From contig NZ_NEGZ01000030.1 in assembly GCF_002127585.1 (NCBI RefSeq), positions 1-64,000 of the forward strand: 64,000 nt of DNA. Direction: 5' to 3'. The notes under the pieces were generated by a model, which made no database searches, was not told where the DNA came from, and saw only the letters and a list, made by a program, of their open reading frames with translations. The stretch comes from Janthinobacterium sp. GW458P (GTDB taxonomy: Bacteria; Pseudomonadota; Gammaproteobacteria; Burkholderiales; Burkholderiaceae_D). Both the position numbers and the translations under genes were made by a program. This document shows, piece by piece, positions 1 to 64,000 of the stretch. The number at the start of each line of letters is the position of its first letter. Within the stretch, counting starts at the first letter, position 1.

Positions 1-394
1 CGCCGCCGCGCACGGCCAATGGCGCGCGCCGGCGCAGCAGCGCGTGCACGCGGGCCAGCATCTCGCGGGGACCGAAGGGCTTGCACAGGTAATCGTCGGC
101 GCCGCTTTCCAGCGCCAGCACCTTGTCCTGTTCGCTGTCGCGCGCGCTGACCATGATAATGGGCAAGTCGCACAGCTGGCCATCCTGGCGCACCTGGCGC
201 AGCAGCGCGATGCCGGAAGCGTCCGGCAACTCCCACTCGAGCAGCAGCACGTCGGGCGGGTCGGCCGCCAGCAGCGCCTGCGTCCCGCGCGCATCGACGG
301 CGCAGCTGACGCGGTAGCCGGCGCCGGCCAGGTTATGCGCCAGCAGCGCCTGCATGGCGGGCGCAGGGTCCAGCACCAGGATATGGCCAGGCAT
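1..394 (-). CDS. Response regulator, atypical receiver domain (partial, runs off left edge)
   Basis: Only the N-terminal 131 codons are in the window. The pattern is that of an OmpR/PhoB receiver: strand ILVLD at residues 5-9, strand DVLLLEWELPD at 48-58, IIMVSAR at 79-85 and the conserved KPF at 105-107. In PhoB the residue aligned with Glu53 is the Asp that accepts phosphate, and the acidic pair after the first strand is reduced here to one Asp. The domain therefore may not be phosphorylated normally and may sit in an active-like state; this is inference. The start is set by GGAGG at 403-407, eight bases before the ATG. An output domain would lie beyond the edge, so its DNA-binding type cannot be named. 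Confidence 0.85.
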   Translation of the reverse strand, partial: MPGHILVLDPAPAMQALLAHNLAGAGYRVSCAVDARGTQALLAADPPDVLLLEWELPDASGIALLRQVRQDGQLCDLPIIMVSARDSEQDKVLALESGADDYLCKPFGPREMLARVHALLRRRAPLAVRGG

Positions 395-534
395 CGATGC
401 ATCCTCCGAAAAAGTTGGCGATGGTCCGTCAAAAACTAGACGGCTCGACAAGTTTTTCACTATGCATCAAGCGCAAAACGGTGACTAATACAATTTAGTT
501 TCCTGATTTATAGCTATTTCAAATAAATACACGA

Positions 535-563
535 AACACAGCGGCCCGCAGGCGCGCTGTGTT
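535..563 (-). terminator. Inverted repeat downstream of the PEP-CTERM gene
   Basis: Nine-base arms AACACAGCG and CGCTGTGTT enclose an 11-base GC-rich loop. It lies just past the stop of the minus-strand gene ending at 577. The T tract after it is weak, so termination is probable but not certain. Confidence 0.45.
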
Positions 564-576
564 CTGTTTGGCAAGA

Positions 577-1215
577 CTATGCGCGCGTGACAGGCTGGCG
601 GCGGCGCAGGGCAAAGCCGATCAGCGCCAGGCCGCCCGTCAGCATCATCCATTCCGACGCTTCCGGCACGGCTGAAATCGACGCGATGCTCGCATACGTG
701 CTGCCGGCGATGGCAGCCGGCATGCCGCCATTGAGCGGCGTCAGTTCGAATTGCACGAGGTTGCCGTTCGCATTGCCCAGGTAAGCCATGCCCGTGTAGT
801 CGAGCAAGCCCACGCCGAACGTCGTGCCCGCGTTGCCGGCCGTGTGCAGGAAGTCGCCGCCAAAGACAATATTGAAACCGAACTTGCCGCCCAGGGTCAC
901 GTTGTGAAACCAGTCGTTGTAGGCACCGCCATTGCCGAAGCTCAAGGTGCCGGGCAAGCTGCCGCTGACATTGCCTTCCTGCGATGCCGGTGCGCCGAAC
1001 GCGCCCGAGAAATTGCTGAGGGTGGCCGTCGCGCCCGGCGCCGGGTTGTTGCCGGCGATAAAGGCGAAGTCGAGGAAACCGGCGCCCGAGAACTGGCGCG
1101 TGTCGATTTCCACGCGGTAGCCGAGCGGGTCCGCCAGCGCCACGCTGGAGCTGCCGGCAAGCACGGCGGCCAGGACGGCGCGGCGCAGGGTCAGATTGAA
1201 TTGCGAAGCAAGCAT
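577..1215 (-). CDS. PEP-CTERM sorting domain protein with variant VPEAS motif
   Basis: This 212-residue secreted protein has an N-terminal signal peptide (LTLRRAVLAAVLAGSSSVALA) and a C-terminal PEP-CTERM signal: VPEASEW, a hydrophobic helix and the basic tail RRRQ. The motif reads PEA instead of PEP. The middle is rich in Gly, Asn and Thr and resembles the uncharacterised PEP-CTERM family that NCBI numbers NF038129; no catalytic motif is visible. Such proteins are exported by Sec, then processed by an exosortase, here probably XrtB at 30070-30966. The start is the ATG at 1215, behind AAGGA, rather than an earlier in-frame codon inside the upstream gene. The nuclease gene ends 10 bases upstream, so both are probably one operon under the Pho-box promoter near 4311-4344. 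Confidence 0.85.
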   Translation of the reverse strand: MLASQFNLTLRRAVLAAVLAGSSSVALADPLGYRVEIDTRQFSGAGFLDFAFIAGNNPAPGATATLSNFSGAFGAPASQEGNVSGSLPGTLSFGNGGAYNDWFHNVTLGGKFGFNIVFGGDFLHTAGNAGTTFGVGLLDYTGMAYLGNANGNLVQFELTPLNGGMPAAIAGSTYASIASISAVPEASEWMMLTGGLALIGFALRRRQPVTRA

Positions 1216-1225
1216 GATGAGGTCC

Positions 1226-4219
1226 TTAGAAGTTGCCGGCAAAAATGCTGGCCGAGTAATTGATCGTCACTTTCGACGGATTGCTGAAACTGACGGCAAA
1301 CGAGGCCGTCGCGCCCGGCGCCAGGCTGGCCGCGTTGACGGTGACGAAAGCCGCGCCCGCATGGCTGCCGCTGGCGTTGGCCAGGGTCACGCCGGCCGGC
1401 AGGCCGCCGAACGCCACCTGGAACGGGCCGCTGATGGCCGCCGCGCCCGTGTTGGTGAACGAGAACGTGCCCGTGTACTTTTGCGTCGCGCGGTTGTACG
1501 TCAGGCCGGAACTGGCTTGCGCCACGGCGGCCGTGATGTCGCGGTAGGCGGGCTGCAGGTCCAGGCTGATGACGACGGGGTCATGGTCCGAGGCGCGGTA
1601 AGGCAAGGCGTTGTACAGGTCTTGCGGCTTGGCCGAGTCGATGTTGTAGTCGATCACTTCCGGCTCGTCCGCATTCACATGCCATTCGGCAACGCCAGCC
1701 ACTTGCGGGCTCAGCGACGCGCTGGCCAGCGCATGGTCGAGATAGCCGCTCTGGCCGCCGAACACATACGAGTACGGCATGCCGGACGGGCGCACGAAAC
1801 GCTCGAGTTCATTGACGAAGCCGGCGCCCGTGATGACCTGGATCGGGTCTTCGGCGCCATACGAGTTCAGGTCGCCGATGACGAGCACGTCCGCGTCGCC
1901 GGCGGCGGCCGCCACCTGCGGCACGAAGCTGCCCACCAGGCGCTGCGCCTGCTGCACGCGGGTGGCGTTCCAGCAGCTCTGGCTGTCGTTCTGGTCCGCG
2001 TCCAGCCCGCCCGACGGGCAGCTGCCCTTCGACTTCAGGTGGTTGACGATCAGCGAGAATTTCTCGCCATTGCCGGCGCGGAAGGTCTGCGCCATCGGCG
2101 GACGGTTGTTGATGGCGTTGGCGTCCGACAAGGCACCGCCCACCAGGCCCAGTTTGGCCGGCTTGTAGATCATGGCCACGCGGATGGCATCCGTGCCCGT
2201 GGCGGCCGGCTTCGGCACCACGGCGTAGCTGACGCCGCCGATGGCCGCGTTGAGCTGCTCGACCAGGTAGGTGACGGCCGTTTCGCCATTGTTCTGGATT
2301 TCCATCAAGCCCACCACGTCCGCGTCGATGGCCTTGAGTTCAGCGACGATCTTGTCGCGCTGGCGCACGAATTCGGCCAGGTTGTCGGCGCCGCGGCAGT
2401 TGCTCTTGCTGGTCGACGAACCCACGGTGCAGCCCTGCCCCGTCTGACCAAACACATTGTTGCCATTGGTAAAGGTCGTGAAGAAATTCAGCACGTTGGC
2501 GCTGGCCACCTTGACGTTGCCGGACGGCAGTTCCGGGCTGCCCGTGCGTGGGTTGTCGCGCGAGAATTGCGGCGCTTGCGTCGGCTGCAGCTTATACGCG
2601 GCACCGCCACCGCCGATGGCGCCGAAATCCACCACGCCCGTCAGGTCGGACACCGTGTCGCCGCTGCGCACGGTGTTGTCCTGGCCGATGTAGGGTATCG
2701 TCGGCGGCGTGACGAAAATGCCATCATCGAGCACAATCAGATTGTTCGCATTGGCCGCGATCAAACTTTGTGCTTCGTTCGATCCCGCCGGATAGCGGTT
2801 GGTCGGCACTTCGCGGCGGCCCGCCGACAGGGTCAGCTCGCCGCGCGCGCCCAGATAGGCGTTTTGCGACACGGTCAACGGCTGCGTGAAGCGCACCAGC
2901 ATGCCTGCGACGGCGGCCAGCTTGTCGTTCGGCAAGGTCACATTCGCCGGCACGATGCCGTGGCCGGCGCTTTGCGTGAGGATGGCCGTCACGTCCTTCA
3001 ATTCCGTGTAGGAATTTTTCGCGCCCGACGGCGTGTATTCGAACACCGTGCCCGTCACGCGCACCAGTTCGCCCGGCTGCACCGTGGTGACGGCCGCGCC
3101 CGTGTACACAAAAATGCCGTCCGACGTCGACGGGTCGCCGTCGCCGGCCGCGTCCTGCATGAAGAAGCCGGTGCCCACTTTCAGGGTGACGACGCCCTCG
3201 GTCGTCTGCACGGAATTGGCGTAGGGGCTGCTTGCACCGCTGCCCTGGATCTGCGGGATCGTGTGGCTGATGGCGGCCAAGCCCTGCACGGCCACGTCGA
3301 TCTTGCAGCTGGCGCTTTGCTGCTGGTCGTTGCTGAAATTGACGATGACAGGATAATTTCCCACCGGCACGCCAGCGGCCACCAGCAGGCTCACGCTGGC
3401 GCTCTCGCCTGCCACGCCGGCCGCGCTGAAATTGGCCAGGCTGATGCCGGCCACGGCCGGCGAGCTCAAGGTAGCAGCATTTACCACGCCATCGATGTCG
3501 GATGCGCGCAGTACGGCGCTGCCGCCATTGCCCAGGGCCAGGGCCAGACTGGCGGGGCAGCTGGTGATGATCTGGTGCACGACGGGGCCGCCGCAGACGT
3601 GGCGTTCGGACGCCGTGTTGCGCGGCGTCACGCTGCCGGCGGCGAAGTCCACGCTGTTGTCATCCGTGTCGCTGCAGCCGCCGTTCGCGCGCGCGATCGA
3701 CAGGGTATTCGATGGCGCGGGCGCCGCGGCGCCTTCAAAGCCGTTGGCCGTGCCGAAACCCACCAGGTCGACGACGGCGGCGCCCGTGGGGCTGGTGCCC
3801 GTCTGCGCCGTCTTGCTGTTGCTCAACAGCACCTTGCCCGCCGTGCCCGACATGGCCAGGCTGCCCGTGGCGTCCGGCGTGGGCAAGTCCTGCGTGCCGC
3901 CCGTGCCCTTGGCTTGCTGGACCAGCAAATACTGGCCAGCTTGCAAATCGATAGCGGGCAAGGCGGTCACGGCCCAGTTCGAACCGGCGGCGGACGCGTA
4001 TTGCACGCTCCAGTTAGCCAGGCTCACGGGACTGGCGCCGCGGTTGAACAGTTCGATGAAATCGTTGCGGTACAGCGCACCCGTGTTGCCGCCGCCGCCA
4101 TACACCTGGCTGATGACGACATCGGACGCGGCCAGCGCCGGCACGGACAGGCTGGCCAGCAAAGCGGCCATGACGGTCAGGCGCAGGGGCGTGCGCAAGG
4201 GGGAGAACGAGGTGTGCAT
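1226..4219 (-). CDS. ExeM/NucH-type extracellular endonuclease with lamin-tail domain
   Basis: This 997-residue secreted protein starts with a signal peptide ending near PALAAS. A lamin-tail-like domain follows at about residues 30-150 (VVISQVYGGGG, NDFIELFNRG), then OB-like segments, then an endonuclease/exonuclease/phosphatase domain in the second half. The latter shows NVLNFFTTF, the metal-binding EIQNNG, GDLNSYG, LDHALAS and the final SDHDPV with the catalytic Asp-His. The C-terminal region looks like a beta-sandwich. ExeM/NucH relatives degrade extracellular DNA. No PEP-CTERM tail is present, but the next gene in the operon has one. The ATG at 4219 is preferred because it directly precedes the signal peptide. 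A Pho-box-like promoter about 100 bases upstream suggests induction by phosphate starvation, which fits DNA as a phosphate source. Confidence 0.9.
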   Translation of the reverse strand: MHTSFSPLRTPLRLTVMAALLASLSVPALAASDVVISQVYGGGGNTGALYRNDFIELFNRGASPVSLANWSVQYASAAGSNWAVTALPAIDLQAGQYLLVQQAKGTGGTQDLPTPDATGSLAMSGTAGKVLLSNSKTAQTGTSPTGAAVVDLVGFGTANGFEGAAAPAPSNTLSIARANGGCSDTDDNSVDFAAGSVTPRNTASERHVCGGPVVHQIITSCPASLALALGNGGSAVLRASDIDGVVNAATLSSPAVAGISLANFSAAGVAGESASVSLLVAAGVPVGNYPVIVNFSNDQQQSASCKIDVAVQGLAAISHTIPQIQGSGASSPYANSVQTTEGVVTLKVGTGFFMQDAAGDGDPSTSDGIFVYTGAAVTTVQPGELVRVTGTVFEYTPSGAKNSYTELKDVTAILTQSAGHGIVPANVTLPNDKLAAVAGMLVRFTQPLTVSQNAYLGARGELTLSAGRREVPTNRYPAGSNEAQSLIAANANNLIVLDDGIFVTPPTIPYIGQDNTVRSGDTVSDLTGVVDFGAIGGGGAAYKLQPTQAPQFSRDNPRTGSPELPSGNVKVASANVLNFFTTFTNGNNVFGQTGQGCTVGSSTSKSNCRGADNLAEFVRQRDKIVAELKAIDADVVGLMEIQNNGETAVTYLVEQLNAAIGGVSYAVVPKPAATGTDAIRVAMIYKPAKLGLVGGALSDANAINNRPPMAQTFRAGNGEKFSLIVNHLKSKGSCPSGGLDADQNDSQSCWNATRVQQAQRLVGSFVPQVAAAAGDADVLVIGDLNSYGAEDPIQVITGAGFVNELERFVRPSGMPYSYVFGGQSGYLDHALASASLSPQVAGVAEWHVNADEPEVIDYNIDSAKPQDLYNALPYRASDHDPVVISLDLQPAYRDITAAVAQASSGLTYNRATQKYTGTFSFTNTGAAAISGPFQVAFGGLPAGVTLANASGSHAGAAFVTVNAASLAPGATASFAVSFSNPSKVTINYSASIFAGNF

Positions 4220-4673
4220 GAGGATCCCGGTCGGTAAATAATTGGCGCCGGTTCCGCATGATGGGCCGGCGCGCCACAATTAACAAAAGTATTTCAGACT
4301 TGTTATTTGCATATTAAAGGCCGGGGATGACGACTTGATGACATTTGATTAAGCCGAACGGAGTAAAGGTCCATCTTCCCATCCAGCATGCAAGTAGCAA
4401 GTAAACAACATCTGGCCCTCGGGCTTCAGCAAGTACAGCAAATTGCTCAAAGATATGATATATTTCTATTAAATAAGTTTTATTCCTTGCAAGTTTATAA
4501 AGCTTGCCCAGTCAGTAGCAACACGCCAGTAAATAGATACGCAATGGGCCCAGTCCACGCCCTGCGCCACGCATTATTCGATGCACTATTTGAATGTACT
4601 GCTAATTTTATTGCGTCGAGATCATGGAGCGCACAGCGCCCTGTCGGCATGAAAACCCTAGCGAGATCAAACC
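4220..4673. other. Divergent intergenic region, no gene
   Basis: These 454 bases separate the minus-strand nuclease operon from the plus-strand PEP-CTERM gene at 4674. The left half holds the Pho-box promoter. The right half is AT-rich and must contain the promoter of the 4674 gene, but no convincing -35/-10 pair or GG-N10-GC element was recognised. No plausible small gene was seen. Confidence 0.7.
4311..4344 (-). promoter_or_regulatory. Candidate Pho box and -10 element for the nuclease operon
   Basis: On the minus strand ATGTCAT (4344-4338) and TCGTCAT (4333-4327) are spaced 11 bases start to start, like the two CTGTCAT repeats of a PhoB box (6 of 7 and 5 of 7 matches). Exactly 10 bases later comes TAATAT (4316-4311), which fits a -10 element at the spacing seen in E. 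coli pho promoters. Transcription would start about 85 bases before the nuclease ATG. Confidence 0.6.
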
Positions 4674-5396
4674 ATGAAAAAATTCCCCCCCGCCATCCAC
4701 TTATCCCTGCTGGCCATTGCCGCCACCCTGGCATTGAGCGCAGGCTCTGCTGCAGCGCAAACAGCGGCACCCGCCGCTGCGGACAATAAACGCTGCGAAG
4801 CAAACAATGCCGGCGCCAATGGCAATGCCAGTGAGGCAGACATGAACAGCACATATAGCGCTTGTCGTTTGGCAAATGGTGCCGTCGGCATGGGCTGGCG
4901 CACCAACGACGGCAAAGGCGCCTTGCCCGAATTCAGCGACGATGAATCCTCACAAGTATTGCGCAAGCCGCAGTTCGACAGTCGCGGCCATGATCTGAGC
5001 CAGTTCGGCACGGACGCCGGCACCCGCGCCAAGGGCCTGGGAAGAGGCGCCAGGCAAGATGGCTTTGACTACAGTGCGGGCACGCGCGATTTTGTTGCGC
5101 AAGAAAGGCTGGAACCGTTCAGCGGCGGCGAAGGCTATCGCGCCGTGGGACGGGCGCTGCCGGAGCAGTATGCGCCACTGCTGACATCCTCCGACACGCC
5201 CCCACCCGCGGCAGCCAGCGGCGGCGGCGTCGGCTCCGGCGGTGCTGGCGGCGGCATCGAAGGCCGCAGCATCGCTCCAACGGCCATATTACCGCCGGTA
5301 CTGGCCGTGCCCGAACCGGAAACCTATGCCATGTTGCTGGCAGGCTTGGCCATGGTCGCTTTTGCGGGACGCCGAAAGCGGATTGCCAAGGCATAA
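4674..5396 (+). CDS. PEP-CTERM sorting domain protein
   Basis: A 240-residue exported protein: signal peptide at about 1-28 (cleavage near SAAAQ), a low-complexity polar body, a Gly/Ala/Ser linker at about 180-195, and a C-terminal VPEPETYAMLLAGLAMVAFAGRR signal with the basic end RKRIAKA. The body has a Cys pair (residues about 42 and 64) and no recognised catalytic motif. It is the only plus-strand gene in the left 60 kb and is monocistronic, closed by a strong terminator four bases after the stop. Sorting by exosortase B is inferred from the shared signal type. The upstream SD is weak (GAGA). Confidence 0.85.
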   Translation: MKKFPPAIHLSLLAIAATLALSAGSAAAQTAAPAAADNKRCEANNAGANGNASEADMNSTYSACRLANGAVGMGWRTNDGKGALPEFSDDESSQVLRKPQFDSRGHDLSQFGTDAGTRAKGLGRGARQDGFDYSAGTRDFVAQERLEPFSGGEGYRAVGRALPEQYAPLLTSSDTPPPAAASGGGVGSGGAGGGIEGRSIAPTAILPPVLAVPEPETYAMLLAGLAMVAFAGRRKRIAKA

Positions 5397-5397
5397 T

Positions 5398-5423
5398 AAA
5401 AAAGGCTCGCAAGAGCCTTTTTT
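5398..5423. terminator. Rho-independent terminator
   Basis: Stem AAAGGCTC, loop GCAA, stem GAGCCTTT, followed by T residues; A residues precede it, so it can work in both directions. It ends the plus-strand PEP-CTERM transcript and also faces the minus-strand gene ending at 5460. Confidence 0.9.
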
Positions 5424-5459
5424 ATCGGGTCCGCCGGCGGCGCGGGGTGCCCGCTACCG

Positions 5460-6482
5460 CTAGCGCCGGAATGCCGCGTACGGCGCGGCCAGCGGATCGC
5501 CGATGAACAAGCCTTGGGCAGGCCAGGAAACGCTGCCCCAGTAGGCTTCCACCGCCGTCACGCCGGCCAGGTAGCGGCGCAACAGGACCGTCGGATTGGG
5601 AAACTTCTGCCAGTAATTGCAAGGCTCGCTGACGGTGCCGTAGCTGGCGGTTGCCCCTGCCTCCAGCCAGCGCTGGCTGCTCATCTGTGCTGTTCCCTGC
5701 AAATCCCCGCCAAATGACGTCAGATGATCCGCCAGGGCGCCCGGCAGAAAATGCAAGGTGGCGAGCTTGGGGACCTTCGCCATGCCCGTCTGGTACACCA
5801 TGATGTCGCGTGCGCCTTCCAGGCTGTCCGCAGCCATGTTCTTGATGCTCAGTTTGCGCTGCCGCACCTCCCCCGCAGGCGGGAAGAACGGCGCGCGGCT
5901 ATTGCGCGCCGCTTCACTGGTCCGCAGATAATAGGCGCTGGCCGTTGGCACGGCAAAACCGCTGACTGCCCCGCGGTCGACTACGGCCTTGGCCTCTTCC
6001 ACAAAATCGATCGGCAACAACATCGACAGGCGCATCCCCATGTCCGTGTATGGCTGTCCCACATTGCTGTTGAAATAGCGGCTGGCTTTGCCGGGATCAC
6101 ACGTCTTCGCGCATTGCGCGCCATCATAGCCCAGCGTGTAAGCGGAGGTGATCGAGTTGCATTCGACGGCGTAGGGCGCACTCCACACCATCAGCACGGC
6201 CTGGATCGCGGGCTTCAATTGCGCGTCGATGCGCTCCTTCAATTGCGCGAACTGGTCTGCGCTGAGCTTGCGCGGACGGTTCGGGATATGCACGTGCACG
6301 ACGTTCGCCGCAGGGATGGCATGGGCCTGGCGGTAATATTCGCCCACCTCGATACTATTTGGCTCCGCATCGTTGATGACGATGGCCAGCTGCGACGGCT
6401 GCAATCCTGGCGCGCCAGGCGGCGCCTCGGCATGCGCGATGCCAGCGGCCAGCGCCAGCGACAAACAGAGAAAGTTACGCAA
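5460..6482 (-). CDS. TIGR03790 family secreted protein
   Basis: This 340-residue protein has a short signal peptide (LCLSLALAAGIAHA) and matches the TIGR03790 family by its N-terminal LAIVINDAEPNSIEVGEYY, by NVVHVHIP and by the C-terminal region with GATASYGTVSEPCN and LFIGDPLAAPY. The family is found across bacteria and has no assigned function. No enzyme motif was recognised; several Cys residues suggest a periplasmic, disulphide-containing protein. It lies between PEP-CTERM genes, and a terminator at 6575-6602 separates it from the upstream PEP-CTERM pair, so it should have its own promoter in the short gap before 6482. The SD is weak. Confidence 0.8.
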   Translation of the reverse strand: MRNFLCLSLALAAGIAHAEAPPGAPGLQPSQLAIVINDAEPNSIEVGEYYRQAHAIPAANVVHVHIPNRPRKLSADQFAQLKERIDAQLKPAIQAVLMVWSAPYAVECNSITSAYTLGYDGAQCAKTCDPGKASRYFNSNVGQPYTDMGMRLSMLLPIDFVEEAKAVVDRGAVSGFAVPTASAYYLRTSEAARNSRAPFFPPAGEVRQRKLSIKNMAADSLEGARDIMVYQTGMAKVPKLATLHFLPGALADHLTSFGGDLQGTAQMSSQRWLEAGATASYGTVSEPCNYWQKFPNPTVLLRRYLAGVTAVEAYWGSVSWPAQGLFIGDPLAAPYAAFRR

Positions 6483-6574
6483 TGGTGGATATCGCCCGGT
6501 GAGGTGGAATCGAAGCCGCCATGTGGCGGCCGCCAGCTATGCGGATGATTATAGCGCCATGCAACCGACAGGCG

Positions 6575-6602
6575 AAAAAAATGGAGGCCGCAGCCCCCAT
6601 TT
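6575..6602 (-). terminator. Rho-independent terminator after the FxDxF gene pair
   Basis: On the minus strand AAATGG-GGGC, a short GCG-containing loop, GCC-T-CCATTT and a run of T form a stem-loop with U tract. It lies 20 bases beyond the stop of the gene ending at 6623. Confidence 0.75.
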
Positions 6603-6622
6603 CATGTTTGCAAAGTACGCGT

Positions 6623-7201
6623 TCAGGCTTGCAGCTTGCGGCGCCGCGCCGCGAAACCCGCCACGCCCAGGCCGGCCAGCAGCATGCCATAGGTTTCCGG
6701 TTCCGGCACCGGCGTCACCGCCAGGTTGCCGCTGTAGCTGCCGCCTGCGGACGAAGCCACGTAGCCGTCGATCTGCAGGAAATAATTACCGGCCGCCAAC
6801 GGCGTACCGCCCGATGCCAGGCTCCACGCCTGATCTTGCGCCGTATAGTTGATCAGGTCGAGCGTTCCCTGGAACAGCACGCCGCCCGCATTGCGCAGGC
6901 TGAAACCGGTCAAGGTCAGGCCGGAATTGGCGCTGGGCTTGAGCGATGTCGCCAGCGCGCTCAGGTCATTGAAACCCGTCACGCTGAAGGTAAATTTGTC
7001 GCTGAAAAAGTTATTTTGCGCGCCAGCCAACTGGCCTGCCGCCAGTGTAAAAGAACCGAGCAGTTCAGCGCTCGAATAGTCGAGCAGGTCCTGCGTCAGA
7101 TCTAGCGGCGCGTGGCTGATATCGACCGGGGCGGCATGGGCCGCCACGCCGCTGCCGGCAAACATGGCCGCCACGAACAGGGATTGAAGAAATTTTTTCA
7201 T
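6623..7201 (-). CDS. FxDxF family PEP-CTERM protein (copy 2)
   Basis: A 192-residue exported protein with signal peptide MKKFLQSLFVAAMFAGSGVAAHA, then APVDIS, the family motif FSDKF (FxDxF) in NNFFSDKFTFSV, and a C-terminal VPEPETYGMLLAGLGVAGFA signal with RRRK. It is clearly related to the gene at 7288-7845: same size, same APVDIS start after cleavage, same FxDxF strand and same predicted all-beta layout. The two probably arose by tandem duplication. The start ATG at 7201 follows GGTGA. The 86-base gap to the upstream copy suggests one transcript. Function of the family is unknown; a secreted matrix or cell-surface role is inferred. Confidence 0.87.
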   Translation of the reverse strand: MKKFLQSLFVAAMFAGSGVAAHAAPVDISHAPLDLTQDLLDYSSAELLGSFTLAAGQLAGAQNNFFSDKFTFSVTGFNDLSALATSLKPSANSGLTLTGFSLRNAGGVLFQGTLDLINYTAQDQAWSLASGGTPLAAGNYFLQIDGYVASSAGGSYSGNLAVTPVPEPETYGMLLAGLGVAGFAARRRKLQA

Positions 7202-7287
7202 ACTTTTCACCAAGAGTGCTGCAGCCAGCTGAGGCTGGCCGCGGGATAAAATGCGAATGGAAGGCAAGCAACCGTCGTTAGCCGTGC

Positions 7288-7845
7288 TCAGCCGGCGTTC
7301 TGGCGACGGCGCGCCATGAAGCCCAGCAGCCCCAGGCCGGCGAGCAGCATGGCATAGGTGCCAGGCTCAGGCACTGCCGACACCAGGCTGCCATTGGCGC
7401 CGAAGGCGGCACCCGTGTTCGACACCACATTGCCGCTGACTTTCAGGTAGTAGGAACCGGCGCCCAGATTGGCATAGGACAAGGCCCATTTGTCATCGAT
7501 GCCGCTCAACAATTGATCGCCGCCCAGCAACAGGGTATTGCCGACACTGCTGTACAAGCCAAAACCCGTCAGGTTCAGGCCATTCGTCGCGCTGCTGCTG
7601 CGCGAGGTCAGCACGACGCTCAAATCGCTGGCTTGCGCCACGCTGAAATTGAAGACGTCATTGAAAAAATTGCTTTTCTGATTATTCTTGAATTTGTCGC
7701 CGAAAGTCAGCGAACCACCGGCCGACAATTTTACGGCGCCAGGCACGGAACTGATGTCGACAGGCGCGGCAAAGGCTGCCTGCGCGAATAAAGCTGAACC
7801 GGCAAAGGCCAGCGCAGCCAGCACCGAATACGTATTTTTCTTCAT
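7288..7845 (-). CDS. FxDxF family PEP-CTERM protein (copy 1)
   Basis: A 185-residue exported protein: signal peptide MKKNTYSVLAALAFAGSALF, cleavage before APVDIS, FxDxF motif in NFFNDVFNFSV, a Gly/Ser-rich beta body, and VPEPGTYAMLLAGLGLLGFM with RRRQNAG at the end. The ATG at 7845 directly precedes the signal peptide. It is first in a pair with 6623-7201. A sigma-70 type promoter within an inverted repeat lies about 70 bases upstream. ManC, the last gene of the polysaccharide locus, ends 183 bases upstream, so the pair is coupled to that locus by position but has its own promoter. Confidence 0.87.
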   Translation of the reverse strand: MKKNTYSVLAALAFAGSALFAQAAFAAPVDISSVPGAVKLSAGGSLTFGDKFKNNQKSNFFNDVFNFSVAQASDLSVVLTSRSSSATNGLNLTGFGLYSSVGNTLLLGGDQLLSGIDDKWALSYANLGAGSYYLKVSGNVVSNTGAAFGANGSLVSAVPEPGTYAMLLAGLGLLGFMARRRQNAG

Positions 7846-7915
7846 GCGATTCCACTGAACGTGAATGCGGACACGCCAGCGCGCCCACATGAGTTATCGG
7901 ATCAAACCAGGCAGA

Positions 7916-7972
7916 ATCATAGCATAAAGTAATTTTTTATGTTAACTATTGTTCAATGGAAAGTTACTTTAT
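7916..7972 (-). promoter_or_regulatory. Promoter of the FxDxF pair within an inverted repeat
   Basis: On the minus strand TTAACA (7945-7940), 18 bases, then TATGAT (7921-7916) preceded by TGC gives a -35 and extended -10. Arms ATAAAGTAA (7924-7932) and TTACTTTAT (7964-7972) form a 9-base inverted repeat that brackets the -35 region, a possible operator. The region is much richer in AT than its surroundings. Confidence 0.6.
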
Positions 7973-8028
7973 AGCATCATTCTTTAAGCCAATAGTTTCG
8001 CTATGCGGCGATCGCAAGGCTCGGCACA

Positions 8029-9483
8029 TCAGACGCGCCGGTAGACATCCTCCAGCCGGACGATGTCGTCCTCCCCCAGATAGCTGCCCGATTGCACTTC
8101 GATCAGGTGCAGGGGCAGCTTGCCCGGGTTTTCCAGCCGGTGCGTCATGCCGATGGGAATGTAGGTCGATTCGTTCTCCGTCAACAAGGTCACCTTGTCG
8201 CCGCACGTGACTTGCGCCGTGCCGCTGACGACCACCCAGTGCTCGGCCCGGTGATGGTGCATCTGCAGCGACAGCTTGCCGCCCGGATTGACGGTGATGC
8301 GCTTGACCTGGAAGCGTTCACCGACATCGATGCCTTCGTAGGCGCCCCATGGGCGGTAGACCTTGCGGTGCTGCACGTGTTCGCTGCGCCCCGCCTGCTT
8401 CAGGTGGTCGACCACCTGCTTGACGCGCTGCACCTGGTCCTTGTGCGCCACCAGCACGGCATCGTTGGTTTCCACCACGACCAGGTCTTGCACGCCCAGC
8501 ACGGCCACGATGCGGCTCTCGGCGCGCACCAGGCAATTGCTCACGCCATCGAGATACACGTCGCCGCGCACCACGTTGCCGCTGGCGTCGCCCGGCTGTA
8601 CTTCCCACAGCGCCGCCCAGGAACCGACGTCGCTCCAGCCTATGGCAGCCGGCAATACCACGGCGTGCGCCGTATGCTCCATGACGGCATAGTCGATCGA
8701 ATCGGATGGGCTGGCAGCAAAGGCTTTTTCTTCCAGGCGGCAGAAATCGAGGTCGCGGTAGCCGTCGCGCACGGCCGCCTCGCAGGCGGCCAGCATGGCC
8801 GGCTGGAATGCCGCCAGTTCGCTCAGATAGCGCCCGGCGCGGAACATGAACATGCCGCTGTTCCAGAAATAGTTGCCGCTGGCAAGGAAGGACTGCGCCG
8901 TGGCCAGGTCCGGCTTTTCCACGAAACGCTCGACCTTGCAGCCTGGCGCGCCGGCAGCTACCGGCGCGCCGCTGCGGATATAGCCGTAGCCCGTTTCCGG
9001 CGCCGTCGGCACGATGCCGAAAGTAGCCAGCGCGCCGTCCTCCGCCAGCAGGGCCGCCTCGGCGATGGCCTGGTGAAACGCGGCCACGTCGCTGATGACG
9101 TGGTCGGCCGGCAAGACCAGCATCAATGCCTGCGGATCGATGGCCAGCAGGTAGTGCGCCGCCACCGCCACGGCCGGCGCCGTATTGCGGCCCACCGGCT
9201 CAAGCAGGATGCCCAGCGGCGCCAGACCGATCTCGCGCAGCTGTTCCGCCACCATGAAGCGGTGATCATTGCCGCACACCACCAGCGGCGGCATGACTTC
9301 GAGCGCGGCCAGGCCACTGTCGCCCGCGCGGCGGTTGGGCAGGCTGTGCACGCGCAGCGCCGTCTCCTGCAACATGGTTTTATCTGTCACCAGCGGCAAC
9401 AGCTGCTTGGGCAGTACGGCACGCGACAGTGGCCATAGACGGGTGCCCGAACCGCCGGACAGGATGACTGGATAAATTTTCAT
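8029..9483 (-). CDS. manC: Mannose-1-phosphate guanylyltransferase / mannose-6-phosphate isomerase
   Basis: This 484-residue enzyme is a typical type II bifunctional protein. The N-terminal nucleotidyltransferase domain has GGSGTRLWPLSR at residues 10-21 and FVEKP near 180; the C-terminal cupin (about 370-475) has QMHHHRAEHWVVVSGTAQV, the metal-binding isomerase signature. It converts fructose-6-phosphate to mannose-6-phosphate and makes GDP-mannose from mannose-1-phosphate and GTP. The product is the substrate of AlgD at 11969-13279, so the two supply the polymer with mannose and mannuronate units. It is the last gene of the EPS locus, 20 bases after the nucleotidyltransferase gene. No phosphomannomutase is seen in the window, so that step must be encoded elsewhere. 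Confidence 0.95.
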   Translation of the reverse strand: MKIYPVILSGGSGTRLWPLSRAVLPKQLLPLVTDKTMLQETALRVHSLPNRRAGDSGLAALEVMPPLVVCGNDHRFMVAEQLREIGLAPLGILLEPVGRNTAPAVAVAAHYLLAIDPQALMLVLPADHVISDVAAFHQAIAEAALLAEDGALATFGIVPTAPETGYGYIRSGAPVAAGAPGCKVERFVEKPDLATAQSFLASGNYFWNSGMFMFRAGRYLSELAAFQPAMLAACEAAVRDGYRDLDFCRLEEKAFAASPSDSIDYAVMEHTAHAVVLPAAIGWSDVGSWAALWEVQPGDASGNVVRGDVYLDGVSNCLVRAESRIVAVLGVQDLVVVETNDAVLVAHKDQVQRVKQVVDHLKQAGRSEHVQHRKVYRPWGAYEGIDVGERFQVKRITVNPGGKLSLQMHHHRAEHWVVVSGTAQVTCGDKVTLLTENESTYIPIGMTHRLENPGKLPLHLIEVQSGSYLGEDDIVRLEDVYRRV

Positions 9484-9503
9484 GATTTCACTTCACAAAC
9501 AGT

Positions 9504-10658
9504 TTATTGGGTAGCATACCGGGCCGGTGGCGTTTCCACGCGGCGCAGGCTGCGCCGGTCGCGCGCATTGCCCCAGGCGCCAACTGCATACTCGGAGGCG
9601 TGGCGCATCTGGCCGGCCCGGTCGACACTGAATTCCTTGAAAACGATCATTTCGTCGAGCAAGACATCGGCCAGCACACGCGTGTATTCGAACAGCACGC
9701 TGCGCACCACTTCGGCGCCGGCGCACACATGGCTGCCATGGCCGATCCACGTGGGCCCGACGATGACGGCGCCCGCATCGATGCGGCAGCCCGAGCCGAT
9801 ATACACGGGACCTTCGATGCGCGTGCCGCCGCTCCAGTCGATACTGGTATTCAAGCCCACCCATACGCCATCGGCAATCTGCCGCCCTGGAACGTGCAAT
9901 TGAGCAACTTCTCCCATCAGCACGCTTTGCAGTACTTCCCAGTAATCCTTGACGCTGCCGATGTCGATCCAGTTGTATTGGCGCTTTTGCGCATAGAATG
10001 GCAAGCCCTTTTCCACCAGCAAGGGAAACAACTCGGAACCGATATCGAACGGACGCTCGCCAGGAATCAGGTCCAGCACTTCCGGCTCGAAAATATAGAT
10101 GCCGGTGCTGACGCAATTGGACAGCGCATCGGCCTGGGCCGGCTTCTCCTGGAAGGCGCGGATGCGCCCGTCGGCGTCGCTGACCACCACGCCGTAGCTG
10201 GACACCTTCTCCCACGGCACTTCCAGGGTGATGACGGAGGCCAACGCCCCCATGCGGCGGTGCTCAAGCAGGGCCGATTCCAGGTCGAGATCGATCAAGG
10301 CGTCGCCGCACAGGACAATCGTCGTCTCGTCAAAGAAACCGCCAAACTCCTGGATCTTCTTCATGCCGCCGGCTGAACCCAGCGGTTGCGGTACGACCTC
10401 GCCCGTGCCATTGGTATAGCCTTCGAACGAGTAGCCGATCTGCACGCCGAACTGGTGGCCTTCGCCGAAATACTCCTCGATCTTTTCGTGCAAATAACTG
10501 ACGTTGACCATGATTTCAGTCACGCCATAACGGGCCAGGTGTTCCACCAGATAAGCCATCACGGGCTTGCCCAGGATGGGGATCATCGGCTTGGGCAAAT
10601 CATAGGTCAGTGGCTGCACGCGCGTACCCTTGCCTGCAGCTAAAATCATTGCTTTCAT
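9504..10658 (-). CDS. Sugar-phosphate nucleotidyltransferase with hexapeptide-repeat tail
   Basis: A 384-residue protein with an N-terminal nucleotidyltransferase domain (MILAAGKGTRVQPLT, KPMIPILGKPVMAY, GDALIDLD, FQEKP) and, from about residue 255, a left-handed beta-helix of hexapeptide repeats (IADGVWVGLNTSI, IEGPVYIGSGCRI, VIVGPTWIGHGS). This layout is that of GDP-mannose pyrophosphorylase-like or glucose-1-phosphate transferases; the nucleotide and sugar cannot be decided from sequence. ManC is already next door, so this enzyme may make a different precursor or regulate it. The start is the ATG at 10658; CGGAG lies 11 bases upstream. It lies 52 bases after the glycosyltransferase gene in the same operon. 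Confidence 0.85.
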   Translation of the reverse strand: MKAMILAAGKGTRVQPLTYDLPKPMIPILGKPVMAYLVEHLARYGVTEIMVNVSYLHEKIEEYFGEGHQFGVQIGYSFEGYTNGTGEVVPQPLGSAGGMKKIQEFGGFFDETTIVLCGDALIDLDLESALLEHRRMGALASVITLEVPWEKVSSYGVVVSDADGRIRAFQEKPAQADALSNCVSTGIYIFEPEVLDLIPGERPFDIGSELFPLLVEKGLPFYAQKRQYNWIDIGSVKDYWEVLQSVLMGEVAQLHVPGRQIADGVWVGLNTSIDWSGGTRIEGPVYIGSGCRIDAGAVIVGPTWIGHGSHVCAGAEVVRSVLFEYTRVLADVLLDEMIVFKEFSVDRAGQMRHASEYAVGAWGNARDRRSLRRVETPPARYATQ

Positions 10659-10710
10659 CGTCGCACTAGCTCCGTCAGGATGGGGGAATGGATAAGCCGG
10701 CTGCGTGCCG

Positions 10711-11988
10711 CTACTGGCCGTCCTTGCGCAACGTCGCGGGCGCCACCGGCGCGGCGCTGGCGGGCGCGGCGCCGGGAAACAGGCGCGCGTACGCGGCCAG
10801 CAGCTTCGGCGCTTCATATTCCCACTCCAGCTCGTTGACCACGCGATGGCGGCCGAAGGCTCCCATCTGCTCGCGGCGGGCGGGATCGTCCAGCAACTCG
10901 ACGATCTTGCGGGCCATGTCGACAGGATCGTTCTTCAATGCATACAAGGATGCCTGCTGTGCGGAAACCTTGCCCTCGACCAGATCAAACTGCACGATCG
11001 GTTTGCCCAAAGCCATGTATTCCATGATCTTGTTCATGGTCGACTTGTCGTTCATGTCGTTGGCCACGTCCGGGTTCACGCAGACATCGGCCGTATTGAG
11101 CATTTCCAGCAATTGCTGGTCCGGCACGCGTCCGGTAAACGTCACGTAGTCGGCGATGCCCAGGTCCTGCGCCATCTGCTTCATCTGTTCGAGCGAAGTG
11201 CCGCCGCCGACCAGGCCGAAGTGCACGTCCTCGCGCTGCAAGGTCTGCACGATGTATTGCGCCGCCTGCAGCAGCAGGTCGATGCCTTCCTGCGCGCCCA
11301 TCACGCCCACGTAGCCGACCAGGTAGGCGCGGCCCTTCTTCAGCGCCGGCACGGGCGGCAGCACGCGCAGGCGGTCCAGCTTGGGCCCGCTGCGCACCAC
11401 GTAGACATCCTCGGGCTTCATGCCGCCCCGCTCGATGGCGATCTTCTTGTACGACTCGTTGGTGGCGATCGACACGTCGGCGCTCTTGAACGACCAGCGC
11501 TCGAACAGCACCATCAGCTTGTAGAAGAAGTCGCGGCGGCCGAACTTGGCTTCGTACAACTCCGGATTGATGTCGTGATGGTCGAACAGGAAACGCTTGC
11601 CCATCGTCAACTTAAAGAAACCGCCGATGAGGAACAGCAAATCGGGCGGATTGCAGGCGTGAATGACGTCGAAGCCGCGCGCAAAATGCACTTTCCATGC
11701 CAGGCGGAACGTGTGGAACAGCGCCAGCGAGTACTCAACCAGGTAGCCCTTGGCCCCTTCCGCTTCCAGCGGCAGGTGGTAGCGGTAGATATGGATGCCG
11801 TCGATGGCTTCGTAGCGCGATTCGTAACCCTTGCCCGTGGGGCAGATGATCGACACTTCGTAGCCATTCGCCTGCAGGGTGGTCGCTTCCTGCCAGACGC
11901 GCCGGTCGAACGGCGACGGCAGGTTTTCCACCAGGATCAGCACGCGGCGCGGCGCACCTGCCAACTTGTTACCAGCAGATGCCGTCAT
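10711..11988 (-). CDS. Glycosyltransferase family 4
   Basis: A 425-residue GT-B fold enzyme. The N-terminal domain begins RRVLILVENLPSPFDRRVWQEA and the C-terminal domain shows GYVGVMGAQEGIDLLL, TFTGRVPDQQLLEML and the nucleotide-binding MEYMALGKPIVQFDL, typical of GT4 retaining transferases. It would add one sugar of the repeat unit to the lipid-linked intermediate at the cytoplasmic membrane; donor and acceptor are unknown, but GDP-mannose or GDP-mannuronate are made by its neighbours. The start ATG at 11988 follows GGAG and overlaps the 3' end of algD by 20 bases, so the two are translationally coupled. The C-terminus is an Ala/Pro-rich tail. Confidence 0.9.
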   Translation of the reverse strand: MTASAGNKLAGAPRRVLILVENLPSPFDRRVWQEATTLQANGYEVSIICPTGKGYESRYEAIDGIHIYRYHLPLEAEGAKGYLVEYSLALFHTFRLAWKVHFARGFDVIHACNPPDLLFLIGGFFKLTMGKRFLFDHHDINPELYEAKFGRRDFFYKLMVLFERWSFKSADVSIATNESYKKIAIERGGMKPEDVYVVRSGPKLDRLRVLPPVPALKKGRAYLVGYVGVMGAQEGIDLLLQAAQYIVQTLQREDVHFGLVGGGTSLEQMKQMAQDLGIADYVTFTGRVPDQQLLEMLNTADVCVNPDVANDMNDKSTMNKIMEYMALGKPIVQFDLVEGKVSAQQASLYALKNDPVDMARKIVELLDDPARREQMGAFGRHRVVNELEWEYEAPKLLAAYARLFPGAAPASAAPVAPATLRKDGQ

Positions 11989-13279
11989 ATTGCTCTCCAC
12001 TTTGTTCCTTGCTGATGCGTACCAGGTCAACGATATGCTGGTGCGGCTGCAGGCTGGCGGGCACGGTCTTGAATTCGGCCGCGCCATTGCCGATGACGAT
12101 GGTGTCGGCAAAATCGAGCACATCCTGCATATTCGTCACCATCAGCTTGGAGATGTGCGGGATGTGGTTGAGGATGTAATCCTGGTTGGCGCCCGTCAGG
12201 GCGGCCAGGTTGACGTTCTTGTCGTACAGCTTCAGTTCGTAGCCCTTGCCCAGCAGATACTCGATGACGTCGACCAGCGGCGACTCGCGCAAGTCATCCG
12301 TGCCGGCCTTGAACGAGAAGCCCAGGATGCCCACCTTGCGCGCGCCTTTGTCGACGATCATCTTGATGCCCTTTTCCACTTGCCGCTGGTTCGACGGCAG
12401 GATAGAGTTCAGCAAGGGCAAATCGAGGTCCAGGCTGCGCGCCTTGTAGGTCAGCGCGCGCACGTCTTTCGGCAGGCACGAGCCGCCGAAGGCGAAGCCC
12501 GGCTTCATGTAGTACGGCGACAGGTTCAGCTTGGTGTCCTGGCAGAAAATCTCCATCACCTTGTGGCCATCGATGCCGACGGCCTTGCAGATATTGCCGA
12601 TTTCATTGGCGAACGCCACTTTCACGGCATGCCAGGTGTTATCCGTGTACTTGACCATCTCGGCCGTCTCGACGTCCGTGCGCACCAGCGGCGCGTCCAT
12701 CTTTTCATACAGCTGCACCAGCAGCGCACCGGCCTTTTCATCGGACTCGCCGATGACCGTCTTCGGCGGATGGTAGTAATCGTAGACGGCCGTGCCTTCG
12801 CGCAGGAATTCCGGGTTGTTGCAGACGCCGAAATCGACGCCGGCCACCTTGCCCGACGCCGCTTCCAGGGTCGGGATCACCAGCGCGCGCATGGAACCGG
12901 GCAGCATGGTCGAGCGCGCCACGACGACGTGAAAGCTGTCCTTTTCGGCAATCGCCGCGCCGATTTCCTGGCACACCTTGCGCACGTGGCTCAAGTCCAG
13001 GTTGCCATTGAGCTGCGATGGCGTGCCCACGCAGATGAGCGACATGTCCGAGCCGAAGACGGCGTCGCGCACGTCCGCCGTGGCGCGCAAATGGCCGCTT
13101 TTCACGGTGGCGGCGATCATCTCGCCGATGTCTTTCTCGATGATGGGCGTGGTGCCCTGGTTGATCAGGTCGACCTTGGTCTTGTTCGGATCGACGCCGA
13201 TCACTTCATGCCCATCCGTTGCCAGGCAACCGGCAGAGACCGCACCCACGTAGCCGAGGCCAAAAATACTGATTTTCAA
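11969..13279 (-). CDS. algD: GDP-mannose 6-dehydrogenase
   Basis: This 436-residue protein has the same length as Pseudomonas AlgD and resembles it along its whole length. It has the NAD-binding GLGYVGAVSAG at residues 7-17, NPEFLREGTA near 155, the active-site GFAFGGSCLPKDVRAL with Cys268 (the same number as in AlgD), GFSFKAGTDDLRESPL, and the terminal GICW. It oxidises GDP-mannose twice with NAD to GDP-mannuronate. UDP-glucose dehydrogenases are paralogous, but GICW and neighbouring manC favour the mannose enzyme. Translation starts at TTG (13279) behind GGGAG. The gene is followed by an overlapping glycosyltransferase gene, and no alginate polymerase Alg8/Alg44 genes are near, so the uronate probably enters a heteropolymer. 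Confidence 0.93.
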   Translation of the reverse strand: MKISIFGLGYVGAVSAGCLATDGHEVIGVDPNKTKVDLINQGTTPIIEKDIGEMIAATVKSGHLRATADVRDAVFGSDMSLICVGTPSQLNGNLDLSHVRKVCQEIGAAIAEKDSFHVVVARSTMLPGSMRALVIPTLEAASGKVAGVDFGVCNNPEFLREGTAVYDYYHPPKTVIGESDEKAGALLVQLYEKMDAPLVRTDVETAEMVKYTDNTWHAVKVAFANEIGNICKAVGIDGHKVMEIFCQDTKLNLSPYYMKPGFAFGGSCLPKDVRALTYKARSLDLDLPLLNSILPSNQRQVEKGIKMIVDKGARKVGILGFSFKAGTDDLRESPLVDVIEYLLGKGYELKLYDKNVNLAALTGANQDYILNHIPHISKLMVTNMQDVLDFADTIVIGNGAAEFKTVPASLQPHQHIVDLVRISKEQSGEQYDGICW

Positions 13280-13290
13280 AATATGCTCCC

Positions 13291-15288
13291 TTAATAATTA
13301 GCCGGCGACGCCTGCGGCATCAGCTCGATGTGCGTCACGATTTCAGTTGTTCCCTGCACCCGCATGCGCCAGGCGGCGCTGGCAATCGGTGATTTCTCGT
13401 CGAAGCGGCGCGATATCCAGCCGCCAGGCGGTGTATCGCTGCCGCGCAATATTTCCGGTGTTCCATGCGAACAGCGCATGCGCAGGCCGGAATGCCGGCC
13501 CTGTGCCTGCAATTGTCCGTCATGGACGGTGACGAGGCACTGCTCTCCGAACTGCCAATGCACGGAAATATCATGTACATTTGTACATTGTAATATGTCT
13601 TTTACAACAATGCATTTATTATTAAAGTTGAATTCGATACGACGCCGGTGCAGCACGGGATCGGCCAGGCGGCTGTAGCCATCGTGTTCGCCCTCAAAAA
13701 CTTGCACTTCAGAATTCGTATCATGGGCAATCATGCGCGCATTGGCTTTTTTCAGCCACATGAAATTGCCGCCGATTTCAGACTGGTCCAGGCCGTCGAC
13801 GGCCACCGTGTTATGCGCGGGCGTGCTGCGGAAATAGTCGCGCCATTTTTTTTGCGTGTGATAGGCGTAGGTGCCTGGATCGGTGAGCAGCTCTTCGCCG
13901 CCGACGGAGAGGGTAAAGGCCAGCGCGTCGGCATGTCCATGCGCGGCAATGGACAGGTAGCCCAACGGTGCGCAATCGGCCACCAGGCGCACTTCGTCGG
14001 CCGTGCCAAACTGGCTGCCAAGCAAAAAGTAGCCGCCTTCCGGAAACGCCATCACGGGCGCCTCCGGCAAGCCGCCATCAAGCGCCTGCCACTGTTGCAA
14101 GCCCGCCACACCAAACAGCCAGCGGTTCTTGTCATCAAAATGGCCAGCCTTGCGCTTGAAGTCGGCGCGGTCAAACAGCACGGCGCAGCTGGCCAGCAGC
14201 GAACGGTAGCGATGCCAGCCGTCCTCGTGCGCCAGGCGTACCATCTGCGCATCGTCGGCATCGCCCGTCATCGGCACGTTGCCATCCACGTCCATCAGCG
14301 CGGCGATGAAGCCGGCCAGGCGCTCCAGGCGCTGCAAGTACGCCGCGGAAAAGCCCGTGCCATTGGCCTGCGCTATCATCTGGCACAGCAGCATCATGTC
14401 CATTACTTCATGCTGGTAATAGACGGCTTGCTCGCGGTTCACGCCATCGGGCGTATTTTGCTTGAGCGCCTCCTCTTCCAGCCCCTTGCGCGCCAGCGCC
14501 TGCCATTTTCCACTTTCCGGCCAGCAAGGCCAGACCAGGCTGGCCACGAACAAGCCCATGTATTCGCCGAACAGATGATTGTTCGCCGACGAATGACGCG
14601 AAAAATAACCGGCGATAAAGTGCGCATGCTGATAGATCGCGGCAAGCCACTGTTGCAGGAAGCGCTGCCCCGCCTCGCCCTGGAACAGCGGCGACGCCAG
14701 CCCTCCCAGCAATTCCCAGGCGCAAGCCCAGTTCAGCAGGCGCAGCGCCAGCTCAAGCGAACTGGTCCAGTGCACGCCCATGGGATACGGGCATTGCCCG
14801 AACCATGATTGCAGCAGGGTACGCGCGCCGTCGGCGTAGCGCTGCTCGCCCGTCACTTTCCATGCCTGCGCCAGCGCCACCAGTTCCAGGTGCCGGTTCG
14901 GTTCCCACAGATACTTGATATCGCCCACTACTTTTTCACTGCGATAATCGATCTGCTTGCCCAGCGTCAGCGGCGCCACGGTACCCGTCTTCGGGTCGCG
15001 GTTCCATTGCGGCGGGAAACCCAGTTCCGCGCCACGCAGGGCAAAGATGTTCCAGCGGCCCGCCAGCACGGCGTCGGCAGCCCCGCGCAGGGCGGCGATA
15101 TCGGTATCATGCCCGTTGCCAGCCAGAAAGGACCGTCCCGTGCGAGACAGGTCAGGCGCGGGCACGCTGCGCAGCAAACCGATGCCCAACTTGCTGGCCT
15201 TCTTTTGCAGCAACTGTTGCACGCGCCAGGCGATCTCCGGCGCCCCCATCAATTTCAAGCGGTTGATTTTCCAGGCCAATGATGTCAT
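13291..15288 (-). CDS. Heparinase II/III family protein (alginate lyase-like), no signal peptide
   Basis: A 665-residue protein with an alpha-toroid N-terminal half (about 100-330) and a heparinase II/III-like beta domain (about 350-640). Recognised elements include SSANNHLFGEYMGLFVASL, YYQHEVMDM, IAAHGHADALAFTLSVGG and LTDPGTYAYH, with AHNTVAVDGLDQSE. Enzymes of this fold cleave uronate-containing polysaccharides by beta-elimination; the HGHAD segment and nearby Tyr are the likely active-site residues. The N-terminus lacks a signal peptide, so it may act on lipid-linked or mis-exported chains in the cytoplasm, or be a non-lytic member. It overlaps the upstream glycosyltransferase by 4 bases (ATGA) and lies 11 bases before algD, whose product makes such a uronate. 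Confidence 0.87.
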   Translation of the reverse strand: MTSLAWKINRLKLMGAPEIAWRVQQLLQKKASKLGIGLLRSVPAPDLSRTGRSFLAGNGHDTDIAALRGAADAVLAGRWNIFALRGAELGFPPQWNRDPKTGTVAPLTLGKQIDYRSEKVVGDIKYLWEPNRHLELVALAQAWKVTGEQRYADGARTLLQSWFGQCPYPMGVHWTSSLELALRLLNWACAWELLGGLASPLFQGEAGQRFLQQWLAAIYQHAHFIAGYFSRHSSANNHLFGEYMGLFVASLVWPCWPESGKWQALARKGLEEEALKQNTPDGVNREQAVYYQHEVMDMMLLCQMIAQANGTGFSAAYLQRLERLAGFIAALMDVDGNVPMTGDADDAQMVRLAHEDGWHRYRSLLASCAVLFDRADFKRKAGHFDDKNRWLFGVAGLQQWQALDGGLPEAPVMAFPEGGYFLLGSQFGTADEVRLVADCAPLGYLSIAAHGHADALAFTLSVGGEELLTDPGTYAYHTQKKWRDYFRSTPAHNTVAVDGLDQSEIGGNFMWLKKANARMIAHDTNSEVQVFEGEHDGYSRLADPVLHRRRIEFNFNNKCIVVKDILQCTNVHDISVHWQFGEQCLVTVHDGQLQAQGRHSGLRMRCSHGTPEILRGSDTPPGGWISRRFDEKSPIASAAWRMRVQGTTEIVTHIELMPQASPANY

Positions 15289-16355
15289 ACGGCACGCAGC
15301 CCCAGGTCGTTATAAATTTGTTCCAGGCGCGGCATGACCGCCGCCGTGGAGAACTGACATTCCACCTTGCGGCGCCCCGCAGCCCCCATTTTTTGCGCCA
15401 GGGCATCGTCGTCCAGGAGCCGCGCGATCCGGTCAGCAAGTCCCTTGACATCGCCGGGCGCAAGCAGGTATCCCTCCACCCCATCTTGTATGGCATCGGG
15501 AATGCCGCCGACCGATGTGGCGATCACGGGCACGCCGCTAGCCATCGCCTCCAGTATGCTCATCGGCAAGCCTTCAAAATACGAGGGCAAGATGTAGATG
15601 CGGCAACTATTGAGCAGACGCGTCTTTTGTTCGCCGTGCACCCAGCCCAGCAAGTCGACGTGCTGCGCCACTCCCAGCGCATCGGCTTGCTGCTGCACGG
15701 CGCTACGGTCGCCATCGCCACCGAGCGCCAGATGCAGCGCGGGACAACGCTGCGTCAGTTCGGCGCAGACCTGCAGCAGGTCATAGACGCCCTTGGCCCG
15801 GCCCAACTTGCCCAGAAACAATACCGTTCCCGCTTGCCGCGCCGGCCATGGCGCGACCATGGGCGGCAACGCCACGGGATTGAGCACGGTCTCGATATGT
15901 GGATTGCGGCTCATGCCCCGCACCCAGACATGCCAGCTGCTCGACAGCACCAGGACGCGCGATGCATGGTTGAAAATATAGCGGATATACGCGCGCCGCA
16001 AAGGACCGCGCAACCCGTCATAAAAAGCGGCGAAGCCGCCGCCATGCAAGTGCAGGATGCTGGGAACGCGAAACAGGAATGCAAGCAGGAAAAATCCCGA
16101 CTTGCGCCAGAAGCTCGCGTTCGAGGCGACATGCACGTGAATCAGGCCGACCTGCCCGGCCAGCAGCATGAACAGGCAGCGCGCATAGGCGCAGAGCATG
16201 ATGCGCAGCTTGGCCAGCGGCCCGCTGTCACAATGCGTGGCCAGGTAATGCACGCGATAGCGTTCAAACAAGCCCGTGCTCTCATACACGCGCACTACGG
16301 AAGCAATGCCGCCCATGGTGTTCAGGCTGGTGCCCAGCATCAGAATTTTTTTCAT
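15285..16355 (-). CDS. Glycosyltransferase family 4
   Basis: A 356-residue GT-B enzyme. The N-terminus reads KKILMLGTSLNTMGGIASVV, a common GT4 donor/acceptor loop; the C-terminal half has VLFLGKLGRAKGVYDLLQ, LALGGDGDR, LLGWV, and the nucleotide-binding site SYFEGLPMSILEAMASGVPVIA followed by GGIPDAI. This is a near-complete match to the RfaB/WcaL-type GT4 pattern. It acts at the inner membrane face on the polymer repeat unit; the sugar is unknown. Its stop overlaps the start of the heparinase-fold gene. A short hairpin (CCCGCC-AGCA-GGCGGG, 16381-16396) without T tract lies just upstream. Confidence 0.92.
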   Translation of the reverse strand: MKKILMLGTSLNTMGGIASVVRVYESTGLFERYRVHYLATHCDSGPLAKLRIMLCAYARCLFMLLAGQVGLIHVHVASNASFWRKSGFFLLAFLFRVPSILHLHGGGFAAFYDGLRGPLRRAYIRYIFNHASRVLVLSSSWHVWVRGMSRNPHIETVLNPVALPPMVAPWPARQAGTVLFLGKLGRAKGVYDLLQVCAELTQRCPALHLALGGDGDRSAVQQQADALGVAQHVDLLGWVHGEQKTRLLNSCRIYILPSYFEGLPMSILEAMASGVPVIATSVGGIPDAIQDGVEGYLLAPGDVKGLADRIARLLDDDALAQKMGAAGRRKVECQFSTAAVMPRLEQIYNDLGLRAV

Positions 16356-16427
16356 GTCGAATCCAGGTCATTTGTCATTTCCCGCCAGCAGGCGGGGCAC
16401 TGCCACACATTGCCATGCCGCACGGCC

Positions 16428-17771
16428 CTAGCGGTTTGCCTGGGTGTTCGTCTCATTGACCACCCAGCGGAATTTTCCCGCCGCCGTATTGGGCAAGGCT
16501 GCCTTCAGCACCACCTCCACGCTGACGCCGGAATCGACCATGGTATGGATATTGTCGAGCAGCTTGAGCTTGTCGCTGTCGGAAAAGGCGGGACCAGGCA
16601 GCAGGCGCACTTCCCAGCGCGCCGCGCCCACTTGCGCCACCTGCGACTTGAGGATGTTATCGACGCCCTTGAAGGCGAACGTCAGGACCGATGGGCTGAT
16701 CACCGCTCCGCCGCTGCCGGTGATGCTATCTTCAAATTTGCCGGTAACGGGCTCGATCATGGGAAAGGGCCTGCCGCACGCGCAGCTGCCAGGCTTCCAG
16801 CGGCTCCGGTCGCTGAGCCGGTAACGCAGCAGCGGCATGGCCAGGTTATGAAAGGTCGTTCCCACCACAAAACCTTCCCCGTCGGTCGCCTTGCCGTGCT
16901 CGTCCAGGATTTCAACATGGGAATAATCACTGTTCACATGCATGTGACCATGTTCGCACTCGGTCGCGAATGCCACGCGCTCGGCCATGCCATACATATC
17001 CATGATGGTGGCCCCCAGGCGCTCGGCTATCAATGCGCGCTGATGCGGATACAGCGGTTCCGACGCCGTAAACACATAAGGAATGGATAGCCGCCGCCCG
17101 CGCCGCTGCAAGAAGCCGGCCAGCGTGTAGGCCGTCGACGGATAGGCTTGCAACATGGCCGGCGCCGCCTGCTCCAGGCGGTCGATGATCGCATCGGCAT
17201 GCGCCTCGGTCAGGTGCCGCGACGACAGCAGCAACTGGCGGTTATAGCGGTTCCAGAACCAGAATGGCGGTCTGGTCTGGTTGATCCCGGTCACCATGTC
17301 GCCACGCAGCGTGGCGCGCGTCAACCGGGGCGTGTAGCCGGACCAGCTCCAGTGGCGCTGGATGAAGGCGTTTTCCATCAATACCGACTGCATGCTGCGA
17401 AAAATCGTCAACGGCGTGCCTGTCGTGCCACTGGTCTGCCCGGCTGCCTGCCACGGCCGTTTGCGGCCCTGATGCGGATACAGCGCGGCACGGTGCGCAA
17501 GCAGGGTCGCCTTGTCGATCACGGGAAAATGCTCGTGCAATACCTGTGCCGCCTGGGCCGGCGTAAAACCGCCTGGCATGGCCGCGTAATGGGGCAGCGT
17601 ACGCATTGCGTGCTGCATGCTCGCATGCAGGCGCAAGCGCGAATAGTGCGCCAGTTCATCCACACTCATGCGTTCATGCGCGGCGAGGCGGCCCATCGCG
17701 CGTTGCAACAAAAAATTATCGCGCAGCATGGCTCGCATGCCGAAACGCAGTTCGTTCTTGATTGAAGACAT
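16428..17771 (-). CDS. CapK-like adenylate-forming enzyme (phenylacetate-CoA ligase family)
   Basis: A 447-residue member of the AMP-forming superfamily related to CapK and PaaK. It has the P-loop-like AAGQTSGTTGTPLTIF at about residues 105-120, YGMAERVAFATECEHG near 245, and RYRLSDRSRW around 310 with a following CACGR Cys pair. Such proteins recur in capsule and EPS clusters. They should activate a carboxylic acid as acyl-adenylate, and perhaps transfer it to CoA; the acid is unknown. Together with the two acyltransferases at 23081-25620 it could supply an unusual acyl decoration. The ATG at 17771 is chosen over upstream in-frame codons because the conserved region begins there and GGGAG precedes it. 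Confidence 0.85.
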   Translation of the reverse strand: MSSIKNELRFGMRAMLRDNFLLQRAMGRLAAHERMSVDELAHYSRLRLHASMQHAMRTLPHYAAMPGGFTPAQAAQVLHEHFPVIDKATLLAHRAALYPHQGRKRPWQAAGQTSGTTGTPLTIFRSMQSVLMENAFIQRHWSWSGYTPRLTRATLRGDMVTGINQTRPPFWFWNRYNRQLLLSSRHLTEAHADAIIDRLEQAAPAMLQAYPSTAYTLAGFLQRRGRRLSIPYVFTASEPLYPHQRALIAERLGATIMDMYGMAERVAFATECEHGHMHVNSDYSHVEILDEHGKATDGEGFVVGTTFHNLAMPLLRYRLSDRSRWKPGSCACGRPFPMIEPVTGKFEDSITGSGGAVISPSVLTFAFKGVDNILKSQVAQVGAARWEVRLLPGPAFSDSDKLKLLDNIHTMVDSGVSVEVVLKAALPNTAAGKFRWVVNETNTQANR

Positions 17772-17823
17772 AGTCACAATGGCTCCCGCAACGGGACTTC
17801 CGATAGGAGTGGGGTGAAAGGCA

Positions 17824-18813
17824 TCAAAGTAGCAGGAAACGATGGATTTCTTCACCTGGACTGCCGACCCGGGCCAGGCGGGACTCCGCCTGCGCGATCG
17901 CATCGCTCAATGCTTTCCGAAATGCAACATCCTCGACGGCACGCTCGAGGGTTGCGCGCATGGCTTCGACATCATCATGCGGGACGAAGCCCGGATAATC
18001 GCTGCCCAGATAGGCCTCGATCGCCTCGTGGCGCGTCGCCACCAGCGGCTTGCGGTTGCGCAACACCCGCAACAGCACGCTTTGCCCGCACGCCTCGCCC
18101 TGGCTTTTCAAGGGCATGGCAACTACGCGGCTGGCGGCCAGCAGACTCTCGAACTGCGCCTCCGGCAAATCCAGGTGCAGGGTCACGCGCGACTGCGCCG
18201 GCACAGCGACGTGGTTGCGTTCCGCTGCCACGACCACCAGCGGGGCACCGACGCCCGCCATGGCCTGCAACAGCAGGTCATAGTCGCGGTTGGAATATCC
18301 ACCGGCGAACACATAGTCGCCCTCGACCGCTGCCGCGGCGCCACCAAAACCATAGAGCTCCTGCCGCCACAGGTGAAAATGCACATCTTGCGGCGCCATG
18401 CCGACGGCCTCGATCAAATTATCGCGCTCCCCTTTCGAGAAGGCGACAAAACCCATCCCGGGAAAGCGCAGCGCGCGCCAGAGCAGGTTGAGACAGCGGC
18501 GCGCCCGCAGCGAATGAACGAAACACGCCATCACCAGCAGCTTGCGCGGGCGCGTCACCAGGCCGCAACGTATCATCGCCAGAATGGGTAGCGCCTGCCA
18601 ACCGATCAGCAGCACGATATCGTCGCTGCCCCACAGCTTGCGCACGCCCCACAGTTTGGGCGACACCATGGCTGACAGGATGGACAGTTTTCCGCGAAAC
18701 GACGAACCACGGCCACGCTCCGGCCCCATGTTGCTGACGCGGGCACCCTGCTGCTGAAGATAGGCGACAACGTCCTGGTAGCCGCCAGCTTGGGAAAGGA
18801 TTATTTGAATCAT
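17824..18813 (-). CDS. Putative glycosyltransferase (GT-B like)
   Basis: A 329-residue protein, shorter and more divergent than the neighbouring GT4 enzymes. It shows DYVFAGGYSNRDYDLLLQAM at about 168-187, then LVVVAAERN, and a C-terminal ESLLAASRVVAMPLK with GEACGQSVLLRVLRNRKPLVATRH, which corresponds to the nucleotide-sugar loop of GT4 enzymes. The N-terminal half is less typical. Its position between other transferase genes supports a role in repeat-unit assembly. The ATG at 18813 has only a weak SD. The gap to the next gene upstream (94 bases) is AT-rich. Confidence 0.75.
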   Translation of the reverse strand: MIQIILSQAGGYQDVVAYLQQQGARVSNMGPERGRGSSFRGKLSILSAMVSPKLWGVRKLWGSDDIVLLIGWQALPILAMIRCGLVTRPRKLLVMACFVHSLRARRCLNLLWRALRFPGMGFVAFSKGERDNLIEAVGMAPQDVHFHLWRQELYGFGGAAAAVEGDYVFAGGYSNRDYDLLLQAMAGVGAPLVVVAAERNHVAVPAQSRVTLHLDLPEAQFESLLAASRVVAMPLKSQGEACGQSVLLRVLRNRKPLVATRHEAIEAYLGSDYPGFVPHDDVEAMRATLERAVEDVAFRKALSDAIAQAESRLARVGSPGEEIHRFLLL

Positions 18814-18907
18814 CAGAAAACATTTTCAAAAAAACATTATCACATAGCATAGCGACATCGTCCACCGTTTTGCTGCAGTGCACAGGATTGTTACAATATT
18901 ATGGTTT

Positions 18908-20131
18908 TTAAACAATTCTCTCCCGGTAAACGGAGGCGAGCCGCCTGGCCAGAACGCGATAGCTGCGCTGTTCGTCAATAAAGGCCGGACCAGTGGCGGC
19001 AAGCAAGCGGGCGGCGGGCAGGTCGGCAAGAATGATGCCGATCTGCTCGGCCATCGCCTCGGCGGTACTGGCGGACAGCCGGCCAGCACCGCTGGCGCGC
19101 AACACATTTTCCTGGTCGGGACTATCATTGCCCACGCAAGGCATGCCCAGCGCCAGGTATTCGAGGAGCTTGGTCGGGGAACTGTAATCGAACAGCGCAC
19201 CGCGCGGAACATAGGAAAGCGCCACATCGGCGCCACAAAGCAGAGCCAAGGCCTGCAGCGACGGCAGCCAGCCCGTCACATGCACCGCGTCAGCAATGCC
19301 CAGACGCGCCGCATGGGCAATCAAGGCGGGCACATCGGACGCCGTCGGCGAATCGCCGATGAACAGCAAGCGCGCCGCGGGTTGATGAGTACGCAGGAGC
19401 AACAAGGCATCCAGCAACATCGTCAGCTCACGCGAGCTATCCAGCGTGCCGAGATAAGCGAGCACGGGAACACCTTCCCATCCGGCCAGGCGGCGTGGCG
19501 CAATTGCGGCGGCATGCAGCACTTCCACGTCTACCCCCATCGGCACGGCGGTTATTTTATCTATCGCAATACCACGTTCCACCATCAATTGCTTCATCGC
19601 TTCACTTTGCACAAAAACATGATCCGCCCTTTTCAGCACGACCTTGTACAACAGAAAGCGCTCAACCAGCCCCTTCAGCAACACGAGGTAGTAGCGCTTG
19701 CCGCCACCGGCGGCAATTGCTGATCGGGCACGCGCGATACGCCCTTCACTCATCAGAAATGATACCCAATAGGTAAACCGAATACCCTTGCAGCGTGCGA
19801 CAAGCATCGTCAGCAGACCGATGGAGACCATATCTCGCACCTGGATCAGGTCACACTGCTCTTTACTGGCCGCCAGTACGCGGCCCAGGCACAGCTTGAA
19901 AAATGCCCATTCCTGACGCAGGCGACAGGAATACTCGGCGGGACGCGCCTGTGTCCTGTAAGCACCGTCCACCAGTTCCCCCTTGCCTGCCCTGCCAACG
20001 ATGTCACATATCACGCCATGTTGCGGCAGGTACTTGCCGAACAGCGCAGCCACGTCGACACGGAAGGTGGGCAAGGGTTCAGGTACAAGTTGCAATAATC
20101 GAAATACGTTGTGTGATTTCAAGGCAAACAT
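18908..20131 (-). CDS. Glycosyltransferase family 4
   Basis: A 407-residue GT-B enzyme beginning with the strand FRLLQLVPEPLPTFRVDV and ending with the GT4 signature YSSPTKLLEYLALGMPCVG; in between are LAYLGTLDSSRELTMLLDAL and LFIGDSP. It should add a sugar to the lipid-linked repeat unit. The start is uncertain: ATG at 20131 places the first strand nine residues in but has its GAGG directly against it; ATG at 20191 would add 20 residues with a weak SD. A terminator at 20318-20346 separates it from the upstream lyase gene, so a new transcript likely begins between 20317 and 20131. Confidence 0.88.
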   Translation of the reverse strand: MFALKSHNVFRLLQLVPEPLPTFRVDVAALFGKYLPQHGVICDIVGRAGKGELVDGAYRTQARPAEYSCRLRQEWAFFKLCLGRVLAASKEQCDLIQVRDMVSIGLLTMLVARCKGIRFTYWVSFLMSEGRIARARSAIAAGGGKRYYLVLLKGLVERFLLYKVVLKRADHVFVQSEAMKQLMVERGIAIDKITAVPMGVDVEVLHAAAIAPRRLAGWEGVPVLAYLGTLDSSRELTMLLDALLLLRTHQPAARLLFIGDSPTASDVPALIAHAARLGIADAVHVTGWLPSLQALALLCGADVALSYVPRGALFDYSSPTKLLEYLALGMPCVGNDSPDQENVLRASGAGRLSASTAEAMAEQIGIILADLPAARLLAATGPAFIDEQRSYRVLARRLASVYRERIV

Positions 20132-20317
20132 CCTCGATAAGCCCGTCAATGAAAGACGCTGAAAAAAGATCGATGGCAGCGACGCGGCCATCGATCTCAA
20201 AGAACAGGCATATCATACCCGCGCCAAGGTAAATAATTAACAAAAAAATAGCTTCATTGACATAAAAATCACTCCCTCTGCCCCCTGCGTTCGCACTACC
20301 GCTCCTCATCCGCACAT

Positions 20318-20346
20318 AAAAAAAACCTGCCGCAGCAGGTTTTTTT
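20318..20346 (-). terminator. Rho-independent terminator after the secreted lyase gene
   Basis: Stem AACCTGC, loop CGCA, stem GCAGGTT flanked by A8 and T7 gives a symmetrical hairpin. It sits 39 bases after the lyase stop on the minus strand and divides the EPS locus into at least two transcripts. Confidence 0.88.
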
Positions 20347-20384
20347 CAACTGATCATGGATCTCTGGGGCACAAGCTGGATCGG

Positions 20385-22643
20385 TCAGTTCGGAATAAAG
20401 ATCGCCTGAGCTCCGACCATCAACTGTTTACCAGTGCTAGTGGTGGTTAGAGTAGTCTTCGGACGCTTGCAGCCGACATCGAGCAAAACAATGAATTCGC
20501 CAGTCTGCGCAACACTCGTTTTCACAAATGCACCATGATCCTCGGTTTTACCCGGGGCCGGCGGCGGCCCCGAGCGCGGTTGGTAGCTATTGGCCTCGCC
20601 GCCCAAGGAAGTAATGCAAAGGGTGCGATCTACTTTGGTAATCTTCACGGCGGTTGCACTCTCCGTGGCGATCGGTCCAGCCGCATGCAGATTCCATTCG
20701 AAGGACAGGGCGGTGGGCGCCGAGAGCCGGTCCACCACCACCACCGCATCCTGACCGCGCAAGTACCATACCTTGCGCACTGCCGAAGTCAACGCGCCAC
20801 CGTAAGCGGGTGTCGCGTCACCGGCCGCATAATCCAAGGTCGGAGTCGTAGAAAATGCCGTGATCTTGCCATTCCGGCTCAGGTTATTGGAGTTATCGTT
20901 GATTAACTGACCTACGCCATTATTGAACGTGATGGCATTATGCGATTTAGTCTGGCGGTACCACGACATTACCAGTGGCGAATAGTAATAATCCTCATAA
21001 CCGGACTCAATCAACAAACGGCGCCCGCCACTATCGATCACCAGTGCGTTCTGATCGCCATGACCATGATTATACGAACCATAGGGACTGGATTTGAAAT
21101 AGACGGAGGTACGGGCACGATCCGCCAAATTACTATGCATGGCGACCCAACCGATAGTCGGATACAAGGCGGCATTGGGGGGCGGCACGGGTGTCTCGGT
21201 TACCGTTTCAACAGGCAGAGGATAAGGCGCCTGAAACAAAGTCAGATCAGCCTCGTCGCCAACGATATTCTTGACATACCAGGCTGCCTGAGGCGTCTTG
21301 AAGCGCGATGAAAAGCCTTTCAACACAAAATTATAGATATCCCCCTCATGCTGATCGCCAAATACCTGTCCTGGCGCACCTGGCGGCAGGAAGTGCATCA
21401 AATAACGCGCAAAGCCATTGCTCCACGGCTTGGTGAAGATATTCACGCCAGTCGCTTCAGCCATCGGCTGCCATAACTGCAGGGCATACTCCGTATTAAA
21501 CATCGCATAGGAGGTACCGTTGGCGTAGCCGCCTTCGGGACCGCTCCAGACATACACCGCATTGACATAGGAGCGGAAAGAAAAATCAAACCAGGTAGCA
21601 GCGGCAGGGATATCACCCATCGTGAGCGTGGAAATCACCGCCAGATAGCCGAGCGCTATCACGCCGTGAGCATCAAAGGGGGTTTGATCTAACCTGTAAT
21701 TGTCTTTGATGAGGTCAGCATACATGGGAGTGACCCGCGCACTAATGGCCGCCATCCAGAGTGCTTTGCGCTGCGGATCCTTGCTCAACTCGACCGACAG
21801 CAAGTCCGAGCACTTAGCCAACGTCAACATGATGCTGCGTGTCGCCATATCATGATTGACATAGCTGGTCATGCCCTCAGGATCAAGTGCTGCCAACTGG
21901 TTGCCACGTGTCAGTGCTTCCTGCAGATACCTGTTCTCACCTGTAAGCCGGTACAGTAGTGTCGCGCCCAACATTTGATTGGTTGCACTGCCTATGGCTT
22001 GAGAAATCTGGGTGATATACGCCGTGCGCGCTGCCGACGGCGTACTTGACGTCAATGGCCAAAGCGAATCCGATGGCGCGGCCAGCGGGTAGGCTCCACC
22101 CGGCATGAGACTGGTAACCTGGGCCGTAAGACGAGTCAGGGCAGCACCGCGCGCCGTGCGGATGGCCGGAGTCCAGGCACTCAAGGGCAGAAAATCCGCG
22201 CGTTGCTGGCGAGGACGAGGATGGGCCAGAATTTTGCTCTTGATTGACTCGTTGTCGGGTACTTCAAACGTTTGTGACGCACTATCAATCGTAAAGGTAC
22301 GCGGCGTCGACCAATCGGTACTGGTACTGGGACGCACGCGCCAACTGTACTGGCCCGCGCTGAATGCCGTTGTCGGCAGATAAAAGGTGCGCTTACTCGT
22401 GTAAGTGGCAAACACGACACCACTCTTTTGAACCTCAACAACATAGGACGGCGGCGCCACGCTGCCCGGGTATTGTGCCCACGAAAAGGCAGGCGGGTTT
22501 TGCGCCTGCGCCTGCCGGTCGACCGGGGCCGGCCGGACAATGAATACCTCTTTCGACTCGGCCCAATCAGCCTGACTGGATCCAGCCAGCATACTCATCG
22601 CCAGCCCCAGAGCAACAGAAAAAAGTGACTTATTATTAACCAT
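20385..22643 (-). CDS. Secreted heparinase II/III family polysaccharide lyase
   Basis: A 752-residue exported protein with a signal peptide (ALGLAMSMLAGSSQA). An N-terminal beta-sandwich of the DUF4962/heparinase II N-terminal type (FSWAQYPG, YSWRVRPS) at about 40-120 is followed by an alpha-toroid (about 140-480) and a heparinase-like beta domain with YGSYNHGHGDQNALVIDSGG, ESGYEDYY and KSHNAITFNNG. The HGHGD and Tyr residues are the likely catalytic centre for beta-elimination on uronate polymers. Being exported, it fits trimming or release of the polymer made by this locus. SD AGGAG lies seven bases before the ATG. It forms a single-gene unit: a terminator follows, and a sigma-54-like element lies about 130 bases upstream. 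Confidence 0.9.
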   Translation of the reverse strand: MVNNKSLFSVALGLAMSMLAGSSQADWAESKEVFIVRPAPVDRQAQAQNPPAFSWAQYPGSVAPPSYVVEVQKSGVVFATYTSKRTFYLPTTAFSAGQYSWRVRPSTSTDWSTPRTFTIDSASQTFEVPDNESIKSKILAHPRPRQQRADFLPLSAWTPAIRTARGAALTRLTAQVTSLMPGGAYPLAAPSDSLWPLTSSTPSAARTAYITQISQAIGSATNQMLGATLLYRLTGENRYLQEALTRGNQLAALDPEGMTSYVNHDMATRSIMLTLAKCSDLLSVELSKDPQRKALWMAAISARVTPMYADLIKDNYRLDQTPFDAHGVIALGYLAVISTLTMGDIPAAATWFDFSFRSYVNAVYVWSGPEGGYANGTSYAMFNTEYALQLWQPMAEATGVNIFTKPWSNGFARYLMHFLPPGAPGQVFGDQHEGDIYNFVLKGFSSRFKTPQAAWYVKNIVGDEADLTLFQAPYPLPVETVTETPVPPPNAALYPTIGWVAMHSNLADRARTSVYFKSSPYGSYNHGHGDQNALVIDSGGRRLLIESGYEDYYYSPLVMSWYRQTKSHNAITFNNGVGQLINDNSNNLSRNGKITAFSTTPTLDYAAGDATPAYGGALTSAVRKVWYLRGQDAVVVVDRLSAPTALSFEWNLHAAGPIATESATAVKITKVDRTLCITSLGGEANSYQPRSGPPPAPGKTEDHGAFVKTSVAQTGEFIVLLDVGCKRPKTTLTTTSTGKQLMVGAQAIFIPN

Positions 22644-23080
22644 TATTGGCTCCTACAAAAAACAATCGGATGCTACAGGAAGCGACATCACCTCATCGAG
22701 CCTGCCAGGACGCCGCATAAAAATACAAACTACATAATCATCATGCATTAGCACCTAACCGCTATTTCACCTGCGTCTTAATCACCCAACTATACACCGT
22801 ATATAAGATAATGGCGTTGTCCCAAGCCAACAAACAGTCTTAAGCAGGAAGATAAAATAAAAAAACACCGATACGTCAATGGCCATAAATAAAACATTAT
22901 TTAACAAATCATGCCAGATGTAATATTTTAAGAAAAATTAAATACCACAAATGGAAACTGATGATTTATTGAAAATATTTATATATTTCGCCACATATTC
23001 CATGGCGACCAACCGAAACATACTTTAAAGCAATAAAAAACACACGATGAGAACAATACAACAAGAACACTTAGGCTATC
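22644..23080. other. AT-rich intergenic region, no gene
   Basis: These 437 bases between the acyltransferase stop and the lyase start are much richer in AT than the rest of the window. They should hold the promoter of the lyase and the end of the acyltransferase transcript. The only element singled out is at 22772-22788; no T-tailed hairpin and no plausible small gene were found. Confidence 0.6.
22772..22788 (-). promoter_or_regulatory. Element shared with epsD upstream region, sigma-54-like
   Basis: The minus strand reads TGGGTGATTAAGACGCA. It has GG-N10-GC spacing as in a -24/-12 promoter and matches 13 of 17 positions of the element before epsD (35214-35230). The match to the sigma-54 consensus itself is only partial. 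Confidence 0.35.
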
Positions 23081-24223
23081 TCAAGCAACGCGCGGGCTGA
23101 TCAGTTTTGCAAACACAAACCGCCTCACAGCCGCCGTATGCCGCTCGGTTAGTGCCCATAAGAAAATCGATGCGCCATTAATCGCCAGCAGATACAGCAT
23201 GAAGCGCAGAACCGTATCGTAGCGTACAGGCTGTGGCGCGGCCAGCTGAGGATCAAAACTCATGAGAAAAAAAGTCAATGGCAGATGCAGTGCATACAGC
23301 GAAAAACTGTATCCCGAAAAAAAATCTGACAGTCTTTTCAGATAACCAGCAGGAATATCCTTCGAAATCATCACAAGAAATACCGTAAAAAAAGCAAGCG
23401 CGAAATCATAACCGATGGCATCAGGATAAATACGCTTAAACAAAATAAAAAAACAAAACCCGGCCACAAGAAAAAAAACCGAAAAATAATGCCGCCATAC
23501 ATTCTCGTAAAGGCAATAAGCAGCCGCACCCATCATCCAAATCAAAAACATCATGAAATAATACAACGACCGTCCCTCATCATTCGGCTTTTCCGAATAA
23601 ACAAAAAGAAAAACGATAAAAATACTCAAGATCAGACATCCAATTCTTGCATTTTTCCTGAAGAAAAATACGCCCAAGGCAGCCGGCAATAAGAGGTAAT
23701 ACCAGAACTCGTTGGAAATGCTCCACAGCGAAAGATTCGTCCCATATTGAAAACCAATAATCATTTGCATAAAAAATGCATTCAATACAAATGTCTTGAC
23801 AGAATCTGGCTCCAGGCTGCTCCACCACTCAGGGAAAAAAGGGACGCGACTGGCAAGTAAAGCTTCCCCGCCTCCGTAGTTAAAAGCCAGTGCATCGAGC
23901 AAGGCGGTCATGAACAAGGCGGGAAGGATAACTATCCATAATCGGGTCAATCTGTCGATGAAATACTTGAACGAGTCGAAGCGCCGCGATCGCATTGCAT
24001 CAATGACCGGCCCGCCGATCAAGAATCCGCTCATGACAAAAAACATGATGACCGCTTTGTGGGCCCCGGAGCTGAACGCGCTCACCAACCATGCAAGCGC
24101 ACCACCGGTACCTGCCGCATGGTCAAAAAACAGGTAATTGGCATGCCCTATGACAACAGCCTGGGCTGCCAATGCACGCATCACATTGAGCCAAATTGAT
24201 GTATTCGAAGGAATTCTTTGCAT
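23081..24223 (-). CDS. Acyltransferase family 3 membrane protein
   Basis: A 380-residue multi-pass membrane protein of the Acyl_transf_3/OafA type. The N-terminus SIWLNVMRALAAQAVVIGHAN carries the conserved Arg and His of this family, followed by MFFVMSGFLIGGPV and about ten hydrophobic segments. Such enzymes move acetyl or other acyl groups across the membrane onto sugar hydroxyls. The gene is poorer in GC than its neighbours, with many A runs. It follows the second acyltransferase after a 203-base gap that holds a sigma-54-like site. The specific sugar and acyl donor cannot be told. Confidence 0.88.
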   Translation of the reverse strand: MQRIPSNTSIWLNVMRALAAQAVVIGHANYLFFDHAAGTGGALAWLVSAFSSGAHKAVIMFFVMSGFLIGGPVIDAMRSRRFDSFKYFIDRLTRLWIVILPALFMTALLDALAFNYGGGEALLASRVPFFPEWWSSLEPDSVKTFVLNAFFMQMIIGFQYGTNLSLWSISNEFWYYLLLPAALGVFFFRKNARIGCLILSIFIVFLFVYSEKPNDEGRSLYYFMMFLIWMMGAAAYCLYENVWRHYFSVFFLVAGFCFFILFKRIYPDAIGYDFALAFFTVFLVMISKDIPAGYLKRLSDFFSGYSFSLYALHLPLTFFLMSFDPQLAAPQPVRYDTVLRFMLYLLAINGASIFLWALTERHTAAVRRFVFAKLISPRVA

Positions 24224-24329
24224 GAACTAACCCGACTAACGAAGGTTAAAAAATTCGCCTCTCAAGCCGCCGGCCTTCCAGCCTAGGCGAACAAGGATAC
24301 CTGGCGACGATAAAGTAGGCGGCCGGGGC

Positions 24330-24346
24330 AGCATGCTGCCTGCCAT
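24330..24346 (-). promoter_or_regulatory. Candidate sigma-54 promoter before the acyltransferase gene
   Basis: The minus strand reads ATGGCAGGCAGCATGCT: TGGCA and TGCT with GG-N10-GC spacing, 11 of 14 defined positions of the -24/-12 consensus. The start point would be about 95 bases before the ATG at 24223. Part of the site is the palindrome GCAGCATGCTGC, so it could instead be a hairpin. Confidence 0.4.
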
Positions 24347-24426
24347 CGGCCCGCTGCCGCCCAAGACCATCTAAGCGCGGCTCAATGAGCAGCGAACATC
24401 AGCCGCGCCTCGGCCTGTAGGCGAGT

Positions 24427-25620
24427 TCAGGCACTCGATTTGGCTTGGCTGGATGCCCGGCGAAAATACGCGGCTGCAGCATTGACGTGCCGCATACCCG
24501 GCTGCTCGATGAGTTTGAATGTCATGAAACATATGCATACCAGCAGCGGGGTCAACAATAGGATGACGGACCAGTGCAAAAAGGGAGAAAAGGTCATTGC
24601 GCGCTCGCGACCGATCACAAAATGAAACGTCACGAACAGCAATAAACCATGCAACAAGTAAATGCTATATGCGAATTCACCAAAAGTGCGCGATACGGCA
24701 GTATGCAGAATGCCAAATATGCTCGTCCCTCCGGCAATCATGGCAAAGGCGATGGACAGCAGCAGCAGTGACCCGATCTCATGCGCGGAAGGAAATGCCA
24801 GGCAAGCGGTGGCGATACAGGCAAGGGTAAAAATGCTGGCCAGCCGGCTTTGACAAAATCGGCAAAAGGCAGGCGACAGGACTAACACGGCTGCAATCAT
24901 GCCAGCCAGGAACGCAAAAAAGTGGTGAACGGGGGCGCGTAATATGATCGCGGCGGTCAGCACGCTTACAAATACCACGGCACTGGCCAGCAGATACGGC
25001 CACGGCGGCGTGATGCGCAGGGGCAAGGCCAACAATGGCAACAGAAGGTAAAACAGCCATTCGTAAGGCAGCGACCAGGTGACGCCCGCCATAATATGGG
25101 TTGTATTTTTGATGCCGTTCAGATCTGGTGCTTCGACGGCGGTAAACATCAACCATTGTGCGGTATGAGTCAGTAACTTGGGCAATGTTTCCTGAATGCG
25201 AAAACCAGAAAGACAGGCGACGGTTATAAACAGGAGCACCATGGCGAACAGATACAGCGGTGTCAGACGAAAAATACGGGAAATATACAGTTTTCCCCAG
25301 TCTACTCCCCGGCTACGCGCAGCCAGTAATTTTGCATAAAACAGGAAACCGGTAATCATGAAAAACATGGCGACGCTGGCATGCCCAAAATTCGTATAGA
25401 GCGGCGATGGCGGTACGTTCCATGCGCCGTAGCGCAAATAAAAGTACCAGATACAACCATGGTGCAGGAACACAAAAAAAGCCAGGTAACCACGCAAGCC
25501 ATCGATCGCCCCATAACGTCCGGCAAGAGGCGGTGCTCCCCATCTTCTAACGATGAGAGCACAACAAAGTAATGCCAGCAGCAAACTCGCCACGGCAGGC
25601 AAAAAACTTACAACGTCCAT
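24427..25620 (-). CDS. Acyltransferase family 3 membrane protein
   Basis: A 397-residue OafA-like integral membrane acyltransferase. After a first membrane helix (residues 7-25) it has YGAIDGLRGYLAFFVFLHHG with the family Arg and His pair, then MFFMITGFLFYAKLL and a run of hydrophobic helices to a short basic tail. It is the second such enzyme in the locus and only distantly like the one at 23081-24223, so the two probably modify different positions or use different acyl groups. It starts 41 bases after the glycosyltransferase gene and belongs to the same transcript as the flippase and polymerase genes. Confidence 0.88.
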   Translation of the reverse strand: MDVVSFLPAVASLLLALLCCALIVRRWGAPPLAGRYGAIDGLRGYLAFFVFLHHGCIWYFYLRYGAWNVPPSPLYTNFGHASVAMFFMITGFLFYAKLLAARSRGVDWGKLYISRIFRLTPLYLFAMVLLFITVACLSGFRIQETLPKLLTHTAQWLMFTAVEAPDLNGIKNTTHIMAGVTWSLPYEWLFYLLLPLLALPLRITPPWPYLLASAVVFVSVLTAAIILRAPVHHFFAFLAGMIAAVLVLSPAFCRFCQSRLASIFTLACIATACLAFPSAHEIGSLLLLSIAFAMIAGGTSIFGILHTAVSRTFGEFAYSIYLLHGLLLFVTFHFVIGRERAMTFSPFLHWSVILLLTPLLVCICFMTFKLIEQPGMRHVNAAAAYFRRASSQAKSSA

Positions 25621-25661
25621 TATTGCTTTCAGAACAAATATAGAATTACGGCCCAGTGTCG

Positions 25662-26408
25662 TTACGCTGCATTAACAATACGGTTGACGTGGTCAAATGG
25701 ACTAAAAGAAATATCCCAACGACGCTGCAGCGCCATGCGTTTGACTATCTTGAAGATCCGTCTCTTTACGCGACTGTCCACCCACGATGCCTTCAGACCA
25801 TAGTGATGGATCCCGATAGTCTGTGCGGTAATGTCGCTGTACATCAATTGCATCGCATTCTGCGAGTTGCTGCGATCGTAAGGATTAAACGGATAAAAGG
25901 TAACCGGGTCCAGTTGCGTGCTATTCCCGCCGAGATCAAGCTCTACCGCTTTTTTTAGCACCACCGGTGAAGTGGCAAAGAGCCGTTGCTTGATCAACTC
26001 ACCCAAAATCAGCTCGCGGGCAGTCAGCATCACAGGATTGCCGGCCTCGCATGCAAGAAAGCCCGTGCCATAGCCAGCGCCCACATCCTTGCTGGTTTCG
26101 CGGGCCATCAGACATCCGTGCAAGTCCAGCAAGAGATCGAGCGAGGCAATCAGCTCCAGATCCGTATCGAGGTAGATACCGCCGTATTGGGACAGCACGT
26201 CAAAACGTACCCAATCGGCAACAAAAGCCCATTTTTTTTGAATAATAGCTTCTCGACAATAATCATTGTCGATATCGGCATTATCCTCATTCCATAATTT
26301 CAGCTCGTACTCAGGACAATATTTCTTCCATGACTCAACACAGCGGCGATGCAGTACGCTCATCTCACCCCGGCCAAACCAGCAGTAATGTATAACTTTA
26401 GGAATCAT
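25662..26408 (-). CDS. Glycosyltransferase with DXD motif (GT32-like)
   Basis: A 248-residue protein starting MIPKVIHYCWFGRGEM, the standard opening of the Gly_transf_sug family of capsular and LPS transferases. The metal-binding DXD is DTD at residues 81-83, in YGGIYLDTDLELIAS, preceded by FVADWVRFDVL. This GT-A type enzyme transfers a sugar, often galactose or mannose, to the repeat unit; the donor here is unknown. The ATG at 26408 overlaps the stop of the flippase gene (ATGA), so both are translationally coupled. The longer upstream reading frame lies inside the flippase gene and is not used. Confidence 0.9.
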   Translation of the reverse strand: MIPKVIHYCWFGRGEMSVLHRRCVESWKKYCPEYELKLWNEDNADIDNDYCREAIIQKKWAFVADWVRFDVLSQYGGIYLDTDLELIASLDLLLDLHGCLMARETSKDVGAGYGTGFLACEAGNPVMLTARELILGELIKQRLFATSPVVLKKAVELDLGGNSTQLDPVTFYPFNPYDRSNSQNAMQLMYSDITAQTIGIHHYGLKASWVDSRVKRRIFKIVKRMALQRRWDISFSPFDHVNRIVNAA

Positions 26409-27673
26409 TGATTTCTCAGAGCAATTTTTCGCAACAGAATAATTTTGATCGCTGCGACGAATGTGACGTGAATCAAAAAGGAAAGTACCGCACCAAGCAG
26501 GCCAAAATACATCGTCAATATCGACAACTCCAGCAAATACAGCAGGTTGGTCCCTACCGAGATGATCGTTGATTGACGCAACTTTCCCAACGCCCAATAA
26601 AACGAATGTGTTGTCACGAAAGTGCCAGCCATGACAGCCGTAAGGAGGACCACAGCGAACTCTGCCACATAATCTTGCAACACTGGAAACACCAACGGCA
26701 TCCAGATGAATTTACTCGCGTAACAGATGGCACCAGCAGTGGCCGTAACGACAAACAGCATCTTCATGGTCTTGATCCACAGTGCAAATGCCCCTTTCAG
26801 ATCGCCAGCATTGGCACAGGCGGCAAACTCGGGAATCGATGTCGAATAAAACGGTGCCGTGGCCATATTTACCAGTGAATAGATACGCTTCAGGATACTA
26901 AAGACACCGAGGTTGTAACCCGGCAGCGTCAATCCAATGATGATACGATCGAGCTGCGCCACTGGTAAGTCACAGATTGCCTGCAAGGTCCCCCACTTTC
27001 CCGCCTCGACCAGGCGTGCCAGGCGCAAATCAGTTGCGGGCAAGCTGCCTTCAATACCGCTGCGATTGCGAAAAATCAACACAAACAGCACCACACACCG
27101 AATGACCTCCGGCAGCGTATAGGCCAGCACCATGCTCGACAGCGTAGGCTGATAGCGAGATACCACGAACAATACAAGCAGTTTGAGCAAATTGGCCAGG
27201 AATCCCGCATACATCAACACATTGTATTGGTTGACCAAGCGGAAGTACGCGTTATGTGTACCGATCACTGGGAACACCGCAGCCAGGGACAGCAATAATA
27301 AATTTACACTGGAAAACTCTTTTAATTGAGGCAAGGAAAACATGATCAGCCCCCCCACCACCAGTATCACAGCAGCCATAGCGAGCATTTCATAGCGTAG
27401 GCTTCTTAAGACGGCAGTACGCAGGGTGGCGGCATCAATTTTGTGCCCCGGCATGGCAACCAGCATGCCCTGCCAGTACTGAAAGCCGCAGACGGTAAAT
27501 ACAGTCAGGGCGATCGATTGCACCAGTACCAAATGACCATATGACTCCACACCCGCAATGGCAAGCATGACTGGAATGGTAATAACGCTCACTCCGGCCC
27601 CAGCCACATTCAGCAGGAACATCATTGAGCTATTCTTGACCAGGTTATGAAATGCCTTGCTCGATACCGTCAT
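26405..27673 (-). CDS. Wzx-like polysaccharide flippase
   Basis: A 422-residue membrane protein with about 12 hydrophobic segments, beginning NLVKNSSMMFLLNVAGAGVSVITIPVML, the usual first helix of MATE/MVF-type oligosaccharide flippases. It would move the undecaprenyl-linked repeat unit to the periplasmic face for polymerisation by the Wzy-like protein encoded just upstream (2-base gap). Wzx proteins vary greatly in sequence; the assignment rests on topology, opening motif and gene context. GC content is lower than in the flanking Eps genes, as is common for Wzx/Wzy genes. Confidence 0.88.
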   Translation of the reverse strand: MTVSSKAFHNLVKNSSMMFLLNVAGAGVSVITIPVMLAIAGVESYGHLVLVQSIALTVFTVCGFQYWQGMLVAMPGHKIDAATLRTAVLRSLRYEMLAMAAVILVVGGLIMFSLPQLKEFSSVNLLLLSLAAVFPVIGTHNAYFRLVNQYNVLMYAGFLANLLKLLVLFVVSRYQPTLSSMVLAYTLPEVIRCVVLFVLIFRNRSGIEGSLPATDLRLARLVEAGKWGTLQAICDLPVAQLDRIIIGLTLPGYNLGVFSILKRIYSLVNMATAPFYSTSIPEFAACANAGDLKGAFALWIKTMKMLFVVTATAGAICYASKFIWMPLVFPVLQDYVAEFAVVLLTAVMAGTFVTTHSFYWALGKLRQSTIISVGTNLLYLLELSILTMYFGLLGAVLSFLIHVTFVAAIKIILLRKIALRNQ

Positions 27674-27675
27674 GA

Positions 27676-29271
27676 CTATGCCAGAACTCCGCGCGGGGTC
27701 CGACCCGGCATGGTCTGGGGAGGCGGCTTCGCCGATTCAGCGACAGGCTTGCCATACCGAGAAAACTGGACGATACAGCCTAGCGAAAAATAGCACAGCA
27801 ACTGAATCGAGGGTTCATCGATCATGGTCCGATTGTAGACCAGCGTACTGACAAGCAATATCAAGGTGATGGTACTGGTATCGGCCATCGCCAGGCGCTC
27901 GGGACCGGCTTTGCTGCGCGACACATAACGTGCGCCCTGCAGTATGCCCAGCACAAAAATGGCAAGATAGGCCAAAGTGCCGAGGATTCCCACATCCCAA
28001 AGCAGGTTCGCCAAGCCCGTAGTACCGATCTGCAAATTACGATAACGTGCCGCGACATAGCCACGCCCGATGTTCTGGCTCGTTGAGCTTGCGCTGGGAC
28101 CGTAGCCTATCAAGCGTTCCTGGATACTTGGAACCGGGTCGTGGTACCACAGCGCCAACGAGGCACCGCGGCTGATTTCCCCCGTGACATAGTTGATGCC
28201 ATTGGGATCGACCACATAGCCACCGACACTGTTGACCTTTTCTTCCATCGTGTCAGTTTTCGTATGACTTCCCCAGTACAAGGAGTGATAAACCATGAAG
28301 ATGCCGGAGCTAATACTGCACATCAAGGCCACGAACATCACGAAAACCAGGATATTTTTCAGAACTTTCCGCCGCACCACCCAGAACACGCCAAGGGGCA
28401 GCCAAATAAAGACAGCCTTCACTTCGCCCAGCAGAATAATAGCCAGGCCTATGATGAACATGCCAACCACATGCGAAACCGGCGTGATGCCTTGTACCCA
28501 ACGAGCCAGCATATAGAGCATTGCGACAACGGTAAACAGCACCAGAACCGGGCTCATGTTGCCGCCGAAAGAACCGACTACACTATCCCAGCCCATGGTA
28601 GCTATATTAAAAAAATGCTGGTATAGCGCTAAGGGCAACTGCGCCACCGCGATCACCACGATCCCGCCCCACAGTACAAGCAAACGCCGATCAGACCATT
28701 GAAACCAGTACAGGGCAAAAAGAACGCCAAACATGGGCAAGCAAAAACGTAGGACGGAAATCAACTGAACGGTTGACGCATGCCCCATAAAAATACTGAA
28801 CGCAAAAAACGCCAGATAAACCCACGCGGCGACAACGATACGCGTGGCGCCAGCAAAGCTGTCACCGAACTGATCCTTGAGCAAGTGATTGGCCAGCGTT
28901 TTTTCCAGGATCGTCCGTGCGAAGAAAAGCGCAGCCAAGCCGCTGGCCATCCAGGTCGCCAGACGCAGATTGAAAAAATATTGTGCCGTGCCAGAGATAA
29001 AAAACACAACGATAAACAACAGTGGCAACAGTTTTTTAGTGTCGACAAACAGCAGGATGGGGATAAAAATTAGCAAGCCAGCCAACATGATGGTGAGCTG
29101 AATCGCACCCAGAGCAATGACCATGCCAAGCAGCAGTGCCGTCGCCAGCCCAGCCAGTGCCAACAGAAAAGCAGTAAAGACAGGCATACCCTGCCTGGCC
29201 TTGCGACGCTTGGACTGCGCATCCTGCGCAGCCCCTGCCTTCAAACCCAGCTTCTGGAAAGAAAAACTCAT
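27676..29271 (-). CDS. O-antigen ligase/polymerase (Wzy-like) membrane protein
   Basis: A 531-residue multi-pass protein with a basic N-terminal cytoplasmic segment (residues 1-28) and about 12 helices. A large periplasmic loop at about 350-430 (GGYVVDPNGINYVTGEISRG, LIGYGPSASSTS) is typical of Wzy/WaaL proteins; GEVKAVFIWLP lies before it. It should join repeat units into long chains in the periplasm. The ATG at 29271 is taken because upstream in-frame codons lack helices and precede no SD. It follows epsI after 118 bases and is followed by the flippase after 2 bases, so the export steps are encoded together. Confidence 0.85.
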   Translation of the reverse strand: MSFSFQKLGLKAGAAQDAQSKRRKARQGMPVFTAFLLALAGLATALLLGMVIALGAIQLTIMLAGLLIFIPILLFVDTKKLLPLLFIVVFFISGTAQYFFNLRLATWMASGLAALFFARTILEKTLANHLLKDQFGDSFAGATRIVVAAWVYLAFFAFSIFMGHASTVQLISVLRFCLPMFGVLFALYWFQWSDRRLLVLWGGIVVIAVAQLPLALYQHFFNIATMGWDSVVGSFGGNMSPVLVLFTVVAMLYMLARWVQGITPVSHVVGMFIIGLAIILLGEVKAVFIWLPLGVFWVVRRKVLKNILVFVMFVALMCSISSGIFMVYHSLYWGSHTKTDTMEEKVNSVGGYVVDPNGINYVTGEISRGASLALWYHDPVPSIQERLIGYGPSASSTSQNIGRGYVAARYRNLQIGTTGLANLLWDVGILGTLAYLAIFVLGILQGARYVSRSKAGPERLAMADTSTITLILLVSTLVYNRTMIDEPSIQLLCYFSLGCIVQFSRYGKPVAESAKPPPQTMPGRTPRGVLA

Positions 29272-29389
29272 ATGTATTCCATGCACAGCGCGAACGCTGG
29301 ACTCAATAATGTAAAACGCTGGAAGTGCTGTCCGCTGTAGCGGCCGCCTATGCCAGCCAATCGCCCACAACGTCTATGCCGTGCGTACC

Positions 29390-30073
29390 TCAGTGCGAGG
29401 TACCCGAAAAATGCCTGCGCAAGTCCGGGGGCATGGATTGCAACAACTGATCTATAAATGCTTGCTGCAGTTGATAACCTTGTTCGACATCCTCACCGAT
29501 ACTCGACACACGCATCAAGGTCGCATCCGGAATCATGCCCTGCAATGCATAAGCCAGTTTGACTTTCTTGACTTCCCACGAACTCGGTACTGCCTTGTCG
29601 CCAACGACAACCCAATATGTAATGGGTTCGACACGGGAATTGAGCGTCGCCACTGTCCGCGACGTCGCAATGCTCCCGCCGACCGTCGGCAAGTCCACCT
29701 GGCTGGTTTGAGCGACCGCAAAGCCCTGGCCGCCATAACAACCTTCTGGAAAATGTACGGACAAGTTATCGCGTTGGTCGGTGCCATAGGCAATTGACAA
29801 CATGATGCGATTGCCTTGCCGATTAACATAAGTGCGCGACAACGTTTCAGCGTAGATTTTATTGAGTTCTGCTACGGTGGTGGGATTGACGACTGCGGCA
29901 ACCTGACTTGCATCTTCCTGCCAATCGCCAAACTTCGTTGGAATCGCCGTGCTGAGGACGATTTTCGGGCGAGTATCGGACAGACGCAATGTCGGCGTGA
30001 CGGCCTTGGTGCATAAGGCGGCGACCAGCATCAGCCCGCCCATGGTCAAACCAATCATCGAACTCTTCTTCAT
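29390..30073 (-). CDS. epsI: Exosortase-associated protein EpsI (B type)
   Basis: A 227-residue protein with one N-terminal membrane helix (residues 6-24) and a periplasmic EpsI domain. The family site is present as HFPEGCYGGQGFAV with Cys112, followed by WVVVGDK and a C-terminal helix-rich part. In some exosortases EpsI is fused to the C-terminus; here it is separate and encoded directly after XrtB with a 4-base overlap (ATGA). It is thought to work with the exosortase or in EPS assembly; the exact step is not known. The stop is followed by 118 bases before the polymerase gene. Confidence 0.9.
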   Translation of the reverse strand: MKKSSMIGLTMGGLMLVAALCTKAVTPTLRLSDTRPKIVLSTAIPTKFGDWQEDASQVAAVVNPTTVAELNKIYAETLSRTYVNRQGNRIMLSIAYGTDQRDNLSVHFPEGCYGGQGFAVAQTSQVDLPTVGGSIATSRTVATLNSRVEPITYWVVVGDKAVPSSWEVKKVKLAYALQGMIPDATLMRVSSIGEDVEQGYQLQQAFIDQLLQSMPPDLRRHFSGTSH

Positions 30074-30966
30074 GATGCCACCTTTCGGGCGTGCCACAGC
30101 CGCGCTAACCATTGCAGTAAAGAATCAAGGCTCAATATCAGCACCAGGGCGCTCACGAACAGCACCATGCCCGCGAAACCATGCAGGAAACCCTGCCCTG
30201 CCGCATCGCCAAAATAATAAGTAATCAACGTCAATGCGACGACGCGCATCACATTGGCCGTAAAGGAAATAGGGATAATCAGGATCGCCAGGCCGATATT
30301 GCGGATAGCCGAGGTGTGACGCACCAGGTTCAGGTAGAACAGCCCCAGGGCTTCGAGCGTGAGCAAGGTTTGCAACCCTGCGCAAGCATCGGCAACCAAA
30401 AGCTGATACTGGCCGATTTGCAGGATCACACCCGTACGCGCTATCGGATAGCCGGCCCAAAACAGAATATGCTCGCACACATACGAAACGGCCATCTTCA
30501 TCGGCAACGTCAGGGTACTGACGACCGAACTAGGTAGCGGGATCATGAACAACATGAAAAAGAACGGGAACCAGGCGGCGCGTAGCGCGCCCACTCCCAG
30601 CTTGAGCACCAGGATGGCGGCCGTGAGCATGACGAATGAGCCAATCTCGAAGGCAAGAATCTGCTGCGAGCGACCGGCAATATAAACCAGCAGCGCGGCG
30701 ACAAAAATCAGCCAGCCAGCTACCGGCGCACGGTCATGCTCGGCAGCCGCCAATATCTGCTCGCGCTGGCGCCATATGAGCCAGACCGAGAGTACCAGGA
30801 TAATGGGGCCGTGCGCCTGCTCTTCGGTCATCCAGATACCAGTAAACAAGGTATAAAATGACGGGATATACAGCACCGCGAAACCAATGACGATAGGCAG
30901 CCATTCCAGCAACTGGTCGCGCCGAGGCAGGGCAGACGCCAGGTTCAGCCGAGTGCTGGTATTCAT
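30070..30966 (-). CDS. xrtB: Exosortase B
   Basis: A 298-residue integral membrane transpeptidase-like enzyme with about eight helices. The catalytic triad of exosortases is visible: Cys195 in ADACAGLQTLL, Arg241 in TANVMRVVAL and His262 in FLHGFAGMV. It recognises PEP-CTERM tails, cleaves near the PEP motif and probably attaches the protein to a surface or extracellular polymer. Substrates in this window are the genes at 577, 4674, 6623, 7288 and 44249. The subtype is inferred from its partners: EpsI, EpsL and the CAAX-like protein of the XrtB group. It overlaps epsG by one base and epsI by four, in a tight operon. Confidence 0.95.
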   Translation of the reverse strand: MNTSTRLNLASALPRRDQLLEWLPIVIGFAVLYIPSFYTLFTGIWMTEEQAHGPIILVLSVWLIWRQREQILAAAEHDRAPVAGWLIFVAALLVYIAGRSQQILAFEIGSFVMLTAAILVLKLGVGALRAAWFPFFFMLFMIPLPSSVVSTLTLPMKMAVSYVCEHILFWAGYPIARTGVILQIGQYQLLVADACAGLQTLLTLEALGLFYLNLVRHTSAIRNIGLAILIIPISFTANVMRVVALTLITYYFGDAAGQGFLHGFAGMVLFVSALVLILSLDSLLQWLARLWHARKVAS

Positions 30967-31838
30967 CAGAAATCGACCAGTACCGAGCCGACCACCTGCG
31001 CACCGCTGTGCAGCATCTGCTCGGTCATGGCGTTGATGTCGCCGACAGGCGTGTGGTTCTTGCGCGCCACCAGCAGGACGCCGCCCGTGCGTGCCGCCAG
31101 GGCCAGCGCATCGGATCCCAGCGAAAATGCAGCCGAGTCGTACAGCACCACGTCATACGACGACTCAAGTTCCGTGCGCAGGGCAGAGAACGCGGGGCGG
31201 CTCAACAGCTCCTGGGGATTCGGCGGCAGGGTGCCGGCGCCCAGCACGGACAAGTCAACGAACGATTCGATGCGCGTGATCACATCGCGCTCGGCACGTC
31301 CGGCCAGGATATCCGACAGGCCCTGGCGCCCGGCAAGGCCGAAGATCTCATGCTGGCTGGGGTTGCGCAGATTCGCATCGACCAGCAAAGTCTGTTCGCC
31401 CAGCTGGGAAAACACGACGGCCAGATTGGCCGCGAACAGGCTGGTGCCGTCACCATCGTTGACGCCCACAACCACCAGCGACTTGCGGCCCAGCGCCATC
31501 CAGCGCAGCATCAGCTGGCTGCGGATGGCGCGCAGCGTTTCCACCTGCGGGCTGAACGGCTGATAAGCGGCGATCAGCTTGTCGGAATACTTGCCCTCCC
31601 CCTGCTGCAGATAGGGATAGTCAAACTGGCGCGCCAGGACTTGCTGGATATCCGCCTCCGTCACCAGACCCAGGCGCTGGGCAGCTTCGCCGAAACGGAT
31701 ACCCAGTTCCTTTTGCATGCGCAGGACACGTTCGGCACTTTCCGGCGTAATCTTGCCGGATGCGAGCAAAAGCCCGCCGATGCTGGAATCGGCGGTCCGC
31801 GGCGCCGCGGAAATTAGCGGTTGCAATGCTGGATTCAT
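30966..31838 (-). CDS. epsG: EpsG, chain-length determinant tyrosine-kinase-like protein with degenerate ATP site
   Basis: A 290-residue protein. Residues 20-42 and 48-71 form two repeats like the N-terminal domain of type II secretion ATPases (RFGEAAQRLGLVTEADIQQV). A BY-kinase-like domain follows. Its Walker A is GVNDGDGTS (125-133): the Lys of GEGKS is Thr132. The A' motif reads LLVDANLR instead of DADLR and the Walker B region is VVLYDSAAF. The usual C-terminal Tyr cluster is missing; the protein ends at GSVLVDF. It is therefore probably not an active kinase but a partner of EpsF in chain-length control. The tandem N-terminal motif is the type that binds cyclic di-GMP in MshE, so it may be a sensor (inference). 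It overlaps xrtB by one base. Confidence 0.9.
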   Translation of the reverse strand: MNPALQPLISAAPRTADSSIGGLLLASGKITPESAERVLRMQKELGIRFGEAAQRLGLVTEADIQQVLARQFDYPYLQQGEGKYSDKLIAAYQPFSPQVETLRAIRSQLMLRWMALGRKSLVVVGVNDGDGTSLFAANLAVVFSQLGEQTLLVDANLRNPSQHEIFGLAGRQGLSDILAGRAERDVITRIESFVDLSVLGAGTLPPNPQELLSRPAFSALRTELESSYDVVLYDSAAFSLGSDALALAARTGGVLLVARKNHTPVGDINAMTEQMLHSGAQVVGSVLVDF

Positions 31839-31852
31839 ATTATTTCCAATAC

Positions 31853-33262
31853 TTAATTAAGACGCAAGCTGCGGGGCAACAACGATTTGAAGCGGTTCAA
31901 GCGCGGGCGCGTTGGCGCACTCCAGTCGATCGAGCCGAGTACAGGCAACTGCAACAAATCGCTCAAATCGGTTTCTGAACGTACGCGACGGTCCAGCATC
32001 TCGGCAAGCAAGGAAAAACCCACGCCCAGCAAGCCGCCCAGAAACAGGGCCAACAGCGTGTTCAACATCACTTTCGGGCCGGCTGGCTTGATCGGCGCCA
32101 CGGCAGGATTGAGCAGGGAGATATCCGATTGCTCCGATTGTCCCTCGATACGCGTTTGCGAGAAGCGTTGCGAGGCGATATCGAAGGCGCGCTGCGCGCT
32201 CTCCACATCCTTTTGCAGTACGCCCATTTCGTCGCGGGTGCGGTTCAATTCCAGAACCTTGTCCTTTTGCGCCGCCAGCGCCGCGCGCACGGCGCCTTCA
32301 CGCTGTTGCAGGATACCGGCATTCTTGCTCACCGAACTCGACGTCACGCGCGTGCCGTCCGCCAATTCCCGGCGCATGCGCTCGACTTCGGCGTTCAGGC
32401 TTTCATATTGCGGATGGTTGCGCCCCAGGCGCTGCGCCATCTCGGCCAGCTTCGATTCGGCCGTTGCCAGGCTTAGCTTCAGATTCTGCACCAATGGATT
32501 CGACGCCACGTCCGGCGACTCGGAGCCGGCATTGCCTTCGGCCATACGCTGGCGCGAAGAAGCCTCCATCGCCTGACCTTGCGCCGCTACCAGCTGCGCC
32601 GACAGGTCATTCAAGCGGTTCGACTCGACGTCCAGACGGTTGTCGACGCTGACGATGCCGTGCTCTTGCTGGTACTTCGACAAACGGCTTTGCGCCACCT
32701 CAAGGTTGTCGCGCAACAATTTCGTTTGGTCATTGAAATATACGGCGACCTTTTTCAAAGGATCGACTTTCAACTGGATGCTGGTACGCTGGTACTCCTC
32801 GGCAAAAGCATTTGCAATCGCCGCGACAAACTGCGGATCATTGCCCTTGAAACTGATATCGACCACGCTGCTTTCGCGCGACGGCACGATTTCCAGTTTG
32901 GCCAGCAACAGGTCCGCCAGCCAGTCGCGCACGGTCCCCTTGCCTCCCGTGGCTTCGTTGAACTGCGCAACGACAGCCGCGCTATCCGCCAGCTTCAAAT
33001 TATCAACGACCTTCAGCGCCACATTTTTGCTGCTGATGATATCGATTTGCGTTGCCATATAGCCTGGCAACAACTGCATCGGCAATGCCAGGCCCGTGAC
33101 GGGATCGACGCCCTTGTAGTTGATCAGGAGGGATGCCGTGCCTTTATACGTCTTGGGCAACAGCAGGCTCACCACCATCGTCGCCCCGACCGTGATGAGC
33201 AAAGTGAATAGTAAAATCCGTTTGCGGGCAAGCAAGACGAGCAGAAACTGGTGGAAATTCAT
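31853..33262 (-). CDS. epsF: EpsF, chain-length determinant (Wzz-type) protein
   Basis: A 469-residue inner-membrane polysaccharide co-polymerase. One helix lies at residues 16-36 and a second near 405-425 (LNTLLALFLGGLLGVGFSLL); between them is a long periplasmic coiled-coil part (about 170-370) rich in Gln, Glu and Arg. The N-terminal Wzz domain shows YKGTASLLINYKG and ITSSK-like DIISSKNVA. It sets chain length together with EpsG encoded 14 bases downstream. The short cytoplasmic C-terminus (VLGSIDWSAPTRPRL) lacks a kinase domain, as expected for the two-protein system. ATG at 33262 follows GAGAG. Confidence 0.92.
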   Translation of the reverse strand: MNFHQFLLVLLARKRILLFTLLITVGATMVVSLLLPKTYKGTASLLINYKGVDPVTGLALPMQLLPGYMATQIDIISSKNVALKVVDNLKLADSAAVVAQFNEATGGKGTVRDWLADLLLAKLEIVPSRESSVVDISFKGNDPQFVAAIANAFAEEYQRTSIQLKVDPLKKVAVYFNDQTKLLRDNLEVAQSRLSKYQQEHGIVSVDNRLDVESNRLNDLSAQLVAAQGQAMEASSRQRMAEGNAGSESPDVASNPLVQNLKLSLATAESKLAEMAQRLGRNHPQYESLNAEVERMRRELADGTRVTSSSVSKNAGILQQREGAVRAALAAQKDKVLELNRTRDEMGVLQKDVESAQRAFDIASQRFSQTRIEGQSEQSDISLLNPAVAPIKPAGPKVMLNTLLALFLGGLLGVGFSLLAEMLDRRVRSETDLSDLLQLPVLGSIDWSAPTRPRLNRFKSLLPRSLRLN

Positions 33263-33321
33263 GGTCAACTCTCATATTAATAAACAAAGCCAGCCTGGTC
33301 ATAGCGCCGGAACTACTCAGC

Positions 33322-34110
33322 TTAGAACAAACTTTCTTTGACATACACGACGTCATCCACCTGAATGATGTCGTCATGCTTGGCGTCGAGTATTTGCATG
33401 ACACCTGCCGCATCGCGGCGCTTGATGCGCACGCCACGTTCGGTACCGCGCTGCGTCAAACCACCGCCAACAGACAGGGCCTGCAGCACCGTCATCGAGC
33501 GTTCCAGGCGAAATGCCCCAGGACGCTGTACTTCGCCGTAAATGTAAAACCGCGGTGCGCGTTCGACGTACAGCACATCGTTGCCGCTCAGGTCAAAGTC
33601 GCGGGCCAGATCGGCGCTGCGCATCATGTCGACGATGTCGATGGTTTCCTTGGTCGTGGTACCGTTGCGCTTGCGAATCAGGCTGACCACATCGCCCCCG
33701 TCCGCGCCTTGACCACCAGCCATGGCCAGGATGTCGAGCAAGCTGCGCTTGCCTTCAATCGGATACCGTCCAGGACGGTTCACCTGGCCCAGTACGGATA
33801 CTTGCTGACTCTGCAAGGCAGTAACGATGATATTGACCTGTGCCTTGCGCAGAAAGCCACCGCTCTCCAGGGCCTGGCCCAGCTTCTTTTCTGCCGCGGC
33901 AACAGACATACCGCCCACGGCAACGCTGCCTACCAGCGGAAAGGTAATGCTGCCAGCCTCGCTGACACGCGTTTCCAAACCCAGGTCAGGACTGCCATAC
34001 ACGGAAATTTTCAATACATCGCCAGCGCCGAGCAACACTTCGGCGGCCCCAGCCACACCAACACTGCAAGCCATCAGTACGGCGGCTGCCCACATCGCAA
34101 GTCGTTTCAT
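33322..34110 (-). CDS. epsE: EpsE, outer-membrane polysaccharide export protein (Wza-like)
   Basis: A 262-residue protein with signal peptide (about 1-22, ending GVAGAA). The Poly_export domain begins VLLGAGDVLKISVYGSPDL and includes ITFPLVGSVAVGGMS; two SLBB domains follow (VSVLGQVNRPGRYPI, FYIYGEVQRPGAFRLE). No lipobox Cys is present. It would form the periplasmic/outer-membrane channel through which the polymer leaves. It lacks the long C-terminal helix of E. coli Wza; the outer-membrane barrel may be provided by EpsL. It lies 56 bases after epsD and 59 before epsF. Confidence 0.93.
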   Translation of the reverse strand: MKRLAMWAAAVLMACSVGVAGAAEVLLGAGDVLKISVYGSPDLGLETRVSEAGSITFPLVGSVAVGGMSVAAAEKKLGQALESGGFLRKAQVNIIVTALQSQQVSVLGQVNRPGRYPIEGKRSLLDILAMAGGQGADGGDVVSLIRKRNGTTTKETIDIVDMMRSADLARDFDLSGNDVLYVERAPRFYIYGEVQRPGAFRLERSMTVLQALSVGGGLTQRGTERGVRIKRRDAAGVMQILDAKHDDIIQVDDVVYVKESLF

Positions 34111-34166
34111 GATTTGCTCTATCCTTTTAAAAACTTCTGTTAAATCCGAAAGATCCCTGCCCGCGT

Positions 34167-35156
34167 TTACTTCAGGCCAGCCACGCCGCGCGCATTCACG
34201 TCGCTACTCTCGGCCACCGGCGCCGCCGGCGCCACTGGCACCGACGCGGCAACGGCGGCCGAAGCGGAGGCGGAGGCGGAGGCCGCTGCCGGCTTGTCCG
34301 TCTTGTTCAGATACTCGATCTTGGCGCTGGCGCGCAAACGCTTCAACTCGGCGTCCGCTGCCTCCTTGTTCTTCTTGTTGAAAAGAAACTGCTCGATCTG
34401 CGGCGCCGCCTGCGCCAGCGTCACCGGGGTGTCCTTGATATCGGCCAGGGAAATCAACAGGGTACGATCGCCTTCACGGATGATGAACAACTGGCCTTTT
34501 GGCATCCCCGCCAGTTTGCTGCTCAGTTCAGGCGCCAGATCAGCGCTGGTGCGCGACAATTGCGTACGGACATATTTGACATTGTTGGCATCCAGCCATG
34601 CAGCGACCTCTTCCAGCGTTTTCGCAGCATCCATGGCCTTTTTCAAGTCATCTTTCATGTCGGCCGAGGCGATAATCAGTTCTCGCATGTCAAACTGTTT
34701 GCGCTGGCTGAAGTACTGCGGATTCTTGTTGAAGTAATCTTCCACTTCCGCCGCGGCAGGTTTGGCGATGACACCGATGCGTTTTTGCATGTAAGCCTGG
34801 GCAACAATCAATGCCTTGGCCCGCTCAACGGCCTGAACAACCTTGGGGTCACGGTCTATCTTGTCCTTGACGGCCTCGTTCTGCAGCAACTGACGGTCGA
34901 TCAACGACTCCAGCAACTGCTTGCTTGCCGCATCCTGCTGCACCGCTGGAACGTTGGCGCGCTGCAATTCCTCATTCAACTGGAGTACTGTAATTTCCTC
35001 GCCGTTGACGCTCGCCAATGCCTGGCCGGCCTTTTTTTCTTTTCCTCCGCAAGCCGACAATCCGGCAGCGGCCAGGAGGACCAGCGCAGCGCACAACAAT
35101 CGGGTATTGACGGCTGGTTTGCGCATAGTCAAACGAGAGTTGTGAAAATGGTTCAA
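34167..35156 (-). CDS. epsD: EpsD family peptidyl-prolyl cis-trans isomerase, lipoprotein
   Basis: A 329-residue SurA/PrsA-like protein with lipobox LSAC (Cys36 from the TTG start). SurA-type N-terminal helices (LASVNGEEITVLQLNEEL, LIDRQLLQNEA) are followed by a weak rotamase domain (FDMRELIIAS, TLLISLADI) and a Pro/Ala/Ser tail. It probably helps fold or mount the EPS outer-membrane parts. Translation most likely starts at TTG 35156 because AAGGAG (35162-35167) lies five bases upstream; the ATG at 35126 has no SD. It heads the epsDEFG-xrtB-epsI transcript, with a sigma-54-like element near 35214. The tail is encoded by a short GCGGAG repeat. Confidence 0.88.
   Translation of the reverse strand: MNHFHNSRLTMRKPAVNTRLLCAALVLLAAAGLSACGGKEKKAGQALASVNGEEITVLQLNEELQRANVPAVQQDAASKQLLESLIDRQLLQNEAVKDKIDRDPKVVQAVERAKALIVAQAYMQKRIGVIAKPAAAEVEDYFNKNPQYFSQRKQFDMRELIIASADMKDDLKKAMDAAKTLEEVAAWLDANNVKYVRTQLSRTSADLAPELSSKLAGMPKGQLFIIREGDRTLLISLADIKDTPVTLAQAAPQIEQFLFNKKNKEAADAELKRLRASAKIEYLNKTDKPAAASASASASAAVAASVPVAPAAPVAESSDVNARGVAGLK
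34264..34281. repeat. Hexanucleotide tandem repeat in epsD
   Basis: GCGGAG occurs three times in a row and encodes part of an Ala-Ser stretch in the EpsD tail. Copy number could vary by slippage without changing frame. Confidence 0.8.
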
Positions 35157-35735
35157 GATTACTCCTTCGATTTAGTATTGAAAACACAACTGCAATAGAT
35201 GTGTGGTACTTCATGCGGCTTAATTGCCAAAAAACATGTTCCGTAGACAACTAGCGGGTCGGCACAATAATTATCAATATTGTAAATATGATACACAAGA
35301 TGCAAGGCAATATGGAAACTATTTGCTTAAAAATCTATTAAAAAGCTTTTAATACAACTGTTTCCACTGCTGACTTACCGAAAAGTTACGATGAGTGCAT
35401 ACACTTTTCGTCGATGAATGTGCTCCAGACAACACCTGCGCTCACTATCAATCTTGGCCACAGGAGCCAGGCTGGCAGCCGCAAAGCATGTATGACGGCG
35501 AGGATGGGGCCGTCGAATCGGATTCAAGAAAAAAGCAGGAAGGCCGGACGATGGTGGCGCGCTGATGCGATGGACATCTGCCACCAAGCTCTGCCGCACG
35601 CGGTTCAATCGCATCATCGGGCCACCTTTCATCTGGTTCGCGCCTGAATGTGTCAAGCACAACCTAGCCAAGCATATTTTATCGCGTATTGACTGGGCGC
35701 AAACTAAATTCCATGAACGCGCACCACCGACATCG
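35157..35735. other. Long intergenic region upstream of epsD, no gene
   Basis: These 579 bases lie between the sugar-transferase stop and the epsD start. The part next to epsD (about 35220-35400) is AT-rich and holds the sigma-54-like element; the part at 35400-35735 has normal base composition and open frames without SD or recognisable protein similarity. No T-tailed terminator hairpin was found. The length would suit enhancer binding by a sigma-54 activator, which is inference. Confidence 0.6.
35214..35230 (-). promoter_or_regulatory. Candidate sigma-54 promoter of the epsD operon
   Basis: The minus strand reads TTGGCAATTAAGCCGCA: TGGCA at -24 and CGCA in place of TTGCA at -12, with GG-N10-GC spacing. 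The predicted start is about 45 bases before the TTG start of epsD. It shares 13 of 17 bases with the element before the secreted lyase. Confidence 0.45.
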
Positions 35736-37118
35736 TCAATGGGCATTCTCGCGCTTCAACACCACCTTTACGGTGCGCATGATGATCCACAAATCGAGCC
35801 ACAGTGACCAGTTACGCAGGTAGTCGAGGTCGAAATGGATGCGCGCCTCCATCTTGTCCAACGTTTCCGTCTCGCCACGCAGACCGTTGACCTGCGCCCA
35901 TCCCGTGATGCCAGGCTTGACCTTGTGACGCAGCATATAGCCCTTGATCAATTTACGGTATTGCTCGTTGTGCGCCACGGCATGCGGACGCGGCCCGACA
36001 ATACTCATACGGCCCTGTAACACATTGATAAATTGCGGCAGCTCGTCGAGTGAGCTGCGGCGCAAAAAACCGCCGATGCGCGTCACGCGCTGGTCGTCCT
36101 TGGTCGCTTGCACAACCTTATCGCCATCTTCGCTCACCGTCATCGAGCGGAATTTATAGACGATGATTTCCTCGCCATACAAGCCGTAGCGGCGCTGGCG
36201 AAAAATCACGGGCCCTTTGGAGGTCATCTTGACGGCGATGGCGATAAGCAGCATCAGCGGCAACAGCATAATCTGGATCAGCAGGCCCAGCACAATATCG
36301 CTGCCCCGTTTGACCATGCTGTTAAAACCGGTAAACGGCGACTCGCGAATGGCGATCACCGGCATGCCGCCGACATTGTCAAAACGCGCCTGCATCAAAT
36401 CGAAGATATAGATATCCGGCAAGAAGTACACGGACGCCGTCGTATCCTGCAACTCATCGAGCATCTTGCGAATGCGCGGCTGGGCGGAAATGGGCTGGCT
36501 GATGAATATCATCTTGATATTGTGTTCGCGCACATACGGCGCGATATCGGCCATCTTGCCCAGCATGGGCTCGCGCATAGTCTCCGGCCAGCGGTCATCG
36601 GTACGGTCGTCAAAAAAGCCGCGCACGCTCATGAACAGGTTCGGATTACGCTCGACGGTGGCGGCAAATTTCAAGCTGGCATCATTGGCGCCGATGATGA
36701 CGACGGAGCGCACTTCGCTGTCGCGCCCGGGATCGGCCACCATGCGCCGCGCGGCCAGATGGCTGAGCAGCAACACAAACGGCGTGAGCAGGAACCAGGC
36801 CAGCACCAGTTGCTGATCATAATGAAAAGCCAGGCCGGTGGCTGAGCCGAGGAACACCAGGATCAGGACCGTGATCGCCCAGCTGACGAACACATCGCGC
36901 GCGTAGGCGAGCATGCGGCCGCTGCGCCAGGTTCGATAGGGGTCGATATACTGGAAAATCGACGACGAAATAAAGAACGCAAGGATCATCAATACCAGCG
37001 AATAACCGGTAAATGGCGAGCCAGACAAGGCGGACAGCAGATACAGCGTGCCCATGATGATCAATGGGTCGAGTATGCGCTGGAAAAACGAAATCAGGGG
37101 TATATCATTAACCGTCAT
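35736..37118 (-). CDS. Undecaprenyl-phosphate sugar phosphotransferase (WcaJ-type)
   Basis: A 460-residue polyprenyl-phosphate hexose-1-phosphate transferase. Four N-terminal helices (about 10-115), a CoA-binding-like central domain (VVIIGANDASLKFA near 140) and a membrane-bound catalytic domain from about 265: KRGSDIVLGLLIQ, GPVIFRQRRYGLYG, YKFRSM, RRSSLDELPQFINVL, GPRPHAVAHNEQY, KPGITGWAQVNG. This is the WcaJ layout; it moves glucose-1-phosphate (or galactose-1-phosphate) to undecaprenyl phosphate and so starts the repeat unit. The gene follows epsL after 8 bases. Confidence 0.93.
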   Translation of the reverse strand: MTVNDIPLISFFQRILDPLIIMGTLYLLSALSGSPFTGYSLVLMILAFFISSSIFQYIDPYRTWRSGRMLAYARDVFVSWAITVLILVFLGSATGLAFHYDQQLVLAWFLLTPFVLLLSHLAARRMVADPGRDSEVRSVVIIGANDASLKFAATVERNPNLFMSVRGFFDDRTDDRWPETMREPMLGKMADIAPYVREHNIKMIFISQPISAQPRIRKMLDELQDTTASVYFLPDIYIFDLMQARFDNVGGMPVIAIRESPFTGFNSMVKRGSDIVLGLLIQIMLLPLMLLIAIAVKMTSKGPVIFRQRRYGLYGEEIIVYKFRSMTVSEDGDKVVQATKDDQRVTRIGGFLRRSSLDELPQFINVLQGRMSIVGPRPHAVAHNEQYRKLIKGYMLRHKVKPGITGWAQVNGLRGETETLDKMEARIHFDLDYLRNWSLWLDLWIIMRTVKVVLKRENAH

Positions 37119-37126
37119 GATGCTCT

Positions 37127-38404
37127 TCAGAACTGGGCGCTGGCATTGAAAGAAATGCCGTTGGCGTGGTAGGTGCTAGTATTGACGATGGGTGCGCCTT
37201 TGCGTTCGTCACGGAAAGCGCTGACGCCCAACTGGATATTTGGCCGCGGCGCGTACGTCAAGCCTATGCTGGCCGTCTTCGTGGTGTCCTTGACGTCAAT
37301 GGGCAACACCAGTCCGCTCGCTGCAGAAAAATCGCGCTTCTCGCGCCGCACTTGGGCGTCCATGCGGACCTTGGCCGAAACATCCCAGGCCGCAGCCAAG
37401 CTGGCGCCATTGTTCAGGCTGCTGCTAATCAGGGAATTTTCCACAGCAGCGAACTCATGCCACACACTGCCCGTAAATCGCACCTTGCCAAGCGGGGCCC
37501 AATATACCGTGACGCGCCCATTGGCACCACTGGCGTCGCGCCCCGAGAATATCTTGTTCTTGCGCTTCACCCAGCCACCGAGCAATTGCACTTGTGTAAT
37601 ACCGCTGACGCGCCAATAAACGTTGGCCTTGACCTCGTCCTGCTCGTAACCCTGGTCGACGCCCAATCCAGCCAGGTTGGCTCGATTCGGATACTCCCCT
37701 TTCAGGTGCCGCAACTGTATCCCGATGCGGCTTTCGCTGGCTGGCAAATAGTCGAAGCCCAGTTCCACGGCATCCTCCTGCCGATCGGAAATTTTTTGTG
37801 CACTGGAGTCATAAGTATATTTATCGCGAGAAATGCCGCCCCGCACTCGCCAGCTGGGATGGAAGCGCCAGCCACCATTGACATATTCACGGCGTATCGT
37901 ACGCAAATTGCGGTCCGTGCTCTGCAGATCGCTGAACGGTGTCAGCGTCTGCGAATAACTACCTCCCACATGCCCCTCAAGATGATTGGCAATATGCCAC
38001 TCCAAGTCGGCCAGATAGTCTTTTCCCGTGTAGTCAAGCTGATCAAAGTGATCGAAATAGACGCGCGACCACTTCAACTGACCGGTCAGTACTTGCCGGC
38101 CGATAGGGCGCTTGATCAACAGCCCTGCCTGTACCTGGCGCGAGGTGTCCGAGCGCTGACCATCGAAACCAGGTACGTTATCACCAAGCCGGAATAAATT
38201 ATTATCGTAGGAGTACGATGTCGCAATAAAAGGTGAAATCGTATCGCTGATGGCGGCACCAGCCGGCAAACTGCATACCGCACCACCGCCCACCAACAGC
38301 GTTGCGGGCAATATGCGTGCCAGAACCGCGGCCAAACGGCTGCGCTGTAATCCAGATTGCCCAAAGCGGGCTTGGCAATGATACGGTGAAGTCAACATGG
38401 GCAT
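37127..38404 (-). CDS. epsL: EpsL, XrtB-associated outer-membrane polysaccharide protein
   Basis: A 425-residue exported protein. A long N-terminal region (residues 1-50) includes a signal peptide ending near LPAGA; the rest consists of alternating hydrophobic strands and ends in Phe (FNASAQF), as outer-membrane beta-barrels do. Segments such as SYSYDNNLFRLGDN and GGWRFHPSWRVRGGISRDKYTYDSS match the EpsL family of XrtB loci. It may form the outer-membrane pore used for EPS export or anchor the machinery; this is inferred from family and fold. It is encoded 34 bases after the CAAX-like gene and 8 before the sugar transferase. Confidence 0.9.
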   Translation of the reverse strand: MPMLTSPYHCQARFGQSGLQRSRLAAVLARILPATLLVGGGAVCSLPAGAAISDTISPFIATSYSYDNNLFRLGDNVPGFDGQRSDTSRQVQAGLLIKRPIGRQVLTGQLKWSRVYFDHFDQLDYTGKDYLADLEWHIANHLEGHVGGSYSQTLTPFSDLQSTDRNLRTIRREYVNGGWRFHPSWRVRGGISRDKYTYDSSAQKISDRQEDAVELGFDYLPASESRIGIQLRHLKGEYPNRANLAGLGVDQGYEQDEVKANVYWRVSGITQVQLLGGWVKRKNKIFSGRDASGANGRVTVYWAPLGKVRFTGSVWHEFAAVENSLISSSLNNGASLAAAWDVSAKVRMDAQVRREKRDFSAASGLVLPIDVKDTTKTASIGLTYAPRPNIQLGVSAFRDERKGAPIVNTSTYHANGISFNASAQF

Positions 38405-38438
38405 TGTCTTTGAAAGAGCAAACAGTTAGTTGGCAATA

Positions 38439-39101
38439 TTACCAGTAAGTCCAGTGTCCACCGGAAATAATCCAGAGGCCCAACACGCCATTCGTCACGC
38501 CGTGCGCGAGAATGGGCGACCACAGCGACTGGCTGCGCATGTACAGCAGGCTGTAGGCAGCGCCGGCAACGATACCGGCCAGCCACAAATTGTGTTCGAA
38601 GCCAAACAGTACCACGCTGACAACAAGGGCCTTCGCACTCGCCAGGCGCGGGTTGAATCGCAGAAAGTCAGGAGCATCGATCCAGCGCAGCAGGAAGGAG
38701 CGCCAGAACAGCTCTTCCATCACGGGCACCACCAGCGCCGCGCCGGCAATGCGCAATGCCACCAGCGTCCAGTCGATGCGGCCGTCATTGCGGGGATCGA
38801 AACCGTCGGCACTGCCGATCTGCATCCAGCCCGCATTCAACGTAATCCACAGCAAAAAAACAACAAGTCCGGCGGCGATCGCGACAGCTGTGGCGCGCGC
38901 ACCGAGTCCTGTCCAGGCCAGTTCCGTATAGCTGCGGCGCCAGTACAGCAGCATGCCCAGCACGGCGCCGATCTTGACGGCATACAGCCAGCGCAAATCC
39001 TGCGCGGCAAAGCCGAGCCGGCCCAGCATGTCGGCGATAAAAATGAAGGAGAGGTAGACCAGGAATGGCGCTACCCGAGGCAAGGCGGCGCGGTCAAACA
39101 T
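38439..39101 (-). CDS. CAAX-protease-related membrane protein of PEP-CTERM systems (TIGR03008 type)
   Basis: A 220-residue protein with about seven helices. The ABI/CPBP glutamic-protease motifs are all present: EELFWR with Glu129, Glu130 and Arg134; FGFEH with His170; and AHGVTN with His200 and Asn204. This small version is the type found with exosortase loci. It could process exosortase products or a partner protein in the membrane; its substrate is unknown. It is the first gene of the epsL-sugar transferase unit. A sigma-54-like site lies about 115 bases upstream and an AT-only stretch at 39189-39213 lies between. Confidence 0.87.
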   Translation of the reverse strand: MFDRAALPRVAPFLVYLSFIFIADMLGRLGFAAQDLRWLYAVKIGAVLGMLLYWRRSYTELAWTGLGARATAVAIAAGLVVFLLWITLNAGWMQIGSADGFDPRNDGRIDWTLVALRIAGAALVVPVMEELFWRSFLLRWIDAPDFLRFNPRLASAKALVVSVVLFGFEHNLWLAGIVAGAAYSLLYMRSQSLWSPILAHGVTNGVLGLWIISGGHWTYW

Positions 39102-39215
39102 ATTGACGCGTATCGGGAACAGGCCCGCACGCCAGACGCCCTGGTCCGGCTTGCGTGTTTTTCATGACAAACATGCATCCCCCGATGTAAAAAATATAAT
39201 TATATAATTATATCA

Positions 39216-39232
39216 AGCAGAACCGTTGCCGT
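39216..39232 (-). promoter_or_regulatory. Candidate sigma-54-like site before the CAAX/epsL unit
   Basis: The minus strand reads ACGGCAACGGTTCTGCT: GGCA and TGCT with GG-N10-GC spacing. The match is weaker than at 35214 because the T before GG is C. The AT-only tract that follows may help DNA melting. Confidence 0.3.
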
Positions 39233-39279
39233 GGCAAGTAATCCTAACTTAAATTACAACAGGGAATGCGAGAAACCAA

Positions 39280-41172
39280 TCAGGCGTTGCTGCGCGCCTC
39301 GATCTGTTCCCATTTTTCCAACGCTTCGAGCAACTCGTTCTCGATTTCCGCCACGCGCGCATTCAGACGCTTGCCTTCGGCTGGCGTCTTCTTGTAGAAG
39401 TCCGGATGCGACAGTTCCGCGGCCAGCACGGATTGCTCGTCTTCCAGCTTGGCGATCAATTTCGGCAATTCTTCCAGTTCACGCTGCTCCTTGTAGCTGA
39501 GCTTTTTCTGCTTGGCAACAGGTGCGGCAGCCTCGACCTTGACGGCCGGCTTGCTGGCGGGCGCCGTGGCGATCGGCAAGGTGCGCACGCGCTCCCAGTC
39601 CGTGTAGCCGCCGACGAATTCGCGCCACTTGCCCTCGCCTTCGGCGACGATCACCTGCGTGACGACGTTGTCGAGGAAGGTACGGTCATGGCTGACGAGG
39701 AAAACGGTGCCGGTGTATTCTTCCAGCAACTCTTCCAGCAATTCCAGGGTATCGATATCCAAGTCATTGGTCGGCTCATCGAGCACCAGCACGTTGGCCG
39801 GCTTGGCGAACAGGCGCGCCAGCAGCAAACGGTTGCGCTCGCCACCGGACAGCGACTTGACGGGCGAACGGGCACGTTCCGGCGCAAACAGGAAGTCGTT
39901 CAGGTAGGTCATCACGTGGCGGCGCTGGCCATTGATCTCGACCCAGTCGCTGCCTGGCGCGATGGTTTCCATCAGGTTCGCCTCTTCGTTCAGCTGCGTG
40001 CGCATCTGGTCGAAATACGCCACCTGCAGCTTGGTGCCCAGGCGGATGGTACCGGTGTCCGACTGCTCTTCGCCGAGGATCATCTTCAGCAGGGTGGTCT
40101 TGCCGGCGCCGTTGGCGCCGATCAGGCCAACCTTGTCGCCGCGCAAGATGGTCGCACTGAAATCCTTGACAATGACCTTGTCGCCATAGATTTTCGAGAC
40201 GTTTTCCAGGTCCGCCACGATCTTGCCCGAGCGTTCGCCGGCCGACACGTCCAGCTTGACCTGTCCCTGCTGCTCGCGGCGCGCATTGCGCGTCAGGCGC
40301 AGCGCTTCCAGGCGGCGCACGCGGCCTTCGTCACGCACGCGGCGCGCCTTGACGCCCTTGCGTATCCACACTTCTTCCTGCGCCAGGAACTTGTCGAACT
40401 TGGCGTTTTCCACTTCCTCGATTTCCAGTTGCTCCGCCTTGCGGGTCTGATAGGCCGTGAAGTTGCCCGGATACGACAGCAGGCGGCCGCGGTCCAGTTC
40501 GATGATGCGCGTGGCAACATTGTCGAGGAAGGAGCGGTCATGGGTAATGAACAGTACGCTACCCTTGAAATCGCGCAGCAAGCCTTCCAGCCACAGGATG
40601 GAGCTGAAATCGAGATGGTTGGTCGGCTCATCGAGCAGCAGCACGTCAGGCGCCGAGACCAGTGCGCGCGCCAGCGCGACGCGCTTCTGCATCCCGCCCG
40701 ACAGGGTTTTCATGGCCATGTCGCCCGTCAGGTTCAAACGGTCGAGCACGGTTTCCACCTTGTTCGGCAAACTCCACGCATCGGCCGCATCGAGTTTCAC
40801 CTGGATGTCGTGCATGCGCTCCATCAATTCGTCGTCATTGCCCTGGCCAAACTGGCCTGTCAGCGCGTCGTACTCCTTCAGCCACGCCTGCGACTCGCCC
40901 ATGCCGGAAGCGACAGCGTCAAACACGGACATTTCCGGGTCGAATTGCGGCTCCTGCTCCACATAGGCGATCTTGATGCCTTGTTGCATCACCAACAAAC
41001 CATCGTCGAGCTTGAACTTGCCCGAAATAACCTTCAGCAAGGAGGATTTGCCCGTGCCGTTGCGCCCGATCAAGCCGACCCGTTCCGAGGTTTCCAGTGA
41101 GAATTCCGCGTGATCGAGCAGCGCGACGTGACCGAACGCAAGTTGCGCCGATGAAAGAGAAATGACAGCCAT
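39280..41172 (-). CDS. uup: ABC-F ATPase Uup
   Basis: A 630-residue soluble protein with two ABC modules and no membrane segments. Module 1 has Walker A GRNGTGKSS, signature LSGGMQKR and DEPTNHLD; module 2 has GANGAGKTT, LSGGERNR and DEPTNDLD. The C-terminal 90 residues form a Lys/Glu-rich coiled coil (KKLSYKEQRELEELPK onwards) that marks Uup, which binds ribosomes or branched DNA. It is a housekeeping gene and not part of the EPS export system, despite its position. ATG at 41172 directly precedes the first ABC strand. Confidence 0.93.
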   Translation of the reverse strand: MAVISLSSAQLAFGHVALLDHAEFSLETSERVGLIGRNGTGKSSLLKVISGKFKLDDGLLVMQQGIKIAYVEQEPQFDPEMSVFDAVASGMGESQAWLKEYDALTGQFGQGNDDELMERMHDIQVKLDAADAWSLPNKVETVLDRLNLTGDMAMKTLSGGMQKRVALARALVSAPDVLLLDEPTNHLDFSSILWLEGLLRDFKGSVLFITHDRSFLDNVATRIIELDRGRLLSYPGNFTAYQTRKAEQLEIEEVENAKFDKFLAQEEVWIRKGVKARRVRDEGRVRRLEALRLTRNARREQQGQVKLDVSAGERSGKIVADLENVSKIYGDKVIVKDFSATILRGDKVGLIGANGAGKTTLLKMILGEEQSDTGTIRLGTKLQVAYFDQMRTQLNEEANLMETIAPGSDWVEINGQRRHVMTYLNDFLFAPERARSPVKSLSGGERNRLLLARLFAKPANVLVLDEPTNDLDIDTLELLEELLEEYTGTVFLVSHDRTFLDNVVTQVIVAEGEGKWREFVGGYTDWERVRTLPIATAPASKPAVKVEAAAPVAKQKKLSYKEQRELEELPKLIAKLEDEQSVLAAELSHPDFYKKTPAEGKRLNARVAEIENELLEALEKWEQIEARSNA

Positions 41173-41332
41173 AATGAGTAAAGGTGTACGGGCGCCGCCT
41201 CGCGCGCACCGCGTGGTGCGCCAAACAGCTGCCGATTGGATGAATGAAGCACGCATTGTACCGACAACTCGGCACCACCAGTGCATTGCGGCCTGCATGA
41301 ACTCAGGCCACCGGCGCGCGTTGCGTGGAATA

Positions 41333-41407
41333 TGGTGTCGCCAGCAGGAATCGAACCTGCATTTAAGTCTTAGGAGGACCTTGTACTATCCATTGTACGA
41401 TGGCGAC
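41333..41407 (-). tRNA. tRNA-Arg (anticodon CCT)
   Basis: The 75-base minus-strand gene has acceptor arms GTCGCCA and TGGCGAC, discriminator A and encoded CCA. The anticodon loop is CTCCTAA, giving CCT for AGG codons, and the T arm contains GGTTCGATTCC. A perfect -10 lies 13 bases upstream. Confidence 0.97.
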
Positions 41408-41419
41408 ACGCGCAGCGGC

Positions 41420-41425
41420 ATTATA
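41420..41425 (-). promoter_or_regulatory. -10 element of tRNA-Arg
   Basis: TATAAT on the minus strand, 12 bases before the tRNA 5' end, preceded by TG two bases upstream. A -35 is less clear; TATTAA lies 17 bases upstream. Confidence 0.7.
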
Positions 41426-41497
41426 CAGGCAAGCGCCCGCCATTAATAGCCTGGCAAGCGGGGCAGCACGACGCACTCGCCGGCCATGGCGCGCATG

Positions 41498-42532
41498 CTA
41501 CGGCGCCAGGGCTGTCTGTTTGAGGCGGGACAGGATTTGCTGGGCCGCGAGCGCATGGGACACCTTGTTCCAGTGCGCATCCATGGGAGCGAAGTCCATC
41601 CGCTCGCGTTGCGCCTCCCAGTGCCGCGCGAACACAGGTTGCATGTCGATTGCGGCATAACCATGCTGTTTCAAACGGTCGAGGAAAAATGCCCGATCGT
41701 CGCCCTGCCAGGATGGCTTACCCTTGTGCGCGTCGTACAACAGGCCCCGCTCTCCATCGACGAGAAATAGAAACTGCACCTTGGAACTACCTTCGATGGC
41801 ACGCAGCTGCGTCAGATAGTAATCAAGTACCAATGCCTGCGCCGCAGTGTCCCGTACCGGCAATGGCGCCGCCGACGCCGGATTCTTGCCGCGCAGCGTG
41901 GACGATAACCAATCGGGCAACTTGAGATTGTAATAACAATACCGCACCAATGCCGAATAAGACACCACCCGCTTGATCCTGGGTTCGATATACGGCGCAT
42001 GCACGATGTGGAAGCCATCCGGGCCGGGTTCAATCTGATTGTGGCCACGCTTTGCTGGCTCAAGCAAGGTGGCGAGATTGCTGCCATCGACAAATAACAC
42101 CACGCTACGCGGATGCACGCGCGGCAGATAGTAGCGCGCCATGACGAGCATGTCGGCGAGGCCATTGCCGGAATTGCCAGCCGCATACACTCCGCCGCCA
42201 AGGGCACGCTCCAGCTGCCCCTGCATGGTATCGGGATAATCGAGCATCAGGCTCTCGACAAAACTGTCACCGAGCACCAGTACGGCAGCGCCATCCTTGA
42301 AGTCGCGCGAATTCGACCACCCTTGGGCATTGATCACGCCGCTACGCGCATTATTAAACGCCCAGCCATACGAATACACATAGGGCTGATGCGCCAGATA
42401 GCGGCGAAATGGAATTTGCGGGTCGCTATTTTCCAGCCGCAAGCCGGACGAGACAGGCAGGCATTGCAAAACGGCCTCGAGTATCAGCACCGTTGCCAGC
42501 ATGCCCAAGCCGATGGAAAATAAAGGACGCAT
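41498..42532 (-). CDS. SGNH-hydrolase-like protein, AlgJ/AlgX-type partner of MBOAT
   Basis: A 344-residue protein with one N-terminal membrane helix or signal anchor (residues 5-25). SGNH motifs are visible: VLVLGDSFVES with Ser90, AGNSGNG, and the C-terminal DAHWN with Asp318 and His320. Such proteins receive an acyl group from an MBOAT protein and place it on polysaccharide in the periplasm, as AlgJ/AlgX do with AlgI. Its gene follows the MBOAT gene by five bases. It is outside the main EPS locus by two genes but could modify that polymer. Confidence 0.82.
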   Translation of the reverse strand: MRPLFSIGLGMLATVLILEAVLQCLPVSSGLRLENSDPQIPFRRYLAHQPYVYSYGWAFNNARSGVINAQGWSNSRDFKDGAAVLVLGDSFVESLMLDYPDTMQGQLERALGGGVYAAGNSGNGLADMLVMARYYLPRVHPRSVVLFVDGSNLATLLEPAKRGHNQIEPGPDGFHIVHAPYIEPRIKRVVSYSALVRYCYYNLKLPDWLSSTLRGKNPASAAPLPVRDTAAQALVLDYYLTQLRAIEGSSKVQFLFLVDGERGLLYDAHKGKPSWQGDDRAFFLDRLKQHGYAAIDMQPVFARHWEAQRERMDFAPMDAHWNKVSHALAAQQILSRLKQTALAP

Positions 42533-42537
42533 ATGGT

Positions 42538-44010
42538 TTAGAAATTAAAATAAAGAAATTCAGAAATGCCACGCGTTTCACTAATCGCCAGCAAAAGTAA
42601 ACAAAGGATCAACAGCGCCCCCAAGGCGATATTGCCGCCCTGGCCGGACAGGCGCTGTTCCTGTGCACGCAAAATGCCCCGGCCCAACAGGTCGTAGGCA
42701 TTTGGCGTCAAAAAGGCAATGGCCGCACAGGCCAGCAACCACAACAGGCAGGTCTGCAGCGCCATAATCCTGTCGGTTCCCAGCATCGCCATCTGCATCG
42801 CCGGCGTCAGGGTGCCGCCGCCCATGGCTTGTAGCACATCCAGCGCCACCTCCACGGAACTGGCACGGAAAAAGACCCACGCCAAAACGACCGCCAGGAA
42901 AGTGGCGATGCCGCCCGCTACACGTATCGGCAGATTGCTGCGTCCACCAAGAACATGGCGTAGCGCATGATTAACAATCAGATAAATACCGTGCAGCATG
43001 CCCCAGACGAGAAAAGTCCAATTGGCGCCATGCCACAATCCACCGAGCAGCATGGTCAGGAACAGATTACGATAACGCTGGAAGGCGCCTTCGCGATTCC
43101 CCCCTAAGGGAATGTACAGATAATCGCGCAGGAAAGTGGACAGCGTGATGTGCCAGCGTCGCCAGAAATCGATGATGGACGCCGCCTTGTACGGCGAGTT
43201 GAAATTGATGGGCAGTACGATGCCAAACATATAGGACAGGCCGTATGCCATATCGGAATAGGCGGAAAAGTCGAAATACAACTGGAAGGTGTATGCCAGA
43301 GCTCCGGCCCAGGCTTCCAGCATGCTCAAGTTCTGGTGGTGCGCATCGAAGACCGGTGCGACATAGCGAGCCACGCCGTCAGCCAAGATCACTTTCTTGA
43401 ACAGGCCGATGGTGAAGAACGTCAGGCCGATGACGATGCGCCCCCGCCGCAGCACGTGCGATTCCGGCTGTGAAAATTGCGGCATCATATCTTTATGATG
43501 CAGAATGGGGCCAGCAATCAGGTGAGGGAAATACGTGACAAACAAGCCATAACTTTCCGGTTGGTACTCTTTGACTTTGCCGGCATGACAATCCACCAGA
43601 TACGCAATCTGCGTAAACGTGAAGAATGATATGCCGATCGGCAACACGATGCCGATCGGCGTCAGCGGCGCCCCGGTCAGGGCCGCTATATTTTCTATAA
43701 GAAAATCAAAATATTTAAAAAAGATCAGCAGGGAAAGGTTGAAAACGAGTCCGCAGACTAGCCACGTCTTCGCACGGCGACGCAGGCCCCGCTCATAGAG
43801 CTGTGAAATCCGGCGTCCAACCGCAAAGTTGACACAGACGGACAAGGCTAGCAACGGCAGGAAACGAATATCCCAATAGCAATAAAATGCGATCGAAGCC
43901 AGCAGCAAAAAAATAATCGACAGGCGTAAAGAATGCTTTGATAGAACAAAATATCCCAACAGGGCCAATGGCAAAAAGATCAAAAAGAAAGCAAATGAAT
44001 TAAATAGCAC
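42538..44010 (-). CDS. MBOAT family O-acyltransferase (AlgI-like)
   Basis: A 490-residue multi-pass membrane protein with the full AlgI pattern: FFKYFDFLIENI, LPIGISFFTFTQIAYLVD, YFPHLIAGPILHHKDMMPQF, YFDFSAYSDMAYGLSYMFGI, DFWRRWHITLSTFLRDYLYIPLGGNR and the catalytic-His segment LGGLWHGANWTF. It passes acyl groups, usually acetyl, across the inner membrane to the SGNH partner encoded next. Translation starts at GTG 44010 behind AGGAAG. The region 44011-44248 before it contains no gene and must hold the promoter; no clear element was recognised. Confidence 0.93.
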   Translation of the reverse strand: MLFNSFAFFLIFLPLALLGYFVLSKHSLRLSIIFLLLASIAFYCYWDIRFLPLLALSVCVNFAVGRRISQLYERGLRRRAKTWLVCGLVFNLSLLIFFKYFDFLIENIAALTGAPLTPIGIVLPIGISFFTFTQIAYLVDCHAGKVKEYQPESYGLFVTYFPHLIAGPILHHKDMMPQFSQPESHVLRRGRIVIGLTFFTIGLFKKVILADGVARYVAPVFDAHHQNLSMLEAWAGALAYTFQLYFDFSAYSDMAYGLSYMFGIVLPINFNSPYKAASIIDFWRRWHITLSTFLRDYLYIPLGGNREGAFQRYRNLFLTMLLGGLWHGANWTFLVWGMLHGIYLIVNHALRHVLGGRSNLPIRVAGGIATFLAVVLAWVFFRASSVEVALDVLQAMGGGTLTPAMQMAMLGTDRIMALQTCLLWLLACAAIAFLTPNAYDLLGRGILRAQEQRLSGQGGNIALGALLILCLLLLAISETRGISEFLYFNF

Positions 44011-44248
44011 CGCGTCTTCCTACAGGTAATAGATTGGTGCGCAGGGGATTATTGATGGTCTGACATACTTCTGACTGGCTCGGAATCGCCAAGCCGGCAG
44101 GAAAAGACCGAAGGCCGGAGCGATCTCGAAATCAGTACTGCACATGTTCCCTTTACCGCCCACAACGAGTAGCGGGCTAGCGCATGGCTGCCGTTTTGCG
44201 GTCCCCGCCTGACGCGGCCCGCTACACTTCACAATACTCTCCTCAGCC

Positions 44249-44995
44249 TCATTTAGCATCCTGCACATTGCCAGCCGCGCACTTGCCGCGGCGGCGCGCC
44301 ACTATCAGCAGCAATCCCGCCATGAGCATGCCAAACGTTCCCGGCTCGGGCACGGCGCTGATCGTAAATACCTGAATCGCGCCAAAGGTCACGTCGTTGG
44401 CATGCCAGGTGGAGCCATCGAGCAAACTGACGCCGGTCGATGGCAGCCCACGATAGTTATAGGTATACAGGAAAGAACTGCCGCCATGCGTGAGGTCTTG
44501 CGGCACATACAAATCGTGCCCGTAGCCGAATGTAGGGCCGTAATCGGGCTGGTTGTAGGTCTGGTCCTTGCCGATACCGTCCCCGTTGAAATACTGCTTC
44601 AGTTGCGGCAGCATGAAGCCGGCCGTCAGATTGAACAGGAAAGCCGTGCGCTGGCTGTCGTCCATGGTGACATGCGTGCCATCGGTGGAACTCCAGCTTT
44701 GCGGATTGTAGCCGCCCACCAGCCACGTCTTGCCCGATGAATTCGTGGCCTCCATGACGGAAAACGTGCGCCCCTTGCCATCGGAGGCCTTGTGAAAATC
44801 GAGCGCAGTGTCGCTCGCCGCCTTGCTGTAAATATTCGTCAGCGCCAGGCGGCCTTCGCCAAGCCAGGTTTCCAACTGCGCCTGATAAGCAGGAGACAGC
44901 AGCGTCGAGCCGGAGGCCGCCTGCGCTCCCATGCAAAAAAACAGGCCGGCTGACGCCAGCGCCAGACTACTTGCTACTCTGAATTTGTTTTGCAT
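44249..44995 (-). CDS. PEP-CTERM protein with TLDc-like domain
   Basis: A 248-residue exported protein: signal peptide at 1-26 (ending GAQA), then a domain over about residues 35-210 that follows the TLDc pattern: a Ser-x-Asp-like DTALDFHKASDGKGRTF, WLVGGYNPQSWSS, RTAFLFNL, GPTFGYGHDLYV and FGAIQVFTI. The C-terminus has VPEPGTFGMLMAGLLLIV, RRR and an unusually long polar tail of 14 residues. TLDc is best known from eukaryotic OXR1-type proteins; its bacterial role is unclear. The start is supported by GAGGTAAGG. A single-gene unit; the upstream 124 bases are AT-rich and contain likely -10 hexamers such as TTATAT. Confidence 0.83.
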   Translation of the reverse strand: MQNKFRVASSLALASAGLFFCMGAQAASGSTLLSPAYQAQLETWLGEGRLALTNIYSKAASDTALDFHKASDGKGRTFSVMEATNSSGKTWLVGGYNPQSWSSTDGTHVTMDDSQRTAFLFNLTAGFMLPQLKQYFNGDGIGKDQTYNQPDYGPTFGYGHDLYVPQDLTHGGSSFLYTYNYRGLPSTGVSLLDGSTWHANDVTFGAIQVFTISAVPEPGTFGMLMAGLLLIVARRRGKCAAGNVQDAK

Positions 44996-45119
44996 ACCTT
45001 ACCTCTACTGTCAGTATTTTTAGTACCGGCGTATTTTCCGGTTGCCAAATATAACACGATGGATAATGTTTTTATATTTATTATTTAGATACTAGTATGC
45101 AATATTTCACAGCAGAAAT

Positions 45120-45512
45120 TCAGCCGGGCAGCACCGCCGTCACTTCGATCTCGACCTTCGCCCTGTCCTCGATCAGACCGGCCACCTGCACGGCCGTCAT
45201 GGCCGGAAAATGTTTACCGATGATTTCCCTGTAAGCAACGCCAATATGTGGATATGCCGCCACATATTCCTTCTTGTCCAGCACATACCAGTTCATGCGC
45301 ACGATATGCTCGGGCAGGGCGCCCGCCTCGGCCAGCACGGCGACGATATTCTGCAGGGCCTGGCGCACCTGCCCCGCAAAATCGTCCGTCTGGAACTGGC
45401 CCTGCGCATCCCAGCCTATCATGCCGCTGACGTACACCGTGCGTCCGCTCGCGGCGATGCCGTTCGCATAGCCGCGCGGCCTTGCCCAGCCGGGCGGTTG
45501 TAAAACTTGCAT
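45120..45512 (-). CDS. RidA/YjgF family protein, likely enamine deaminase of the 2-aminobenzoate operon
   Basis: A 130-residue member of the Rid superfamily (VYVSGMIGWDAQGQF, QALQNIVAVLAEAGA, IVRMNWYVLDKKEY, KVEIEVTAVLPG). The Arg that RidA uses to bind the imine carboxylate (PARS in E. coli) is Met in PAMTAVQ, so it belongs to another Rid subgroup and may take a different substrate. It is the last gene of the CoA-dependent 2-aminobenzoate operon. The pathway's first ring product is an enamine-type CoA thioester that must lose ammonia, a reaction suited to Rid proteins; this is inference. The start ATG at 45512 follows GAGGAAAG, better than the ATG at 45542 that overlaps the preceding stop. 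Confidence 0.85.
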   Translation of the reverse strand: MQVLQPPGWARPRGYANGIAASGRTVYVSGMIGWDAQGQFQTDDFAGQVRQALQNIVAVLAEAGALPEHIVRMNWYVLDKKEYVAAYPHIGVAYREIIGKHFPAMTAVQVAGLIEDRAKVEIEVTAVLPG

Positions 45513-45538
45513 ATTGCTTTCCTCGTTGTTCATGCGGT

Positions 45539-46690
45539 TCATGCGTCCCCCGTCTCGCGCAGCAGTTCGCGCGCGATGATCAGCTGCTGCACCTCGCTGG
45601 CGCCCTCATAGATGCGCAAGGCGCGGATTTCGCGGTACAGGCATTCGACCGGGTGCCCGCTGACCACCCCCAGGCCGCCAAAAAGTTGCACAGCAGCATC
45701 AATCACCTGCTGCGCCGTCTCGGTGGCCGTCAGCTTGGCCATGGCCGCCTCCTTCGTCACCTTGCGGCCCTGGTCGCGCTGCCAGGCGGCGCGGTAGGTG
45801 AGCAGCGCGGCCGCGTCGATGCCGGTGGCCATCTGCGCCAGCCTGGCCTGCGTCAGCTGGAAATCCGCCAGCGTCTGGCCGAACATCTGGCGCTTTGTCG
45901 CGTGGCGCAGCGCTTCATCAAACGCGCGCCGCGCAAAGCCCAGCGCGGCGGCAGCCACCGAGGTACGGAAAATATCCAAAGTCGCCATCGCCACCTTGAA
46001 GCCCTGCCCTGCCTCGCCCAGGCGCTGCGACACGGGCACGCGGCAGTTGGCGAAGCGCAGCCGGGCCAGCGGATGCGGCGCGATGACGGCGATGCGTTCG
46101 GCGATTTCCAGCCCGGGATTGTCGGCGTCGACGATGAAGGCGCTGATGCCGCGCGCGCCCGGCGCCTCGCCCGTGCGGGCGAAGACCACATAAAAGTCGG
46201 CGATGCCGCCGTTCGAGATCCACGTCTTTTCGCCGTCGAGCACATAGTCGTCGCCGTCGCGGCGCGCCGCGCACGCCATGGCCGCCACGTCGGAGCCTGC
46301 CTGCGGCTCGGACAGGGCAAAGGCGGCGATGCGCTTGCCGCTGGCCACGTCGGGCAGGTAGCGCGCCTTGTTCCCGGCGCTGCCGAACAGGCCGATGGCG
46401 CCCGAACCGAGTCCCTGCATGGCGAAAGCGAAATCGGCCAGCCCATTGTGACGCGCCAGGGTTTCGCGGATCAGACAGATGGCGCGCGTGTCGATCCTGC
46501 CATCGATGCCGGTGGCATGCGCGAGCCAGCCGCCCTGCCCTAATTGGGCCACCAGCGCGCGGCAAGCCGCGTCGACGTCGGCGCCGTGCGCGTCGTCCAG
46601 GTGCGCATCGGCCCAGGCATCGAGTTCGCGTTCAAGTTCCGCATGGCGCGCCTCGAAAAACGGCCATTCCAGATAGCTGGTGTCGCGCAT
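45539..46690 (-). CDS. Acyl-CoA dehydrogenase family protein
   Basis: A 383-residue flavoprotein. Family signatures are [15 protein letters not shown] (FAD/substrate loop, about 130-145), [26 protein letters not shown] and the C-terminal [20 protein letters not shown], whose Glu lies at the usual catalytic-base position. It would oxidise an alicyclic acyl-CoA formed after ring reduction in 2-aminobenzoate breakdown, passing electrons to ETF. ATG at 46690 follows GAGGG, one base after the stop of the enoyl-CoA hydratase gene. It is slightly shorter at the N-terminus than usual but complete. Confidence 0.92.
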
Positions 46691-46691
46691 C

Positions 46692-47546
<855 letters not shown>

Positions 47547-47548
47547 GC

Positions 47549-48070
47549 TCAGTCCTTTAGAGGGGTGTTATTCAACTGCTGCTTCATGTGCGACAGCAGG
47601 TCGATCAATTGGTTTTTGTCGTCCGGCGTCACGCCGTGCAGCAGTTCGGCGATCCAGCCTTCATGCACGCGCGCCATCTCGTCGAAGGCGCGCCGGCCCG
47701 CTGGCGTCAGCTTGACGCTGTACGAGCGGCGGTCTTTCGGGTCGACCACGCGCGCCACCAGCTTTTCCTGCTCCAGCTGGTCGGTGATGCCCGTGATATT
47801 GCCGCCCGTGACCATCATGCGCCTGGACAGCTCGCCCATGCGCAAACCTTCGGGGAAGCGCTCGAGCTGCGCCATCAGGTCGAAGCGGGGCAAGGTGATG
47901 CCGAAGGTGGCGCGCAAGCGCGTGCGCACCTCGTTTTCGATTTTTACCGTGCATGACAGCATGCGCAGCCACAGCTTGAGCGACTGGTGGTGGTCCTGCG
48001 TCAGCCGGCTGGCCAGGTCCAGCACGGGTTCGTCCTGCACATTGTCGGGTTCTTTGTCCATGATCTTCAT
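47549..48070 (-). CDS. MarR family transcriptional regulator
   Basis: A 173-residue regulator with a winged helix: [48 protein letters not shown] is the helix-turn-helix part (given here by its pattern [15 protein letters not shown]), and [14 protein letters not shown] is the wing. It is encoded inside the 2-aminobenzoate operon and probably represses it at the palindrome 52915-52934, released by a CoA thioester or the acid. Two start codons are possible: ATG 48070 (taken) or ATG 48061; the first overlaps no motif but lies five bases after the SDR stop. Confidence 0.9.
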
Positions 48071-48074
48071 TCGG

Positions 48075-48875
48075 TTACATGACTTCGCCGCCGGCGACGG
48101 CGATCGATTGTCCATTCATTGCCGACGACGCGGGCAGGCATAGCCAGGCCACCGCATCGGCCACTTCCTGCGGCTGCACCAGCCGCTGCTGCGGATTGGC
48201 CGCTGCCAGCTCCGCGCGCGCCGCGTCTTCGCCGCGCCGCGTCTTGCGCACGATGTTCTGCACGGCCTGCGCCACCATGTCCGTTTCCGTGTAGCCGGGG
48301 CAGACGGCGTTGACGGTGATGCCGCGCGGCGCCGCTTCCAGCGCCAGCGCGCGCGTCAGGCCGATCACGCCATGCTTGGCGGCGACATAGGCGCTGACAT
48401 AGCGATAACCCTTCAGGCCCGCCGTCGACGCCACGTTGACGATGCGCCCCCAGCCCGCTTCCAGCATGGCCGGCATGGCGGCATGGCAGCAGTGGAACAC
48501 GCCCGTCAGGTTCACGGCCAGCATCTGCTGCCAGATGGCGGCGTCCGTCTTGCCGAATGGCGCCGCATGCGCCTGGCCCGCGTTATTGATCAGGATATCG
48601 ACGCGGCCGAAATGCGCGGCCGCCTGCGCGAAGCCCGCCTGCACGGATGCTTCCACGGCCACGTCGAGCACGCAGATGGCCACCCGACCCGCATGGCCCG
48701 CCTCTTCCAGCTGCATGCGCGCGCGCGCCAGCCGCGCGCCATCGCGCCCGGCCAGGGTGACCCTGGCGCCCGCGTCCAGCAAGGCGCCCGCGCAAGCAAG
48801 GCCGATGCCGCTGCCGGCGCCCGTCACCAGCGCGTGCTTGCCGGCCAATGCCCCGTCCAGTTGTTCCTTGCTCAT
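48075..48875 (-). CDS. SDR family oxidoreductase (3-hydroxyacyl-CoA/hydroxybutyrate dehydrogenase-like)
   Basis: A 266-residue classical short-chain dehydrogenase: cofactor site TGAGSGIG (residues 18-25), structural NNAG (about 96-99), catalytic Ser in VASTAGLKG and YVSAYVAAKHG with Tyr and Lys, PGYTETDM after them. The closest known pattern is 3-hydroxybutyrate dehydrogenase. In this operon it should oxidise a hydroxyacyl-CoA formed after hydration, giving a thiolase or ring-opening substrate. It follows the fused monooxygenase/reductase gene by one base; SD AAGGA precedes the ATG. Confidence 0.9.
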   Translation of the reverse strand: MSKEQLDGALAGKHALVTGAGSGIGLACAGALLDAGARVTLAGRDGARLARARMQLEEAGHAGRVAICVLDVAVEASVQAGFAQAAAHFGRVDILINNAGQAHAAPFGKTDAAIWQQMLAVNLTGVFHCCHAAMPAMLEAGWGRIVNVASTAGLKGYRYVSAYVAAKHGVIGLTRALALEAAPRGITVNAVCPGYTETDMVAQAVQNIVRKTRRGEDAARAELAAANPQQRLVQPQEVADAVAWLCLPASSAMNGQSIAVAGGEVM

Positions 48876-48876
48876 G

Positions 48877-51252
48877 TCATCCTTCCAGCAGCCGCGCGGC
48901 CACCTGTTGCGGGGTGAGGCCCGTATTGGCGGCGGCCAGCTGGCGTTCGCGCTGCAGATTGCGTTCCAGCTGCTGCTGGCCCGGCCGGTACTGTTTCGGC
49001 CAGACTGCTGCCCCGCCGCTGTAGCCGATGCGCGCCATTTCCGTCAGGGTCCAGGCCGGGTTGGCCAAGTGCGGACGGCCCACGGCGCACAAGTCGGCGC
49101 GCCCGGCGGCGATGATGCTGTTGGCGTGGTCGGCTTCGAAGATGGAGCCGACGGCCATGCTGGCGATGCCCGCCTCGTTGCGCACGCGGTCGGCGAACGG
49201 CGCCTGGAACATGCGCCCGTACACAGGCTGTTCGAGCTTGCTGACCTGGCCCGAGGAACAGTCGATCAGGTCCGCGCCCGCAGCCTTGAACAGGCGCGCG
49301 ATGCGCACCGCGTCATCGGGCGTGATGCCGCCTTCGACCCAGTCGTGGGCCGAGATGCGCACGCTCATCGGCTTGTCCTGCGGCCAGGCGGCGCGCATGG
49401 CGCGGAACACGCGCAAGGGATAGCGGCAGCGGTTTTCCAGGCTGCCGCCATAGTCGTCCGTGCGGCGGTTGGTCAGCGGCGAGATAAAGCTCGACAGCAG
49501 ATAGCCGTGCGCGCAATGCAGTTCCAGCCAGTCGAAACCGGCAACGGCGGCGCCCAGCGTGGCGCGCACGAAATCCTGCTCGACGCGCGCCAGGTCGCTT
49601 TCCGTGGCCGCGCGCGCCAGCTGCGACACGCCGGCCAGGTACTGCTGTTCGGAAGCGGAGATCAGCGGCCAGTTCCCCTCCTTCAAGGGCAGGTCAATAC
49701 CGTCCCACATGGGCCGCGTCGAGCCTTTCGCGCCCGCGTGGCCCAGCTGCAGGGCAATCTTCGCGTCGCTGTTGGCATGCACGAACTCGACGATGCGCCG
49801 CCACGCCTGCGTGTGCGCTTCGCTATACATGCCGGGGCAGGCGGGCGTGATGCGCGCATCGGCCGAGACGCACGTCATCTCGGCAAACACGAGGCCGGCG
49901 CCCCCCATGGCGCGCGCGCCCAGGTGCATCAGGTGGTAGTCGCCGGCCACGCCGTCGACGGCGCTGTACTGCGCCATCGGCGAGACGGCAATGCGATTTT
50001 TCAGCAGCGCGCCGCGCAGCTTGAACGGCGTGAGCATGGGTGGCAAAGCCTGGTCCGGCAGCTCCAGGCCGGCCTGCTCGCCGGCGCGCCGCGCCAGCCA
50101 GCGTTCGTAGTCGGCCACGTAGGCGGGATCGCGCAGGCGCAGGTTTTCATGCGAAATGCGCTGGCTGCGCGTGAGCATGGAATAGGCGAATTGCGGCGCC
50201 TCCATGGCGCTGTAGCGCTCGACGTTTTCAAACCATTCCATGGAATTGCGCGCCGCGCTCTGGATTTTGAGCACCTCGACGGCGCGCACCTGCTGGTAGG
50301 CGGCCAGGGCGGCGGTGCTGTCGCCGTGCTGGCCAAAGCAGCGCGCCAGCTCGATCGCGTCTTCCAGCGCCAGCTTGGTGCCCGAACCGATCGAGTAATG
50401 CGCCGTGTGGGCCGCGTCGCCCATCAGCACCACGGGCACGCCATCCTGGTGATGTACCCATTGCCGGCAAACGATGCGGGGGAAGGTGATCCACTGCGCC
50501 GAGCCGCGCAAATGCGGCGAGTTGCTCAGCAAACCGTGGCCGTCGAGTTCCCCGGCGAACAGGGCTTCGCAAAAGGCGATGCCCTCTTGCTGGCTCATGG
50601 CATCGAGCCCTGCGGCGCGCCAGACGCTTTCCGGCGTCTCGACGATGAAGGTCGAGGTCTCGCCGTCATACTGGTAGATATGCGCCTGGAACCAGCCGTA
50701 TTGCGTCTGGCGGAAGGCAAACGTGAACGCCGCGAATTTCTTGCGCGTCCCCAGCCAGACGAAGCGGCAATGGCGCTGGTCGATCTCGGGCTGGTAGCTG
50801 GCCGCATAGCGCGTGCGGATGCGGCTGTTCAAGCCGTCGCTGGCAATCACCAGGTCCGCGCCGTACTGCTTCGCGATGGCCTGGTCATCCTGCACTTCCG
50901 TCTCGAACAGCAGCTGCACGCCAAGCTCCTCGCAGCGGGCCTGCAGGATATTGAGCAGGCGCTTGCGGCCGATGCCGCAAAAGCCATGGCCGCCCGAGCG
51001 CACGGTTTCGCCCTTGAAGTGGATCTCGATGTCGTCCCAGTGGTTGAACGCCTGCAGGATGGCGCGCGCCGTCGGCTCGTCGGCGCCGGCCAGGTTGCCC
51101 AGGGTCTGATCGGAAAACACCACGCCCCAGCCAAACGTGTCATACGGGCGGTTGCGCTCGATGACCGTGATGCGGTGATCCGGGTTCTGCTTTTTCATGA
51201 GCAGGCTGAAATACAGGCCGGCGGGACCGCCGCCGATGCAGACAATATTCAT
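48877..51252 (-). CDS. Fused flavin monooxygenase / Old-Yellow-Enzyme reductase acting on 2-aminobenzoyl-CoA (or salicylyl-CoA)
   Basis: A 791-residue two-domain flavoprotein. Residues 1-390 form a PHBH-type monooxygenase: [13 protein letters not shown] at 6-18, [14 protein letters not shown] near 155, and [22 protein letters not shown] at about 280-300. Residues 400-775 form an OYE-type reductase: [55 protein letters not shown] and [17 protein letters not shown]. This fusion is the hallmark of 2-aminobenzoyl-CoA monooxygenase/reductase of Azoarcus evansii, which hydroxylates and reduces the ring in one step; databases also call it salicylyl-CoA 5-hydroxylase/oxidoreductase. The substrate choice rests on the operon. 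It overlaps the ligase gene by four bases. Confidence 0.92.
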
Positions 51253-52868
51253 GGGGCGTCCGTGCGAAGTTTGAAGCGCTGCAGCTTGCCCGTTTCCGTG
51301 CGCGGCAAGGCGGCAAGAAAATGGATGGCGCGCGGGTATTTATAGGGGGCGATCTGCTGGCGCACGAATTCCTGCAATTCGGCCGCCAGCGCCTCGCCGG
51401 GCTGGAAACCGTCCTTCAGCACCACGTGCGCCTCGACAATCTGGCCCCGTTCGGCATCGGCGCGCCCGACCACGCCGCATTCGGCCACGGCCGGGTGGCG
51501 CAGCAGCGCCTCTTCCACTTCCGGCCCGGCGATGTTGTAGCCGGCCGAGACGATCATGTCGTCGCTGCGCGAGCGGTAATAGAAATAGCCGTCGCGGTCC
51601 ATTTCGAAGGTGTCGCCCGTCAGGTTCCAGCCGTTCTGCACGTACTCGCGCTGGCGCGGATCGGCCAGGTAGCGGCAGCCGGTGGGGCCTTGCACGGCCA
51701 GACGACCCGTCGCGCCTGGCGGCTGCGGCACGCCGGCGTCGTCGACGATGCACGCCTGGTAGCCTGGAATGGCCTTGCCGATGGCGCCGCGGCGGATACC
51801 CTCGCCCGTGGCCGATATGAAGATGTGCAGCATCTCGGTGGCGCCAATGCCGTCCGTCATGGCCAGTCCCGTCGCCGCTTGCCAGGCGTCGCGCGTGGCC
51901 AGCGGCAGCGCCTCGCCGGCCGACACGCACAGGCGCAGGCTGCGCAAGTCGTGCTGCGCGGCCAGGGGCGCCATCTGGCGGTAAAACGTGGGCGCCGTGA
52001 AGCAGATCGTGGCTTGATAGGTGCCGATGGCGCGCAGCAGGGCCTCGGGCGTGAGTTTTTCCAGCAGTACGGTGGCCGCGCCAAAGCGCAGGGGGAACAG
52101 CAGCAGGCCGCCCAGGCCAAAGGTGAAGGCCAATGGCGGCGTGCCGATGAAGATGTCGTCGGCGCGCACCTGCAGCATGGAGCGGGGAAAGCAGTCGCAG
52201 ATGGCCAGCAGGTCACGGTGCATGTGCATGGTTCCCTTGGGCACGCCCGTCGTGCCCGACGTAAAGCTGATCAGGCAGACGTCGTCGGCCGCCGTATCGC
52301 ATGCCGCAAAAGGTGCGGCATGGGTCGCCATGCGCCGCTCCAGCTCGGCGCCATCGGCGCCAAAGCACAGCATGGCCGGCAGGCCAGACAAGCCGTCGAG
52401 CTCTCCGCGCAAGCCTTGCGCGCACAGCACGGCGTTGACCTCGGCCTTGGCGAGAATGGTCGACAGTTCGCGCGCGCGCAGCAGCGGCATGGTGGGCACG
52501 GCGATGCAGCCGGCCTTCAGCACGGCCAGCAGGCTGGCGGCCATCATCGGCGTATTCGCGCCGCGCAGCAGCACGCGGTTGCCGGGAATCAGGCCCAGGT
52601 CGGCGCGCAGCACGTGGGCGATGCGGTCGACCTGCCGCGCCAGCTGCGCATAGCTCCAGCGCTGGCCGTCGGCATGGATGGCAATGCGCTCGCCGCCGCC
52701 GTTGGCCACGGCCGCATCAAGCAGCGCGGCGACGCAATTGAGGCGCGCCGGGTACTGCAGCTCGGGCAGGTCAAAGCACAGCTGCGGCCAGAGTGCGCGC
52801 GGCGGCAGGTGCGCGCGCGCAAAGTCGTCATGGGGAGAGGCGGTGGAACCCGATAGATCGCTGTTCAT
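51249..52868 (-). CDS. Benzoate-CoA ligase family enzyme, probably 2-aminobenzoate-CoA ligase
   Basis: A 539-residue AMP-forming acyl-CoA synthetase of the benzoate/2-aminobenzoate ligase group: [18 protein letters not shown] (P-loop) near residue 200, [13 protein letters not shown] near 335, [36 protein letters not shown] (written by motif: [20 protein letters not shown]) and the final [15 protein letters not shown] with the catalytic Lys. It activates the aromatic acid to its CoA thioester and is the first gene of the operon. The ATG at 52868 follows AGGA. Benzoate or salicylate cannot be excluded as substrate. Confidence 0.9.
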
Positions 52869-52914
52869 GCTGATCCTGACTGGTGGCGGGCATGGGAACA
52901 TGCTCCGGAAGCAG

Positions 52915-52945
52915 ATACTTTAAACCTAAAGTATTTTTCCGGCAA
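52915..52945 (-). promoter_or_regulatory. Promoter and MarR-type operator of the 2-aminobenzoate operon
   Basis: A perfect inverted repeat ATACTTTAaaccTAAAGTAT spans 52915-52934. On the minus strand TTGCCG (52945-52940) and TAAAGT (52922-52917) are 17 bases apart, so the repeat covers the spacer and the -10. The ligase ATG is about 47 bases away. The MarR protein encoded at 47549-48070 is the natural candidate for binding. Confidence 0.65.
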
Positions 52946-52968
52946 GCAGAAAACCCCGTCATGCGTGC

Positions 52969-53679
52969 TCAGTCTTCGTCGTCGAGCTGGCGCAGCAGGC
53001 GCGCCTGTTGTGCCGCGCTGCGCGCCAGCGCGGCCAGCGCCGCCTGCATCTGGCCGCTGTCGAGCACCGCCGCCTGCAGCAGGGCCGCCATTTCGCCGCC
53101 CGCCCCATGCAGGCCCAGGGTACGGCAGCCCAGGTGCAGCCGTTCCAGCAACTGGCGCGCCTGGGCCGGCTCACCGCGCGCCAGCAAGGCATCGACCTGC
53201 TCGCCGGCGGCGCCGATCTGGCCCTGGAAACCCGTCAGATAGGCCAGCAGGCGCTCGTCATCGATGCCCAGGCGCTGCGCCGTCGCCAGCGGCGCCTCGG
53301 CCGGCAGGGACGCCACGTCGAAGCAGGCGTCGATATGCTGGCGCACCTGTTCCGGCTGGAAGGGCTTGACGATGTAGCCGGCAGCACCGGCCTGCACGGC
53401 GTCGCGCACGGTGTCGTGGTCATTGGCCGACGACACGAGCACCAGCGGCATGGCGTCGAGCGCGCTGTCGGAGCGGATTTTCTGCAGCAGTTCCATGCCC
53501 GACAGGCGCGGCATGCGCAGGTCGCAGAAGCACAGCGAAGGACGCAAGCCGCCTTCGAGCTGCTCCCACGCAGCGGCGCCATCCTCGGCCTCCACGATAT
53601 CGTGCACGCCGCAACTGTCGATCAGGTGCATCAACACCATGCGCGAAACGACGTCATCGTCGACCACCAGTACTTTCAT
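52969..53679 (-). CDS. Response regulator with receiver and Hpt-like helical C-terminal domain
   Basis: A 236-residue protein. The receiver is complete: VDDD at residues 6-9, phosphoacceptor Asp53 in CFCDLRMPRLSG, Ser near 86 in LVSSAND, and the KPF Lys near 107. The rest (about 130-236) is Ala/Leu-rich helices; LERLHLGCRTLGLHGAGGEMAAL resembles an Hpt domain (LLHGLKGSA in the neighbouring kinase), with the His retained but the Lys-Gly replaced. No DNA-binding domain is present, so output is through protein contact. The kinase gene lies 87 bases upstream and probably forms an operon with it. ATG 53679 follows GGAGAG. Confidence 0.87.
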   Translation of the reverse strand: MKVLVVDDDVVSRMVLMHLIDSCGVHDIVEAEDGAAAWEQLEGGLRPSLCFCDLRMPRLSGMELLQKIRSDSALDAMPLVLVSSANDHDTVRDAVQAGAAGYIVKPFQPEQVRQHIDACFDVASLPAEAPLATAQRLGIDDERLLAYLTGFQGQIGAAGEQVDALLARGEPAQARQLLERLHLGCRTLGLHGAGGEMAALLQAAVLDSGQMQAALAALARSAAQQARLLRQLDDED

Positions 53680-53766
53680 TCCACTCTCCATTGCCGGCTG
53701 TATCGGGGCACCTCTCGCGTATTCTACCCAGTTTCCCGTCGTGTCCGATTGATGAACTTGTATATT

Positions 53767-56700
53767 TTACATTTTCCTGTCCAAATCGGCGATTTGCGCC
53801 AGCAATGCCCGCAAGCGCGGCAAATGCAGGGCCACCTGCTGCCAGCGCCCGCCGTCGGCCGCCTCCTCCAGTTCCGTGCACAGCATGTGCAGTTCCGTCT
53901 CGTCGAGATAGGCGGCGCTGCCCTTCAAGCCATGCAGCAAACGTCCGGCGCCGTCCTTGTCCTGCGCGGCCAGGGCGGTATCGAGTTCATGCAACCGGCC
54001 TTCCAGGTCGGCCACGAAGGCGGCGCGGATGCGGCGCTGCAGCTCGCCGCCGCGGTTGGACGGGACCGGCGACGGCGCAGGCGCGGGCGCGACGCCGAAC
54101 AGCGCATCGAGTTCGGCCTGGCCGCGCGCCACATCGCGCGACTCGCCGGACGGCATGCGCGGCAGCATGAAGCCGCGCTGCAGCTGGCGCTCGATGGCGC
54201 GCGCCAGCAAGCCATGCAGCGCCGCCTCGTCGACAGGCTTACTGAGAAAATCGTCCATGCCCACGCCCAGGTAGCGGCTGCGGTCTTCTTCGCTGGCATT
54301 CGCGGTCAGGGCCACGATCATCAGCTCCTGGTCGCGCACGGGTTGATCCGGCCAGCCGCCCAGGCGGATCAGGCGCGTGGCCGTGGCGCCGTCCATTTCC
54401 GGCATGCGTCCATCCATCAGTATCAGGTCATAGCGCGTATGCACGCACGCCGCCACCGCCAACGCGCCGTTGGCGACGACGTCGACCCGGTGTCCCAGCT
54501 CTTCGAGCATGACGCGGATGATGATCTGATTGGTGGGGAAGTCCTCCGCGCACAGCACGCGCAGCTGGTGGCTGTGCGGCGCCAGCGCCACCTGCGGCAC
54601 CAGCGGCGGCGCCACGCCGTCGGCCAGCGGCAGGGTGAACGTAAACACGCTGCCCTGCCCCGGCTTGCTGGCCACTTCGATCTCGCCATCCATCAGTTCA
54701 ACCAGCTGGCGGCAGATCGCCAGGCCCAGGCCCGTGCCGCCATAGCGCCGCGTGGTGCTGGCGTCGGCCTGCTCGAACTTCTGGAACAGGCGCGCCATGG
54801 CCTCCGCGTCGATGCCGATGCCGCTGTCGCTGACGGTAAAGCGGATCAGGTTGACCTGCCGCCCGGCAGCTCCCGCCGCCTGGGTCACGCCGGCCCGTTC
54901 CACGCTCACGCTGACGCCGCCGCGCTGGGTGAACTTGAAGGCATTGCCGACCAGGTTGACCAGCACCTGCCGCAAACGGGTGGGGTCGCCCACGACGAAG
55001 GGCGGCAGGTCGGGCGCGAAATCGATGGCGAAACCGATGCTGCGCGCGGCCGCCTGCTCCTCGAACAGGCTGACCACATTCTCGATTGCCGCGCCGAGCG
55101 CGAAGTCGATGTTTTCGATACTCAGCTTGCCCGCCTCGATCTTGGAAAAATCGAGCAAGTCGTTGATGATCACCAGCAGCGACTGCGCATTGGCCTGGCC
55201 GCGCAGGATCTGCTCGCGCGTGGCGTCCTGCAGCTGCCCGTCGCGCAAGGCGAAACCCAGCATGCCGATCACGCCGGCCAGCGGCGTGCGCATCTCGTGG
55301 CTCATGTTGGCCAGGAATTCGGATTTCTGGCGCGTCGCGTCTTCGGCCTTGCGCTTGGCCTGGCGCAGGCTTTCCTCGTTTTTCTTCAGGCTGCTGTTGA
55401 CCTGCGCCAGCGCGTCGGACTGGGCGCGCACTTCGATCTCCTTGCTTTGCAGTTCGGCGTTCTTCTGGTACACCTCGGCCGTGCGTTCGCTGACCTGCTT
55501 TTCCAGCTCGTTCTGCTGGCGCCGCAGCGCGCGCACGCGCTGCCGGTAGGTGCCATACACGGCGCCCAGCAGCAGCGCCGCCATCAGGGTGCGGAACCAC
55601 CAGGTTTTCCAGTACGGCGGCAGGATCGTGATGGCCAGCGTGGCGCCGCTCTCGTTCCACACGCCGTCCTTGTTGGCTGCCTTGACGCGAAACACATAGT
55701 TACCGGGATCGAGATTGGTGTAAGTGGCAAAGCGCCGCCCCGCGTCCGTCATGACCCAGTCCTGGTCGAAACCTTCGAGCCGGTAGGCGAACATATTGCG
55801 CTGCGGCGCGGCGAAATGCAGGGCCGCGAACTCCAGCGAAAAAACGCTCTCGCGGCTGGTCAGCACCAGCTTGCGCGTATGGTCGATCGCCGCCCTGAGC
55901 ACCTGGGCGAATTCGCCGCGGCCGATGGCCACCGGCTTGTTGAAGATCTGCAGCTCCGTGATGGCCACCAGCGGCGGCACGCGGTTGTCGTGGATATCCT
56001 GCGGCACGAACGCCGTCATGCCGTTGAACCCGCCGAAGTACATGGTGCCGTCGGCCGCGCGCAACGCCGCGCCATCGAAGTACGAGCCTTCCACCGTGCC
56101 GTCGGCGCTGTCGTAATTGCGGAACAAGCCGCTGCGCATGTCGAGGCGCGTGATGCCGCTGTTCGTGCTCAGCCACAGCTGCTCGTCGTCGTCGCCCAGG
56201 ATGCTGGCGATCGCGTCGTCGGCCATGCCATCCTTGCGCACGAAACGGCGGAAACGGATCTCCCCTTTCGCGTCAACGTCCATGCGGTTCAGGCCATTGG
56301 CCGTGCCCACCCACAGCACGCCGCGCTTGTCTTCATGCAGGAAGTGCACCTCGTCATGGCTGAGACTATGCGGGTTTTGCGGGTCGTGACGGAAATGGCG
56401 GAAATGGCCGCTGGCGCGGTCCAGCAAGTCCAGGCCGTGGAATGAACCTATCCACAGCCGGCCCTTGCCGTCCTCCAGCACGGGCCGCACCATGTTGTCG
56501 GACAGGCTGTTCGGATCGGCCGGGTCATGGCGGTAGGTCGTGAAGCGCCGGCTGGCGGGGTCGAAGCGGTGCACGCCGCCGCGCGTCGAGACCCACAGCA
56601 TGCCGCTGCGGTCGCTCACGATATTGCGGATGGTGTCGCTGTTCGGGTCCCCCGCGGCGAAGCGCATGGTAAAAAAGCGTCCCAGCGCCGGATCGAAGCG

Positions 56701-58020
56701 GTGCAAGCCCGTCGAGCCGCCCACCCACAGCACGCCGTCCGGCGCCTTGTACAGGGTCGTGACCTGCTCGTCGCGCGACATGCCGGGCGCGCTGCGCAAG
56801 TCAAACAGCTGCGACGTGCCGTCACGCGTGTCGTACAGCTTCAAGCCGCCCTTGGTGGCCAGCCACAGCTTGCCGCCGCCCGCATCGGCCAGCGCGCGCA
56901 CTTTCTTGTCCGCCAGCGCTCCCACGTCGCCGGGAGCGCGCACCATGCGCGAAAAACCGCCGCTGCCCAGGTCGACCCGGCTCACGCCGTTGTACCAGGA
57001 GCCGACCCAGAAAGTGCCCGCGCGGTCGCGGAACAGTGACGACAGCTGGTTGTCGGCGACGCTGAACTTGTCGCCCGTCTGGTGGCGGTACTGCAGGAAG
57101 CTGTCGCTCCCGGGCAGCCAGCGGAACAGGCCGTCGGCATTGCTGCCCAGCCAGACCGTGGCGTCGACATCCTGGTACAGGCTGGCGACGCGGATGGCGG
57201 AAAAACCCTGTTTTTCGCTCAGGCGCAGGCGCGCCTGCGGCGGCTGGCCGGCGGCGCCCAGACGCCAGCGCTCGGCGCCGGCCATGGTGCCGATCCACAG
57301 GTTCTGCTGGCGGTCGACCAGCAGCGACTGGATGACGTTGTATTTCGAGCCGGGCTCCGTATCGACGGCGAAATGTTCGAAGCGCTCGCTGCCCGGCGCC
57401 AGCATGTCCAGGCCCGTCACGGTGCCGATCCACAGCCGATTGTGCGCGTCCAGCGCCAGCGCCTTGATCTCGTTGTCGCCCAGGCTGTGCGGGTTGCCCT
57501 CTTCATGGTGCCAGGTGCGGAAGGCGCCCGTGGCGGGATCGAAATGCTGCAAACCGTCCGAGGTGGCGATCCAGAAGCCGCGCGCGCCATCGTCGAGGAT
57601 GGCGTGGATATGCCGGTTGCCATTGCCGCGCTTGCTCTTTTCCGCCGGAACGTAATGCGTGAAGGTCTGGCTGGCGGCGTCGAAGCGGTCCAGCCCATTG
57701 TCGGTGCCGACCCACAGCTGGCCCTGGCTGTCGACATGCAGCTCGCCGACCCAGTTGTCGGCCAGGCTGGTCTTGTCGCCCTCGACATTCTTGTAGACGA
57801 CCATGCGGTAGCCGTCGAAACGACTGAGGCCGGACTGGCTGCCGAACCACATATAGCCTTGCCGGTCCTGGGCAATGGCCAGCACGGATTCCTGCGCCAG
57901 CCCCTGCTCGACGCTGAGCTGCTCGAAGCGCAGGGTGGGCGCAGGCGCCGCCATGGCCGGGCCGCCCATCAGAAGAATTAACAGTAAGGCAACATCGCAA
58001 ACACGTCGAAATACCAGCAC
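53767..58020 (-). CDS. Hybrid sensor histidine kinase with periplasmic beta-propeller, REC and Hpt domains
   Basis: A 1417-residue membrane sensor. A signal peptide (residues 1-24) precedes about 700 residues of two-component propeller repeats (for example [30 protein letters not shown]), a Y_Y_Y domain (about 745-810, [21 protein letters not shown]), one membrane helix ([15 protein letters not shown]) and a coiled coil. The kinase core has His908 in [12 protein letters not shown], then NAFKFT, DSGIGID and [10 protein letters not shown] receiver follows with Asp1203 in [11 protein letters not shown], and an Hpt with His1363 in LLHGLKGSA. All phosphorelay residues are intact. Translation starts at GTG behind AGGA. 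Propeller sensors of this type often detect oligosaccharides; the ligand is unknown. The partner is likely the response regulator at 52969. Confidence 0.93.
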
Positions 58021-58074
58021 AATCGTCCTGTCAAAAAAAACGCGAAAACTCCGGCAACTGTTCCGGGGGCCGTC

Positions 58075-59244
58075 TCAAGAACCAAAAAACGCCAGTACAT
58101 CGTCCTTGCGGGCCTGCGTATCGCGCTGTCCAAGACGGATCAGCTCGTTAGTATACGTCGATTCGAACAACAAATACGAGGCCAGCGCCGCGCCGCGCGC
58201 TTCGGCCGCGCCGATGCCCGACAACATGGTGCGTATGGGGCGGGGCAAACTGCCGATATGCCGGCTGGCGATGGCGTCGAGGCGCTCGGACGGCGCGATG
58301 ACCAGCAGTTCCACCGGTTTCAGCGCCGTCTTGCCCAGCAATTCGGGCGGCAGCATCGACAAGGTGAGGTTGATGCGGTTCAGCCGTTCGATGTCCACGG
58401 CCAGGCCGTCGAGGAAGATCGACGACAGCGCATGGCCGGCGATCTGCGCCAGACTGGGGTAGCGCGCCGCGTCGCCCGGTCCGGGCGCCGGCTCCGTCAT
58501 GCGCCCCGCGCCCACCACCAGCACCTTGTTTGCGCCCAGGTGGATGGCCGGCGAGATGGGCGCCAGCTGGCGCATCGAACCGTCGCCGCAGTACTCGCGC
58601 TGGCCGCCCACATACAGGGGCACGGCGGGGAAGATGAAGGGAATGGCGGCCGAGGCGAGCAAGTGTTCCACGCCGATCTGGTCCTGCAAGGCCAGGCGCT
58701 GCGTGCGCACCCAGGGGGCGATCTCGGCTCCCGTCTGGTAAAACGTCATGTGCCGGCTGCCCGAATACGACGAGGCGGTGACGGCCAGCGCATGCAGCAG
58801 GCCGTCGGCCAGGGCGGCGTCCAGGCGCGGCAGGTCGAGCATGCGGTGCAGCAGGCTGACCAGCGGGGTATTGTCGAGCAGGGAATTGGGCGGCGACGCA
58901 TGCCACTGGCGCAGCAGCCAGCCGAACGACAGCAAGGACAGCCAGCGCGCGCCCGAGCGGATCACGCCCAGCGAATCGGCGCGGTAGACCTGCTCGACCT
59001 GGATGTGCTGCCACACGTCGAGCAGCTTTTGCACGCCTTCACCGAAGTTATCAGCCCGGCAAGCCAGCGCCGTGGCGTTGATGGCGCCGGCCGAGGTGCC
59101 GCAGATGATGTCGAACGGGTTGCGCGCCGGCGCCCAGCCCGCTTCCCACAGAATCGCCGAGATGGCCTGCAGCACGCCCACCTGGTAGGCGGCACGGGCG
59201 CCCCCTCCCGTGAGTATCAAGCCTGTTTTATTTTGCATTCCCAT
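58075..59244 (-). CDS. Patatin-like phospholipase
   Basis: A 389-residue patatin-family protein with oxyanion loop LTGGGARAAYQVGVL (residues 11-25), nucleophile GTSAG with Ser51, and the catalytic Asp in CGDGSMRQLAP near residue 219. No signal peptide is present, so it is cytoplasmic or membrane-associated, like E. coli RssA-group proteins. It would hydrolyse phospholipid or acyl esters. It follows ggt by 111 bases, in which a short GGGTCAGACCC repeat lies. A second in-frame ATG at 59238 is possible; no SD decides between them. Confidence 0.9.
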   Translation of the reverse strand: MGMQNKTGLILTGGGARAAYQVGVLQAISAILWEAGWAPARNPFDIICGTSAGAINATALACRADNFGEGVQKLLDVWQHIQVEQVYRADSLGVIRSGARWLSLLSFGWLLRQWHASPPNSLLDNTPLVSLLHRMLDLPRLDAALADGLLHALAVTASSYSGSRHMTFYQTGAEIAPWVRTQRLALQDQIGVEHLLASAAIPFIFPAVPLYVGGQREYCGDGSMRQLAPISPAIHLGANKVLVVGAGRMTEPAPGPGDAARYPSLAQIAGHALSSIFLDGLAVDIERLNRINLTLSMLPPELLGKTALKPVELLVIAPSERLDAIASRHIGSLPRPIRTMLSGIGAAEARGAALASYLLFESTYTNELIRLGQRDTQARKDDVLAFFGS

Positions 59245-59288
59245 GCCGGCAGATTAGCAGGGTCTTGGTGCTTTGTGGAAAAGTTTCG

Positions 59289-59299
59289 GGGTCAGACCC
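59289..59299. repeat. Short inverted repeat GGGTCAGACCC
   Basis: Five-base arms around a central A, in the gap between the patatin and ggt genes. It looks like the core of an intergenic palindromic element; only one copy was noticed in the window. Confidence 0.35.
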
Positions 59300-59355
59300 G
59301 TTGGCTCTGCCCCCAGCTTTTGCCTTCGGGCTAAACAACCATAGCAATCAAAAAA

Positions 59356-61131
59356 TCAATCCCCCCTGACCATGCCTTCACGCCGTGGATCGGCCCCGCC
59401 AAACCAGAAATCCTTGCCGTGCGCGGACAGGCGCATGACGCCCTGCAAGCCGGAATTCTGCTCGATGACGCGCACTTCGTGGCCCATGGCCTGCAATGCC
59501 TCGACCTGGGCGGCGGGCGCGCGGCCCTTTTCCAGCTCCGTCGGGCCGTTGCGGCTGCCGAAATTCGGCAGGCTGATGGCCTGCTGCACGTTCAGGCCCC
59601 AGTCCATGGTGCCGACCAGCACCTTGGCCACGTAGTTGATGATGGACGAGCCGCCCGGCGAGCCCGTCGCCAGCACGAGTTTTTGCGTGCCCTTCTCGAA
59701 CACGAGGGTGGGCGACATGGCGCTGCGCGGGCGCTTGCCCGGCTGCACGCGGTTGGCGATCGGGCCGTCCGCATCTTGCGAGTCGAACGAAAAATCCGTC
59801 AGCTGGTTGTTCAGCAAGAAGCCGTCGACCATCTGGCGCGAGCCGAACGCGTCTTCCACGCTGGTCGTCATCGACAGGCCGCCGCCAAAAGCGTCGACGG
59901 CCACCAGGTGCGAGGTCGACGGGCGCTGCAGGGCGTTGTCCATGCCCCACGCCACCTGCATGCCGGGCGGCGTGCCGGGCAAGGCCTTGCCCATGGATTT
60001 GTCGCCGATCAGGGAGGCGCGCTGCGCCAGATAGGTTTTGTCGAGCATGGAGGCGATGCCCTTGCCGGGCAGCGGCACGAAGTCCGTATCGGCCACGTAG
60101 CGGTTGCGGTCCGCATAGGCCAGGCGCCCCGCTTCCGAGAACAGATGGATCGCCTGCGCAGCGGGCACGCCGTCGACGGGCGCATACGCGCCGATATCCT
60201 TCACTTCCAGGATGCCCAGCATCTGCGCGATGGCGATGCCGCCCGACGAGGGCGGCGGCATGCCGCACACGGTCCACGCCTTGTAGTCGCTGCAGACGGG
60301 CTCGCGCACCTTGGCGCGGTAGCCCGCGATGTCTGCCGCCGTCAGCTTGCCCGGATTGGTCGGGTGCGACGCCACCTTGGCGGCGATGTCGCGCGCGATG
60401 CGGCCGTTGTAAAAGGCGTCGGCGCCGCCGCGGGCGATCTCGCCCAGGGTGCGCGCCAGTTGCGGGTTTTTCAGCACGTGGCCGACGGGCCAGGCCTTGC
60501 CTTCCTTGTCATAGAAATACGCGGCGGCGACGGGGTCGCGCTTGAGCGCCTGGTCCCAGCTCAACAGGCCGTTGAGGCGCTGGCTGACGGGAAAGCCGCC
60601 GTGCGCCAGGCCGATGGCGGGGCCGAACAGGGTCGCCCACGGCAGCTTGCCGTGCTCCTTGTGCGCCAGTTCCAGCATGCGCAGCACGCCCGGCGCGCCC
60701 ACGGAACGCCCGCCCACGACGCCCGTGGCGCGCGAGACGGGGCTGCCGTCCGCATTCTGGAACAGGTGTTCGTCAGCGGCCGCAGGCGCCGTTTCGCGCC
60801 CATCGAAGGCCTGCACGCCCTTGGCCGTCGAGTACAGCAGGAAGGCGCCGCCGCCGATGCCCGACGATTGCGGCTCGACCAGGGTCAGCACCAGCTGCGT
60901 GGCGATGGCCGCGTCGATGGCGCTGCCGCCCTGTTTCAGCATCTGGTAGCCGGCATCGGCGGCCAGCGGATTGGCGGCGGCGACCATGAATTTCTGCGCC
61001 GTCCAGCCCGACTTTTCCGCATATGCGGTGGCGATTTCCGGCGCCTTTTGCGGCACTTCGGCACATACGGGATTGGCAGCCAGGGCTCCCAGCAAGGTCA
61101 GGCTCAGCGCCAGCGGTTTCAATGCGATCAT
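59356..61131 (-). CDS. ggt: Gamma-glutamyltransferase
   Basis: A 591-residue Ntn-hydrolase precursor with signal peptide (about 1-24, ending NPVCA). The large-subunit part shows MVAAANPLAADAGYQML, EPQSSGIGGGAF, DGRETAPAAA and PPPSSGGIAIAQML; autoprocessing occurs before Thr406 in PSTSHLVAVD, the nucleophile of the small subunit, followed by NNQLTDFSF, RPRSAMSPTLV and ATGSPGGSSIINYV. It acts in the periplasm on glutathione and other gamma-glutamyl compounds. ATG 61131 is set by GGAGAATCC. A terminator for the upstream SDR gene lies just before it, so it has its own promoter in the short gap. Confidence 0.95.
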   Translation of the reverse strand: MIALKPLALSLTLLGALAANPVCAEVPQKAPEIATAYAEKSGWTAQKFMVAAANPLAADAGYQMLKQGGSAIDAAIATQLVLTLVEPQSSGIGGGAFLLYSTAKGVQAFDGRETAPAAADEHLFQNADGSPVSRATGVVGGRSVGAPGVLRMLELAHKEHGKLPWATLFGPAIGLAHGGFPVSQRLNGLLSWDQALKRDPVAAAYFYDKEGKAWPVGHVLKNPQLARTLGEIARGGADAFYNGRIARDIAAKVASHPTNPGKLTAADIAGYRAKVREPVCSDYKAWTVCGMPPPSSGGIAIAQMLGILEVKDIGAYAPVDGVPAAQAIHLFSEAGRLAYADRNRYVADTDFVPLPGKGIASMLDKTYLAQRASLIGDKSMGKALPGTPPGMQVAWGMDNALQRPSTSHLVAVDAFGGGLSMTTSVEDAFGSRQMVDGFLLNNQLTDFSFDSQDADGPIANRVQPGKRPRSAMSPTLVFEKGTQKLVLATGSPGGSSIINYVAKVLVGTMDWGLNVQQAISLPNFGSRNGPTELEKGRAPAAQVEALQAMGHEVRVIEQNSGLQGVMRLSAHGKDFWFGGADPRREGMVRGD

Positions 61132-61143
61132 GGATTCTCCGAT

Positions 61144-61181
61144 AAAAAAAGGGCGCACAGCCAGGCAAGGCTGTACGCCCC
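61144..61181 (-). terminator. Rho-independent terminator after the SDR gene
   Basis: On the minus strand GGGCG-ACAGCC and GGCTGT-CGCCC arms, each with one bulged base, enclose a short loop and are followed by seven T. It lies 75 bases after the SDR stop and directly before the ggt start. Confidence 0.88.
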
Positions 61182-61256
61182 ATACGGGGGTATCCTACAT
61201 CAAATGCCCATTAGGGGACTGCCTTCGCAAGAGAGCCTGGCGATGTCCAGGTGCAC

Positions 61257-62015
61257 TTACTTTGGCTGCATGCGGATGGCGCCGTCCAGGCGGATCGTTT
61301 CGCCATTGAGCATGACGTTTTCCACGATGGCTTTCACCAGTTGCGCGTATTCGCCGGGCTTGCCCAGGCGCGAAGGGAACGGCACCATCTTGCCCAGCGC
61401 ATCCTGCACCTCGGCCGGCATGCCCAGCAGCATCGGGGTTTCGAAAATGCCGGGCGCCACGGTCATGACGCGGATGCCGTTGCGCGACAGGTCGCGCGCC
61501 ATCGGCAGGGTCAGGCCGACCACGGCCGCCTTCGACGAGGCATAGGCCGCCTGGCCGATCTGGCCGTCATAGGCCGCCACGGACGCCGTGTTGATGATGA
61601 TGCCGCGCTCGCCTTCGGCCGTCGCATCCTGTTTCGCCATGGCGTCGGCCGCCAGGCGGCACATATTGAAGGTGCCCACCAGGTTGATGTTGACGACTTT
61701 CTGGAACAGGGCCAGCGGATGCGGACCGTCCTTGCCCACGGTTTTCACGGCCGGCGCCACGCCGGCGCAGTTGACCAGGCCGCGCAAAATGCCCAGCTTG
61801 CCTGCCGCCGCCACCACGGCCATGCCGTCTTCTTCCGACGTCACGTCGCACTGCACGAACACGCCGTGCAATTCCGCGGCCAGCGCCTGGCCCGCCTCCG
61901 TCTGCACGTCGGCCAGCACGACCTTGCCGCCGGCCGCCGTCAGCATGCGCGCCGTGGCCGCGCCCAGGCCCGATGCGCCGCCCGTGATGATGAATACATT
62001 GTCCTGAATCTGCAT
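61257..62015 (-). CDS. SDR family 3-hydroxyacyl-CoA dehydrogenase-like protein
   Basis: A 252-residue short-chain dehydrogenase of the HSD10 type: TGGASGLG at residues 11-18, NCAG near 83, NTASVAAYDG, and YASSKAAVVGL with the catalytic Tyr and Lys, then APGIFETPML. Members oxidise 3-hydroxyacyl-CoA or 2-methyl-3-hydroxybutyryl-CoA in fatty acid and isoleucine breakdown. The gene stands alone between a perfect 22-bp palindrome 73 bases upstream and a terminator. The palindrome suggests specific control, possibly by a MerR-type regulator of branched-chain amino acid or acyl-CoA use. SD AGGAG precedes the ATG. Confidence 0.9.
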   Translation of the reverse strand: MQIQDNVFIITGGASGLGAATARMLTAAGGKVVLADVQTEAGQALAAELHGVFVQCDVTSEEDGMAVVAAAGKLGILRGLVNCAGVAPAVKTVGKDGPHPLALFQKVVNINLVGTFNMCRLAADAMAKQDATAEGERGIIINTASVAAYDGQIGQAAYASSKAAVVGLTLPMARDLSRNGIRVMTVAPGIFETPMLLGMPAEVQDALGKMVPFPSRLGKPGEYAQLVKAIVENVMLNGETIRLDGAIRMQPK

Positions 62016-62087
62016 GAAGTCTCCTGAGTGATAAGGGCCGTGTTCCCGGCGCCCGATGGTTGATGCACGATGCCATCATTACGCGCT

Positions 62088-62109
62088 ATTACGTTTACGT
62101 AAACGTAAT
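62088..62109. promoter_or_regulatory. Perfect 22-bp palindrome, operator candidate
   Basis: Half-site ATTACGTTTAC is followed directly by its exact reverse complement. It resembles the TTTACGT-ACGTAAA type of sites recalled for LiuR-like MerR regulators. It lies 73 bases before the SDR ATG; TAATAG at its edge may be part of a -10. Confidence 0.6.
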
Positions 62110-62177
62110 GTCGGCGACAATTGTAGCCACTTTTGCGGCCGCCGAGCGAAAACTTGCAGCGACAGCCAATGGCAGGG

Positions 62178-62624
62178 CTAAAAACACTGGATGAAAGCGC
62201 CGTTGCGATGGCAGATGCGTCCGTTGGCGTCGAGCGTGGCGTTGCCCGCGCCGTTGTAGCGCGCGCCGGACGCGTCGCGGCAACCGCCCGTATCGCATGA
62301 ACCGATGGCTTGCGGCGCGCCGGGCATGGGGACGGCCAAGCCCGGCGGCATGGGCGCCGTGGGCACGACGGGCGGTGCCGTGCCCTGCGCCGGCATGCGG
62401 CCGATCACCTGCGCCACAGGGCGGCGCGGCTGCACGGGTGGCGCCGTCCGGCACGGTTCGACGGCCAGTTTCGTGCTGTCATGCGGATCGAGCCGGCAGA
62501 CGGGCAGCGCTTCCGGAGCCGCCGGGGCCGCCGCAAAGGCCTGCCCCCAGGCCAGGCCCGCGAGGGCGCAAGCGAGCGCCAGCGCGGCGCGGGGCCGATG
62601 GTGTGCTGCTGTCGCGGTATGCAT
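62178..62624 (-). CDS. Small secreted protein, function unknown
   Basis: A 148-residue protein with an N-terminal signal peptide (ALALACALAGLAWGQAFA), a Pro/Ala/Met-rich middle (about 60-105) and a C-terminal Cys-containing module (GSCDTGGCRDASG, GRICHRNGAFIQCF). Six Cys remain after cleavage (CRL, CRT, SCD, GCR, ICH, QCF), enough for disulphide bonds in the periplasm. GGGAGG six bases before the ATG supports expression. No catalytic motif or family was recognised. It is transcribed away from the TonB receptor gene. Confidence 0.78.
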   Translation of the reverse strand: MHTATAAHHRPRAALALACALAGLAWGQAFAAAPAAPEALPVCRLDPHDSTKLAVEPCRTAPPVQPRRPVAQVIGRMPAQGTAPPVVPTAPMPPGLAVPMPGAPQAIGSCDTGGCRDASGARYNGAGNATLDANGRICHRNGAFIQCF

Positions 62625-62792
62625 GCTGCCTCCCGAAAAACAATGCCTGCTCCATTATTCGCACACGCCGCCGCGGATGCCAAAGCACGTAACAATTTCT
62701 CACGGGTGAAGATGGCGCAGACACGGCCACGCCATCCGGTAACGGTGTTTTATTTCCCGCCAGCACTTTCCTTCTTGCCAGGATGGCATTAC

Positions 62793-62817
62793 AATAAGAA
62801 CGATTCTTATTCTCATT
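62793..62817 (+). promoter_or_regulatory. Fur box before the TonB-dependent receptor
   Basis: AATAAGAA-CGA-TTCTTATT followed by CTCATT is a perfect inverted repeat in the AT-rich style of Fur sites (GATAATGATAATCATTATC type). It lies about 95 bases before the receptor ATG; TATATT and TTTTAA at 62839-62850 may be the -10. Confidence 0.75.
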
Positions 62818-62912
62818 AGCAGAATTTCAGCGCATTTCTTATATTTTAAACACTTCATACCCGAGCCACCCGGAAGGCAGCCAGGAAATAACAACACTCC
62901 GGAAAGATCAAC

Positions 62913-64000
62913 ATGACATACCGCCGTCCCGCCCCCAGCTCTGTTCTGCTCACGCGCGTTGCCGCACGCCCCGCCGCCGTCCTCCTGCCCTGCCTGCTGT
63001 CGCTGGCCGTCAGCGGCGCCTGGGCCGAAGGCAATGTGGCCGCCGATCCCACCATGAACACGGTGGTCGTCACCGCTTCCGGCACGGCCATCGACATCAA
63101 GGATGCGCCGGCCAGCATCAGCGTCATCACGCGCGAGGAAATCGAGCGCCAGCCCGTGTATGACCTCAACACCCTGCTGCGCCGCATCCCCGGCGTGACG
63201 GGCGGCACCGGCCCCGAAGGCGAAGCGTCGAAGATCAAGCTGCGCGGCCTGCCCGACAAATACACGCTGATTCTCGTCGACGGCAAGCGCGTGGGCAGCT
63301 CGGCCGACACGGCCTACCGTCCCGACCTGGGCCGCCAGGACTTGAACTGGATCTCGCCCGACATGATCGAGCGCATCGAAGTGGTGCGCGGTCCCATGTC
63401 CTCGCTGTACGGCTCGGACGCCATGGGCGGCGTGATCAACATCATCACGCGCAAGGTGCCGGGCAAGTGGAACGGCTCGGCCACGGCCAATTACACGCAG
63501 CCGCAGGACAGCGGCCGCGGCACGGCGCACCAGCTGGGCGTGAACCTGGCCGGCCCCCTGTCGGACACGGTGGGCATGCGCCTGGGCGTGAGCCAGACGC
63601 GCCAGAATGCCGATGAAAAATCCTTCGACAAAGCGGGTGCCATGGGCGGCGAACGCAACCAGACTGTCTCGGGCCAGCTGACCTGGGCGCTGGGCAAGAA
63701 ACAGAACCTGTCGCTGGACGCCAGCTATGGCAGGCAGGAAGCGAGCACTTCGAGTGCGCGTGATGCGGATGGCGAACCGCTGGTCTACAGCTGGGGCGCC
63801 AGCAAGCTGATACGCAAGAGCGCCAGCCTCGGCTACGAAGGCCGCTGGGACTTCGGCAAGACCACGGTCAACCTGTACCACAACGATTTCGACAACGAAG
63901 TCGTCGGCACGGTGGCCAAATCCAAGGACAGCACCCTGGACGCCAGCCTGGAAAAACGCGTCGGCTGGGGCGGCATCGAGCAAATGCTGGTGATGGGCGG
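62913..64000 (+). CDS. TonB-dependent outer-membrane receptor, probably for a ferric siderophore (partial)
   Basis: The first 362 codons are in the window; the gene runs past the right edge. A signal peptide (about residues 15-39, ending SGAWA) is followed by the TonB-box region (MNTVVVTASG) and a plug domain: APASISVITREEIERQPVYDL, RIPGVTG, IKLRGLPDKYTLILVDGKRV and IERIEVVRGPMSSLYGSDAMGGVINIITRK. The beta-barrel begins with repeated strands (GVNLAGPLSD, LGVSQTRQN). The plug resembles FepA/CirA-type catecholate receptors; the ligand is not certain. The Fur box upstream supports a role in iron uptake. The ATG at 62913 is chosen because it gives the signal peptide; GGAAAG precedes it. Confidence 0.92.
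   Translation, partial: MTYRRPAPSSVLLTRVAARPAAVLLPCLLSLAVSGAWAEGNVAADPTMNTVVVTASGTAIDIKDAPASISVITREEIERQPVYDLNTLLRRIPGVTGGTGPEGEASKIKLRGLPDKYTLILVDGKRVGSSADTAYRPDLGRQDLNWISPDMIERIEVVRGPMSSLYGSDAMGGVINIITRKVPGKWNGSATANYTQPQDSGRGTAHQLGVNLAGPLSDTVGMRLGVSQTRQNADEKSFDKAGAMGGERNQTVSGQLTWALGKKQNLSLDASYGRQEASTSSARDADGEPLVYSWGASKLIRKSASLGYEGRWDFGKTTVNLYHNDFDNEVVGTVAKSKDSTLDASLEKRVGWGGIEQMLVMG

Follow-up and report, generated by a model that had tools for sequence, protein, structure and literature searches.

Among the BY-kinases that act with polysaccharide co-polymerases, Wzc provides the classical case: phosphorylation of its tyrosine tail dismantles the octamer, and its Lys540Met (K540M) mutant, described as kinase-inactive, still forms it. 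BY pseudokinases were described in 2025, namely EcpK from Myxococcus xanthus and HfsB from Caulobacter, with earlier hints cited in the same work (PMC12004946). Although dead as a BY-kinase, EcpK is required for exopolysaccharide (EPS) synthesis through a direct interaction with its partner co-polymerase, for which cycles of binding and unbinding without phosphorylation were proposed (PMC12004946); the text of that paper mentions neither MshEN nor c-di-GMP. The MshEN domain, in turn, consists of a pair of 24-residue motifs joined by five linker residues (PMC5013675), and known fusions attach it to glycosyltransferases and other domains. Below, we describe a protein that appears to bring these two themes together.

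The window (the whole 64,000-nucleotide stretch of Janthinobacterium sp. GW458P DNA that was analysed) contains epsG as a 290-aa ORF on the minus strand, running from 31838 to 30966. The first-pass annotation had located it at 30966-31838, where the ORF is indeed present, and we have corrected its orientation to the minus strand. An NCBIfam profile search recovered a full-length match to the EpsG model TIGR03029 (357.5 bits against a cut-off of 313.8, residues 17-288), and the AlphaFold2 model of the protein, with its predicted MshEN-type and BY-kinase-like domains (mean pLDDT 91.6, pTM 0.83), has CapB and Wzc as its top structure matches. Its closest named relatives are from Oxalobacteraceae (Pseudoduganella, Janthinobacterium, Rugamonas and Massilia), with about 70-76% identity.

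The gene lies inside a single operon with the order epsE-F-G-xrtB-epsI, all on the minus strand. Of these, epsE (33322..34110; TIGR03028, 338 bits) codes for an outer-membrane polysaccharide export protein, xrtB (30070..30966; TIGR03113, 402 bits) for exosortase B, with a start that overlaps the epsG stop, and epsI (29390..30112; NF045609, 269 bits) for a B-type exosortase-associated protein. EpsL, an undecaprenyl-phosphate glucose phosphotransferase and EpsD are also encoded on this strand, and the region as a whole is an XrtB/PEP-CTERM exopolysaccharide locus. Directly upstream of epsG, with 14 bases in between, is epsF (31853..33268; TIGR03017, 638 bits), which codes for a co-polymerase of 471 aa, the presumed partner of EpsG; above the Pfam cut-off it shows solely the Wzz and GNVR domains and no kinase domain. 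The two genes adjoin each other in 79 of 80 named loci. The EPS locus further features a gene with a Pfam match to heparinase II/III-type lyases (13291-15288, minus strand), and the product of 20385-22643 (minus strand) looks, judged by eye only, like a second polysaccharide lyase. Outside the eps operon, 44249-44995 (minus strand) codes for a secreted protein that ends, again by eye, in the PEP-CTERM-like tail VPEPGTFGMLMAGLLLIVARRR and is a likely exosortase substrate.

Residues 83-287 of EpsG align with CapB, Wzc and Etk, and these alignments, together with family conservation, reveal a kinase half that retains parts of the nucleotide-binding site and lacks others. In the degenerate Walker A motif (GVNDGDGTS, residues 125-133, 31440..31466, minus strand), Thr132 (codon 31443-31445) occupies the position of the lysine in both CapB and Wzc, just as the first-pass annotation had read it. 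That reading had also called the Walker A' and B motifs altered. This is borne out for A' (TLLVDANLR, residues 150-158, 31365..31391, minus strand), where the DxD signature has become Asp154-Ala-Asn156, with the first Asp kept and the second replaced by Asn; the B region (VVLYDSA, residues 230-236, 31131..31151, minus strand) is altered only in part, with Asp234 kept and SAA standing where TPP is expected, such that the Asp-x2-Pro signature is gone. The C-terminus ends in GSVLVDF and has no tyrosine cluster, as had been noted earlier. The EX2RX2R motif, which is the ring-contact motif of BY-kinases, is recognizable by family conservation as E100/R103/R106 (residues 100-106, 31521..31541, minus strand).

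We then compared 188 distinct EpsG proteins, among which the Walker A lysine is retained in just five, with Arg in 70 and other residues in 113 (R 70, A 54, T 17, V 16, C 10, S 7, N 5, K 5 and a few others). The lysine loss, whose generality in Oxalobacteraceae had been raised as a question, is thus wider still and extends to the whole EpsG family: members from other families of the phylum share it, with the Methylobacillus-type protein from locus L214 showing a Cys/Asn combination at the Lys and second A' Asp positions. The second A' Asp is replaced by Asn in 108 of the 188. Considered jointly, the two positions fall into Arg/Asp (66), Lys/Asp (5) and other/Asn (104) pairs with 13 exceptions, meaning that the Asp is lost in 104 of the 113 proteins with a non-basic residue at the Lys position. 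On the tree these losses provide one usable independent pair on supported branches, and we accordingly claim no significance for their coupling. A Tyr-rich tail is missing from all 188, with a maximum of two tyrosines from residue 275 onward, whereas the ring motif is kept almost throughout (E100 in 184/188, R103 and R106 in 187/188 each).

The five lysine-bearing versions (L099-L103) constitute a single clade, likewise without a Tyr cluster, which arises on a long stem from within the Arg group; an alternative tree that unites all Lys-less EpsGs in one clade, as a single loss of the lysine would have it, is not rejected (p-AU 0.166). The lysine-bearing EpsG paralogues of this small clade (L241:8859-9818, minus strand; L242; L243) carry an RLG-type MshEN motif I. 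At the L241 locus the family search matched EpsE, EpsF and EpsG and did not match exosortase B, and tblastn found no XrtB in L242 or L243. Several EpsG paralogues may be present in one genome, with three each in G054 and G096 and four in G586; the full-length extra copies fetched from G054 and G096 are also devoid of the Walker lysine.

The same genome codes for an XrtA-associated BY-kinase (locus L002, G000:C156:4518-5141, plus strand) whose motifs are all intact, namely GEGKT, DAD, DSPP and a Tyr-rich tail, and 30 of its relatives in the family likewise possess the Walker lysine, an A' motif of DAD or similar sequence, DSPP and a tail rich in tyrosine. The intact state of this kinase and its relatives rules out a lineage-wide drift of BY-kinases and indicates that the EpsG losses reflect neither a habit of the lineage nor a fault in the sequence. 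Sequencing error or local decay of epsG can equally be dismissed, because the lysine loss is family-wide and the gene as a whole shows a dN/dS of 0.13-0.27. As a side observation, no LMW tyrosine phosphatase (PF01451) was found in the whole genome despite this apparently active BY-kinase; a PHP-type phosphatase may substitute for it.

N-terminal to the kinase half, residues 19-71 display a 24+5+24 layout formed by S19-Q42, the linker KELGI and R48-Q71. Motif I (residues 19-42, 31713..31784, minus strand), delineated by the NCBI curated c-di-GMP-domain model NF053729, the alignment to MshE (5HTL) and the published layout (PMC5013675), reads SIGGLLLASGKITPESAERVLRMQ, with Ser19 at the position of MshE Arg9 and Ala35 at that of Leu25 (position 17). 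Motif II (residues 48-71, 31626..31697, minus strand), delineated by NF053729 and conservation, features Arg48, Phe49, Gly50 and Gln71. The first-pass annotation had proposed two copies of an RxG-type pattern across residues 20-71: the tandem region holds up, while the RxG signature itself is confined to the second copy (R48-Q71), the first having Ser19 in its place. Correspondingly, the Arg, Lys or Leu typical of the first motif position is present in motif II and absent from motif I.

Multiple lines of evidence support the relationship of this region to MshEN. NF053729 detects EpsG residues 20-71 with 42.5 bits against a cut-off of 38 and matches all 60 of 60 aligned EpsG relatives with an E-value of 0.001 or better. 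A profile of 45 EpsG N-termini recovers MshE (5HTL) without gaps (E = 8.7e-10) and PilF (E = 6.1e-17), and none of 20,000 protein shuffles reaches the observed motif score. Together, the model score, the profile match and the shuffles rule out a chance occurrence of the motif. Pfam does not recognize the N-terminal domain in any EpsG member scanned. Modeling of the N-terminus with AlphaFold2 (mean pLDDT 75, above 85 in the helices) predicts a four-helix bundle (20-26, 32-45, 49-55 and 61-71). The 13 top-ranked PDB structures for this model are without exception MshE or PilF GSPII domains, with weak E-values as the chain is short; the model superimposes on c-di-GMP-bound MshE (5HTL) at 0.8 Å over 52 residues, also with a weak E-value. 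The MshEN Gly and Gln residues are present in both motifs (G21, G28, Q42, G50, G57 and Q71), and among the 188 EpsGs conservation is pronounced at G21 (187), Q42 (177), R48 (166), F49 (183), G50 (188), L68 (179) and Q71 (187). In close relatives, the MshEN part evolves with a dN/dS of 0.02-0.08 (NG86, six pairs, the seventh being saturated), as against 0.16-0.31 for the kinase part (NG86, seven pairs). Purifying selection thus acts more strongly on the MshEN half than on the kinase half. In the genome we count 57 GGDEF matches and no more than three to MshEN, one of which is EpsG itself.

These features make c-di-GMP sensing by EpsG plausible: the predicted fold, the exact spacing, both Gly and both Gln residues are in place, and Arg48 is correctly positioned and conserved. 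At the same time, Ser19 and Ala35, both common changes among the 188 EpsGs, raise real doubts about the predicted binding, for the MshE residues at these positions stack on guanine. Only 19 of the 188 have R, K or L at the Arg9-equivalent position, and MshEN relatives that do not bind exist. These points favor a rival reading, a BY pseudokinase scaffold whose MshEN-type domain has lost c-di-GMP binding and serves solely as a helical module for protein binding, as do Xanthomonas XpsE and PilF GSPII-A. The strong constraint on the MshEN half could then stem from protein contacts instead. Further, in a weakly binding construct (19 uM) derived from PilF GSPII-A, Ser at the matching motif II position abolished binding (PMC12002112). 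However, the arginine is not essential, since PilF GSPII-B, in which Lys and Leu replace the two arginines, binds c-di-GMP at 6 nM. EpsG also differs from the non-binding examples: the equivalents of Gly11, Gly40, Gln32 and Gln61 are near-invariant in EpsG, while several are missing from XpsE and, in GSPII-A, the two Gln are replaced by His and Arg and the second Gly by Ala. All ten core features that we scored are kept in 147 of 188 EpsGs. Finally, the near-invariant Phe49 occupies the position of MshE Leu39, which shares its guanine contact with residues 9 and 25 of that protein, and we conjecture that it may make up for Ser19 and Ala35. On balance, we regard a non-binding module as rather unlikely and consider that EpsG probably binds c-di-GMP or a related cyclic dinucleotide.

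The kinase half, too, admits more than one reading. Its family name and overall BY-kinase fold would suit an ordinary tyrosine autokinase, but the Walker lysine, the A' DxD, the DxxP and the Tyr cluster, all of which are present in the relative from the same genome, are all absent here, and a Lys-to-Met change in Wzc is itself described as kinase-inactive; such an activity is therefore highly improbable. Some nucleotide binding is nevertheless possible because 173-187 of the 188 EpsGs retain Asp154, Asp234, Gly131 and Ser133. One could accordingly envisage an ATPase-like switch that binds ATP without phosphorylating, with the nucleotide tolerated by the Thr, Ala or Arg that stands in for the Lys, and with ATP and c-di-GMP jointly controlling the ring. 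The 70 members with Arg at this position would fit such a switch, as would the weak matches of 34 out of 60 members to a Lys-to-Arg variant ATPase model. Yet the clade of the present EpsG combines a small or polar residue at the Lys position with Asn for the second A' Asp, and its kinase half is less constrained than its MshEN half, leaving this option quite doubtful. For the earlier suggestion of a signal-binding pseudokinase, the pseudokinase half is well supported, given the family-wide loss of the Lys, the loss of the A' Asp and the intact control kinase, and the c-di-GMP half is plausible.

We somewhat favor, therefore, the view of EpsG as a BY pseudokinase that, independently of phosphorylation, serves EpsF as a scaffold and is gated by a cyclic dinucleotide. 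Such a protein would have lost autophosphorylation while keeping the BY-kinase fold and its ring-forming surface, to which an N-terminal MshEN-type cyclic-dinucleotide-binding domain would be added. Most likely, it would sit on the cytoplasmic base of the kinase-less EpsF, by analogy with CapB on CapA and EcpK on EpsV, and would stabilize or free the EpsF oligomer that governs Wzy polymerization and EpsE-mediated export. Where Wzc relies on a phosphorylation cycle, EpsG would instead take up and let go of c-di-GMP through its MshEN domain; in the simplest scheme, the ligand would toggle the EpsG ring between holding EpsF together and releasing it. The family-wide catalytic loss, the ring motif, most of the MshEN contacts, the folds and the adjacency of epsF are read from sequence or prediction; that EpsG contacts EpsF, forms rings and binds c-di-GMP, and in which direction it exerts control, is what we infer. 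The coupling of c-di-GMP to EPS chain length, also proposed in the first-pass annotation, is suggested by the pairing of EpsG with EpsF. More tentatively, and with less than even confidence, we extend this to the EpsG family at large as c-di-GMP-gated co-polymerase regulators of a Wzx/Wzy-type pathway, wherein the second messenger supplants the tyrosine-phosphorylation cycle and, acting on the MshEN ring of a dead kinase, would set EpsF oligomerization and directly EPS chain length.

If this is true, biofilm signaling would be tied to polymer chain length within one protein. As the parts for phosphate transfer are lost and the c-di-GMP-type sensor domain is well kept, these bacteria may rely on a signal molecule, and not on phosphorylation, to control the length and export of their slime polymer. 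The work on EcpK raised the question of how a BY pseudokinase drives co-polymerase cycles without phosphorylation (PMC12004946), and EpsG suggests a possible answer in the form of a built-in c-di-GMP-type sensor. In the titles, abstracts and passages of the open-licence literature that we searched, we found no report of a fusion between MshEN and the BY-kinase fold, although NCBI's two models jointly imply it.

Among known systems, the model TIGR03029, named "chain length determinant protein tyrosine kinase EpsG", already spans the N-terminal domain, but the kinase function in its name is unsupported by the residues of nearly all its members. The family, annotated as tyrosine kinases, is almost wholly kinase-dead by these residues, and thus both the database name and phosphotyrosine models based on EpsG are probably wrong. 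With CapB, Wzc and Etk, EpsG shares its fold, its sequence over residues 83-287, the EX2RX2R motif and a partner co-polymerase, being split from it in the manner of CapA/CapB; it differs from them in the loss of the active-site Lys and the second A' Asp, in the absence of the Tyr tail and in the additional MshEN-type domain. With the MshEN domains of MshE, PilB/PilF and NfrB, it shares the pair of 24-residue motifs, the five-residue linker, the predicted four-helix bundle, both Gly, both Gln and the motif II Arg. In contrast to these, Ser replaces Arg and Ala replaces Leu in its motif I, Phe stands for Leu39, the MshEN C-terminal subdomain is missing, and the domain is joined to a dead BY-kinase rather than to a traffic ATPase or a glycosyltransferase. 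EcpK and HfsB are, like EpsG, stand-alone BY-kinase folds that lack working Walker motifs and a Tyr tail, and their partner in the Wzx/Wzy-type EPS pathway is a PCP-2 co-polymerase devoid of a kinase domain. More of the P-loop survives in EpsG than in these two (Gly131, Ser133, Asp154 and Asp234), and its parts appear to match the EcpK scheme, with a kinase-less partner, the EX2RX2R motif and no expected catalysis. The pseudokinase thus has its precedent of 2025, to which EpsG adds the fusion to MshEN as a putative sensor domain.
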